Positions 1 to 64,000 of a stretch of DNA of 64,000 nt are shown in pieces; position 1 is the first letter of the stretch, and each line of letters opens with the position of its first letter. Made by a program: the position numbers and the translations under genes. The DNA comes from Apostichopus japonicus. Lineage: Eukaryota; Echinodermata; Holothuroidea; Aspidochirotida; Stichopodidae. The notes under the pieces are model-generated. The model saw only the letters and a program-made list of their open reading frames with translations. It was not told the origin of the DNA and searched no databases. The DNA lies in contig NC_092578.1 in NCBI RefSeq assembly GCF_037975245.1, forward strand, positions 17,863,821 to 17,927,820, read 5' to 3'.

Positions 1-1119
1 GTGGGGGGTGGATAATTTCACTATCCCCTACTGAATAATGGATATGACATCGCGTCTCTCCTGTTTAACTAACGTGACCGTTTTCCTAAATAAAGAGGTC
101 GCTATTGTAAATTACTGAATAAGTATACTGAACCATGACATGCAACGTGCTGTATGAAAAACAGAGATAACCTCAAAGGATTGAAAATAATAATTGGCTC
201 CACCCCTCCCTCGTTGCCATTCGAGGAGCTTTGAATGTTTTCTAAGGAGACGAGCAGGTTCATCTACCCCTCCCCTCCACCTCCCGCCCGATAAGCTCTA
301 AGACAGGGTCTCCCCAAGAACCCCCTGTGGATGTCAGAGTTGTCCACGATCCCCCAACTTTTCGAGACACGATCTGAGTCATTATTATACTACAATACGC
401 ATAACAGCCTGTGTCTGTTTCATAATTTAGTTATTTATCACATGCACGGTACGGTACTTAGTACTATGGCAACATACGCGTATGGAACGCGAAAAGAGTT
501 TGTCGATAGGTATACGACTTTTGTACATTACTAAATGATATGATATAGCAGATTTTAGCTCAACAAAAGGTACCCTAGTTTTGACTTGCAGAAACGTCTC
601 ACGAACTCAATGGGATGGACTCACTCACCCCCTGGGGGTTCATGCACCCAAGTTAGGGAAACTCTGCTCAAAGATCTTGCTCAAACAAAGTTCGTAATCA
701 TTTCTATATCGTTTCAATGTCTTAGACTATATGGGTTCATTTACGTGCTGTTAATTTTCTGTCGGATTAATTTTCGTTTAAAAATAGATCGTCAGTGATA
801 ATGACCTAGTATTACTTTGTATAACACTTCGACCGTTGAATGATGAATCAACAGTATTTATCTACACGTCATCACGTGGTGTTATCACGTAGGGAACGGC
901 CACGTGATGACGTGTACGATAAATACGTAAATGCAGTCATGAGTACATTGACTCACTAATTACTAAGTTTCCTCAATGATTTCAGAAATAATTACCATTT
1001 TCCTCTGTCCAAGACACGACCCTCTTCAATTCTGCAAATCCTCTTTCTTTCAAATTATTGATTTATACCTTCTGTGTTTTGTTCGTGTATAGGGTCTCAT
1101 TAGCAACACAGCATACAAG
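1..1119. other. Upstream region of the fibrinogen-related gene, no gene seen
   Basis: No coding exon is supported here. Open stretches are short and carry no recognisable domain. The region holds a long inverted repeat (856-924) and the presumed promoter of the gene that starts at 1120. No clear TATA box or transcription start can be assigned by eye. Confidence 0.5.
856..924. repeat. Imperfect inverted repeat containing CACGTG and TGACGTG motifs
   Basis: The left arm (856-879) reads ATTTATCTACACGTC then ATCACGTGG. The right arm (900-924) is its reverse complement apart from a one-base indel. The loop is about 20 bp. Both arms contain a CACGTG E-box and a CRE-like TGACGTG. The repeat lies about 200 bp upstream of the fibrinogen-related start codon, so it may be regulatory, but it could equally be a small foldback repeat. 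Confidence 0.75.
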
Positions 1120-4100
1120 ATGGAGGGCTTCTTTGTTTCATCCATTTTATTTCACGTTTTGTTTTCTTTTTCTAATGCGCTCCTGGGGCCACCTACTCCG
1201 GGACAGGTTCCAGCCCAGGATTTCACCCCCTGTCTTACTCAATATACTCGGAGGGCTGGCCTACGTAAGTACAATATGTATCATATTAGGCTGTTGTTAA
1301 TATATGTAAGCAAAATATGATAATACCGTAACGGTAACATATGTTGTGATGCTGTAAATTGCAAAGTGGTTACGCAACGATCATAACAGTCAATCGTCAT
1401 GTCTAATGGGTTTCTTCACGCTTATAAAAAAGGTCAATTTAGAGATTTCATAAGATAAATAAAAGCTACTTCCAGTGCAGGCTACATTTTAATACCTTTT
1501 TTAATGAGATTTAAGAGACGTTCCCTTTAAACTTTATAGCCTCATTAATCAATGTGGCAAGCTTCTTCATAGTATATATCTCCAAATTTCTTTAGTGTAA
1601 CATCCATCTATCTACCTATCTGTCTATCTATCTATTTTGGAATGTATGCATCCAACTGGTAACATTTATAAGTTAGGTCTTTGAGAAGCTGACGTCATTA
1701 TCGCTGTAGTGGAACACTCTTCCAAATCACATCAAGGATGCTCAGACTATTCATATTTTCAAGAAACTGCTCAAATGTTATCTTTTTCAAGAAGTGTATT
1801 GTAATTAATTTCATGTAACTGTCTTGAGCGCCTTTGAACAACTTTTGTTGATTTTGGCGCTATATAAATGTCTTCTGATTGATTGATTGATTTATTGATA
1901 GTGTTTTAAAGAAAATGCCAGACATTTGTCATTCTTTAAAGGTGAATTATCGTAAACTAAAACAACAGATATGAAAAAAAAATGAACAGCAAAAGTATGT
2001 TTATCATTAATGTGATGATGACGTATCAACATGATAATCATGTCACATAGTATATACAATTTGCATAATCAAAATTGATGTTGTTGTGCACTGATCGGCA
2101 AAAGTTCGGTATTCCTATTTTTTTTTAAATTAATTAAAAAAAAAAAAAATCTGATGGAGTTTCTGCCCTTATACAAATAACTCCAAGCTCAAGTAGATAA
2201 TTAATAAGAAACAGGGAAATCGGTCGTTTCGGCACCTCATGAAGATGGTTTCTTTGACGCCTCTGAACCAGAGTTGAGGTTGTCCCGAATTATCTGCTAT
2301 GCCGATCCCGCTCCAATTTGAGATTGTATATTCTAAGGATGTTGATATTAAACAGATTCCAATCTTACTTTCAATATTATGGTATGTTAGCTCTAAAACT
2401 ATGAACAATGTCCCTTTGTAATAGTAAAATGTACAAGAATTTCAAATTTTGATGAAACATTGAATTCGCTCTATAGGAAATATAGTGAAGTGGCTAATAA
2501 CACACCGTATTCAGGCGCGTATCCAGGGGGGGCGTTGGGGGCGCGCACCCCCCCCCGGGTAAGAAAAGAGGAGAGAAAAGAGGAGAAGAAAAAAGGGAAA
2601 AAAGAGGGGGAAAAAAGAGGAGGAGGAGAGGAAGGAAGGGAAAAAGAAAGAAGAAAGAGAAGAAGGAGAAAAGGAGGGAGTAAAAGAAAAACGCCAAGAC
2701 ACCGGGAAGAGAAAGAGGAACAGTGACATCATTACAGCGCTGATCCCTATTATATACACAGGGTAGCCAGTGACTGATCAAGGATCTCGGAAGGGGCGTG
2801 CGCCTCACCCTACCCCTTACACCGTCAACTCCATTTTGACGTTTCCATTTTTCCTGTCTCACTAATGTATCTATATATATACTATATATGGTCTATCATA
2901 ACGCGTGTGTGTGTGTATATGAAACCTGCTATGAAACCAACTGTGGCTGGTCTCGAACTCGACCGTGTCGTCGGGGAACATGACGCATTTCGGGAGGGGG
3001 CGACCTCCCCCCTGAGCATATTTTTTGTGATATCGCTAGTAATTTCAAAATAGAAAATGCTTAGATGCAACTAACAAGGCCTGAAAAGTGTCATTTCCAG
3101 CGATCTGGGAGGCACTTTCGGCCAAAATTTGCTTGTACGTTCGCGCCAACAAATGGTACTGGGTAGTGCCATTTCCAGCGATCTGGGAGGCATTTTCGGC
3201 TAAAATTTTCTTGTACGCTTCGCGCCAACTCATGGTGGCGCTACGCTTAGATAGTTTGCCTACAGGCTTCGCCCCTCCCTTGGCAACTTCCTCGCTATGC
3301 GCCTGTTTGAGTTTGTAAAGCAAACAGCAGATATCACATCATATCTATGAGCATGAAAATGGCGTTCCAGGATGAACAGCCTCAAAACTTTCTATGTGTG
3401 AACTCATTGGCGTAGGAGCCCAATTTGGGGGCTGTAACGACTTGCCCGAAAAAATAACCAAAAATTTTCGCGCGCTCGGCGCGCGTTCAACATGTAAATG
3501 TCAATATCACATAAGCCAGCATCAGTTATTACATCGCATGCCATTGTGTACCATACGGTCCGTGTAAGTTGTGCAGTATACCGCGGAATGCTAATGTATA
3601 CAACGAACGAAATGTCTTATGTAGATGGAGAAAACCTTGAAAAGTGGGGCTGACTGGTATTATGGGCCGCGACGTAGAATCACCTACAAAAGCAATGATC
3701 CACAGGACATGCGATGAGGTCGAACATGATTTGTGACTGGTGACAATCTTCAAAAAGGTTATGGATGGAAAAATTGGGAAATACTTGGTTCTCAGGCAAA
3801 AATTGTACATCTGGTTGGTCATTTTCAAGCCCGAGAAGTGCCGGTGATCTGGGGGGTATCAAAACCAGAATTTTCTTGTACGCTGCGCGCCAACCGATTG
3901 TGGCGCTCCGCTTAGATAGTAATTCGCGCCCCCGGGTCAGAAAATCCTGGATACGCCTCTGGTATTGATGTCACCTTCAAGTACAAAAAAGGACACACAC
4001 GTACACACGCACACCCCCCCCCCCCCCCCAATGTATGCATTTAGACCCTAACTTACATACAAACTCTAATTCCAAATAATTTTTTTACACTTCAGCTGTA

Positions 4101-6142
4101 AATCCACTAGCACGTGACTGCCGTCAGGCACTTATAATTGGCGGAGGGTTGGATGGTGTTTACGTCATATACCCTCTCAAGGTTGGAGAATGTAAACCCG
4201 TGATGGTATACTGTGACCAAGGGGCCGATGGCGGCGGTTGGGCTGTAAGTACTAAGCCTGCATTGAGCCTTGTAATGTATACATCATAGTAATGAAATAA
4301 GTAATGTAATGTTCGGTAAAGGCCTTGTGAAATATAACGGTTCGACCTCCACCTCACCAAACCCCTACTACCACCCTTCCCTTCATCCTTTCATTATGCA
4401 CTCACCCCCATGGGTCGATGGTAGAGTTCTGTATTTGGACTTTGGTAACACCTACCTTAGATAAATAGTGTACTGAACTATGAAGGAGATCAGTTCGAAC
4501 AGTTCCCACAATCCCCACCCCTTCCACTCCCTACAATCCCCACCCCTTCCACTCCCTACCATATCCCCACCCACCCACCCACCCACCAACCCACCCACCC
4601 GCCCCACTCATCTCCACTAAGTTTCCTTCAAAGTTGGTATGTTACACATATTTACTAAGTTACCATGTTCGCAAATGGGAATTTGTTTTCATATATTGTT
4701 TTAATTTAATTCCATCAACAGGTGATTCAACGCAGAATGGACGGCCGTCTCGACTTTTTCCGGGGTTGGGAGGAGTACAAGAATGGCTTTGGTAGCCTGC
4801 ACGGCGAGCACTGGTTAGGTCTAGATATTATCCACGCATTGACAATGCAAGACGAATACCATCTATTTGTTAACATGTACCTGCCAACCGACTTACAACA
4901 AGGCAAGGCTGAATACTATAAGTTCTTCGTTGGATCGGAGGCTCAGAACTATACACTGGCTATCTCCGAGTATGAACCATCAAGCAACGCAGGTAATTAT
5001 GACCAATTTATAATATTTACCAAGGCTCCGAAACGTGCATCTGCCTATTTTTCAATGCATACTTGTCGATCTGTCCAATGCACACGTATACTATACAGGT
5101 GTTATAATTTTAGTACATGCTGGGGGGACCCTCGGTCCGTCCGCTGGCTATACACCACATTGTCACCCCAACTGCGTCTTCACGCTCCGTGAAAAGTGGA
5201 AGCAATGAGTGTGAGTACCGGTAAGCGCAACACAACTTCGTCTTAGGCCAATGACTTGCCTCATTTCAGCCAGTTCTCCAACATCCCCTTACTACACTCA
5301 AAAACGTCTTTGCGAGTACACTACGAGTAATAGCTACTCTCTTAAAACACCATCGAATATACAAATTACAATGTTTTTACAGACTTTTACGTGCAATCTG
5401 AGAAATTGCAGGCTTGAGACCCATATTTTAGGGCTAGGTATTCGCAGCATAAAACACTCGGGTAGTGCCGTTTCCGGTCATCTGGGGGTTTGAAAAACCC
5501 AAAATTTTCTTGTACGCTCCGCGCCAACCGATGCATGGTGACGCTCCGCTTAGTAAGTCTCCACACATTAGCCCCCCCCCCCCCCCAATAATTTTCCCGT
5601 TCCGCCGCGCCTGGATGCGAGAACTAAAGTGGTGCTTGACGAAATCTTATCCAAGAGAACTCTTCAAAATTCACCTGTCCTCACCTTTTTTCCTCACATG
5701 TACGTACAACGTGAAGACGATGTGTCTCGGTGCAATATCGCGATTTCCTTTCAAGAGTACAAAAGCACATAACCGACAAAAACGTAAAGAGGGGTGAAGG
5801 GCTATGGAGGGGCGGGGAAGAGGAACGAATGTAAATCACTTCTTAAAAAAAAACACACACTCGTAATTTCATTTCTTTTATCTAACAGGTGACAGTCTGA
5901 TGGTCCACAACGGTCTTGGGTTCTCTACTTGGGACCGGGACAACGATATGTGGACCACGGGTAACTGCGCCCTTGATTACAAAAGCGCCTGGTGGTTCTC
6001 GAGCTGCCACACATCGAACCTCAATGCTCCTTATCTTCGCCCGCCATTCGAATTCGCCAAGGGTATCATGTGGCAGACATGGGGTGGCGAAAGGAACTCT
6101 ATGATTTACACGGAGATGAAGATAAAACCAAGATTCCTGTAA
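1120..6142 (+). CDS. Secreted fibrinogen-related protein (FReD domain, FGL/FREP type)
   Basis: Four coding exons, 1120-1264, 4096-4244, 4722-4992 and 5889-6142, join in phase to give 272 aa. Residues 1 to about 20 form a hydrophobic signal peptide. A short linker follows, then one complete fibrinogen C-terminal domain from Asp56-Cys57 to the end. Diagnostic motifs are VYCDQGADGGGW, VIQRRMDG, WEEYKNGFG, EHWLGLD, FSTWDRDND and AWWFSSCHTSNLN. Cys57/Cys88 and Cys215/Cys228 are the two usual disulfide pairs. Asp204 and Asp206 lie in the usual calcium-binding loop beside the carbohydrate or acetyl-group pocket. Such proteins are secreted recognition lectins (ficolins, tachylectins, echinoderm FREPs). 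The length and lack of a collagen stalk resemble sea cucumber fibrinogen-like protein A. The ligand cannot be read from sequence. Introns 1 and 3 contain transposon copies. Confidence 0.93.
1710..1900 (+). mobile_element. 3' end of a non-LTR retrotransposon (relic)
   Basis: An open stretch reads WNTLPNHIKDAQ...FKKLLKCYLFQE before a stop. This is the typical C-terminal tail of CR1/L2/jockey-type reverse-transcriptase ORFs (WNxLP...FKxxLKxxLF). It is followed by a GGCGCTATATAAATG 3' UTR motif and a (TGAT)n tail, the usual structure of a 5'-truncated LINE copy. It lies in intron 1 of the fibrinogen-related gene. Confidence 0.8.
2561..2680 (+). repeat. 120-bp uninterrupted homopurine tract
   Basis: All 120 bases are A or G, with no pyrimidine, in a GAGGA/GAAAA-rich pattern. 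The opposite strand is correspondingly all pyrimidine. Such a tract can adopt triplex (H-DNA) structures. It lies in intron 1 of the fibrinogen-related gene, inside the composite transposon region. Apparent open frames across it are composition artefacts. Confidence 0.9.
3010..3305 (+). mobile_element. Copy of the 24.8-kb hAT-like MITE family
   Basis: The sequence parallels the element at 24756-25056 over most of its length: the TGAGCATATTTT start, a CAAGGCCTG stretch, TTTCCAGCGATCTGGGAGG, TTGTACG...GCCAACTCATGGTGG, then a CCTCGCTAT...GCCTG end. The TTTCCAGCGATCTGGGAGG block occurs twice here (about 3090 and 3170), a local duplication. The left terminus is not clearly preserved. Confidence 0.7.
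3405..3545 (+). mobile_element. Fragment of a second repeat family (CATTGGCGTAGGA terminus)
   Basis: It starts CATTGGCGTAGGAGCC and continues through a GGGGGCTGTA stretch and a CGCGCGCTCGGCGCGCG palindrome to GTTATTACATCGCATGCCA. The last block recurs at about 16480-16502, and an inverted copy of the terminus ends at about 16742. It is therefore a dispersed repeat with two copies in this window. Confidence 0.55.
5459..5560 (+). mobile_element. Fragment of the dispersed hAT-like MITE
   Basis: It contains GTGCCGTTTCCGGTCATCTG, ATTTTCTTGTACGCTCCGCG and the GCTCCGCTTAG block shared with copies at 3838-3930, 18478-18570 and 24889-24990. It lies in intron 3 of the fibrinogen-related gene. No termini are seen. 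Confidence 0.65.
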
Positions 6143-6631
6143 TGGCCTGTAATAGATGAGCGCCCTCTTTAACGGAAGTAGGCGCTATTCAGGGATTAAT
6201 CGATTTGAGGGGGGGGGGGGGGGCGTTTACTCACCAATGTTTCAAACGGAACAAGAAGAATTAAAGAAGAGATACATTTGGTGAAGTATGATGGCCATGT
6301 ATCGGGAATTATTTTCGGGACGCCGAGGGGATGGAGATGGGTTGGGGTGTGAGTGAGTGAGGGGGGGGGGGGGGGGGTTTGAAGGGATTTTAATTTGAAA
6401 TTTCACAACCATATTATCGCAGGTCTTTTAGAATTAAACAAATATAGAGAGCCTCTTTATTGTAATTTAAATTATAATATATAAATAACTGACTGGAGGA
6501 AAATCCGTTATAAATTGTATTTATATTTCTTACAGTGAGAACATTGCAAACATTGGTTTAGAGAAGAAAAAAAAAAACCCCTTCCCTATTGTCTTCTTTG
6601 CTTTCTTTGTTTTGATACTGATGAATAGAAT

Positions 6632-6637
6632 AATAAA
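6632..6637 (+). terminator. Candidate poly(A) signal of the fibrinogen-related gene
   Basis: AATAAA lies about 490 bp after the stop codon, followed by a GT-rich stretch (TGTGATAATTGTTTGTTG). A transposon is inserted about 20 bp further on, within that GT-rich stretch. No other strong signal was noticed before it. Confidence 0.5.
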
Positions 6638-6656
6638 CTGTGATAATTGTTTGTTG

Positions 6657-7141
6657 CAGTGGCATAGCCAGAGGGGGGGGGCAGGGGGAAATGCCCCCCA
6701 AATTGCTTTGTATTAGTCTTGCCCCCCCCCCCCCCAAATGAAATCCAGTGATGTATTCAAAATGCTTCTTTTTTACATTTATTCAAGTTCTAATCACAAG
6801 TATTTATACCTCAGGGCTCATGTTCATACTTCATATCAGGTCAGAACTTGGTAATCAGACCGAGATATTACACATTTTGGGCCTTCATCACACCCACATA
6901 CGGAGACTGTTGATCAATATCGTCCTACAGAAGCAATAAGCGCCGATAATTTTATGCAGACACCACAACGACTGTCTCGGCAATAGAGGTAAATTCAGTG
7001 AAAGTGTGTCATGTTCCAGTGAACCATTGGTGGTGTATTTGTAATATTTCTTGGTAATTCCTACCATCAACCATCACAGGGTTGCCCCCCTTAATAAGAA
7101 AAACCTTGCCCCCTTACAATAGAATGTTGGCTACGCCACTG
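6657..7141. mobile_element. Non-autonomous hAT-like element, 485 bp
   Basis: The left end is CAGTGGCATAGCCA and the right end, read in reverse, is CAGTGGCGTAGCCA. The element is flanked by 8-bp direct repeats GTTTGTTG (6649-6656) and GTTCGTTG (7142-7149) that differ at one base. CAGNG termini with 8-bp target duplications are the hAT signature. The interior has no transposase, so it would need one supplied in trans. Confidence 0.85.
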
Positions 7142-7149
7142 GTTCGTTG

Positions 7150-8563
7150 TCTTATTGGTATAAAATGAAAATTATTCTTGACAGAATTTTGAAATAAATA
7201 CACAAGAAAATGTGTTGTTTTTTCTTTGGTGGGGGGGGGGGGTTGGGGGGATTAAGGTCATGGATACTTCACTGATATGGAGAAAAGTTCAAATTGCTAT
7301 AGAAAATCTTGCTTGTTTCCTCTATAATATCATCATATGAGTTGGAAAAAGAGAGACTTTGGATAAGGTTGGTTGGGTGGGTGGGTGGTAGGAGGGGGGG
7401 GGGGCAAGTTCTCCCCACCTTCGCTGAGGGTACACTCCATATTTTTCCTGATCCAACTCCAATTGCTGTGACAAATTTGATACCCATTCCACAATTTTAA
7501 GCTAGCTAAGCGGCTAAGGCATGAATTAAATATCAATAATAGTGGAATGGCTATAATTTTATGTATCAAATTTAGTTTGAAATCTTTAAACAAAATTTGC
7601 GAATTGTGAAAAGTATCATCGACCCCAACTCAATGTTAAAGGATAATACTTAAAAAACTCCTCAGAGTATCATAACTTTACAGGCATAAATAACCTTTTT
7701 TTCTTCTTAATTTTGTCCCAAACGGCGGTCCAATAAAATAGTCTTGAGTTTTATCATTATGTGGTGGGAATGAAGATGATTCAATAATGTTACTTTTAGC
7801 GTATGCTTGTATCTCATTATATGGAAACAGGACTGACATGACATATGACTTTATGACACATTTGCCAATGTCCAGTAATGTCATTTTCTGCTTTCCACGC
7901 ATGTTTTGAATGATTCTGTTTCTTTGGCAAAGTGACTTTCATTCAGTGATAATTTGCTTCCAATTCAGGCAGTACCTCCTCCCCAAACCCCCAGTCAGAA
8001 TACGACAACAAGTGCATGACACAAAAGAAATGCACAACATGAAATGCTCTCACTTTAAAACATTTGTTATCTCTGTGAAGAAGGAATATTTCTGACAAAA
8101 TGTAATGTGTAAGATGTACTTTTTTCTTCCCTTATGATTTCCTTTTCAGAATATTTCCATTGGAGCACTAGTCGAGATATAATCAAATAATTATACTATT
8201 TAAACAAAGTATTCAAACTTTAGATTGAAATTTTTGCATACATACAAGTTTTTTTTAACAAAAATTTTTGACCGAGATATGACACAATAAACGACATAGT
8301 GATTGGACAAATACTTTTGACGAAAATAAATAAGAGAGAGAGATAGCGAGGAAAATCCCTACCACAGATATCACAAGTTCATTCATACTTAGTAAAGATT
8401 CCTAAATCCTATTGGTCCATTCAGGTCAGCTGACCGTGGTTAATCCTGTGAGTAACGCACGGTAAAATTACGGGGCATCACTTTAATAAATCTGTGGTTA
8501 TATGTAACCAAAAATGTTGTTTTATGATTTTTCCCCTACACAAATGGTAGTGTATGAATGAAC
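7150..8563. other. Intergenic stretch, nothing recognised
   Basis: AT-rich sequence with short G and C homopolymer runs. Several short open stretches were considered and carry no domain, splice context or similarity I recognise. A partial copy of the following foldback repeat (GGTTAATCCTGTGAGTAACG) lies near 8439-8463. Confidence 0.4.
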
Positions 8564-8730
8564 AGGGTTAATCAACAGTCTAGCGTGCGTTACTCACATG
8601 ATTAATGCACTCCGGGTGTTAATGCTATCGCTGGATGCACTCGGGCTCCGCCCTCATGCATCGCTTGCATTATCCCCCGATCGTGCATTAATCCTGTGAG
8701 TAACGCACGCTAGACCGTTGATTAACCCCT
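8564..8730. mobile_element. Foldback (long inverted repeat) element
   Basis: Arms of about 45 bp (8564-8608 and about 8685-8730) are reverse complements with only two mismatches and one indel. They start GGGTTAATCAAC and run through TCTAGCGTGCGTTACTCACA. The central 75 bp is unrelated. A solo arm-like copy sits about 100 bp upstream. It is a small foldback or MITE-type repeat. No clear target duplication was found. Confidence 0.75.
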
Positions 8731-9729
8731 TATTGTCACTGACTAATCCTTCTTCCCTTTTCACAATGTGCACGATCCTAGTAAAATTTCTGAGAAAATC
8801 AATAACAATGCCATGGATCTATAATTAAGTACCCAGAATGTCAACCAAACTTATCACGTAAGCCAGTCACAATATAAATCAGTAGCACATATAGTATTTG
8901 ATAAAATGATAAAAATGAATACATGAACCGTTTTGTAAACAAACCGTTTGATTAGCTGCTAATGGTAATCGACTTTTCTATTTTTCCAATCAATGCTTTG
9001 AGGTAAGTTATGACTAATGTCAGTTTCTATCAATAAAGCAGATGTTTTGAGTTTTCAATTTATTCCACCCACCCCCCCCCCCCCCCTCTTTCAACACAAT
9101 CCAGACTAAGCTCCAAAGGCCTACCCTGGACCAACCAGCCAGTACTATGTAGTTTATAAAGTAAAAATGAACTAGTTGTGATTCAGGTATAAAAGGACAA
9201 TATAAAACAATGGATTAAATATTAATATTAAGGCCTTCATCAACATCATCAATTTAGCCTTAAAGGAGTATTATCACATAGATTTTGCTTTCCTTTCTAA
9301 CTATAAATATCTTGAATACAGTATAGGAACCAATTACTTGGACCCAAGTTTTTTTTATCTTCTTGGACTATGACGTATCCAGGATAAAAATTCTGTCTAA
9401 AGTCACTCTTTAAAGGGAACAGCAATATGCGTTAATAATTTGCCTGGTATTGATTAACTATACCTGACACTAGATGTGGTCTAATGATTTGTGGTTACTG
9501 TGGAAAATTAACTCAATTCAATCAAAGTTAGTCAATGATAAATTAATAATACTTCAACTGAATTTATTAATGAGTTGAAATTTGGCAACGTTCTTGTTCT
9601 TTTTCTTTGTTCATATGGAATAACAGATTCAATGTCAAACAGGTGGAGTTACCATATAGCGAGAAACCGCTCCCCCCCCCCCCCCCCCCCGCTAGAAACA
9701 CTACAACAACATAGGTTTACTCCTTAAAC
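8731..9729. other. Intergenic stretch, nothing recognised
   Basis: AT-rich sequence with poly(C) runs at about 9070-9086 and 9673-9690. No exon, RNA gene or mobile element could be supported. Confidence 0.4.
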
Positions 9730-10900
9730 AGAGCAACCATTTCTCTTCATTGGCACCAGGCTAACACCATACTACGAACAATCATTTTATTTACAAGCCA
9801 TGCATAGACTAACCTCAAACCAAGAGCTTCAGCGACATTACACTGTACTCAGGGTAGTGCTGAAAATTGACTAAAATCTTACGTCAAACAATCAGTTTCT
9901 TTCTGACACTTGACTTTTTTCTCACTCGGTCATTCCTTGTTTGGCCACAGTGGGATTACACCATGCATGAGAATCAATCATTCTTCTACTTTTTACACAA
10001 TGAGCCTTACAGCTTGCAGAGAGCAATCGTTTCCATCATGACACCGGACGTACACCTTACAGCTTGCAGAGAGCAATCGTTTCCATCATGACACCGGACG
10101 TACACCTTACAGCTTGCAGAGAGCAATCGTTTCCATCATGACACCGGACGTACACCTAACAGCTTGCAGAGAGCAATCGTTTCCATCATGACACCGGACG
10201 AACACCTTACAGCTTGCAGAGAGCAATCGTTTCCATCATGACACCGGACGTACACCTTACAGCTTGCAGAGAGCAATCGTTTCCATCATGACACCGGACG
10301 AACACCTTACAGCTTGCAGAGAGCAATCGTTTCCATCATGACACCGGACGTACACCTTACAGCTTGCAGAGAGCAATCGTTTCCATCATGACACCGGACG
10401 TACACCTTACAGCTTGCAGAGAGCAATCGTTTCCATCATGACACCGGACGAACACCTTACACAGAGGGCAACCATTGTATACACACCGCACTGGATGACC
10501 ATCAGCTTCTCAAATCAAAGCAGTCATTTTTATTCTTCACCTACACCGGGCTTACACCTTACTCAGCAACACCGATATTCTTCATGACAATGAGATCTTA
10601 TCATACCAATGAATAAGCAAGTATTTTCTCATCAATGGCACCAGGCTTACACCATACTCGGACAAAGAGCTTACACCTTAAAGAAAGCAATTGTGTTCTT
10701 CACTGACACGTGGCCTACACCTTATACAGAAGGACAGATTTTATTTTGCAAAACGAGCTTCCAACTGATCAATGAGCAATCAGTTTATTCACAACACCAG
10801 AATTACACCTTCTAAAGAGCAACCATTTTCTCAATGACACCAAATTTAAACACAGAAAAATGTTCATGACACACTAGGCTTACATCTTACTTTTATCAAA
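9730..10900 (+). repeat. Old, diverged 50-bp-like repeat field around a young tandem core
   Basis: Short phrases of the 50-bp repeat recur in degenerate form on both sides of the regular array: AGAGCAACCATTT, GGCACCAGGCT(A/T)ACACC, CTTACACCTTA, CTTCATGACAC. They occur at about 9733, 10480-10600, 10630-10740 and 10800-10890. This suggests an ancient array in which a central segment was recently re-amplified. Confidence 0.6.
10005..10454 (+). repeat. Minisatellite, nine copies of a 50-bp unit
   Basis: The unit begins CCTTACAGCTTGCAGAGAGC and ends ACACCGGACGTACA. Starts fall exactly every 50 bp (10005, 10055, 10105 and so on). Copies are almost identical, differing mainly by A/T in CGTACAC versus CGAACAC. 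There are no unique spacers, so it is not CRISPR-like. It lies about 730 bp downstream of the FAM221A stop codon. Confidence 0.95.
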
Positions 10901-11103
10901 CCACAAATCTTGGTTAAGAATCTGCTATGCAACATGACATATATGCAAACATTCAGCTATATTGAAAATGACTTCAAAATATCTTTGTAAAATGTCTTGA
11001 TAACCTTCAACCATCCCAATTCTTCTGTATAACATGAGAAAGTTTACATCAAAACAAGAGTAAAAGATAATGACCTCTCATCAGTTCTTATCGAAAGAAT
11101 AAA

Positions 11104-11109
11104 TTTATT
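11104..11109 (-). terminator. Candidate poly(A) signal of FAM221A
   Basis: AATAAA on the minus strand (TTTATT as written), about 80 bases after the FAM221A stop codon. Confidence 0.6.
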
Positions 11110-11187
11110 TCCTTCTTTCTTCACTGCAAAATAAAATGCTGTCAACTCTTGACCAGTACAACTCTTGACCTCTCACCTTCAGCATAA

Positions 11188-14100
11188 TCACCTCTTAGGA
11201 GGCCCTAGTTTTCTTGATGGCTTCTTTGAGATTTCCCTCTGCTGTGAATTAGTGGAACCAGCCCTGGCTTGCAACCTTTCTTTCTTAAGCTGAAGAGATA
11301 CATGAGAAAGGAGAAATTATGAAAAAGTTTTTTTTTTTTTAAATGATGCACCGTGTTTAATAACTGAAGAGTGAAGCAACACAACGTTTAGACTAAGGAT
11401 TGGATGCAGCTTTTTCCGTACAGTTTACAAAATTATTCTACCATTCCCCTATCATTTTCTGTTCATGAACAAGAATTTATGAATAAATAACAAAATATAC
11501 CAGAGCACCCACCAACTTGGGTAAACTAGAACTTACGCTGGAAAGAGTAAGGGCAGGGTGACAGAGGGTTGGGGAGGGGGGGGGGGGGTTGGGGAAGGTG
11601 GGTGAGGTAGCTGCTGAGTTTTCCATGAGTTCAAACTTAACAAATAAAGTCAGCTTAGGACCACTTGTCCTACACCTCTTTCAGTTGGTGTATGAGGGTG
11701 TTAAGAGGTGTAGGAACGTGGGAAGTGGAGGGTGTGAAAGGTGGTTGCCAAGAATGGAACGACACCGTCCAAGTACCCATAAATGTACCCTTTAGGATTC
11801 TCCACTGTCAGGTAAAATCTGTAAGGCGTATCCTTACCCTGGCTTGGTACCTCTGTTCGTAGTAGTCCATGTCTCGGTCCGTTCCTGTGAGGCGTACGGC
11901 ACCGAGTCCGCTTGTGACGGCATCTTCCTCCGAGAGGCCACCGGCTTCGGCGTGCATACGTAGGAAAGGATGGTCGGAAGATGTCACAGGTCCAGAAAAG
12001 AATGATTCGTCTGGAGCTCCTGAAAATATCATAAAGGAAAGTAAAAGTTAAATTAAATTGAATGAAAATAGAAAGTCATTCATCTCTCTTATAAACATAT
12101 TTTTGTTTCTCCAAGATAACTCTTGAATAAAGTGTCCCAAAAAAGGACCTGAGCCTTCACTTTATATCTACGAAGTTGCGACTAGTCCATAGCCTAGATT
12201 CCATGGTTAATAGCAATTTCGGTCTCTGTGTTTATTATCTCATAATAGATACCTATTTTGTCTTCAATCAGACTTGTTCAAGTATTAAGCTGACATCAAC
12301 ACACAAGTAGACACAACTAAATTCACTGGTGAATTTTGTCACTGAATTATATTGTATTATAGAATCAAAGGCTATAAACTGTCCTTGTTCTCCCCCACCT
12401 CCCCCCTTCCCCCTAAACTCATAAGTTTTGGAAACAAATAAATGTAACTAGGATATAAATTTTTTATCAAACACTACATCCAATACTTTCAACAGTCTAT
12501 GTATCTTTGCCCCATAAATTAGTTCACAGGTGCTATCAAATAAAGCTGGGTTTTTTTTTTCATTTTCCATTCGTACATAGACTGACAGCAAAGTTGAAAG
12601 AGCGTTTGTGCAAATTATAGAGCAGCATTCTGAACGAAACAGGTTCTACGTTAAAAATTAATTTATACAAATTAGTTACACAAAGAATGTTTTGCTACGG
12701 TACGTGTCTGCTCGGCAGCACATTTAATTTTGCAAACAAAACCGCTTGATTTTTAAAATTTACATTTATCACATTTGTCAGTGCTTCAGATTGAAGAGAC
12801 ACTCCTCCTACTGTGTATATAAAATAATAATAATAATATCATTATTACTGACTAGGCACCTGTACTGTCAATACTCTCTACCCTTAACTAGGCTGTTTAA
12901 ATAACATGACTGTACTACATTCACTGTTTGAGAACACCTGAACAATAGGAGAAAAATAACAAGAGCAGAGAGAACAGAAATGTCCTGACATTCATTAAGC
13001 TTTGCTTTGTTTCAGACTTTAAAGTGAGGTTAATTGTGACTCTAAAGTTGTCCTAGATCTCTTGCAGGGGATTTTATGCATAAAAATAGCACTATCCAGT
13101 TTTAGATGATAGGGAAGGGATGACAATTGAGTGGAGTACTACCTGTCACAGACAATGTAACACTTGTCTTGAAGAGACAAAAATATTCCAGATTGTTAGT
13201 TGAAACCCCATCTCCATATCTTGTCCCTAGCTTTGGATGTGGTTCATTTAATGTGACCCTCTTTTTCCAGGAAGTGTATCACAACAGGTGTTTGAATAAT
13301 AATAAGAATAATATATTTATTTAAGGTGCACAACAATGTAAATGTTATTGCTCCTTGAAACGTGACAAAATTGGAATATTTGCTTGGCTGTCAATTTATC
13401 CATCAAAAATAAATTTGTGTTTTGGGACCATTATTTTCATCGGTAAATAAATGTTTATACAGAAATGGGAGTTAAAATTTGAAGTTCAACTTCATCGTCA
13501 CGCACGATGATAAATCATCTGATGTAGCCTTATTTGCAAGATATTAACCAAATTTGGAAATTCATATTTTCGCCATATACAGAGTGCTGTGAGGATGTGG
13601 TTCTGAGAAACGGACGTCAAAAATTTGGCCGTGAAGCGATCGAAGTCAGCCTTTGGCATATCCTTTTAATAAACAAGTAAATAAGTTGTCTTGTATGCCT
13701 GCTTTGACAAATACAGCAATAGTATCGATTGCAATTTGTAAAAATTCACTGTGATAGGAAAATGGAGGAGGTTTTTGGATTGCGTTTGACACAAATTGTT
13801 TGTTTGCAATTAATATCCAAACATCTCAATCTGGTTCATACAGTACACACTTTTCAGTATCGAATTTGAATTACTAATATCATTACAATATCAATTTATT
13901 GATTGACAAAACTGTTTACTGCTCTTGTAAACACACCAATACCCCCCCCCCCCCGCCTCCACCCCCCCGGAATCCATTCCGAATCTATAACTGCAAACAT
14001 TCTTACCGACCCCACTGTCGTCTAGACGGAGATAGGCATCAGCTAGTGAGCTAAACCCTGTCAGACCACCCATAGCTGCATAGGGGACATCTTGGCCTAC

Positions 14101-17100
14101 AGGATGGCCCCTAGCCAGGCGCTCTTCCTTGTTTTCGACAACCATCTGATGGAGGTAGGCTGGTTGACCGCATGGACAGCTCCACGGACTCCGAAATGAA
14201 CCACATTTACCTTTACCTGGGTGATGTAAGGAGACTTTGATCTGACCAATTTTTCCATGCTGCAACACTTTTCCTAGAATCCTATAAATTTAACACCCCT
14301 CATTATCCTGGTGACAGGGGTACCGAGAGACTGTCTAAGCCCTGTCTACAATTACAGTATATGGCAAGCATTTTGAGGCATGCCATTTGCCTGTTTATGA
14401 AAATGACAAATAAATTATTCTTTATTCCATTCTTCCCCATGCCCCCCTAATTGACGTCATCCATCAGGCCTGGTTGAGGAATATATGCTACCTGGCATAG
14501 CAACACCGGCATAGTCTGCTATAGGCACTGCTCTATAAAAGTAAGAGAACTTTTTGGCTGACAGTATACTGACAATTTTGTTTAATGGCCTGTTAAGTCA
14601 TTTCAGCATCGAGGGTTCAATAATGTTCAAATTCTGAGTGTTGATAACAAGTAGCAAGTTTCACAGCGATGAGCAGGGTCTCAAGATGTCCAAATTCTTG
14701 AATACTCATCTGCTTGTCAACCTCTGCTGTTTTATTTTTCCTTGCTTTTTTAACTCTTCAAACTGATATGCAGCCTTTTACGCGAGAGTCAACCTCTCTT
14801 AAAAATTTATTTTTTTAATTCAATAACAGCGAATAATTCTTACTTATTTTTGATTGTGATGAAGTTGCATAACTGGCAAAAGGGAAACATAAAAAAACAC
14901 CAAAAAACTGGAAAAAATGTAACCTCTGAAAGCTTAATATTCTTCACTTTTTTAAAAAAAAAACCTTATCCATTTTGAAGCACAAAATCATATAGTTCAC
15001 TATTGGGTGAGGACCGCTTGGAACTTAATTTCAACAGTTAACTATCATGGCTTACATTTCACACAAGCGTGGCCGTCACCCTCGTCGTGGTCTTCACTAA
15101 AGTGCTTACATCTGCACCTCACAGACTGGCTGCCATTCATCGGCACGTACTGAAAGGTCGAGCAACGGCACTTTTTCAATTTACATGGCAGATCGATTGG
15201 TCTCACCGTTGGCAAAACTTGAAAGTCTGTCTTGTGTTGCTTGTATCTGCACACACACAAATATAAATTTATATATATATAATAAAAAAAATAATACATT
15301 ATTAGAATGAAAGAAAGCATTTCGAAATGACATGAAACTCAGCACTTTTTCATAAAAAAAATTGTTAACAAAAATTGAAATAAATCAGCCATCAAGAAAC
15401 TATCAAGCAGTACTGAGAACAAATTGCTGATCTGCAATAATTGCAAAGCTCCACCGCCTCCTTCACCACCACACCAGAACGAACAAACCCGAGGGTGCAT
15501 TACCACTGTAAACCCAAACAGTCCCGGAAAACATTCAAGCATGAGACATATGACCATATGTATCTTAATGGTAGGAATGGGCAGCAATGTTGTAATGTAC
15601 GTGTGCTGATAAAGAAGTGTCTGATAGTAGTATAACTTAATTTAGGAAAAGGTATTTATCAAGTTGTGGTAGCTCCAAGACTAAACAAAAGATTTTTGAT
15701 GAATGAACAAAAGATTTTTCGATGAATGTTTTTCGATGTTTTGTGGCTCAACTAAGCTAAGTACTTGAAGAAACTTAATATTTAGTAAAATGCTAAAAAG
15801 TCAGCTTTCCTTTGACAAAGAGTTGATAATAATATCAAAAGTGGGTTATATAACAGTACAATGCCAAGATAATGACTAAACCATCCACAGTTTGGGCAAG
15901 AAGACCACTACATACATCAACATCAACTGTATATCCTTTTAAGGAGGCTTCATTGAGGAAATGCTAATGGCTTGATGACATTAATGACTGACTTGCATTA
16001 TTTATTGAACTTTGCATTAGATCTCTACAAATCGGTTGTAATTTTGGCAAGAAAGTAGAGTTTAGATCATAACGTGGGATTACTTCAGAGTACGAACTAG
16101 TGCCCAAGAAGAGATTGAAGACAAGTGTTGGTTTGGCCATGATTAACATGGTGTGCATCGTAAGGCTATAAAATATTTAAAAATTGATCATGCTGATAAC
16201 TATACATATAGAGACTGTCGTTCTAGGCCTACAATTGGATAAATACTTCTATTTATCAATTCCAAAAAACTGGAACAAAATGTAACCTTTGAAAGCTAAA
16301 TATTCTGGATCTTTTTTTTTTCCCAAAAAGACCTTTTCAAACTTGAAGAACAAAATATATATATAGTTCACTATTGGGTGAGGACTGTTTGGAACTTTCA
16401 TGCAATTTTAATAGTTAACTGAAGATGACAATATAAAAAAGAAGTTCAACATATTTATGTACATCATATAGGCATGCATCGGTTATTACATCGCATGCCA
16501 ATAACATACAATCATTTGCCGTGTATTATTACCCTTCCATATTGGATAGAATTTTGGGGGAAATTTTTTACAATAATAATGGTAATAATCATATAAGTTA
16601 AACCATTGAAAACACATTGCAATTTATTTTTCTTTCAGTAGGTGCCCAAAAAATTCTCAGCATATTGCCCAAATTTTCACAAATTTATTTTGTTAGGGGG
16701 CTGTAGACCCCCCCCCCAGTCCCCCGCTTCCTACGCCTATGTCGACAGCTGATGGTCAATCACATCCATCCATCATTTTCTCACCTGTGCTGACAAAAGC
16801 ATAATGTCTCTGGCCCAACAAGCTTGCAATCCATTCCATTTGGAGAAGTCCATGAAACAAAGAGTCTATTCTTCAGTCTGGCTGGTAAGACCTTTTTCTT
16901 GTAGTTTTCATATTCTTCAGGAGTGAATAATTGTCCATTGTCATCGTCTCCAACAATCCTGTGATATTATTATTAAAATTTAAAAAAAAAAAAACTTCTT
17001 TCAGACCTGTGTCAACTGCATTTAAATGAATCTAACTTTTGTCTTTGCTAAAGATTTTTTCGGCCGTGTCTCTTTATATCAACTGCTCAGCTACCATGAT

Positions 17101-17879
17101 CGTGAAGTGAATAAAGAATATCAACATAAAAGCATGCCTCTAATATAGCTAGTTGGGCAGCCATACAGACGAGCAGACATGCTACTGCCAGGCTCCCTTG
17201 ACCATTGACTAGCCACATGTGGTAAAAACTGCATTTTGTATTAACTGTCCCACAATGTTCTGATACTTAACTTGTTAGGCTACCCCTGAGATATATCTAA
17301 GGTTGTGGCTATTTTCCCAAATGTTGGGTGAAAATGCATGATTGCATGGCATGCTTGCTACTTCACCCTATCACAATCCATGAACTTAGTTAGAGGCTCA
17401 TCAAGCCACAGAAAAAAGGACTTGTATTTATGCATCCTATCTAAACAGTTATATAGCGCACTGTGTTCAGATACACTTATATCTTTTATAGGCCCTAGGC
17501 CTAGTTGTGTATTGTACTGAACGAAAGACTTGTTATTGAACAGGTGTCCGAACTTCGCAGTGTTCCGAACTTCACAATACTGACTATACTGAAGGCATAT
17601 AGTTGCCTGTTGAACTACCTTACTTGGACCTAGGATATGCTTAGTAAAGCAAAAACTAACTTAGCATCTAGGTCTAAACCAGTCCTACATAACAGTGTAA
17701 ATAAGTTATGTGTTACTTTTTAGACGCATATTGCCTAGGCTAGGCCATAACGTTAACGTTAGGCCAAAGACACTTTAATCGAAATGCAAGAAACCGCTAA
17801 CAAACCGTCGATAATTCAAGTAGGCATCTACTGCCTCTGCTGAGCCTGGTCCAAATTTCAGAATGTCTGGTTCACTCAT
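11188..17879 (-). CDS. FAM221A: FAM221A orthologue (cysteine-rich FAM221 family)
   Basis: Six coding exons on the minus strand, 17879-17806, 16958-16785, 15246-15056, 14216-14007, 12019-11838 and 11289-11188, join in phase to give 310 aa (vertebrate proteins are about 300). Landmarks follow the vertebrate order: AYLNYRRIVG, LFTPEEYENYKKKVLP, NRLFVSW, MDCKLVGPETLCFC, HRYKQHKTDF, PIDLPCK, a Cys-rich block with CRCKHF, CPCGQPAY, PVGQDVPYAAMGGLTGFSSL, RLDDSGVG, then YYEQRYQARV and a basic tail. The first ATG precedes MSEPDILKF. The clustered Cys/His residues suggest metal binding, but the molecular function of this family is poorly known. One ambiguity is the exon 4 acceptor: a second AG six bases downstream would remove two residues. 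The gene is head to head with CMAH. Confidence 0.95.
14900..15043 (+). repeat. Direct repeat, copy 1 (FAM221A intron 3)
   Basis: It begins AAAAAACTGGAAAAAATGTAA and ends with TTCACTATTGGGTGAGGAC and CAGTTAAC. It is clearly the same sequence as 16262-16420. It ends only 12 bp from the donor end of FAM221A exon 3. Confidence 0.85.
16262..16420 (+). repeat. Direct repeat, copy 2 (FAM221A intron 2)
   Basis: A diverged copy of 14900-15043 in the same orientation (AAAAAACTGGAACAAAATG, TTCACTATTGGGTGAGGAC, TAGTTAACTG). The two copies bracket FAM221A exon 3. Confidence 0.85.
16470..16742 (-). mobile_element. Fragment of the GGCGTAGGA-terminus repeat family
   Basis: The right end reads, in reverse, CATAGGCGTAGGAAGCGGGG with a GGGGG...CAGCCCCC inner stretch, matching the terminus at 3405. 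GTTATTACATCGCATGCCA near 16482 is shared with the 3405 copy. The far terminus and target duplication were not identified. Confidence 0.5.
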
Positions 17880-18331
17880 ACTTATATCAATCCAATGATC
17901 AGATATTACTTTGTTACTATTAGGAACAGGTGCCTTCGAAGTTCAAGTACAAATTCACTGGTAAGGCACACTGGTTGATTTAACGTTAGGTGTAGTTCCG
18001 CGAAAACGAAGAAACAAGTTGAATCGTTATTAGGATAAAAACTGCTATTTCGTTTGGATGTTTTAATTCTGCGATCTTTCCTTACATTAAAATTATTTTT
18101 TACCATTATATATGCTAAAAATCATTTATGGACTAGGCCTAGGTAGACCAAACGATGGAAACATGTCAATGAAAATTTAATATCAAGCGAGTAACCTGTT
18201 ACCATAGCAACTTAAGATACCACTCCGTGCAATCGGGTGCATCCACTGATCTACACTTTACAATGGGTGCATCACGTTTCAAGCAATAGGCCTAAGATTT
18301 GTTTGTATAATTCAGTTACATAGGTTACTAA
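17880..18331. other. FAM221A upstream region
   Basis: Presumed promoter side of FAM221A. No further exon, TATA box or recognised regulatory motif could be assigned with confidence. Confidence 0.4.
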
Positions 18332-18995
18332 CAAGGGCGGCGGAACCGGGGGGGCACAGGGGGCACGTGCCCCCCCCACTTTTCCTCAGGTTAAAAATGT
18401 GCCCTTTTTCTACATAAAAATTGAGGTGTCTCAAGTTAGCAAGAGGCCAGGGAACCAGAATGAACACTCGGGAAGGGCCGTTTCCGGCCATCTGAGGGGT
18501 TTGTAAAACCAAAAATTTTCTTGCACGCTCCGCGCCAACCGATGGTGGCGCTCCGCTCAGATAGTCGTGCATACAACTTTGCAAATCCTGGCTACGCCCC
18601 TGACTTTTAATGAATTTCTGTGGGTCAAACTCAAAGCTTATTTCGAATGGAAAAAAATTGGTTAAGATATTAACAAGAAATAAACTCTAATTCGGAAGAT
18701 TCCTACATTAGCAACTAGCATGATTTCACCTCATTTTGTCTCAAAAGAAAACTTGTTCCTTGTTTCCCAATTTGCACATTGGATATTGCAGTGCTAGTAT
18801 GCATATTTTCCTTGAGGGGGGGGGGGGGCGGGACGTTGATGGAGTGATGTGTATACGCAAATAAGTTAATACAATAAGAGTTATCAAGGGTACTAAATAT
18901 AAGGCTGCATCAGTCCAATCGAATTTCTGCAAAGTGCCCTTTGATGTCGGTGCCCCCCCCCCCCCCCCAGATTAAAAGTGCTTCCGCCGCCCTTG
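18332..18995. mobile_element. hAT-like element with perfect 8-bp target duplication, 664 bp
   Basis: Terminal inverted repeats are CAAGGGCGGCGGAAC at the left and GCTTCCGCCGCCCTTG at the right. GTTACTAA occurs directly outside both ends (18324-18331 and 18996-19003). The interior holds a CACGTG-centred palindrome (GGGGGCACGTGCCCCC, about 18360). It also holds the right end of the other MITE family (18478-18601, ending GGCTACGCCCCTG). It is therefore nested or chimeric. No transposase reading frame is present. Confidence 0.9.
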
Positions 18996-19003
18996 GTTAC
19001 TAA

Positions 19004-21648
19004 GAATATACGCGATTGAATAAATTAGCTCGTTCGGGCCGCAGATGAAAGTGGTTCAAACTCTGTTAGCCTATATGTAACTTATAGTCAATTTGAGATA
19101 TCAAAATTATGGAATAACAGTCAAATCGGGAAATAATATGATTTAATTTCATGACCTTTTTTTCAAAACCCAATTATTAGTATGGCAAATGTTTCTTTTT
19201 CTTCACATAGATATTATGTAAAAGATCATCGCAGTATTGGCCCCAAATTTGAAAGTTTTCAGCTGAGTCTGGCTATTTATCCCAGTAATCAATCGATTGG
19301 AAGTTAGTTAAACGTTTCAGTGAGGAAATATACCTCAGTATAAAAGGCTATAATACTTTTTGAAGTTAGAGCATGAGCTAGTGGCCATCTGGGGTTTGGG
19401 AAGGGAGGGAGTGGGGCAATATAATGCACTTGCACATAACAGTTATTCACATACACAATGGGATATCAGACTGATATTACTGGCTACGTACTTAGGATAC
19501 AATGTTATTGTTAAGTTATTTCTTCCACTGTTTACATTCTTGGCTCAGTAATTAAACGTACAGAACCGTCTGAACGTTTAAAATAAATATCTGCCATAAT
19601 ACTTCACCAACTCGTTGACCAACAATTCTTGAACAACTTTTACTTTTCGCCGGGTTTTACAAACATCTAGTGTATACTCACTTTGAGCAGTTTTGTCAAC
19701 ATGAAGAACGCCCCCTACTATAAACTGGCCCTCAAATGACCTTGAAAAAAAGGATTAACATTTGCCCGGTGGACGGTTGAAGGCATTTTTTCTGTTGACA
19801 AACTATTCAAGAATATTCGATAACAAATCATATTGAAGACTTATATGAGATAAAATGCGAAAGATAAAAAATGAAGGATATGCATTCTTAATATTTGATA
19901 CAGTCTCAAAATTTTTGACTTTTTATTTCAAAATGTGTGAACATGTTTCTCGAAATTTCGATAATTGTACAATTTCAATTTTCTATCTTTCAAATTTTGT
20001 CCACCCCCAATATTCAAAAGTGTGTCACGTGTGTGTGATACTCAAATCTAAAAAATCTGAAGAAAAAAAAATGTTGTGCTTACCGGTGACTAAACGAAAA
20101 TCATCTGATACGTACGTTGTGGACTAGTAGTACAACATGCTCTTTGTACCCAGTGAGCAAAACCGCCTAGGCTATGATAGCATTTGTTTCACACGTCAAT
20201 ATTATGTGCTTTATAGGCTTCCGTAATTTGTTATGCAACCACACCTCAGAAATCTGTTTCTATGAAATACATGTGTACATTGCTTGGCTTAGGCTCGATA
20301 CAGTTGCAGATGCACGTTCAGATACTCACGTAAGCTAGCATGAAGTTTCACTTTTCACTTGAAGTCACTACACTGATACGTTAGCGTTACTTATTGCTTA
20401 AAACGTACTTGTACAGAAGGTAATTTTGCTACAAATTTAATATAAGCCTGATTTTGGATAATGTAATAGTGGTGTACCACGCCGATGGTTAGTCTACGTA
20501 CAGTTCAACAATTGGATAAATTTGCCTTTATTCTTAAGAATAACCCACTTAGATTCGGGGTCGTAACGGCTAGACTTGGGCTCGCCGCTTACTGGTACAC
20601 GTAGGCTACACTTACACTTTTAGTTTACAGTAGTTTTCGCCATATGCATAGGCTAGCCTAGTACTAGTAGTAGTCCATTAAGTTAGTGTCTGCTTATGGA
20701 ATAACCGGTCAAACTGAAAAGAATGTGAAGAAAGGAATATTTTAATGATAGTGGGCTTAGTCTAATCTAAGTTGTTAGGCTTTGGCTAGGCCTACTCCTA
20801 TTCCTTAACTAAACTTAAAACTAGTAAAAGCCAAGGTACAGTGGGAGGATAGGCAATTCACAAAACGTTATTGCAGAGGAATACCATTCAGATTTTTGGA
20901 TGTGGTTAATTGGAAATTTAACGGATGTAATGTGAAAAGTGACAACCTGTATATGCTCTTTATGTTGCTAAACCTCTTTCAACCAGTATAAACATCTTGT
21001 TCATACAGGGTTGTATTATTACTTTGTCTTACAATGCATTGTAGTTTTATTGTATTCACTGTTGCTGGTACATACCGCTTTGTTTCCACCCTTCAGTACA
21101 CTTAGGTTCGTCATAATTGATGAGTATAAACCATTAGTCAGGCAGACTCAGTATGGTATCAAATGAGCAACCACTTATAATTTAGTTTGACAATAGCAGC
21201 GTGATCTGAACTTTTGGTGCCACATTTGAATTTTGAATTTCTAAATATACATGCCTATGTTTCTTTTAATTGTAAGAAATAATCCCACAAATCTGTGTCA
21301 TTTAGTGCCCAATGAAACTGAAGTTTGGACAATTATGTTCTTACTCTCATACAGCAATTATAAAGAGTAAATACTCTCACACTGTTTGGTAAATTCAGAC
21401 CCGCCCCCTCCTCCCCTGCCTCCAACTTGTAAGCCAACAGATGGTTCATATATTCCTTGCCCCTTTTAAAAAAAATTCAGCAGTAGCCTATGTGGTGTAC
21501 TGCTTTATAGACCTGTACTGCTGTATAGCAGCTGTGTATTAAATGTATTCTCCATCGTAACAAGTTTCCAAGTTTAAATAGCCTGTACAATCATATTGAT
21601 ACTCTCTGCTGATTACATGATACTATCATACAAGTATATATATAGGCC
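19004..21648. other. Intergenic region between FAM221A and CMAH
   Basis: No coding exon could be supported. A 90-codon open stretch at 19855-20127 was considered, but it has no domain or splice context. A non-coding first exon and promoter of CMAH probably lie between here and 22539, but I cannot place them. Confidence 0.4.
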
Positions 21649-21919
21649 GTGGCTATTCTTACGACTAGTCGTAACAATTATTTATAAACTATTCTTACGA
21701 CAAAGGCGAATTCAAGCGCAGTAAAGTAAATAAAGCAACTGCGCATGTAGTAGGGGTAACCCAAACCCTAACTTTAACCCTAAACCCCAATCCTAACCCT
21801 AACCCTAACCGGAAGTGATTGTTACTCCGGGTCGTAAAAATAGTACTCCTGTCATACAAATAGCAACTGCGCATGCGTAATCGGAAATTATTCTTACGAA
21901 TAGTCGTAAGAATAGCCAC
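21649..21919. mobile_element. MITE carrying an interstitial telomere-like tract
   Basis: The ends are inverted repeats starting GTGGCTATTCTTACGACTA; the right end reads TCGTAAGAATAGCCAC. Each terminus is itself near-palindromic (TTACGACTAGTCGTAA). The middle (about 21759-21810) is a degenerate run of CCCTAA hexamers, the complement of TTAGGG. It also contains two ACTGCGCATG motifs. TATATA sequence on both sides may be the target site. Length is 271 bp. Confidence 0.8.
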
Positions 21920-22189
21920 TTTGATATATATACATTACTGTTACTGTAATGGGTAATGAAGACAGGGCTAATCTCTTTGTAATTTGATCTTTGAGTACCT
22001 TCAATTATGTTATACATTATAACACTCCTGAGGTATGTAACCTTTGTGTGTAGTTGGATAATTACCTTACTATGGATAAGCAAGTTAGTTGTATGTAAAT
22101 CTTGATGTATCCTTTTTCGACAAGTGGGTCAACTGCGTAAATAAGTATTTATAAATGCCATAATTTCCAGTAGGCTTGATTATGCAAAT

Positions 22190-22345
22190 TCTTTACTAGC
22201 CGAGGCAACATCTACCCTCAGCTGCTCAAATTGTTCACAGAGTGAATAAATTACTGCCATAACTTCAATACTGAAAGAGCTGCATTGGTTACCTATGAAG
22301 TATAAATGTACGCATAGATTGTAAAATCCTCGTTTTGGCCTTTCT
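22190..22345 (+). mobile_element. Small non-LTR retrotransposon relic
   Basis: One frame reads ILKELHWLPMKYK near 22270-22312, the conserved LHWLPV(K/R)xR motif of the C-terminal part of LINE reverse transcriptases. The flanking frame is broken by stops. It lies just upstream of the first CMAH coding exon. Confidence 0.65.
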
Positions 22346-22539
22346 TAATCTTTATGATTATTAAGATTAAGAAACTCTCCCCCCCCATTCCCCCCCAGAA
22401 AGAAAAAGGATGTTAGCAGTCATGCCTCATTTATCATGTAAGTAATGAGATTAAAAGTGCATGTTGTCCCAGGTTGTAAACCATTTGTTTTGTTGATAGT
22501 TTTACTGTATTTTTTTTTATTTGGCTTCTAAAAATGCAG

Positions 22540-22571
22540 ACTTTAAAAATTCAGACTGAGACTGTATAACT
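22540..22571 (+). other. CMAH: Candidate CMAH 5' UTR start with splice acceptor
   Basis: A pyrimidine-rich stretch and AAATGCAG precede position 22540, giving a plausible 3' splice site about 32 bp before the CMAH ATG. An alternative acceptor is ATTCAG ending at 22554. This implies an upstream non-coding first exon. I could not locate it. Confidence 0.45.
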
Positions 22572-25500
22572 ATGGACCAGCAGGAGGTGCAAGTGCTCTC
22601 CCTATCCCGAGAAGAAACCGATAACCTCAAGGATGGAGTCAACCTCATCAACGTTTCAGGGAGCGAAAAATATGTGGTCTTCAAGGAACCGGGGACGGAT
22701 ACCTACAGAGCCTGCCTCAACAAATGTAAACATCAAGGAGGCACCTTCATTGCAGACATCGAAGATAGCACAAAATGGTAAAAAAATAAAACTCCCTTCC
22801 CCCACCCCCCCCCCCACCCCCTTATCTTCACTCCCTCTCTCCTCTTCCTTCCATTTCCTTGCCTTGTTCAACACAATTGTCTTAATTAGGAAAGAGGGTG
22901 GGAATGTTTTATAATGCTGTCAAATACCTTGGTAAGTACTATGACCCAAACCTGTCATCTTCAATGCACAGGGTAATGCCACTATTGCTAACCGCTTTAG
23001 AATTATTCGTTATATCTCAAAAAAGTTAATCTCTTTCTCCTACCATGATTTTGTGAAAAACGTCATAACGTCTTTATAGTGTAAAACAGAATTGGTTTAC
23101 ATAGGTGCAACTCTCTTCATGATGGCATTAACTGAAATGTCAATTTACAGAAAGTTGCTGCCAGGGTTATACGATCGTCGTAGGCGTGAGGGTGTTTCTG
23201 ATATTTCTTCATGATTAAACACTGGCTGCCAGTAAAGGATCATATTCATTTTAAATTAATTTTACTTGTTTGTAGATCTATGTATTCATTATTCAAGCTG
23301 TTCAATTAAGATGACTGAAGCTTTGGAACTCTCTTCCTACAAACAAACGAATGATCGAGGGCCTTGATAGATTTAAACATGAGTTAAAGCACATGTTTTC
23401 CACGAATAGCCAGGTGTTTTACAACAAATATGATAAGGGGTATAATTCTTGTGGATCCTGTGTCGTCTGTGTTGATTTGACGAAGCTAGCAGCTGGGCTT
23501 CAGAAATGCTTTTTATTGTTTCCTTGCTGAAAAGCAAAAGGAATCATTACGGTCATGATGCCGTGTGTAGGTGATGCTTTGGCTTGTGAAGCCGATAACT
23601 CAATATTCTTAAGTTAGATGGACTTCATACAAACTTTGTATGTGGACATTTACCAAATTGAGTTCTCTGTTGCTATTGTTTTTTGGCCGGAATCAAAGAT
23701 CATACTAGGTCACCAGAGGTCAAACTAAAAACATTGTAAACATGGTATCTCAAGAACAGAAGCTTTGACGATTCTCATGCTTGGCATACATGTTGAGGTC
23801 CCATATTGAGTATGGTGCTTAAAACCTTCATGGTCAATAAGGGCAGGCATACCTGACATACAGTATGTACTTAGTGTACCATTGGGGAACGCAAGGATTG
23901 AAACCTTCAACAGGTCAGATTCGACTGACCTACCACCTACAGTATGGAGAACCCTTACCACAAGCTACAGTATTAAAGTATATAGTTTTATCCACTTGTA
24001 CCATTATACCAGTTTCCTACTCAACTTAATCATGATTACAGAAACATGCTTTAATACAACGCTCTGCACTTACGTACTGAACAGTACTGTATATACTAGT
24101 AGCACTAATTTATTCCTGGTTGTGCAATATCACAATACTTAGAACTTCACTGAGTCATGGGTCAGTAAGGCCTGAGGGAAGTGTAGGTTATACTACATAC
24201 AGCCATACCAGTGCCAAAGGTCGTGCTTTATATGCACAGTGTAAGATGGTTGGTTTTCTAAAAGTACAGTAGGATATACGTACATAGTACCTGTTGCCCT
24301 TTGAGGGCAGGCAATGATCAACAACCCTTCAAAGAAAAGCAAACAGTTTGATTACTTTTTGAGGGGGAGAAAAAAACAAAGATAGCGAGCATGAATCAGA
24401 GACATTCAAAGAAAATGAAGCAACTTATTAGTAAGAATTTAATAGGCATTTTCTGTGGATTAATGCCAACATAAACTTCCCCTTTTGAGAGATCTATGCC
24501 ACAGTAGAACTACAACCATGGCGATGGTGAACTGCTTGGAGGTGTGAGGTGTACTGTCAGCATCTTGGACCTTTGACCTTCCCTATGGTAACATCACAAC
24601 GATACTATTACCTCAAGAAGATTGATTCATCAATTTGTTTTGAGCATACAGTAGACCTATAAGTTTGTGAAAAGTGATTGATGTATATATCTTTGTGGCT
24701 AGCTTAAATTGTATTAAATTACTGTGTAAAGTAGGCACCTGTTACTGGTTATGACCAGGCGTAGCCGGGGGGGGGGCGAAGGGTGCAGCCACCCCCCCTT
24801 TTGAGCATATTTTGTTTGTATGTTTCTATGATATCACTAGTATTTTCAAAAGAGAAAATACTAAGATGCAACTTACAAGGCCTGGGAAGTGCCATTTCCA
24901 GCGATCTGGGAGGCATTTTCAGCCAAAATTTTCTTGTATGCTTCGGGCCAACTCATGGTGGCTCTACGCTTAGATAGTTTGCAATGCCGTATCTACGGCT
25001 CTTATAGTTTGCCTACAGTTTCGCCCCTCCCTTGGCAAATTCCTCGCTATAGCCTGGTTATGACCATTAAATTGATTTCAATACTGCACACAGTGTCACT
25101 CACCTGTCACTCTCCTGACAACAACTGCCCTCAGTTGTGATAATAATAATAACCGTTAAGTAAAATGCTGTCACAAGCTTGTACCCTTAAGTACAGCATA
25201 GTAAAGTAGCACAGCTATGCATTGCACACTATGTGTCTGTCATGTGTAGTTATTCAAGTCTACAGCAGTCAATCAGGAGCTATCAGATAGTACATTTATA
25301 ATCCAAGCCACATATAATCTGCAAAGTTCATCACAAGTTTTTCTGGGGAGAATGTTGAAATCTGTAGAGAAAAAAACTTGAAAATATCTAGGTCCTTGGC
25401 TAGGAACATTTCAGAGAAAACTTGCAACCTTACCAGTTACCTGTGGCAACATTATGAGGAAACATCACTGAAAACTTCTTAACATTTTTAATTTTTGAAA

Positions 25501-28500
25501 ATTAAACAAAGTTTCCTGCGTGGGATTAAATGGCTACCGTTGCACAGTCACTAAATTAAGAATATATTTTTTTAAATGGATGTTATTAAATTGTATGAAC
25601 GGTAAAAACGCTGGGTTCATAACGGGTACAGAACTGTTTTGATGGAGGTTCATGTTGAATACTGTAAGTACTAGTAACTTGGTCAATAGTCCCTTCCCCT
25701 TGTAAAGTTTTAACATCAGCTTTGTAAATGTCATCCGTTGTAAAGATACTGTGTACTGTATCAATGTGGTTGTTCCTTAGCGTATTAATTTACATTACAA
25801 AGGTCCATTAGTCATTTGTTCTTTGAACAATCTGAATTGACTAGTACTGTGAGTCAGCCTTGGTACACAGTTACTATAAAACAGAGGCAATCACAATATA
25901 TGTACTGTACATTATAACATATTATACAACACCTAATTATATTCCGGCCATGTGATTGGTCAATTGCTCGTCGATTGAATGTAATTTGTTCCATTCAACG
26001 AGGCTGCGCCTCGTTGAATGGAACATCCCATCTTTCAACTCATGAAATATTTGCACTATTGCACTCATAACCATTCATTATTTGTATACTGTAGGCTTAT
26101 GACTTCAAGTCATAAGCCTGGCTTGTAATGAACTTCTTTTGTATATTTTATACACAAAATTTGCTTTGTTTTTGAAATTCTGGAGATGTTCCAAATAGAG
26201 AGTGTGTTTTTTTTTCTTTTCTTTATTCACAATTCTCAGCAGTAAGACCTTTTGCATGACAGGTCGAGAACAGTAAGGCATCCTAAAAATTTGAACCGAA
26301 AGAATTGTTACAGAAATACTTGTAGCACACTAACTACGCCCAGGTAGAGGGCTGACATGTATCGTGTCAGATTTCGTTACAGACGTGCAAGCAGCTGTAG
26401 ATATGTATATAGCAAAGCTGCGCGATATTCACAGCAAGAATATTCAAAACGAGTTTTACACTATACAAATTAATCAACATTAATTTAAAGTGAAAAACAA
26501 TGGATGTGATCGATGGCGTAGTCGATCAATATTGAACGTCATGTAATTGTAGCAGAGTGACAACATTGTGTTAATGAGTTACAGTCGTCTTCCGGTTAAT
26601 AAAGCTTCCCTCAAAAGAGGGGGGAAGTTTATAGTTAAATTACTTGCGTATACTAACAAGCAGACATTTTGTGAATAGAGCTAACAGACAAGTAATTTCC
26701 TGTCCTATGGAAGATACTTATGATACAGTATAATACTGTTGGCACCCCAATGCATTGAGATTGACCACTGGGGGAGGGGGGGGTGGAGGCCAGGGGGAAG
26801 AGAAGTGGGAACAGAAATTATGGATGCGTTCTACATTGTATCCAGTCTGCACACACTTCATATAAAGCCTGTTTAGGTACCGTAGCTTGAAGTTCAAGGG
26901 TCAAAAACACAAAAGCCAAAATGTCTTGAGAAGTGTAACTAAAAAAGAACGGAACTACTGTACATATATGCAGAATTTTTTAAGAGATTTTTAAGTTTAA
27001 GGTTTTTTCAGTTTTTAATTAATTTTAAGATACTAATTACAGTATGGGAAATTAAAGCAGATTTGTCTGTGGCAGTAGTCTCAAAACGATGCCGTCATTT
27101 TGCATGTCAGCTCTCTGTTGAAGAGATGTTTGGCAAATTGGGTGTGGAGGGGGGGGGTGGAGGAGGCGTGTGGTCCACACCTTGTCCTTGCCACAATATC
27201 CACAACGGGGCGCTGCAAAATGGGATTCCCTATCTCTGACTGATTCCCTGAGTAGAGAGTTGCACATTATATCCTATGGACACTCACAACCATGGCGTAG
27301 TCACCATGAAACTAACTTGAGAACTATATAGTATACACTTTTCTTTTGAATATATCTTTGTCACTGATATGGCAACAATCATCTACTGTAGGTATCTGTG
27401 CATCCGTTCATGTTAAATGTTTGTAAAGACGTGTTGTCACAGTGAGCGCAACCTTCCAGAAACCGTACAATACAATACCGTAGATACATGTATGAGCAAA
27501 AAGGCTTTTATAGCAAATCGCACATGTTCGAGTGGTAGCACACAGTATAAAGAATTCTTCTCTAACCAAAGTCTGCCAAATATGACCATTTCTTTCATTG
27601 CATTGGTTTCTCTTCAACAGTGTCCTAAAGTGTACGAAACATGGCTGGAAGTTGGACGCAAGTACCATGCGCTACGTCAACCCACCGGATAGTTTTCGTC
27701 AGGAGCAGTTAGGTCAGTGGAATTCACTTTTCAGCATACCTCGGCTCTGTGTATAGGCTGCTGCGACGATTGGTGGTGACTTTAGTACAGTTCCCCCCAG
27801 TTTCTAGTTCAAATCTATGAACATGCATAGAGCAAGCTTGCAGATTCACTGTCGTTGGTTTTACGCCCTGTAATATGTGCTATTGTATTCTAATGATGTT
27901 TCTTTACTGGTGTCAAACACCTTATGTTTATGATCGCAAATCACCCTGACAGGCACCTGTACATAGGCAAATGATCCGAGGTGAGGGCTCCATGGGGACT
28001 GAAAAGGACATCCCGTACACGGTTGACTATGAGTGGTTACATCAAGTAAGGCAGCTTCTTTGAGGTTTGCAACGCTATAACTATGAGATTCCCATGACAG
28101 TGTAGTTCAAAGTAGCTTGAATTTATAAGCTTTTAGTACATTAGTACAAAACAAATTAATTAAAACGATAATAATAATAATTAAAAAAAAAAAAAAGTAC
28201 AAAAGCATTTTGCGAGTACCATAATTCTCCTCACTATGAGTACAAACAAACCATGAGTACAATTCAGGGGCTAGACTTTTTTTCTTTGAGGAGCCCAATG
28301 CTTTTCAAGAGGGCAGGGGTAGTTTCTATTTTCTGACAACTTTTGGAGGGCCCTAAACACCTTCCCCCCCCCCCCACGCCTCCTCCATCCCATGTAGTTT
28401 TACCACTGGTACGAGGCCCTAAGTGTCAGTACAAGCACTAAAAATGCTGGGCTGTGTACAAGTACTGTAGGAGTACAAATCTGGAGGCTGAGTGATGGAC

Positions 28501-31500
28501 TAAGCCAATACAAACTATGGAATCACTGAAAGTCTGTGACTTAGTTTAATCTATGAAATCTATCTATCTGCATTTTTAATACATTCTGTACATCATGTGA
28601 TTAGCTTAATACTCGCTCAAAACCATTCTGGGCAGATCGAAAAAGAGAAATCTGAAAAGAAAAGACAGAGAATGCGATGCGAACCCATTTACCCTACGGT
28701 AGTGTTGTTAAAAGAAGAAATTACGAGTTGGTCTTATCGTCTTTGTTTGATAAAACACTCATGTTTTAAGTCAATATTTACCGGGTTTCCAGTATGGTAT
28801 GTACTAGAATACAGGTAATTGGTGTATTAGGCACACATGAGGTACTTTTATATACAGAAATATTGCCCCTTAGCCTTTTCAAAAGGATTATGTTATGTTG
28901 AACAGGACCTTGTTTTGCTTGCAGAGCACTTGGCTTTTCTTTGAATTACATGTCATAAAGTGTCAACCCCACAATTTGGTTTGTTAGTCACTATTGACAA
29001 GTCTATTGTCTATTGATTTTTAACTTGCTTTCATTTTCTTTGAAGCATTTATGTACTTGTGTTTTGCTGATAAGTTTACTCTAAGACTTGACACGACTCG
29101 AAAACCAAAGTTTCGCTACTACGATGACGGGAATGTATCGTCAGAGCCATCGAACCATAATCCGGGTTCGGTAAATGTGTGCTTAATCAGATAAGATAAA
29201 GTGATGCGTGACTGTGCTGACGTGTGAAACCTGTAACAGTTTGACAGCTCTTAGAGATCTGTGAGTCACAAGCCAAAGGCATGGTGACTAATGGCACAAG
29301 GGGCGTGGTTGATCTCTGTAATCGGTAATCGCTGGAAAATGGTCTTTGTCATGATGTAGCCATTTTCCTTGTATTTGTTTATAAGTATGGTCCATTTCCC
29401 TCTATTTTATAGGGATCCATGAAAACCATGATTGATAAGGATACAGGAAATATAGTTAAAAAAATTCAGTAACCTTTCTTAAACAATAGGAACGAAATTA
29501 ATATTTTCTCATCGCTTCAATAAACACTTTGATGCACAAATGTGGCGAAACTGGCCAATCAATATCTAAGCTCATTTGAAAGTGGAAGTTTAAAAAAAAT
29601 GTTTCTCGTTGCGGTTTTAGAAAAGCATGATTTAAACATTTAGGCTTGTACTGAGAAGTAAACAAGTAAGTAAACAACAATCTGCTTTAGATACCTGATT
29701 TCTTAACCTCAATCTACAGTAGTACTTCAAGAAATTTGGATTGATTGTGGTGTACATTAACTATAAATGTACTATTTACTATGTACTATAAATTTAGTAT
29801 GCATACATACATACACACATACATACATACATACATACATACATACATACACACATACATACATACATACATACATACATACATACATACATACATACAT
29901 ACATACATACATACATACATACATACATACATACATACATACATACATACATACATACATACATACGCACATACATACATACATACACATATACATACAC
30001 ACATGCATTCATACTGTACATACATACTGTACATGCATTAATTATGTTCTCATAACCCTTCCACCCTGACCCCTTACCATCCCCTCCCCCTCATGTAAAC
30101 ATCCCTTTACCTTCCCACCCTCATTCACACATACATGCAAACTGTACATGTGTATTCATTATGTTCTCATATCCCTTCCTGCAAACCGTACATGTGTACA
30201 TTAATTATGTACTCATTATCCTTCCACCCTCTCCCCTTACCATCCCCTCCCCCTCCCCCTCACATAAACATCCCCAAACCATCCCCTTCACCTCCCCACC
30301 CGCATGCACACATACATGCATACTGCACATATATACATTTATTATGTTCTAATAACCCTTCCACCCTCTCCCCAAGTTACCATCCCCTCCCCCTCCCCTC
30401 CCCCTCACATAAACATCCCCTAACCATTCCCTTCACCTCCCCACCCTCTTCTAGTGCATAGCAACACTACTCATACGTATTTTAAGTTTGCTGTCTTTAT
30501 CATGAGATCCTTGTGCCTCTTCTATGGCTTAGTATGCATACATACATACACACATACTACTGTAATACTTTAAGAACTGTTTAAGTACTCTGTTTTTTGC
30601 ATTGTAGTCATTTAAATGTATTTATCATTATCCAACCTGTGAATGGGGTAGTAGAAGCCAAGAAAGTGTCACTAATTAATTTGGCCCATTGAAATTATAC
30701 TCTGTTCCTCAATGCAGATACAATGCAGTGCTGTAGCCAAGGTAAAAGGCACTGTACACACCGACCTGTCGCTGTTGAATCGACCTAGAAAGCTTGCAAT
30801 GAGATATTTCTCCGTTTATCAAATCTGATCTCTTGACTGCGCAATCTGTTTCTTTCTTGTTTGCTTGTGGGAAACATTTAGCATGTACTTCAGCACAATG
30901 TAATGTTAGAGCTACATACTTACCATATATACAGTATGTTTAAGTTTCATAAATGTTGTCGAGGCAAAGGGATAATAGAGTTTACCATAATTGAGGTCCA
31001 TTTATCTTGACTATGTGATTAGTTCATTTATCAAAGTGAATGAAACATTAAAAAAAAAGGAAAAAAAAGCAGTTTTGGATGAATTATTTAATCAACTATG
31101 TTTTCTCAGTGTAATACTTATTGTACAGTACAAGTGGGTATGAGTGTAAGTTTTTTGCTATTTTTTCTCGGTGTAATCTTTACTGTACAGTACAAGTGTT
31201 ATTTTCTATCCCACAGTACCGGAGGTAACAGAAGACGGTAGGCTCACCCTGAATGAGTTGAAACCGCCGCAACCCTGGGAAGACGATCCAAGGGAAAAGT
31301 TGCCTCTTGAGATTGGTGAAGTGAAGGTATAAATCAGTCGTTGAAAGTCTTAACATCTTATCTGAAAAATATCTGAAAATTAAATCTGAAAATTATCTAA
31401 TTATTCCAAGAAAAAGTTTCCTTTTTTAAATTTAAGGTGAATTTTGATCAGGCAAATGACTTTGGTTTTTTCTTACCCTTGGAATAAATTTTAAAAAACT

Positions 31501-34500
31501 ATCTAGATCTCGTAGAATTGAGATATATATGGTTTTGTTAATAGGGTTTTCTCTAAGGTGGAGGAGAAGCCAGAAGGGTTTCTTTGGGATTAGGTCCTAT
31601 TAGGCTATTACTGTAACTCATCTAACATGTTAATAAGTAATGTCACGAAGAAAGATGGTAAATGCATTACAGAGATGTACAAAAGTAACCTCGGAAAACT
31701 GAATTCTCTCTGACACTGCATATTTCGCTTTACCTTAACTCTTCTACAAGGTAACATATTTCACCCATGCGTGTATGGAATACAATTTCAACGGGACCAT
31801 CTTCTTCACGGACCCATGGCTCACGGGACCGGCCTTCTCAAGAGGCTGGTGGCTGATGCACGAACCACCGTCCGATTGGCCGGAGAGATTAGCCAAAGCT
31901 GACTTGATCTATATCAGTCACTGCCACTCGGATCATCTGAGGTAAAGCGATCAAGGATCACAAACTGGAAGCCAAGTCACAGGCTTTTCATTTAGTTTTT
32001 AAAAATATTCTGTCTATTATTTAAATCTAAACAAAAAAAATTATCTTTTAACTATTTGGTCGGTCGATACGAATCCTTTGTCTCTTCCAGTAAGAGAGAT
32101 CAGGACTATGGCAAATTTTGCAATATCCAATATATGTGTTCCATGAGGACTGAGCCATGACCCACCCACCAGACCCCACCCTTCAGAATCGTTGCTAAGA
32201 ATGCAACAAATTGAAGTTATCTTGGACTATGGCCTTGATATTATATAAAAATATAAAAATTTAATCCACCTCTGTCGTCAAGCTCCAAAAACTTGAGATA
32301 AATTTTGTTATGCCTGGAAAAGTCACTGTGACCCACATAAAATATTTCTCTATCACCACCTCCCTCCCCCACCCCCACTCCAGTAGTTTGAGAGGAGTGT
32401 TCCGCTACATCTTTGAGTTGTTTAATTAAATCTTGTTTTGCGAAAAAAGGAGACGTTTGATCACCATCTTCTTGAGCTCATGATAAAAGGCTTGCAATTT
32501 TTTTTTCTTCATAATTCTTGATTATCCTGAAGTCACCATCTTCTTCTATCAGGACTTATTTTTTCCTCTCTATCTCTCTTGTAGTTATCCGACGCTGAAG
32601 ATACTTGCAGAGAAAAATCCAGACATTCCGATATACGTAGGTGACACGTCCATGCCCGTCTTCTGCAAACTGGAACAGAGCGGAGTTAAGCTAAACAACA
32701 TCAATGTACTGAAGTTTGGACGGTGGTTCAAGGTGAGAGAAAGAGATTGTAACTGTCGGAGATATACCTTGAATTTACATCAACTTTGTATTTCCTTTCT
32801 CCCCCCCCCCCCTGATTTTCCCCATTCAATTAAACTATGTTGAGGTGGTGTCATGCATAAAACTCTTCATTCAGAAATATTTGATATTTTTATTTAAAAT
32901 GTCATATTTTTTCGGGATATCCCGTCCATGAGATCCCCGGTTTACACTGCAGTAAGCAAGCTACTGCTATTTCTGGTTGGTGCTTTCTAGCAAAGAAACA
33001 GTCGATTAAAAGATGCTATGAACTGATTTGTATTTCCCGACTAAACATTCCCTTTCTAAACATTTTGTTTTTATGCTGTAAATCTTTGGATTTTTCTCAT
33101 CACCAGGTCAACGAGGACTTACGGTTTATGATAATGATGGATGGTGTCCACCCAGATATGGATACTTGCATCCTGATCGACTATAAAGGTGCGTATGCAT
33201 TGTTATGGCATAACAATGGCCTCACAAGGATACCAGACAATGAGAAATAAGAAATGATGAAAACAATAGTAATAGCATAGCAATAGCCTCATGAGCATAC
33301 CAGACAATGCAAAATAATAGTATAACAATAATCAATACAATAGCAATAGCCTGATGAGGATACCAGACCATGAGAAATATTAGGTTAAAAAAAAAGGAAA
33401 ACAATAGTAATAGCATAACAATAGCCTCATGAGGATACCAGACAGAGATATAAGAAATGATGAAAACAATAGTTAGAGCACAATAGCCTCATGAGGATAC
33501 TAGACAATGCAAAATAATAGTATAACAATGATAAATACAAATAGCAATAGCCTCATGAGGATAACAGACAATGAGAAATAGTAGGTTAAAAAAAAAAGGA
33601 AAACAATAGTAATAGCATAACAATAGCCTCATGAGGATACCAGACAATGCAAAATAGTAGTATAAAATTTTGAAAACAATAGTTAGAGCACAATAGCCTC
33701 ATACCAGACAATGAGAAATGTTGAATAGAAAAGTTATGTACGATGAACGAGCAGTAAGATAATGGAAACAATAGATAGTAAGAACAATAGCTTCATAAGG
33801 AAACTAGATGGTGACAAATAATGAATCATGAACATGTAGAAGAAGTATAAATCAAACTTAAAAGAACAGTCTAATAAAAGCATTAATGGCTTTGACTGTG
33901 AAATATGTCAGTTAAGAAGGACATTCTAGAGTTATTGTATCTATGTTGGCAGCTGGATTTTGTCAGTTATGAGTGTCTGTGACATTCCCCCGTTTGCATC
34001 AATTTTACCGTACGGTGTATCAACTTCCAGCGTTGTCTATCTTGAAAAGCTATCGTTAGTATTTACTCTATGTAATTTATCATGTTTGGGAGTCATGTCA
34101 TGAATGTTTCAGCTTCAAAGAGGTGAAGATTGACTAGATGATAAATAAATACTGATAATTAACAAACAGTATTATAAGATAAATGTTCATAATAAATAGA
34201 CAGCCATCTTTGATGTTCATATTTGCTTTCCAAGTAATATAAATTAGTGGTACATAGTCCCAGACATGAGGCAAAAGGAATCATTCCGTCATAATGCTGT
34301 GTGTACACGCGCGCGTGTGTGTGTGTGTGTATGAGACGCTTTGACTTGGAAATAGGATAACTCAATAATCTAAATTCGGATGGACTTCAAACTTTGTATG
34401 TAGATGCACCATATTGAGTTCTCTGTTGCTATTGTTTTTTGGCTGGGATCAAAAGGTCATATTAGGTCACCAGATGTCAAACTCTGAAAACCTTGTACAA

Positions 34501-37500
34501 AAAATATCTAAAGAGGGGAAGATTTGATGAATCTCATACTTGACATATAGATGTCCCATGTTAAAGTAGAAGAACCCTACTGATTTTAGTGTAGGCAAAA
34601 GATTATTAAAGGTCACCAGAGGTAAAACTATGAAATCCTTGTTAACATGACAACTCAATATTACAAAGTTGAATGAACTCCAAACTTGCTCTACAGTAGT
34701 CAGATAGTTATTTTGAATTTTGAGCAAGTTGTATGGCAAAGAATCACAAAGTCAAGTGGCTTTCTGGTACGGGAATGTTCTGTAGAAAAACAAAAAATTA
34801 CAGGTTCATCAGCTGTAAGAACGAAGTTGAAGGCTAATAGGCTTTTGTGGCAAGTCCAAGGTCTTCTCGCATGACAACATTTAACCCTGGTCACTGGTGA
34901 CTTTTCACACCCACACACCCAAGTGTGTACAATTCAAACTTGGAAGGCACTACAGTGCACAACATCTACACATACCCTGGGGCTAATCCAATGATGTATA
35001 GCCATGGCCTGGCAGTGCACCACTATATTTACAAGTTACAGCTGTACCCTTGCATGTCTCCACTTGCACACTATGGTCCAGAGAGGCCCATGGACTCATT
35101 GAAATGATTCGGCCGGAACTCAATCCTGTAATCATTAGATCGCAAGTCCATCAGTCTTACCATAACGCAGGATATATTCGAGACTGCCGACCCAAATATA
35201 ACGCGGCATCCAACCAATTCTAACACATTTCTTTTCCTTTGTTTTTTTAGGTCACCAGATACTCAACACAGTGGACTGTACCAACCCCAATGGTGGACGA
35301 CTTCCCCAGGGTATCGATATGATGCTCAGTGACTTTGCCGGGGGTGCGTCGGGGTTCCCCATGACATTCTCCGGGGGCAAATATACAGGTAACCCCTACT
35401 ACCTCCTTATGCGATTTAGTTCTGCATTATGGAACTAACCTTTTTGTAAGCTGTTTACAGGGAGATGTTCACCAATTAGCATCTCAAAGACGTGGGATTG
35501 GGATTTTGCGTCTCATTCTTGTTTTGCCTTCATTCAGCGCAGAGACATTGTTAAATTAAAATGGTTTTGTGACATGATAACTCTGAAGCACAACTTTCTC
35601 CTTGTTTGTGTTTTGATGCCAAGGTTAGTGCAAAATTATGAAATGTGCAAGAAGATAATGGCTACCCCTGCCTTGTATACAAACCAACCCACCACTATAT
35701 TGGCTAGTTTTGGGAGCAATTCTGGTTGTTTCATGGTTTCTAGTTTGTCAATAATTCCCTTTTGGTTTTTTTTTACAAAGGAGACACAAAATAAGAGAGG
35801 GTGTGGGTCCATCTAATGTGATGCTATATTAAGGATTAAGATTTACTATATTAAGGATTAAGATTTACTATATTAAGGATTAGAATTTACTATATTATGA
35901 ATGAAGATTTGTTAAGATGACTATGAAAAAAGTCTGTGTTTAGAAATGTCATAGGAAAAAACAACAGCATAAAGAGCCAAGACTTCATATTTGCAGCAAA
36001 CTGTGCAATTTGCTGAATACCTATAAACATTAGATTCTCTTTGTTGGAAGATTTAACTTTTCTTTCTGGTTATTTTCGAAACCTCTTGTAGAAGAATGGA
36101 AGGCACAGTTCATCAAACGTGAAAGAAACAAGCTCCTTTACTACAAGACGCAGGTGGTACGAGACGTCTCGCCGTTACTCTATTGTCCGTTTGCCGGCTA
36201 CTTCGTAGAGGCGCACCCTTCCGACCAGTAAGTTGCAGTATTTAATACATTCTTCCCACACGATTTTAAAACTTGGAAAAAGTCTGGAAAAAGTAGTAAA
36301 AAAGTAAAAAAACTCTTTTCTGCATCTTGAAAGTTGTCAAAGTATTAATCCGGAAACATGGTGGGGTGTCTCAAAAATGTCTGGTATTTCAGTTTTTTTA
36401 AACTTTTTTTTATTAAATGTGGGGACCCATGTTATATAACTGTTAACACAGATCAAACAAGCAAGTCTGTCTTTAAGTAATTTCATACCAAGAGTCAATA
36501 CAGAAGTTTTAGTCCGGAAACATGGTGGGGTCTTTGAAAATGTCTGGCATTTAATTTTTTTTTTTTTTTTTTTAAATGTGGGGACCATGTTTAATAATTG
36601 TTAACACAGATCAAACAAACAAGCCTGTCTTTTAAGTAATTTTTACACGAAAAGTCAATGCGCCAGCTTTCAATGTCTTCCTGCTTGTAAAGTTTCGTCT
36701 GATATGCTTTTCTACATCCCATCTGTCCTTCAGCTACATACGAGACACTAACACCAAGAACGACCCCGCAGCTCTGAATGCGCTCATAGCCAAGTATTCT
36801 CCCGATATCAAAACATGGACCCCCAAACCAGGATCCATCTTGGACCTCCAAAAGGTCATCAACGGGGACAGGTAAGAATATCTGTTGTTTCTGGCGAGGT
36901 ATTGTGAATAGAAACACCGAAATACACATTGACATTGATGACGAATGAGCATGGTCTTTATAGCATCCAACTCTTTACTGTATGAAGGGCATCTTACCCG
37001 AACTTCAGATAAATAGGGTTTTATCAAGATATGGTTTCAAACTGGAGGTGTTGGAAGGCCATATGTCACAGATCTAATTGGGCAGTAACATCCCTGGGAA
37101 ATATGCCAAAATATACCAAAAATGGTTTCCAGTTTTATAGTTTTGCTATTTTTGCTGTTGTACTTACTATGCTGGAAGTCTGATATCAAGTAAATGCTTT
37201 ATCAAATATAGTAAGTCGACCAGGCTAGGTTCTGAGTCTCTTTGAAAGTAATATCATTGTCTTTGTTTAAACACCTGTCATTATTTGTGTATTTCTTTCA
37301 GCGATTTGATTATGTAATGTTTAAACACCTGTCATTATTTGTTTCTTTCTTGTAGCGATTATGTTATGTAATGTTTAAGCACCTGTCATTTATTTGTGTC
37401 TTTCTTCCAGCGATTACATCACAGAACCGTCTCCAGCGATGAAAGTAATGAAAGATAGGTGAGTTCAAAGTACTTGGTTCCAAACTCTATTTGTTTTAAA

Positions 37501-40500
37501 TTTCCAGATAGTCGATGGTTAATAAGGATCACCAAAATGTTCAAGATGACATCTATTTGGAGTTTCTGTTCATTCAGTTTCTTCATATGTATGGCTCAGT
37601 TTTGTAGAGCATAGAATCTGTTATTCCAAAGGTCACTGACTTGAATTCTGCAATGTCAACAAAAAAAGGAAGAGTTTTCTGCTCTTGAAGAGGTTTTTTA
37701 AAAAATGTCATCTTGTTTTCTGCCATTATTTAGCTGAGCTGTTATCTATGTTTTATCATGGCCAAGAAAATGTTTTGAAGTTTTGGCTACATATTTGAGC
37801 ACACCACTGTCCGAGGTACTAGTTTTTGACGTTCGTCGTGCCCACCTTCTCTGCGCACTCTACCGTAGCACCGGTTTTGGAATTACCAGTTTTCTGGTGC
37901 GGAATTATTATGAATTTTCCATCCCGTTTTCCTTTCGTCAGGTGGAACTTTGACAAGTATCTAGACCAAACCAACCAATGCGTCTTTGACGAAATCTTCT
38001 CCTATCCGGAGTGGATACAGTTCTACTACAAGTGGACCAAGTTTGGTGATTACAATTTAGTCATCAGGGTAAGCCAAAAGAAATCTTTGGAAATGTATGT
38101 GTGTGTGTTGGTGTTTGTATGTTACACCTGCATGTATGTTAAACATGATAACTCAGAGCTTGCCTTAACTTGATAGATGCTATACAGATACAGGTGATGT
38201 GCCTCTTGCATGGGCAAAGTTTACACAAATGACATTTGAGTGAGTATGAATGTAAATAAGATGGAAATCGGTAGTCATGGTTTTGATGTCAGTCACACAG
38301 TCTCAGACAAATCTAGTGAATGTTACTGTCCTTAGTACAAGATTGGCAAGTTAGCATGTAGGAAACACATAGGAAGCACGTGGGAAACGCATGGTAAGCA
38401 TGAAGGAAACACATGGTAAGCATGAGGGAAACACATGGTAAGCATGTGGGAAACACACGGTAAGCATGTGGGAAACACATGGTAAACACGTGAAAACACA
38501 TGGTTAGCATGTGGGGAACACACAGTAAGCATGTGGGAAACACACGGTAAGCATGGGAAACACACGGTAAGCATGTGGGAAACACACGGTAAGCATGTGG
38601 GAAACACACGGTAAGCATGTGGGAATACACGGTAAGCATGTGGGAACACGGTAAGCATGTGGGAAACATGGTAAGCATGTGGGAAACACACGGTAAACAT
38701 GTGGGAAACACACAGTAAGCATGTGGGAATACACGGTAAGCATGTGGGAACACACGGTAAGCATGTGGGAAACACACGGTAAGCATGTGGGAATACACGG
38801 TAAGCATGTGGGAACACGGTAAGCATGTGGGAACACACGGTGAGCATGTGGGAATACACGGTAAGCATGTGGGAACACACGGTAAACATGTGGGAAACAT
38901 GGTAAGCATGTGGGAACACATAGGAACATGTAAGAAACACATAGGAACATGTAGGAAACTTAAAATGCCAAAGTTAGTTGAGTGTACAAGTTCTGTGGAA
39001 ACGGCACAGACACAAATTAGAAAATTAGATTGAAACAAATTTTTAAAAACTTGGAGTGAACTGAATTGAGAAGCAAAAAATATGAACTGAGCAAGTGGCA
39101 GGCATGTATAAGATTAAAAGAAGATCTCTATTCCTTTTAGATCGTTTCATAGTGTGATGCATTTTTTTGTTTGCATTTAGATGATTGAAACGGACGATCA
39201 GTTTGGGCCCATCCAAGGAGGCTACGATTTCTACGTTGACTTCAGTGGCCCCGAACCGACCTTTCCCACGGGGAGACCAGAGAGAGAACACAGCTACTTA
39301 GAGGTATGCCACCTCATACAAAAACATGCTTCCATGTTAATTGAATCTTTGATGAGTAATGTAACTTACTCAAGAACAAGTCTCCAGAGAAATGCCCATT
39401 CTGTGAAAGATCTTCTCTTAGATGTATCTGCATTGGTTACAGGAAGCATTGACTATTTTTTTTGATGAATGCTATATTCAACAGGTAGAAGCCTACATGT
39501 TCATGAAATTACATGTATGTTTGGTTCATCTACGAAAGGATAAACAGAAAGTTTGTTTTGACTCAAGATTGGTTCATTTCGAGTGTTATTAACTTTACCA
39601 ATCCAGAGGTGACGAGGTATCACATCTTATGTCAGTATTTCGTCGTCTTAATGGTTATGGATAAACTCTTGTTCATATCAACAATTATTTTAATTGGATC
39701 AACAATCCAAGCCTAACAAAGGACATTCAATTATTTTTTCTCTCCAAGTGACCTCCTTCTCCTTCATTGCTCTCAGTATTCTTGTCAAATTTCGTTCCAA
39801 GGTTTTACGGCTCTCAAGGGGGAGCTGTTAAACTTCTCATTCTTGGCATTTTCTGTCTGCAGATGAAGAACAGGATAGGTGTCCACAGAGAGACCGTCAA
39901 GAAGGGTCTATTTTGGGACGACCTCTACATCGGTTTCAATAACCGCATCTCAAGGGAACCGGATACATTCCATTATCAGTGAGTTTCATCCTCATCTATC
40001 ATCTCTTTAGAATCCTCAAAATTATTGCTTTGTCTTTCATCTTTGACCGTCCTCTCAACATGAAATATAAATATTCAATTTTTTGTTGAATTTCTTGTCG
40101 AAAGTGGATTTTGTTTTTTTTGGTTCACTCGGTTGACCCTGAAAATATTACAGGACTTTAGCATGGACAACAAGTATCTTTGAAAGCTGATGATATAAAC
40201 CGAGTAACTGACGCTGTTCCAGTCAAATGAGTTTACTAGATTTGGTACCACACCCATAGAAGGACATGTCCACTAGTCAAAACATGCACCATACCTGTAG
40301 AAGGACAGGTTCACTTGTCAGAACAAGTACCACACCCATAGAAGGACAAGTCCACTAGTCAGAACAAGTACCACACCCATAGAAGGACATGTCCACTAGT
40401 CAAAACATGCACCATACCTGTAGAAGGACAGGTTCACTTGTCATAACAAGTATCACACCCATAGAAGGACAAGTCCACTAGTCAGAACAAGTACCACACC

Positions 40501-41840
40501 CATAGAAGGACATGTCCACTAGTCAAAACATGCACCATACCTGTAGAAGGACAGGTTTACTTGTCAAAACAAGCACCACACCCATAGAAGGACACGTCCA
40601 CTAGTCAGAACAAACACCACACCCGTAGAAGGACACGTCCACCCACCACTGGTACAATTAAGACCAATTACTAACCAATCTGAACAGGGTGTTTATTTAA
40701 ATTGAGCTTTAACCTCAAGAAGCACCAGAAACTCTCAAAGAATCGCCAACTTCTGCAACAAATAATCAGTGTCTTTAGTAAATTCAGTTTTAGCCAGAGC
40801 AAACACCACAACATTAAAGGGACACCCACAATTGCTACAATGTTAATGGTGCATTAGTCAGAAGACCAACTACTGCTTACACAAAACAATTGTTCGGCCT
40901 AACACATACATACTTAGCTTTGCGATATGCTTTACTGAACTCCTTTTGCCTTCCGAACATCCTTTAGGTTCTGGAATCACATGCAGATTCTTCTGAAAGT
41001 TGCCACTCCGAATTGGGAGGGGTTCCTCGCTGACATGAAGGCTAAGAATACTGCCAAGAGGGATGTATGGGCGCCAGAAAAGATGGAGGATATAGCAGGT
41101 AAAGTTAACGATAATAATAAACAATGATATTAAGAAGAAAAGAAACAATAAAAATGTTTTAATTTAGCTAGGTCATCACACAGTGGGGTTGTATGTGGAT
41201 CGCATGTTACATTACATTATGTTTCGATACATTAACATGTGGAAAACTGAAGGGGGTCCAATAGACCAAACCCTAGACTTTATCTAACTGAAAAATTAAG
41301 ATTTGCCATTAACGATGGGACTAATCTACCTTCCAAAAGGATTTGTCCCACTGCATGTAAATTAGCATTCAAAGTAACTTGTCGGGTTACTTCCGGTTTG
41401 GAAGTTTTCTTGGCCTGGACACTTTTTCATGTGAATATGAATCATATGTAAAAAGAAACAGCATGTGGGAATTTTTTAGAAAACGGTTGGGTTTCTTATT
41501 CATTTTTGGATATAATACTTGACTAGTCTATTAAAGTAAGGAATGACATTGTTTCTGGGATCGCTACCAATTCATAGCACCAGACAGTTTGACCAAGATC
41601 AATGTGGAATGCCGCTTCAGTGCAAATTTCAAATACGGAAGAGGTTTTTTCGTTTTTGAAGCTATACGGTCCTTTATTCACTTCTCAGGCGTCACCAAGC
41701 ATATACCCAACGGACAACCTCGAACTCCGGCGGTTCCGACGAACGGGTACAATTGGCGAACCTATGTGACCGTCCTAGTGTCATCTCTGGTCGGGGCGTT
41801 GGCAATAGCGTACATGTGGAAAACCAGACCATCTTTATGA
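22572..41840 (+). CDS. CMAH: CMP-N-acetylneuraminic acid hydroxylase, membrane-anchored form
   Basis: This enzyme converts CMP-Neu5Ac to CMP-Neu5Gc using cytochrome b5 electrons. Fifteen coding exons are all in phase: 22572-22777, 27621-27712, 31217-31326, 31751-31941, 32585-32732, 33107-33188, 35251-35388, 36092-36227, 36734-36871, 37411-37458, 37942-38068, 39181-39303, 39863-39978, 40968-41098, 41689-41840. They give 645 aa. The Rieske [2Fe-2S] ligands are Cys52-Lys-His54 and Cys73-Thr-Lys-His76. A metallo-beta-lactamase-like motif SHCHSDH follows (His193, His195, Asp197, His198). GWWLMHEPPSDW, MDGVHPDMDTC, DFAGGASGFPMTFSGGK and CPFAGYFVE match vertebrate CMAH closely. Vertebrate enzymes (about 577 aa) are soluble. 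Here the last exon adds a linker and one transmembrane segment (about 620-639), as described for starfish. No frameshift or stop was seen, so it should be functional. Confidence 0.97.
22905..23450 (+). mobile_element. Degenerate non-LTR retrotransposon (RT C-terminal region)
   Basis: Broken frames carry the conserved order of LINE RT-tail motifs. VKYLGKYYDPNLSSSMH comes first (about 22918-22970), then ANRFRIIRYISKKL, AARVIRSS, HWLPVKDHIHFKLILL and finally WNSLPTNKRM...RFKHELKHMF (about 23317-23400). Several frameshifts and stops separate them, so it is dead. It lies in CMAH intron 1 in the sense orientation. Confidence 0.85.
23525..23810 (+). repeat. Dispersed repeat, copy 1 (CMAH intron 1)
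   Basis: It shares AAGGAATCATT, GATAACTCAATA, GATGGACTTCA, ACTTTGTATGTGGAC and TTGAGTTCTCTGTTGCTATT with the copy at about 34265-34560 in CMAH intron 6, same orientation. The family is not recognised. Confidence 0.8.
24756..25056 (+). mobile_element. hAT-like MITE with perfect 8-bp target duplication, 301 bp
   Basis: GTTATGAC flanks both ends exactly (24748-24755 and 25057-25064). The left terminus is CAGGCGTAGCCGGGGGGG. The right end GCTATAGCCTG is its degenerate inverse. The body contains TTTCCAGCGATCTGGGAGG and TTTTCTTGTATGCTTCGGG, shared with copies at 3010-3305, 3838-3961, 5459-5560 and 18478-18601. It is the best-bounded member of the most frequent mobile family in the window. Confidence 0.9.
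25988..26024. repeat. Perfect 37-bp palindrome
   Basis: A 17-bp arm GTTCCATTCAACGAGGC, a TGC loop, then the exact reverse complement. It lies in CMAH intron 1, 68 bp before a second perfect palindrome. Confidence 0.95.
26093..26119. repeat. Perfect 27-bp palindrome
   Basis: A 13-bp arm AGGCTTATGACTT, a single central C, then the exact reverse complement. It pairs with the palindrome at 25988-26024 in the same intron. Confidence 0.95.
27953..28045 (+). other. Exon-like open block in CMAH intron 2
   Basis: This 93-bp block is preceded by CACCCTGACAG (good acceptor) and followed by GTAAGG (good donor). It is open in one frame, including MGTEKDIPYTVDYEWLHQ. Its symmetric phase 0 does not match the phase-1 junction between CMAH exons 2 and 3. 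Inclusion would read four codons and then TAG. It could be a poison cassette exon, an exon of an overlapping unrecognised gene, or chance. Confidence 0.35.
29797..30005 (+). repeat. (ACAT)n microsatellite, about 50 units
   Basis: A nearly pure CATA/ACAT tetranucleotide run with a few CACA interruptions, in CMAH intron 2. It creates long spurious open frames of His-Thr-Tyr-Ile or Met-Tyr-Val-Cys repeats on both strands. Confidence 0.97.
30006..30460 (+). repeat. C-rich imperfect tandem repeat, about three long units
   Basis: Units of roughly 130-150 bp each contain ATTATGTTCTCATAACCC-like sequence, CTTCCACCCTCTCC, CCATCCCCTCCCCCTC, a CATAAACATCCC block and CACATACATGCA. They appear to have grown out of the adjacent ACAT microsatellite. 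Confidence 0.8.
33205..33815 (+). repeat. Tandem repeat in CMAH intron 6, about nine units
   Basis: Diverged units of about 65-70 bp share ACAATAGCCTCATGAGGATA, CCAGACAATG and AATAGTAATAGCATA. The array begins within about 20 bp of the exon 6 donor. Confidence 0.9.
34265..34560 (+). repeat. Dispersed repeat, copy 2 (CMAH intron 6)
   Basis: Homologous to 23525-23810. Unlike that copy, it contains an expanded alternating purine-pyrimidine run (about 34300-34330, ACACGCGCGCGTGTGTGT), a likely Z-DNA former. Confidence 0.8.
35829..35910 (+). repeat. Short tandem repeat, 24-bp unit
   Basis: Three to four copies of ATTAAGGATTAAGATTTACT with TAT, in CMAH intron 7. Confidence 0.9.
36335..36680 (+). 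repeat. Two-copy tandem duplication in CMAH intron 8
   Basis: Two copies of about 170 bp share TCCGGAAACATGGTGGGG, AAATGTGGGGACC and GTTAACACAGATCAAACAA. They differ mainly in the length of an internal T run. Confidence 0.9.
37262..37421 (+). repeat. CMAH: Triplicated 3' splice site before CMAH exon 10
   Basis: Three tandem copies of roughly 57-60 bp read GTTTAA(A/G)CACCTGTCATT, a T-rich tract, then TTTCAG, TTGTAG or TTCCAG followed by CGATT. Only the third copy (exon start 37411) continues into the conserved coding sequence. Splicing at the first or second copy would give Ser-Asp plus three residues, then TAA. Confidence 0.92.
38350..38960 (+). repeat. Minisatellite of donor-like GGTAAGCATG units in CMAH intron 11
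   Basis: About 27 units of 17-22 bp follow the pattern CGGTAAGCATGTGGGAAACA; about 20 carry the exact word GTAAGCATG. The array starts about 280 bp after the real exon 11 donor, which reads AGG|GTAAGCC. Long open frames on the minus strand (up to 241 codons) are products of the repeat. Confidence 0.95.
40247..40640 (+). repeat. Higher-order tandem repeat, 123-bp unit made of three 41-bp monomers
   Basis: The monomers ACCACACCCATAGAAGGACA..., CACCATACCTGTAGAAGGAC... and a third variant alternate in fixed order. The A monomer starts at 40247, 40370 and 40493, exactly 123 bp apart. It lies in CMAH intron 13. Confidence 0.95.
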
Positions 41841-44800
41841 GCCGCAGTTTCCTATACTTCTCTCTCTCTCCTTTCTTTCCCTTCTTAATGGTGTTTTTTG
41901 GGGGATATTTCTGAATTTTATAAAGTGAAGAAAAACCACTTTGACATTTACTATATGTTCAACCTACTGAAATTAGGCGGCATAAGTCTGTTTAGCAAGG
42001 CTTGCAAAAGTCGAAAGTGTTTTGAAGAATCTGTGAGGTTGCATTCTTCTGGTAGTTGTCGTAAATCCCATGGTAGTTTTTCCAAGTGCAATTGGTCTAA
42101 AGTTTGAGCTTAATTCAGGCCATTTCATATTTACAAATCTAAAGAATCATGTCAACAAGAGATTGCATAAAAATTAAAAATTGGTCACAATAGGTGAGGA
42201 TATATATATATTGAGGTTGCGAGATTATGGAAGTGAAAGGTTTGGGATTATTATTAGACCAAGATCAGGCCAAAAATGTCAAAATTTGCATTTTTGTTTT
42301 CATTTTAGTCGACAAATAAATCATGTTATCATTATTTCCTCTTGGGTGTCAGGAAAGCTTATAATATTGCAAAATGTGAGTATTATAGAAATTAAAGAAT
42401 GACTTCGGGTTCAAGGGTTACTTTTGATTTGTCGTGGACCAATTAGAAACCGTTGTTCAGGTTATATCTATAAGGATTTTAAACGTTTGGAGAAAATGAC
42501 CATTTAAGGAGCTGAGGGAGGGTTCATCGATCATCAATTTAGCCCTTAATGGATCATTCTAGAGATATATATTTATATTTTAAAAAGGTGGAAAATATTC
42601 TTGAAAAACCAGATTAGCTATAGAAACATTACTAGCATTCAAATATTTCCTTTTTTCTGTGGACTACAAGATAACAAGACTAAACTCCTACCTGAAGTTG
42701 TCCTTTTAAAGTTAGTCTCCGCATTTTAAATTTAGTCCTTTAAAATTTAGTCGCCGGAAGCTTTCATTTCCCACTTTTCAGATCAAATTATGTTTTTGTT
42801 TGTGAAAAGAAAATGTCTATGTGACATCTCTCTGGTAGTGAAAAGTATGACATTGGTTGGTAGGAATATGTTTAAAAGGGTATCTATACTTATAATTTCA
42901 GCGGGTAATGTAAAGAGGCTACTATGTTGTCTAACAAATAGTTTATTTACTATTATTATTATTACTTGGACAAACAGGTTGTTCTATTAGCTTGATAAAA
43001 ACAGTCTTGATTTTTCTATATATATATGTATATATATTTTTTTTAATATTGCTGTTGTCTCCTTACAAATATTTTGTATACTTCAAATTGTATCATAAAA
43101 GGACTTTGTAATTTTAACTGATATATTCTTCATGAAATTCACAGCAATATTGGTTATGCATTTGTTTTGTAACTTTAGCACAAGACCTTGATTCTAATAT
43201 CTTGCTGTTGTGTAATGTAAGAGCTGCCAAGCCATGTGACTGTACAACCAGAGTTGTAAAAAGGTCACTGTAATTTTTTTTTTTAGGTCTAAAAGCCGTG
43301 TCTTGGTTGGGTGACTTTTTTGAGTCTGCGCCAATTGCGAACTTGAAATCACGGTATCGTCATGATTCTGGGAAGAGTCCAGGTTTACTTTACTTTTGAA
43401 ATTTATTGGTTTGAGTTTATGACTGGTAAAAACAGTGTACATGACAGCACACTCAGTTAAAACTGGGTGTCATTGAAGAAATATAAAATTTATCGCTTAT
43501 CATGAACATAATGGATCCATTACTTGAAGAAGAAATGGCAATGATGCTAAAAGTCCTACTCTCGGTAGGTTTTCAGTGAGTCATTTAAAGTCTTTAGTTA
43601 TAAAATGAAAATTGTGATGTCTGCACCAGTTTTGTGTTGTCTACAGTTATTGATTGATTGTTTTTTTACTTATTCTTCGTTACATAAAGATCGCATCGTT
43701 TTGAGAAAGTGTTTATTTTACATATTATCTACTAAACGTTTTAAATTTTCCGTCTAGCGTAATGCATCATGGAATCAGAGGTGATCAATATTTCTACTTC
43801 TATTTCTACAACTTAATCTCAATATGAATATCCTATCTTTTATTTCTTTTGAATTGTCAAACAGAAATGGTGGGGGGGGGGGGAGTGTGGAAGTGTGTAG
43901 GGGTTGGGGCTGGTTCTATAGTTTTGTTAATACAAAGCAAAGAGAGCAGAAATTTCAACCATTTTGTCAATATAATTACATCACGTCTGAAGGAAATTTT
44001 TCATATACGGAAAACAAACTTTTTTATTCTTTTGCATTAAGAAAAACAAGGAATAAAGTGGGTAGTTAAGCTTATATGTGGACAAGAGCCTATATTTGGT
44101 GGAATCAAATCTCTATTTATGTGATAATTGCTGCAATCAAGGAGTAGGTTTTAATTTTTATAAATTCATCAGACGCTCAAAGGTAGCTCTTCTAATAATT
44201 TACACTAATAATTGACTGTCAGTTCATTTTATGACTCTAAAATGGCCACTTGTGCATGTGGGAGAAAACGAACGACTTATTTACTTAGACTTTGCGTGGG
44301 ATGGCTATCCAATTGAAAGATTAGTAGCTCATTTTGGATTATGTTTTGAGCAATTTGGTAGAGCATGAAACATGGGGAAGTCGTGGATTTCCCCTGCATG
44401 AAAAACCCACCTGGTTATCTGGTCGGGGCTGGAACCGCCCAACCCTGCGGCCAGATGTATCGTTTCATTGTTTCTACACTGCAAACAGCCTTTATGGACT
44501 CGATCATAGCGCCGTTTCAAAATTTGGTCGCTTCGTTAAGTCATGCGTGTGCGTTTGTGAGTCTCTATTATTCCGGTATCATATTTATCGCTAATTAACA
44601 GAGTCATTTTGCAAAATTATCAAGAAACTAAACAATATAAGTTACAGTTTTTGTAAAGTGGCATTAATATCCGCAATATATCATCTTTATACTTTTCTTC
44701 AGTTCTGCAAATCCAAAACAACTTTTGGATTCCATTCAGTATTCTTTTATGCTTCAGTATATTTTGCGCTACAGAGTTTAAATATTAGGGCATGAACGGT

Positions 44801-45615
44801 TTCATTGAAGCTTTCTGTAGTCTTCGTGAATATAAAAAAAAACTGGGTCAGGAGTCAATTTGAGTGGGGTTTTGTTCAGTCCAGTAGTGGTTTGGTTGGC
44901 TTTAAGCACCCTAGAGGGATCGTTTTGTATTTGGGTGTCAGTTGCACTGGTAAGAGTATGATGATTTAATTCATAAACACCTTAAAAACAGTTGACTAGT
45001 TTTCTATGAGACATTTTAGATTCCTTACATTTACACTTTCTCCTTTGTTTGGCTGGGGAAAAAAACATTTATAATTTCTCATTATTTATGCTAAAAGAAA
45101 GTTGTTTGACATATTCATGATGGCCCAAACTTTGGAAAATTTCTTCAGTTGTGTGACAATGTGTTAGGAGAAATTTTTGATGTTGAGAGGAAGTTTTGGA
45201 AATGTAAATATATTTTGGTCCATTCCTTAATAGTATGACATATACACAATAGATTATATAACTTATCATTATCATTTATGTATTTTAATATTTGCATAAT
45301 CAAGTTCCAAAAATCAATCATTGAAGACACATCGGGAGAAAGGTCAGTCATCTATGAATACTCAAAAGGTCATTTATACTGTCCAACACTATTATACATA
45401 TTTGAAATCACATTTAAGGTTCTAACTCCCCCCCCCCCTTATTTGCATAGCAACTGCATAAACCTAGGTCATAACTTGGTAGTTTGATATTTAATATTAT
45501 ATTTAGATGGTTACTTGTCACCCAAAATGGTCTTTAGAAACCAATGAGAGGGCCTCAAATACTAAGGGAAGTCTCTGGCCCATGGAGGAGGGAATTAGCA
45601 TCATCATTATGTATC

Positions 45616-45885
45616 CTGGTATGCGATTGGACAGTGGTATTTATTCATCATCATTATATATACTGGTATGTGATTGGACGGTGGTATTTATTCATCAGCA
45701 TTTTGTATACTGGTATGTGATTGGGGCGATGGTATTTATTCATCATCATGTAAACTGGTATGTGATTGGATAGTGGTATTTATTCATCATTATGTATACT
45801 GGTATGTGATTGGACGGTGGTATCTATTCATGATCATGTTTACTGGTATGTGATTGGACGATGGTATTTATTTCTAGATGTGTCT
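45616..45885 (+). repeat. Six-unit tandem repeat carrying inverted CCAAT motifs
   Basis: Units of 44-47 bp begin CTGGTATGTGATTGGA at 45616, 45663, 45710, 45755, 45799 and 45843. Each contains ATTGG, the complement of a CCAAT box. They lie downstream of CMAH. Confidence 0.9.
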
Positions 45886-45956
45886 ATATATCGGTTATTC
45901 ATACTGGACTTCGTTCTCCTGTTTCAAATTGAAACAAAACTGATGAAATTAAATGC

Positions 45957-45962
45957 AATAAA
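45957..45962 (+). terminator. Distal candidate CMAH poly(A) signal
   Basis: AATAAA on the plus strand, about 750 bp before a minus-strand signal of the converging gene. Use of this distal site would give a 4-kb 3' UTR. Earlier signals are equally possible. Confidence 0.35.
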
Positions 45963-46711
45963 AGAAATTGGTGTGAAACTGCAGTTACATGTCTTTATTA
46001 CGTTTCGAAAATAAGTTTTGTTTGCTGGCTCGGGTACCTCTCATCCCTGATTTCCCTCTTGCCTCCTTCACAGGTGTATTGAACCAACAGAAAGAAATTT
46101 AGGTAGAAGAATAAGGTTTCCTGTTATTCATGGACTAACAGTATTGTTTAAAACCAGTATCTCCACCTTGGTGGTGGAAGTGCTTCACGTTCGCTCGGTT
46201 TACACCATATACTTCAGACTTTGCAATTCCCTAAGAATGAATCCATAACTTTACTGCACTGCCTGATTGCAATAACCTGTAGATTTTCTTCTCCCATGTC
46301 CTAACCCCCTCTCCCCCACCCCCCTTTCCAAACAGAAAAAAAAAACTGAGATTGGCATCCAAAAAGTTGACATTTGAAAGATGTAATCCAAATGTATTTC
46401 GGTTTAACTTTCTCTCAAGTCCCTTGTGTTCAGTCCCCACCCCCAAGGTTACTGTGACTTGCAATTGCTCTGTATCCAGTTTCTGTTAGTAAACCCCACA
46501 GCTCCATGTAAATTTGCCTTGATCTGTTCTAACATTTTACAAATGACATTTTTGATATCTCACTGTCCGACGACACACAGATTTGTGACCCTTACGATAA
46601 AATCCTTGAAGGTTGGTTGCCATGCCGATCAGTCAGTTAACCCCTGGATGGAACATAATCATACACCCTCGATGTCTAAGAATTAAATATCAGCATCAGA
46701 ACTGACAAGAA

Positions 46712-46717
46712 TTTATT
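46712..46717 (-). terminator. Candidate poly(A) signal of the converging minus-strand gene
   Basis: TTTATT as written, AATAAA on the minus strand. It is the most distal plausible signal before CMAH. Nearer alternatives exist, for example at about 51742. Confidence 0.3.
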
Positions 46718-49700
46718 CAAATTATTTCAAATGTTTAATAATACCACACCATATTTGCATATTTGGAGTATTTCTCGATAGAAGTTTGTAACAGATCAAG
46801 CTATATAGACACCCTTGTACATTATTTCTCAAAGTGCATGTTAATGAGCATTTACTTGTTTTTGATTGATCCACAATGTTTCTACACTCAGACACCTTTT
46901 TTTTAAACAACATGTATCAACATTCTACTGTAACTTCATTAATATGAATTAAAGTTGAGCTTGACAAGACCAGCTCATAACTTGCATTTAAACAGCGATT
47001 CTATTGTTGAATAAGATTAGGATTACTTTAACAAATTGATCAAATCAACTCAAAAAGGTGACAAAAAAAAAAGAATTAAATAAGAGAAAACTTTGTTTTT
47101 TTGTTGGTTAACATTTATATATTGTCTGCATGCTACAAGATTCATAAATTGATATGATTTTAGTTCATAATCTAAGATAGAACATTGATCAAAGTTAATT
47201 TACATAGAACACAATATGTTATACATACCCCAAAGTGATTGCATATTCATACTTCTTCAAAAGAATGATTTTTCAACTTTCTTTCTCTGCTGACATGTTT
47301 GACACAATTGTGAACAATTAAATTGTTTCATTAGTGACCACCGCAGTTCCAAATAAAAATAAAGAATTTTGACAGTTACACTGCGATCAAACAAAGTTGA
47401 CTTCACTCAAATAATTACCAACTGTAAAAACAGCCTCCTAGTTCTCTGCATGGCAAGTTTAACTATGACTAGCTCTATCTAGCAAGACTAGCCCGCGAAA
47501 CAGCCTCCTAGTTCTCTGCATGGCAAGTCTAACTCTGACAAGCTCTGTGTAGCGAGACTAGCCCGCGTAACAGCCTCCTAGTTCTCTACATGGCAAGTCT
47601 AACTATGACTAGCTCTATGTAGCGAGACTAGCCCGTGTAACAACCTCCTAGTTTTCTGCATGGCAAGTCTAACTATGACTAGCTCTATCTAGCAAGACTA
47701 GCCCGCGAAACAGCCTCCTAGTTCTCTGCATGGCAAGTCTAACTCTGACAAGCTCTGTGTAGCGAGACTAGCCAGCGAAACAGCCTCCTAGTTCTCTGCA
47801 TGGAAAGTTTAACTATGACTAGCTCTATGTAGCGAGACTAGCCTGCATAACAACCTCCTAGTTTTCTGCATGGCAAGTTTAACGAGTAGCCTACTGTACA
47901 TAACAAGACAAGCCTACTCGGTATAGTTAGTGCCTACTCAGTATGAGTGGAGCCTGCTAGATATAGCAAGTTGAGCCTGCTAGATATAGAAAGTTGAGCC
48001 TGCTTGGTATGGCAAGTCAAGTGGTCTCTACATGGAGAGAGTAGAGACAAGCCTACTAGGTGTTCTGTATTACAGTGTTCGTAATCAACACAAAACAATA
48101 CACATGGCATACAGGATGCTACTTTGGCACTGCTCTATAACATGTCATGTTGTCTTCTTCCTTTCTTCTTTCCGCACTCCCCCCCACCCCCCCCCCCCAC
48201 CCCAGGCCTCAAATTGTCAGTATCCTCCAATCCCCAAACATACCCTGGCTCACTGGACTATTGGTACACATTGCAAAGAGCACCGAATGAAAAACTGGCA
48301 TAAAGGTTTTAAAAACGAAGGAACAATAATAACATTGTTGAATTCATTTATCCCAGTTTTTTGCTCGAAATACATCAAATCAACATCAAAAGGGAAAAAT
48401 TAATTGAAAAATGTTGACGGCAATATTAATTAACACTTCTGATACTGTAATATTTCCAACAAGGTTCACAAGTAGCACTGTAGCAGTAGAGAATATTTAC
48501 ATCTAGAATGAGCAACCATGTTTCATAAACGGAACAAAAGTTAAGGAAATAACTGGCAGACTGGCAGCACAAATTTTCATTAATTGGAGAGTGTGAACTC
48601 ATTCCATATACAGGAATCGTTCTGGTTACATGAATTCCTGCGTTCAAAACTTAACACACCTTTATCAAAAAAATATAACAAAATCAGCACAAAATTTGTC
48701 TCTCTTTTTTTTGTTTTTGGGTCAAGAAGCAAATATGACTTTATACATGCTTGCTTCAAGTTCACTTCTGGTACCAAATTGGACAATCTTGTAAATGACA
48801 TGTAGAAATTGAATGCTACAGTATTAGTATGTTCTTTTGTTTGTTACACACAAAAATGCCTTTGGACTATTTTTTTTAATCACCATTGAAAATTTCTCTT
48901 AGCATTCTGGGAAAAAAAAAGGTAGGCTTTGACACACATTTAGCACTGATTGCCAGAATTACAAAACCTACATGATATCATAAAACTGCAATAATTTGAT
49001 CGTGCCTCATTCTTTGTGAAAAAGCTACAGAAATCGATTGACCTATTCTACTTTATCTTGCTTAAAAGGCTTCACTGTTAACTGAGTCTGCAAAAGCATT
49101 AAGATACCCTGCATAGTGCAGCAACTTGACCTAGATTGTTTTCACGAGCCCCCTACATCATCATGGCCGCTGGGGGTTTCATTACCGACATTGATGAAAA
49201 TGATGAGATAATATTAGAAAATAAGCCTAAAAAGACATACTGTAGTAAGAATAAATACATTCTAGTAGTACTATGATAAATGGAATTGGAACTATAAAAC
49301 AGTACACCAACATGAAGAAACTTGTCTACCTAACATCACATATAAAATTTACCATGTTCGTGATTACTCGTAAGGCAGACAACATTTTCTTGAAGACAAA
49401 ATGGTTCGGCTTGATTAATCTATCTTAATCTTAATCTAGATATTTACCCTTCATCAGAAACACATTTCTTCCCACCAACCCACCCCCCCTACCCTCCAGT
49501 ACTTAAAAAATGAATTTAATACAAAAAGAATGATTATCTAACAAACATAGTTATCTTCCCTTATTATTATACCACAGAGAAAAATGAATGGAAATGAGGA
49601 ATAAACTGCATAATTTTTAACAACTTAACAAGCTACTTTATTTCAAAATAAAGCTTTATATCTTGATGCATCTAACCTTATATTTTGGTTTGTGAATGTT

Positions 49701-52279
49701 TACAGTAAAAATGAAGCGTTAACATTTTGTTTAAGCATTTTGTGCATGAACCCCTCCCTCCCACCCCCTCCTACAACCCCTCCATTACAAGTGGCTACAG
49801 GGCCTAAAATGCTAGCACCTATGACAAGCTCTTGCAAACAGTGTTGCTGCACTTCCCTCCCCCTTTTATCCGTGCCTTTTCTAAAGCCCTTTCTAAAGCC
49901 CTTTCTAAAGTTGCTGCCCTTTTAAGACAAGCCTCTTCTTTCTCCAGTGTCGCTGTGTTCTTTGCTACGGATTTCTATCCGACACTCCCTTCCGGCAAAT
50001 TTTGATAAATTCTTCCCAACAAAATTTGTGTGACTCTATTCAATGCCTTGAACTATTTCAGGCTTAACTTTTACTGTACATGAGCGATCCAAGATTTTCA
50101 AAAGTGACAAGAATGGTTTACCCTGACATAGCCAAAATAGAAAAATACTGGAATACTGTTTAATGATAGAATGCAATGCACTATAAACAAAAAAAACAAA
50201 ACAAAAATGAATAATACAAACAAAACAAACAGTATGGTTTTAAAGAATATTACTACGTATACGTTAAATATTTTACTAAATTGATAGTTATTACAAAATA
50301 AATATATATCAACAAAAATGGATGGGAGCCATCGACTTGGAGTTATAAATGTTTGCCAATCTTTAAGTTAGCATGACTTCTTCGTCATATGAATCTCCCA
50401 CCCCCCCACCCTCTCACAAAAAAATTTAATGGAAGGCCTAACCTTTTTTTTTAAAAAAAAACCTTATTCAATATCACAAAAGGTGTGACTTTTTAAGGCA
50501 GTAACATTACATAATTATGGTCCAATTTCATCTGATTACATAGTAACATTTAATGCCCACAAGGAAAAGGCAAAAAAAAACCTTAAATATGTAAAAACAA
50601 GAAACGCAAACACAACTGTGCAAGCTGGCAAGATGTGAGGAGGAGAAGTTTCAGGATCAAGGTTTAAAAGAATAAATTTCACTTTTTTTCGGATATTCTT
50701 TCCGTCTGTAAATAACCTTGAACGAGAACACAGAGAGTTGTATTTACGAAACAAAGTGAAAAGGGGAGAAAAAAAAAACAATCAGTACCTCCTTTTAATC
50801 TTATCATTTCCCTATTTAAACTTCACTGTGCCTAAAAGATTGAATAATTCCATAGAATTATTGAATTACTTCAGATGGTTCAGCGATTGATTCGGGGGTT
50901 CGGATAATGAGTGCCGTTTCAAAAGAACAGACACATACACTAACCCTGTCAATCTTAGACTTGTCTGGCAGTCATCCAGCATAAGTATTGTAGCACTAGC
51001 AGGAAGAGATGCTTTCATTAATTTGATTATTCCCAACGATAAACAGTCCAAAAAGGACTGACATCGGTATTAGATACCATATTATTTTATTTCATGAATC
51101 AAACCTAGATTATTTCTCTATTGTGGGTAAGTTTGATATTTGTGCGCAGATAAAAAAAAACTAATACCACTAAGTAAATCCTTGCATACTGTATAATGGG
51201 AAGGGGCAAAATACAAAGTACCACACCTGTGAAATTAACAAAGTTTTCAAGCAGGGAAAAAAAAAAAATTAAAAAAAAAAAATAACAAAAAAATTGGAAT
51301 ATTTATCATATACTGTAAAAGATGGCAGATGGCTTCTACTTGATATGAGAACATGTATTGTTCTTCTCTTCATCTGTGTAGCGCCATCTATTTGTACCTT
51401 ATTATTTAACCACCTTATAAAACCCAGCTACTCTGTATTAAAGACTAACCCTAAACCTACATCTCTGTTCCTTCTTCAATTCTTTTATATGGCCCTGTTG
51501 GTTCCAATAGCAACAACATGTGAATAACCTATTTGCAACAAGCTACATTTTATGCAACAACAAAAATGGTGACATTTCAGCAAAAATAAAAGACTTTGGA
51601 AACCTTTTTATAAAATTATATGAAACAGCTGCAAGATTTATATTCTTTTTTACGAGATATTGAACAAGAGGGCTTCAACCACGTTAATAATCCTTCATTT
51701 TCAGACTGTCTATCATAATAGTGGAAATGCACACTATAAACTTTATTTACAAAACATCTCAAGTCTTCTTATTAATATTTAAGCAACAACAGTGCAGATT
51801 TATGGGCAAAAATGCAAAAATCATTTTGATTGGAAACAAAGTGAAGAACTAACAAAGAAACCCCCATAATAATCAGAGTCAAATGAAACAAGATTAGATT
51901 GTGATGAGCTTAAAGTACATATAATATAGATTTTTATAGAAAAAAGTATAAATGTAATCCCTTCCTGAAGATTATCTAATTTGGATGTATTGCCTGTCGG
52001 TTTCCAATTTAAACGGTTTCTGAGAACGCTTTTCAAAGCTGCTACAGCTATGATACAAGCAAAAAGATAAATGAACAAAGTTTAATGTTTTTGCACCAAA
52101 AAATCATGGTCTACAAAGCTAAATGGAGCAATTGCCAAATAGAACAAGGTTGCTTGACACAAATAAATTTGAAACTCTTTAAGAATGTTTCTTGATAAAT
52201 CTAAGTACCGGAAACAGGTGACATACCGCTCTCGATATATTCTCTGCCTCTCTCTCTCTCTCTCTCGTCTCGTTTCTTC
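46718..52279 (-). other. Possible long 3' UTR or intergenic region of the minus-strand gene
   Basis: AT-rich sequence with no supported exon on either strand. It holds the 70-bp array (47430-47885), poly(A) and poly(T) runs, and a (CT)n run at 52247-52268 just after the stop codon. Whether it is transcribed cannot be decided from sequence. Confidence 0.35.
47430..47885 (+). repeat. 70-bp tandem repeat with three-unit higher-order pattern
   Basis: ACAGCCTCCTAGTTCTCTGC starts every 70 bp at 47430, 47500, 47570, 47640, 47710, 47780 and 47850. Units 1 and 4, 2 and 5, and 3 and 6 share variants (for example TCTATCTAGCAAG versus TCTGTGTAGCGAG). This indicates amplification by 210-bp blocks. Confidence 0.95.
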
Positions 52280-55200
52280 TCACACGACATCCACGCCGAC
52301 GTTGACACCTCCCGAGATGATGCCTCGACGACGAACCTCCTTCAGCATGATAAACTGGCAGTTATTCTGGGCGTGGGGTACGCCGTCCACCCAGTTGAGG
52401 TACTGGATCTCCCCCTGGACGTCCACGGTACGGTCGGTGGTCGTCAGGTACCGGTGAATCTGATAGCAAAATAAATTCCCCCGTGTCAAAACTTGGTGGA
52501 GTAGATGAAGCATAGTGTGCCTCGGTTTTCGGTGTTGTTGCTAAGGTTTTTTAGTGTTGTTGCTATGTTTTTTTTAGTGTTGTTGCTATGGTTTTTTTTT
52601 AGTGTTGTTGCTATTGTTTTTTTTTAGTGTTGTTGCTATGGTAGGTTTTTAGTGTTGTTAATATGGTAGGTTTTTAGTGCTGTTGCTATGGTTTTTAGTG
52701 TTGTTGCTATGTTTTTTTTAGTGTTGTTGCTATGGAATTTTTTTAGTGTTGTTGCTATGGTAGGTTTTTAGTGTTGTTGCTATGGTAGGTTTTTAGTGTT
52801 GTTACTATGGTAGGTTTTTAGTGTTGTTGCTATGGTTGGTTTTAGAGTTGTTGCTATGGTTGGTTTTTAGTGTTGTTGCTATGGTTTTCAGTCTTGTTGT
52901 TGCTGTGCTTGTTTTTGTGTTTTTCTTTAGTCTATGTGTGCTTTGTATTGTTGGGAAGAAAAAAATATCCCACATTTCTCTGCACATGGATTGTGGATAA
53001 ATACTTGACCCATGAGTTATATACTATATAATGTTGAAATAATGAATAATTAACAGGTCAAAGAGCAAGATATCGTTCTCTCTGTTTTGGTCGTTCTGTA
53101 AAATATCTACGGAAAGACTGACAAATTGCAACCGCTTTAGGTTTGGTTTGATTTTGATCAATATATACATGTGGTTATAACCATGTGAATACTTCCCACA
53201 GGCCATTGCTGAAAATTGATGTCTAACAAATTTGAAGGAATAGTAGTTTCTTTCATTAACAAACCTTGCAACTTATTGATTGTATCATATGCCCCCCACC
53301 CACCCCCCCCCCTACATCCTGCCTTTTCAGAAGGCAAACTTTTATAAGTAAAAATAAAGGATTTACCCTGTAACATGGGCAAGTCAGCAAGCAGCATGGC
53401 AAACAGCAGAGGGTGCAACACAAGAGACTGGGGTCGCACCCATACGGCACAAAGAATTCACTGGTGTTCGTAATGATAATATCTGCACTTTCGGCAAAAG
53501 CAATGGTGTTCAGGCAACTGAGACAATCTTCGTCGGCCTGGAGCAGATGGCGATACCAATCCTTAATCACCGAGTTGAAATTAATCTGGGTTAAAATGCA
53601 AAGATAACGTGTGATCGTTGATTAAGAAAAAAAGTGACGGTTAGCTTGGATGCTCCTCGTTGTATATTCATTCATTAGTGACACGTACAGTATAGAGTGA
53701 TTAAAAAGAAATTTTCTGGCGAATGCAATAGCAATAAGTTGCTGCCAATTTTCTATACCTTTTTGGTCAAACCCACATCCTGATAGCAGTTTTGTATTCC
53801 AAAGATACAAACATTTATACATTTTTTCCAAATTTTGTACAAATTTTCATATGAAAATATGAAGTTTTCCAAATCATGTGTTACTTAATAATTGAACCAT
53901 TTATCTGCAGAGGAAAGGAATATTTCTACAAAAACAAAAATTGAATTCGTGAACTACAACTACTTTATCTTTTCTTTAGTTTTGTGATGTTGATTATTGA
54001 GAGCGTGGTGGCCAATTGGCTAAGGCTTCGGACTCGTGATCCAAGGATTGCTGGTTTGATTCCTGCCTAGTTCATTACGTTGTGTCCTTGGGCAAGATGC
54101 TTTATCTCACTTGCTTCTCTCCACCCAGGGGTTAAATGGGTACCTGTGAGGTAACTTGTCATTGGGCGCAGTATATAACTGCTGCCGACTGGAGGGATTG
54201 TCTCTGGGACAGGTTATCATTGACCAGGGGTAATATAACATCTGTAAAGCGCTTTGAGACCTATCGCTGGTATAAAGCGCTATATTAAAAGCAAATATTA
54301 AATATTATTATTATCAAAAGAGCTCTTTTACCCGGAAAGCAAACTTCCTTCCAGACCGGACAAGGGTCCTGCCTTCGTCTATGACTCTCAACAGCTGGCT
54401 CTTAATCACGGGATGTGCCGTATTAACTGTGACAAACATTTCAGCTGAGGAAGGAGAAAAGACAAAACTAGATTTATATTTCCCTAATTTTACAACAACA
54501 ATAAAAAACATGCATAAAATTGATCATTTACAGATAAATTTAGAACATTTTGAACATTTTCACTGCACTTGGTAAAATTCCCAGATTTCAATATCCTGTT
54601 TCAACATTCCAGCAAATTGTAATTGTTGATTACAACTATTTGTACTGTAATACTAAAGTCTTTACCCAAAAATTTAAAGACACTCTGGTGTCTGGCTCTC
54701 ATGTTGACACCTCACCAATGATACTTCAGATTTGTGGGCTGAATTTTCAATTTTTTTCATCGTTTCTAATTCATCTTACCCTTCTATTATGTTTGTAAAC
54801 TATGGATATATTACCTCAAGTTTTGAGCATTAATTCAAATAAATTGGAACAAATCTATATATTGACAAAATATGACCTATTTTTGAATTACACTATGTAC
54901 TGTACGACTGAAGTCCACAAAGCATATATATTCAATGAACTTGTAACAAACCTTGGAAACAACAAAGTAGTTTGGGGGGCTGCAAAGTGTTGTCAGAAAT
55001 ATAGAAAGCAGTCCAAGTTTACCTTTACTGGTGACAATGGCTTAAGGCTTGCCATGGTGAAAATGTGTAGAGACTGAAGCACATGCATAAAACACTTAAT
55101 TATTTAATGTAATCCAAATTATGGTTTCATCGGACAAACCTTTTGTTGTCTTCTTAACATTTTCACAGGCAGGGGCAGAGAACCTTTCCAACTGTATGTC

Positions 55201-56057
55201 GAGCAGAAGAGGCTTCGAGAGAAGCCCTTGGACTAAAGTCTCATATTCTGCATCTGAAGACACTTTTAACACTCTGCAAAGGAAGAAAGAAGCAAGTAAA
55301 TATATTTGACTAATTAAAGCAATTTGTCAAGGATTGACCCTTTGAGGATTCTCCCGGTTTGCTATTTGAAAGTTCATAATGCAAATCAGGAAACACCTTG
55401 ATTGGTTGATCCACAAAGAAAGTTGAACTATCAAATTCAAAAGTAGATTCAGAATTCAACTTTTTTTTGTAATGGCAAATACAAGGAGGGAATTCCTAGA
55501 AAAACAATATAAATTTCAAAACTAAAAGAATCATGCAATAGCAAAATTTCTTTGAACTGTGAAGATACAGATATTATATATATAGCAAATGAGTTCACTA
55601 ATTAATGTCAGATACAAATGGCTCAGACAGTAGAGAAACCTGTACTAAGGATTTGGAAAATAGAATAGAATTGACTTTTAATTCCTCTACGAGGAATCAC
55701 AGTGGCATTGAAATCCCAAGTCAGACTCCACGGGACAACCATGTCACCATATCCCCTATTGAAGTATTCTTTTTATAAACGGTCATTCTTTATACCATAT
55801 TTCCTGATCCCTCCCTCCCCAGTTGATCCTAGGCATCGAGCTGTATTCCCCTTCCTTTGACCCCCCCCCCCTCCCCAGGTAGCCAGTGAAGTTATAAGCG
55901 CATGTGGGTGAGAACTAAATCTAACAAGCAATTGATATAGCAGACTCAATTCATAACAAATGATAACAAAATAGGATTGCAAACCTCTCCATGGAGTCTG
56001 GGAACCAATCCTTATGTTTCGACGAACTAACGCAAACCGTAACTTGGGATCGATCAT
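52280..56057 (-). CDS. Unrecognised protein with cysteine-rich membrane-like segment
   Basis: Five exons on the minus strand, 56057-56038, 55273-55167, 54444-54332, 53585-53367 and 52459-52280, are phase-consistent and give about 212 aa. The first part (about 1-80) includes LKVSSDAEYETLVQGLL and EMFVTVNTAHPVIKSQLL and looks alpha/beta. Exon 4 encodes INFNSVIKDWYRHLL and then CCTLCCLPCCLLTCPCYR, with 10 Cys in residues 129-153, which suggests membrane association or palmitoylation. The tail TTTDRTVDVQGEIQYLNW...GISGG-like sequence ends at TGA. I do not recognise the family. The start is the weakest point: an in-frame stop lies upstream of this ATG, but an extra 5' exon joining at a CAACAG acceptor just before it cannot be excluded. 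It converges on CMAH and diverges from ferroportin. Confidence 0.7.
52531..52910 (+). repeat. Minisatellite in the last intron of the minus-strand gene
   Basis: About 15 units of 22-28 bp built on TTTTTAGTGTTGTTGCTATGG, starting about 70 bp from the last coding exon. Confidence 0.92.
54000..54315 (+). mobile_element. tRNA-derived SINE
   Basis: The head GTGGCCAATTGGCTAAGG resembles a tRNA A box and CTGGTTTGATTCCTG resembles a B box at normal spacing. A body with GTTGTGTCCTTGGGCAAGA follows, then a tail with TAAAGCGCTTTGAGA, TATAAAGCGCTATATTAA and (ATT)n. It lies in an intron of the minus-strand gene, in antisense, with its tail about 15 bp from the donor of the exon at 54332-54444. Confidence 0.88.
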
Positions 56058-56506
56058 GCTTGACTGTTGGATCTCCAATTCCGGTATGAACTTGGAAGAA
56101 TGGTGGCGGTGTGCTCAGGAAATCCTGCGTCAGAGTCAACCCTATCATGGGTAGCCTTTCCATTTTGGAATAAAATTGGCTCTTGTATCAGGGAATATGA
56201 AAACTGCAACAGCTGAAGGAAATCAAATTTAAGCAAACACATTATTGATAGATTTTGCTCACCAGCTGTAATATTCAATGCATGATATGAACGTTTTGCT
56301 TTATATACGCTTTCTTATAGGGAGACTTGCGTGCATGTCATCAATACTCATCATAATAATAGGGCAGCCTAAACTTGGGCTCCTTTCATTGTCATGGGTT
56401 AGTCTGTTGTAGTCTTACTTACCCAACTTGAACCCAAGACACAAGGCTATGACCGAGTAAGATCTAAATAGTCAGGTGGCTTAGCAACAGTTTTCAGGCT
56501 TAACGT
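56058..56506. other. Upstream region of the minus-strand gene
   Basis: Presumed promoter side. An additional 5' exon may be present, but no convincing splice-bounded coding segment was identified. Confidence 0.3.
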
Positions 56507-56799
56507 TGGAAGTGGGTTACTCAAGCAACATGCCATGATCATCATCTGTTTCAGTGACCCTGTAAACACCTGAATTGACCCCTCATTTGTTCATCTCCGA
56601 TTTTTACAGCCAGATATGACATTTCCTTTTTTTCTGGCGGCCATCTTGGATTTTGGCCGCCATCTTGGAAGTGGGTTACTCAAGCAACATGCCATGATCA
56701 TCATCTGTTTCAGTGACCCCGGAAATACCTGAATTGACGCCTCATTTATTCATCTCCGATTTTTACAGCCAGATATATGACATTTCCTTTTCGAAGTGA
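56507..56799 (+). repeat. Two-copy direct repeat, about 160 bp
   Basis: GGAAGTGGGTTACTCAAGC...CATGATCATCATCTGTTTC...CATCTCCGATTTTTACAGCC occurs at about 56507 and again at about 56667. Between the copies is CTGGCGGCCATCTTGG then TTGGCCGCCATCTTGG. The same doublet recurs at 57639-57672. Confidence 0.88.
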
Positions 56800-57389
56800 T
56801 TATTCGCAGGGCAGCCCGGCGAATAACGTACACAGACACCTTATTCGCAGGGCTGTGACGATTTTGAAAATAGGTTTATTAGGTTTTGCTATTGATACCA
56901 GTCAGTTTAGGGGCCTTGAAAAAGCCAACCTTTTGGGCCCAAATAGTCTTAGCCACTTCATAAGCTAATTTTTGGAGCCCCAGCAGTTCAAGTTTAAAAG
57001 CTTATTTTAAGAGAGCTTATCTTGGGATTCCCCAAAAGCCGATATTGCCTGAAAGCCAATATGGTCAAAGGTGTGACACCCCCCCCCCCCTCCCACACCT
57101 TTACATGCAAATGAGCAGTCACTCTGCAAAAACAAAGGTGAAAATGATCGAGGGATGACATTTTTATGTTGGCGGTACTAATGCTAGACTGGTTCAATCT
57201 TAAGGCCCTAGGCTCCCAAAACCAATCCTAACAGCATTAAGATAGGAATCCCAAAGGCCAATAAATTCCTCAAAATATAGAGGCTCCCAAGACTCTCAAA
57301 AAGATAGCTGGTGCCCAAAAGCAAACTCGAATTGCCCCAAAAGCAAACTCGAATAGCCCCAAAAATTACTGAGCCCGTTAACCCAGTCT

Positions 57390-57625
57390 AAGGCTGCCCT
57401 GTGAATAAGGTGTATGTGTCTGGCTATTCGCAGGGCAGCCCTGCAAATAAGATGCTTGTGTCTGGCTATTCACAGGGCTGCCCTGCGAAAAAGGTGTATG
57501 TGTCCAGCTATTCGCAGGGCTGCCCTGTGAATAAGATACTTGTGTCCGGCTATTCGCAGGGCTGCCCTGTGCATAAGGTGTATGTGTCTGGCTATTCGCA
57601 GGGCTGCCCTGCGAATAAGCCCCAC
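57390..57625 (+). repeat. 42-bp tandem repeat with a palindrome in every unit
   Basis: Five full units plus a partial one contain a 21-bp palindrome centred in TTCGCAGGGC(A/T)GCCC and continuing TGCGAA, joined by AAGGTGTATGTGTCTGGC. Related palindromes occur alone at about 56806 and 56843. Because 42 is divisible by three, both strands are open in several frames, which is a repeat artefact. Confidence 0.93.
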
Positions 57626-57638
57626 CTTTCCTTTTTGT

Positions 57639-57672
57639 CTGGCGGCCATCTTGGATTTTGGCCGCCATCTTG
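57639..57672 (+). promoter_or_regulatory. YY1-like motif doublet
   Basis: GGCGGCCATCTTGG and GGCCGCCATCTTG lie 18 bp apart. GCCGCCATCTTG matches the well-known YY1 consensus. The same doublet occurs at about 56635-56668, so it belongs to the repeat family here rather than to one promoter. Confidence 0.5.
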
Positions 57673-57749
57673 AAAAATCGGAACCGATAAAGTGGGTTCC
57701 ACGGATAAAATCGATAGAAAGGTCGAAAAGAAACTCCATGCCAAATTTG

Positions 57750-58679
57750 GTACTTTTGTCCGGCCGGTAACGTTAAAGTTGCTAAGCCACCTCACTAAAA
57801 ACGTGTATTGGTCTACTGTCCTGTGTAGCCTACCTGTACCAGCTATCAATGGAAATTATGGACCTCATTATATACATACATGACCTAATTTATAAGCATA
57901 TATGATATAGGCTAGGCTTATTGTTCTCAAAAGTCATGTAGCCTTAGGCCTAATTATATCGTCATGTGTCTTGAAACAATTTTAATCTTTGCACAAAATT
58001 AAAAGTAACAGTTGGGCCTACTGAATAGAATATCAATACAGCCTACGTACTCGTACTCCGGAATTAGCGCTCCCTTTTATCACGGTGAAATGTCAAAACA
58101 GCGAGCAGTATATACCGGACACTTTTGTTAAGTATTATGAAGTCCACATGGTCTTTACATCCAAATACTAACTCAATGATAAACAGAAGTACGTCATATC
58201 GTATCTAGTTTTGTACATATCTAGATAGTACATGTACTGTTTATAAGTGGAAACATTTGTGAAACCCTTCACTGTTATTCACAGTACAGCTTCAAAGTAA
58301 CGTCAGACAGCATATAAACAGCAGTGAGTTAGTAGTTCACTGATTTCAGCTACCATTACTTGCGTAAGTAATAATAGTAGAAAGAATTATATCAACCGAT
58401 ATTTTTAACTGATACACTTCTCCCTAACTTCGCGTAGCCTAGCCTACTATTTATTACTTTAACAGTTTAAGTTAGTCTAGCCCAAATTAAAGTAGGCTAA
58501 CTTTACATTAGTTAGTAGTAGGGTGTAGGCTAGTTTGATGGAAGTAACTTTACTTAGGCTAGCCGAATCGTTCAAGTTCATTTCTCATATGCAAGTGGTA
58601 CATAAAATTGCGGAAATGGAATGTTACATACAAGAAAAAACATTTGCTAGTAAGTTACTAGGCCTAGTTAATGACTATT
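57750..58679. other. Intergenic stretch before ferroportin
   Basis: AT-rich sequence, no supported exon. It may contain the ferroportin promoter and a 5' UTR exon. No convincing iron-responsive element (a CAGTGN loop with a paired five-base stem) was found. Confidence 0.35.
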
Positions 58680-59086
58680 AAGGCCCGGTCACACTACAGC
58701 GATATTTTATCGGAATATGGTCCGATTTTTCCGATTTTAGGCCGAAGAGTGAGGTTTGTGGTAGTGAATGTAATGAATGCAGTGGAACATTCAAATACCT
58801 ACTTCAAATCTGAGGGGTTCTAGAACTGACTACATTCTGAAGTGACGTCACATCGAAAAACGATAAAAATCGGAAGAGAAATCGGATAGCTATCCGATAA
58901 AAGGAAACGGAGTCAATATCAAAAGTTAGAAGAGGGCTATTCCACATCGGAATGGCTCAACAGATAGCAAATCAGGTCCTTTATCACTGTGGCTAGAAGA
59001 CCCGAACGGAAAACAGGCTGTTTCGATTCCTCCGGGAAAATCGGATAGTATTCCAATAAGAAATCGGTATAGTGTGACCGGGCCTT
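58680..59086. mobile_element. MITE with long terminal inverted repeats, 407 bp
   Basis: It starts AAGGCCCGGTCACACTA and ends TAGTGTGACCGGGCCTT, exact inverses of 17 bp. Subterminal sequences rich in (T)CCGAT and ATCGG are also inverted. The left flank is TATT and the right flank TAGC, so no clear target duplication. There is no transposase. It lies about 300 bp upstream of the first ferroportin coding exon. Confidence 0.9.
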
Positions 59087-59395
59087 TAGCCTACAAATAT
59101 AAAATAGGCAATACAAATTCATCCAAACAAAGACGAAGGATATGAAAAGACAAACACAAGTATCCGTGGTTTTTATCTGTGTTAGAAGGTAAATAATTGT
59201 AAAAAATTCTTAATGTAGGGTATGCCATTGTGTTATGAAGCGATCACTAACAAGTTACTGTATATAGTTTAGTGGAATCTGATGTACAGATGTTATTTAC
59301 AAATTTCGAAAGCTGAAAACTCAGATTGGTCATATGTGTTCACAAAATATATTTAACTGTTTATGATGTTTTATCGAACAGAAGCCCATTGCAAG

Positions 59396-62300
59396 ATGTC
59401 TAATAGTGAGGCAATTGTAGACAATGATGAATTGGCCCAGGAATATGAGAAAGCAGCAGATGAACAAACTGTAAGCAAGGAGGAGACAGCAGAGGAGAAA
59501 ACAGGTACTCGTCTGCTTTCTGGAAGCACAGATCTTAAAGGGTGTGAAGACTTGCGCACAAAGAAACGTCTCATGCTGGTAATCTGACCTAGTTTCGAAT
59601 GAGGTGTAACAGAAGTGTTAGACACCACCATCGATTCCAGAAAATACACACACAGCTTGCTAATTAGCTTGCTTGGTAATTAGACACTAGTGCACAGTCA
59701 GTACATGCAGCTACGGTCAATACCCACAACACAGCATAAATAGCAGTGATGGGCATCTCAGGTCTAGATAAAAGATAACAAGGTATCACGTTTCATTACT
59801 GTCTGCAGTTTGTAGCGACACAAACAAAAAGTCACTTGCAAGCAACGGAAAGTTAACTTTTTCAGATGGCGGCACACGGTTTGGGGCGAGTCTTCAAAGC
59901 CTTTAATCCTTCACTTGAAAAACAAAAATCTGTTTCTGCAAACATTGATATAGTATTGCTATAATTATATGTACATATGTTACAATGAGTTTGTTACATG
60001 TATACAGAATGTACTCTTACATATACATGATAAATTGTGGGGAAGGGGAACAATGTATTATTAGAGGAATGAGTCTTTCTTGCAGTTGCAGAAATGCTTT
60101 GAGGTAAGTTTTAAAGGGTGCTACTGGGAAGAAAAAGCTTAAAGTGTTTCAGTTTGCATAGCAAATTTGAAGGTTTATGATATTTTACCTAGCATCTAAA
60201 GTAGCTACTGCATAAGATAAAATGTAGTGTGCTATGCACAGATCTGTTCAATATATGTACGAGGTTTTTCCATTTTGTGACATGAGAAATTTTTTTCCTG
60301 GACAACAGTTACTTTCTTAAGTAGAGGAAAGACTACAGTAAACTCAAAATGGCTGGAATTATCGTATCCATGATTCTCGCTATGTGCTCATGTGAGTGTG
60401 GCGTTTTCCTTGGGGGGGGGAGGGGGGTCGGTTGGTTGGTCTAATTTGGTATCAGTGATGCTTTGTTACAGTATATGATTTGCTATAATTAAAACAATAA
60501 ACAATATTAACTTTTTGTAGCATTACATTCAAAAAGCTAATTATGTTGTTGCAAACTCACTAAGGCTCAAGATCTATATTAAAATTTCTTTATTTAACTA
60601 TATAGTAGTACAATTACAACTGAAGAAGTGACAATCATTATAATAATGTTTGCTTGACCTGATTTTAAGTACGTATGTTTCTCTTCTCATCAACACTGTG
60701 ATTGTCGAATCAGGACGAAGAATAAGCTGGTCGGCGATACGGACATGGTTAACTTCCTATGCGTTCTTTGTATACGCCAGCCAAGCTTTGTCATCTTGGG
60801 TAAGAATCTAGATACAAATTTATGACTTTAGAGACTTTAGCACCCCCTCCCCCATCAGCGGGGGTGGGGAAGAATCTCGATATTGATCTACATCAATACA
60901 TATACATATTAATATAATTGAAATTGTAGTGAGTTGGAAAATCCAGAACAGTGAAAAAACTTCCAATTTCCACCGGGATTCGAACCCGGGCCTCCCTCTT
61001 TATATGCGGACACCCTCACCACTAGGCTATGGACACTGATTGTATGTCCAGAGGTTCTAAACCGGTAAGGAAGGTGGTAATTCCACTGTAGGTGTTTGTC
61101 ACCTGTATCGAACAATACTAGTCCTGTTTTGGTGACATATTTGCCTTACTCTGATTCTAACCAACCTGAAATCATTTGTGATTCCTACAGCCGGAGATAC
61201 TTTGAATTGACTTTATGTTAATGAAATGGAGGTAAACGACATATGTATATACAGGACAGGTTTGCACAACCGCATAAACTTCTGGGGGGACTTAAGCAAC
61301 CCCTTCTTCACCTGAATAAAATCAGGGGGGATCAGCCTTCCGCTAGGCAAATGGAATATTACAAAAAAATTCTTGTGTGCCATACAACCTAAAACAGTCC
61401 AAGTTCTTCAACATTGTTCCCAAAGTTGCAAAATATTGCACCAGTTTGCATCCAAGTGCAACATTTCATGGAAGAGAGATGACCCCTTAGGAGAGGTGAA
61501 CACAGTGCATCACAAAATGCTTCTGTGGTCAACCGCTTGTCACCCAGTTGCATCATTCGGTTTTATGGTAGAGACATTGTTGGATTAACAATACAAAAGA
61601 AGGAAAATTGTTTAATTTTGCTTTGTTCTGAAAGGTAAAGAGAAGATGAGACCTTCCGAAAGTAACTGGCCCTATTAAGATAAGGACATCATCTTTAAAT
61701 ACATTAAAATTTGTAATCTGAGATTAAAGCTACTTTTGCCCTTCATTCTCGTGGAATGAAGTTATTCGTCAGTATGACTGTTTGCGACTGCAGATAATCT
61801 TCCTCTCAGATAACATCTCTCTCATTTCTTTCAGGGAGATCGCATGTGGTCATTTGCAGTCGGGCTCTACTTGGTTGAAATTGATGGATCCTTAAGGCTG
61901 ACAGCCATCTATGGTTTCTCACTTACTGCCTCTGTACTTATCTTTGGAGCAGTGGTTGGGAGATGGGTCGACAGGACATCTCGACTAAGAGGTGAGTCAC
62001 TTGACACTGAAAACATAAAGGACCAACTTTTACAGTATTGAGGCCCATCATAACAACAATGGCCTACTCAAACCAAGTTTGTTTCCACGTTTTTCTTTCT
62101 TCGAATTCAGTCGTCGTGGTTACGATAGCATGATTACCTTTGGGAGGTACAGTAGAGGGACGGGGCAGAGGAGGTGGTGCGAGAGAGATGACGAGAAGAG
62201 AGAAAATTCTTATCAAAAGCTTCCTTTTTACCTTGAACATTGCGGTATTCGTTAATATGGATTTAGCATATATATATATTTAATTATTTTATTAAGCATT

Positions 62301-63094
62301 ATTAATGTATTTATGACTTCTTAACTTTTCATACATTTTATATTATTATATGTCTTATTAGAGGGCCTCGTGGAATATTAGCTATTGCTAAACGAGCTAC
62401 CCTCTGAAAATAAAAAATAAATATATATATATACAGCTTGCAAATTTTGAGATATCCTTAAATGTCACATATCAACAAGATATCTTAGACCCATGGTATT
62501 CAAAATGGCGAGGGTGGGGGGGGGGACTTGTCCCTTTTTAGAGTTGCAAAACAAAATTGGAGGATCGCCAAAAGAGTATGGAACAAAAAAACATTAAATT
62601 ATATGTGGAAGGAAATGAGGTCTTAAAAAGAATCTTAAAACATAAATTCCTTCAAAAGTTACAGAATATGATATCATTTTGCAACTAAGCACTTTTAATT
62701 ATATAAAATTTCTCCAGGGGGGAGGAGGATGATACCGTCTGCTCGTAGAACCCTTCCCCAGGCCCCGACCTCGGCCATTAGAGGAGGGGCCACCAAGATG
62801 AAAGTTGTGGTCAACAAGGAATATATGTCATTGACATATTCTGTCGCATTTTGTCCTTCACAGCCATTCAGATATCCTTGTTTCTTCAAAATTCGTTTGT
62901 GGCCATTAATGCTGCAGCCATGTGTGTCTTGGTAGTGAAGAGAGACGAACTACCAACTTGGGTCTATGCAATCCTGGCAGTAGCAATCATATGCCTGGGT
63001 GTGTGTGCAAAGCTCACCAGCATTGCAGAGAAGATATGCGTGCAGAAGGACTGGATTGTTGTTATTGCCGGAGAGGATAAGGAATATATGGCAG
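59396..63094 (+). CDS. SLC40A1: Ferroportin iron exporter, 5' part only
   Basis: Ferroportin is the plasma-membrane Fe(II) exporter. Four coding exons, 59396-59504, 60714-60799, 61835-61991 and 62864-63094, join in phase. They encode about the first 194 residues; the gene continues past the right edge. A longer acidic N-terminus (ELAQEYEKAADEQ...) replaces the short vertebrate one. WGDRMWSFAVGLYLVE then matches human WGDRMWHFAV; Asp67 corresponds to human Asp39, an iron-site residue. GAVVGRWVDRTSRL is the conserved loop after the second transmembrane helix. ISLFLQNS, two further hydrophobic helices and QKDWIVVIAGED match human QRDWIVVVAGED. ATG 59396 was chosen because TCGAACAG at 59381 looks like an acceptor. 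An upstream in-frame ATG at 59363 would be used if there is no intron there. The hepcidin-binding region is outside the window. Confidence 0.95.
60966..61036 (-). tRNA. tRNA-like sequence, probably a pseudogene or SINE head
   Basis: 71 bases on the minus strand fold approximately as a tRNA: acceptor strands GTGTCCA and TGGAAAT (one mismatch), D-arm TAGCCTAGTGGTGAGGG, and a perfect T-stem CCGGG-TTCGAAT-CCCGG. The anticodon loop ATATAAA would give anticodon AUA (Tyr). The anticodon stem has a mismatch and AUA is not the normal tRNA-Tyr anticodon (GUA). It lies in ferroportin intron 2, antisense. Confidence 0.5.
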
Positions 63095-63106
63095 GTAAGG
63101 GAACTT

Positions 63107-63215
63107 ATTTTATTTTATATTTTTTTAATTTTTTTTAATTTTTTTTAATTTAATTTAATTTTATTTTGTTTTATTTTATTTTATTTTATTTTATTTTTAT
63201 TTTTTATTTTTTTCT
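63107..63215 (+). repeat. T-rich low-complexity repeat (TTTTA/TTTAAT)n
   Basis: A run of TTTTAATTTTTTTT and TTTTATTTTATTTTATTTTA units directly after the donor of ferroportin exon 4. Confidence 0.9.
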
Positions 63216-64000
63216 TCCTCCGTTTATTTCAACTACACATTAATATACAAGTATACAAATAACGTATCCATTCAAAAATAGCAAAAGTTAAATAACAATG
63301 AAGTTGAGCAATACCATGCAGTATTTTATTTATTTTGTTTTATCTATTTTTTTTTTTTAGTCCAAAGAGATCTAAGGCTGTATCATTTTTACTCCTGTCA
63401 GATTCTGCACAATTTTCAAAAAACGAAAAAGAGCTATTTGGAAGTATTGATTCATTGAAGTTAGTTTTCAAAAGTTTATCCGATCTATGTATAAAGTGAC
63501 AGGTCATCGTTCAGTCAAAAGGTTCAACCAATTTCCAGAATACAGCTCTAAACACCTCTGTTAGGAGTTGAATTTTGTTAAACATGTTGATACTCAATGT
63601 ATATATCAATTTCCATAGCATTGGTCCTCATTTAGCTTGTTCACCTATCAAAAGTGTCAAAACGAAAAAAAATTACGTAGAAAAACAAGTGTAAATTCTG
63701 AGCATGTCTGATATGAGCTGTTCCTTTTGTGTCACATCAAATAATACAGATGAATTTTGCTGTCAATAAGTTTTTATATCATGGCTTAAAATAATCACCG
63801 ATATTGTTTGATAGGTGTTTGTCAAATACATAGATGCTAGCATCAGGAGCAGCACATGCTGGCTCCCTGTTTCTGGCCACCCTAGGCTGCTGCTCACTAC
63901 AGTACATCAATGGCCATTTTTGTATGCCTGTTCTTCGCCATGCTTTAATAACTTAAACACTGACATTTTGAAGTTTTAAATTAAATCTATAGGAGTTTGG
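63216..64000 (+). other. Ferroportin intron 4 (partial), nothing recognised
   Basis: No exon continuing ferroportin with the required phase 1 was found before the right edge, so the next exon lies outside the window. Confidence 0.5.

Follow-up and report, generated by a model that had tools for sequence, protein, structure and literature searches.

The 64,000-nucleotide stretch of Apostichopus japonicus DNA analyzed here (the window) contains a CMAH gene in which the end of intron 9 is repeated in tandem up to, and slightly into, exon 10. The features discussed below are as follows.

22572..41840, forward strand: CMAH gene model of 15 coding exons and 645 codons, open from ATG to TGA without an internal stop
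36734..36871, forward strand: CMAH coding exon 9, with the donor CAG/gtaaga at 36872
37264..37317, forward strand: array copy 1, with a branch-like region, a pyrimidine tract, CAG at 37299-37301 (exon start 37302) and 16 nt ending in TAA at 37315-37317
37318..37371, forward strand: array copy 2, with TAG at 37353-37355 (exon start 37356) and 16 nt ending in TAA at 37369-37371
37372..37416, forward strand: array copy 3, with the frame-keeping intron 9 acceptor, CAG at 37408-37410
37411..37458, forward strand: CMAH coding exon 10, 48 nt, (S)DYITEPSPAMKVMKD(R)

All exon borders of the gene model are GT/AG with compatible phases, and the frame closes with TGA at 41838-41840. CMAH is defined by a Rieske domain together with a metallo-beta-lactamase-like domain in a single intact reading frame. 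Both domains were found in the one intact frame, with Pfam matches above cut-off to Rieske (PF00355, aa 19-85, E 1.9e-5) and Lactamase_B_3 (PF13483, aa 136-217, E 2.1e-5), while Lactamase_B_2 (PF12706) fell under its own cut-off. The protein was 61% identical to an approximate sequence of a vertebrate CMAH; the alignment continued through the exon 9/10 junction (DS..I.EP), which is immediately preceded by a gap of two residues. These observations bear out the sequence-only reading, which had named the gene as CMAH. A genome search with the CMAH protein returned 14 matches, all of them the window's own exons, with no separate match for exon 10 (16 codons); CMAH was thus found once, and this search yielded no paralogue lacking the array that could have served as an outgroup. 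Searching PDB chains with the protein gave no match at E 0.001, and among prokaryotes, to which we turned for an external check of the frame, no CMAH relative was confirmed (4 and 93 pattern matches). Skipping of exon 10 would preserve the frame. The C-terminus encoded at 41689-41837 is hydrophobic (YVTVLVSSLVGALAIAYMW) and resembles a membrane anchor.

Tandem Repeats Finder placed the array at 37264-37416, with a period of 54, 2.8 copies and 89% matches. In pairwise gapped BLAST, copies 1 and 2 were 89.1% identical over 55 columns, copies 1 and 3 90.9% over 44 columns, and copies 2 and 3 88.9% over 45 columns. Ungapped comparison of copy 3 gave values down to 61% over 54 nt because this copy carries one additional T and runs into genuine exon sequence; its similarity is clear until ~6 nt inside exon 10 (CGATTA). 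All three copies contain TGTTTAARCACCTGTCATT, followed by a T-rich tract and then AG. When the 44 nt at the exon 10 acceptor (38 intronic and 6 exonic) were compared with the 400 nt of upstream intron, the score was 64, which none of 200 shuffles reached (shuffled maximum 28), so the similarity is not due to chance. The three near-identical segments noted earlier ahead of exon 10 are confirmed. The 160-base region that holds the array was searched against the whole 671.6 Mb genome with a method that skips very common words, and was found at a single location, its own place in the window. This single location argues against an origin from a wider repeat family or transposon, and the rest of the window gave matches of only 10-23 nt (E at least 0.019).

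We also observed that the stretch after the copy 2 acceptor (37356..37372, forward strand) approximates the reverse complement of exon 10 at 37413-37429, with 14 of 17 positions matching. This similarity, noticed post hoc, was reached by none of 3000 mononucleotide shuffles and by a single one of 6000 intronic 19-mers; its 11-mer version (10 of 11) was reached by 7 of 3000 shuffles and 6 of 6000 intronic 11-mers. The stretch may reflect a snap-back origin of the linker or templated filler, or it may be a chance resemblance.

The array provides three acceptors, with exon starts at 37302 (after CAG), 37356 (after TAG) and 37411 (after CAG). Of the starts given earlier, 37411 was right, and 37303 and 37357 were each late by one base. 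To score the acceptors, we used a matrix of 23 positions built from the 13 other CMAH acceptors, whose own leave-one-out scores ranged from -3.4 to 13.1. Copy 1 scored 8.0, copy 2 10.7 and the in-frame site 9.4; among 979 other intronic AGs, with copies 1 and 2 themselves counted, 8, 2 and 4, respectively, equaled or exceeded these values. The AG is present in all three copies and each is predicted to be strong by matrix score, in agreement with the proposal that the upstream CAG and TAG are usable. The spare acceptors therein look competent and strong for CMAH, and a matrix of 13 sites is unable to rank the three. A candidate branch-point A lies 21-22 nt upstream of the exon start in every copy, within GTCAT, which we take to be a possible branch-point motif. 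That both upstream AGs were kept despite ~10% divergence says little for or against their use. The array region had an ordinary RNA fold (z 0.02), with 95 of 200 shuffles folding equally well, and RNA structure as a switch was rejected on this ground. We also considered, and set aside, two in-frame 12-nt mini-exons, each using the GT of GTAATG in a repeat unit, which would require 42-nt introns and a weak donor.

Joining exon 9 at 37411 preserves the CMAH frame, whereas the transcript would gain 109 nt from a join at 37302 and 55 nt from one at 37356. Read on in frame from exon 9, both upstream joins meet a TAA five codons past the junction codon (37315-37317 and 37369-37371), just as the sequence-only reading had described, and either way translation would stop at codon 419 with five exon junctions downstream in the model. 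For both acceptors the premature stop therefore lies upstream of a later junction, the arrangement expected of AS-NMD. From this stop to the end of the extended exon there are 141 nt for the 37302 join and 87 nt for the 37356 join, and both values exceed 50 nt, the usual distance for nonsense-mediated decay (NMD). The genome contains three exon matches to the UPF1_Zn_bind family, the one NMD factor searched for. The two TAAs are one shared feature of the copied unit, not two independent events. Furthermore, 109 and 55 nt are frameshifts into AT-rich intron, so an early stop would be expected anyway.

We then considered how the array is placed relative to the splice sites of CMAH. The gene span contains 10 merged arrays, of which one crosses a splice site. 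When a single 153-nt array was placed at random, it overlapped a CMAH acceptor 11% of the time; in simulation, the probability that at least one of the 10 arrays covers an acceptor was 0.87, a value inflated by permitting long arrays over exons. Testing all 14 acceptors and 14 donors of CMAH for nearby copies, with 200 shuffles each, also flagged the acceptors at 31217 (score 33, 0 of 200 shuffles) and 31751 (score 23, 1 of 200) and the donor at 33188 (score 23, 0 of 200), the latter two being weak on inspection. Upstream of the exon at 31217 there is a 19-nt near-repeat (31118-31136 and 31180-31198) that is intronic and does not include the AG.

Next, we looked for boundary-spanning duplications elsewhere in the A. 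japonicus genome, in a sample of 117 exon matches (67 of 70 to the myosin head and 50 of 126 to kinesin). Exon borders in this sample were inferred by score, not from transcripts; acceptors were assigned in 115 of 117 matches (91 scoring above 2) and donors in all 117 (105 scoring above 3). Six of the 117 carried such a duplication, one at an acceptor (L051) and five at donors (L003, L024, L053, L062 and L098), a count that is neither blind nor complete, L098 not having been flagged by the scored duplication test. Three of the donors (L003, L053 and L062) are clustered in ~15 kb of C4 and probably belong to one gene, giving about four genes among the six cases. The myosin acceptor L051 on C19 (G000:C19:15108133-15109391, array at 504-875 of the locus) is a cleaner case than CMAH: it is triplicated as 3 x 124 bp at 98%, with three intact AGs and ~69 nt of exon copied. 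In the protein frame, its first upstream acceptor leads to a stop after 30 codons, and its second to no stop within 50 codons. At the myosin donor L003 (C4, near 23981812), the donor is repeated in a 17.4 x 53 bp array (1729-2680), and 19 sites, among them the authentic donor, agree with the donor region to within 2 changes. The L024 donor has a copy 220 nt away in which the 60 nt around the donor are identical, the copies of the L053 and L062 donors retain GT, and the kinesin donor L098 (C16) has two copies 113 bp apart, the second without GT. Two further candidates were dropped, L047 with a duplication confined to the intron and L092 with a low donor score and an uncertain exon end. Of 75 merged arrays with a period of at least 20 in the sampled loci, 4 cross an exon edge versus 13.3 expected by random placement, with exon edges taken as the ends of family matches and with slightly unequal tolerances for observed and expected counts. 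Arrays in these loci show no enrichment at exon edges, and perhaps avoidance.

Tandem duplications across exon-intron boundaries have been described in amphioxus as 'mirages', with units of tens to ~160 bp and with splice signals retained in many copies, and regular splicing is reported to be undisturbed (PMC3087553). The affected genes include the globins BflGb6 and BflGb9, Adh3, troponin C and PGBD5 (PMC3087553 and PMC3902484). The PGBD5 mirages, of 2 x 60 and 3 x 108 bp, are imperfect, and for Adh and troponin C no aberrant mRNAs are reported (PMC3902484). BflGb6 haplotypes differ in mirage length, with copies 81-100% alike, and the evidence for undisturbed splicing includes RT-PCR (PMC3087553 and PMC3902484). 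Because forms degraded by NMD can escape notice in steady-state RNA, leaky use of spare sites would be compatible with these reports.

The CMAH array fits mirages in its anatomy, as judged from the DNA: it is minisatellite-like, with imperfect copies and a unit within the size range of mirages; it crosses the exon-intron boundary, with 37411 lying inside 37264-37416; and splice signals are retained in all copies. It differs in belonging to an echinoderm and to CMAH, and in having only ~6 nt of exon in its unit. We found no report of boundary duplications in echinoderms in the open-access literature searched, which is a weak absence. Tandem duplication also copies splice signals and opens splice choices in the alternatively spliced introns from tandem arrays of Zhuo et al. 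(2007) and in the internal gene duplications with intron creation of Gao and Lynch (2009), both as cited in PMC3087553; unlike these cases, the spare copies of CMAH sit inside one intron. Work in Drosophila presents NMD as a backup for new introns (PMC2809761). Stops in novel spliceable sequence would likewise let NMD clear wrong products of CMAH; however, the Drosophila cases are whole new introns with weak sites, whereas CMAH has only added acceptors, and these score strongly.

Taken together, we consider that the array is probably a splice-boundary minisatellite of the mirage kind, neutral or mildly costly and mostly tolerated, perhaps with some leak into NMD-bound transcripts. A segment made of the final ~38 nt of intron 9, the first ~6 nt of exon 10 and a linker of 10 nt would have been duplicated in tandem, and then again, with ordinary tandem-repeat mutation creating and maintaining the array without selection for function. 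Most CMAH mRNA would join at 37411, because there alone does exon 10 follow directly and the full protein result; upstream joins would be low to moderate, and mRNAs with the codon 419 stop would be removed by NMD. Counting against this reading, the upstream acceptors are not weak, so their being ignored is not predictable from the letters of the DNA. Exon 10 at 48 nt is also short, and the extended forms of 157 and 103 nt might suit exon definition better. In a version of this reading that puts more weight on use, and that is quite possible if short of probable, the spare acceptors would be used steadily, at more than ~1% before NMD, and would lower CMAH output without regulation. The spare acceptor scores close to that of the in-frame site and the candidate branch-point A in every copy would favor such use; on the other hand, the choice between duplicated splice sites reportedly depends on the exon sequence that follows them (Reed and Maniatis 1986). 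Amphioxus mirages that carry splice signals are, moreover, described as harmless to regular splicing (PMC3087553).

It had been proposed that acceptor choice tunes functional CMAH, and we reasoned that regulated unproductive splicing, in which controlled choice among the three acceptors sets functional CMAH and hence Neu5Gc via NMD, would draw on three strong acceptors, on codon 419 stops past the 50-nt distance and on the presence of UPF1_Zn_bind in the genome. Sea cucumbers do make Neu5Gc, which accounts for ~85% of total sialic acids in Cucumaria (PMC6724515). We nonetheless judge this regulation very improbable, and the proposal found no support: the fold is ordinary, amphioxus splicing is reported as undisturbed, and chance overlap of an array with an acceptor is not rare. 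Like duplications also occur at exon edges of unrelated myosin and kinesin genes, which makes a CMAH-specific device unlikely. That the additional copies stem from read or assembly error is extremely improbable. Tandem repeats are commonly error-prone, but any two of the copies are set apart by several differences, and the array, at 153 nt, is much shorter than long reads.

A splice-boundary minisatellite in CMAH alone would be of little consequence, and the genome pattern matters more: boundary duplications, known from amphioxus in the papers cited, recur here in 6 of 117 exon matches as well as in CMAH. If they are genome-wide, they would offer many natural tests of spliceosomal choice between near-identical acceptors or donors, as well as raw material from which introns and isoforms could change. 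It is improbable that the genome holds a large, live population of boundary minisatellites and that, at CMAH, the number of spare acceptors fixes a heritable share of transcript lost to NMD, with individuals of different copy number differing in Neu5Gc. Outside CMAH, the window also contains a near-perfect tandem array at 10005-10461 (50 bp x 9.1, 98%).
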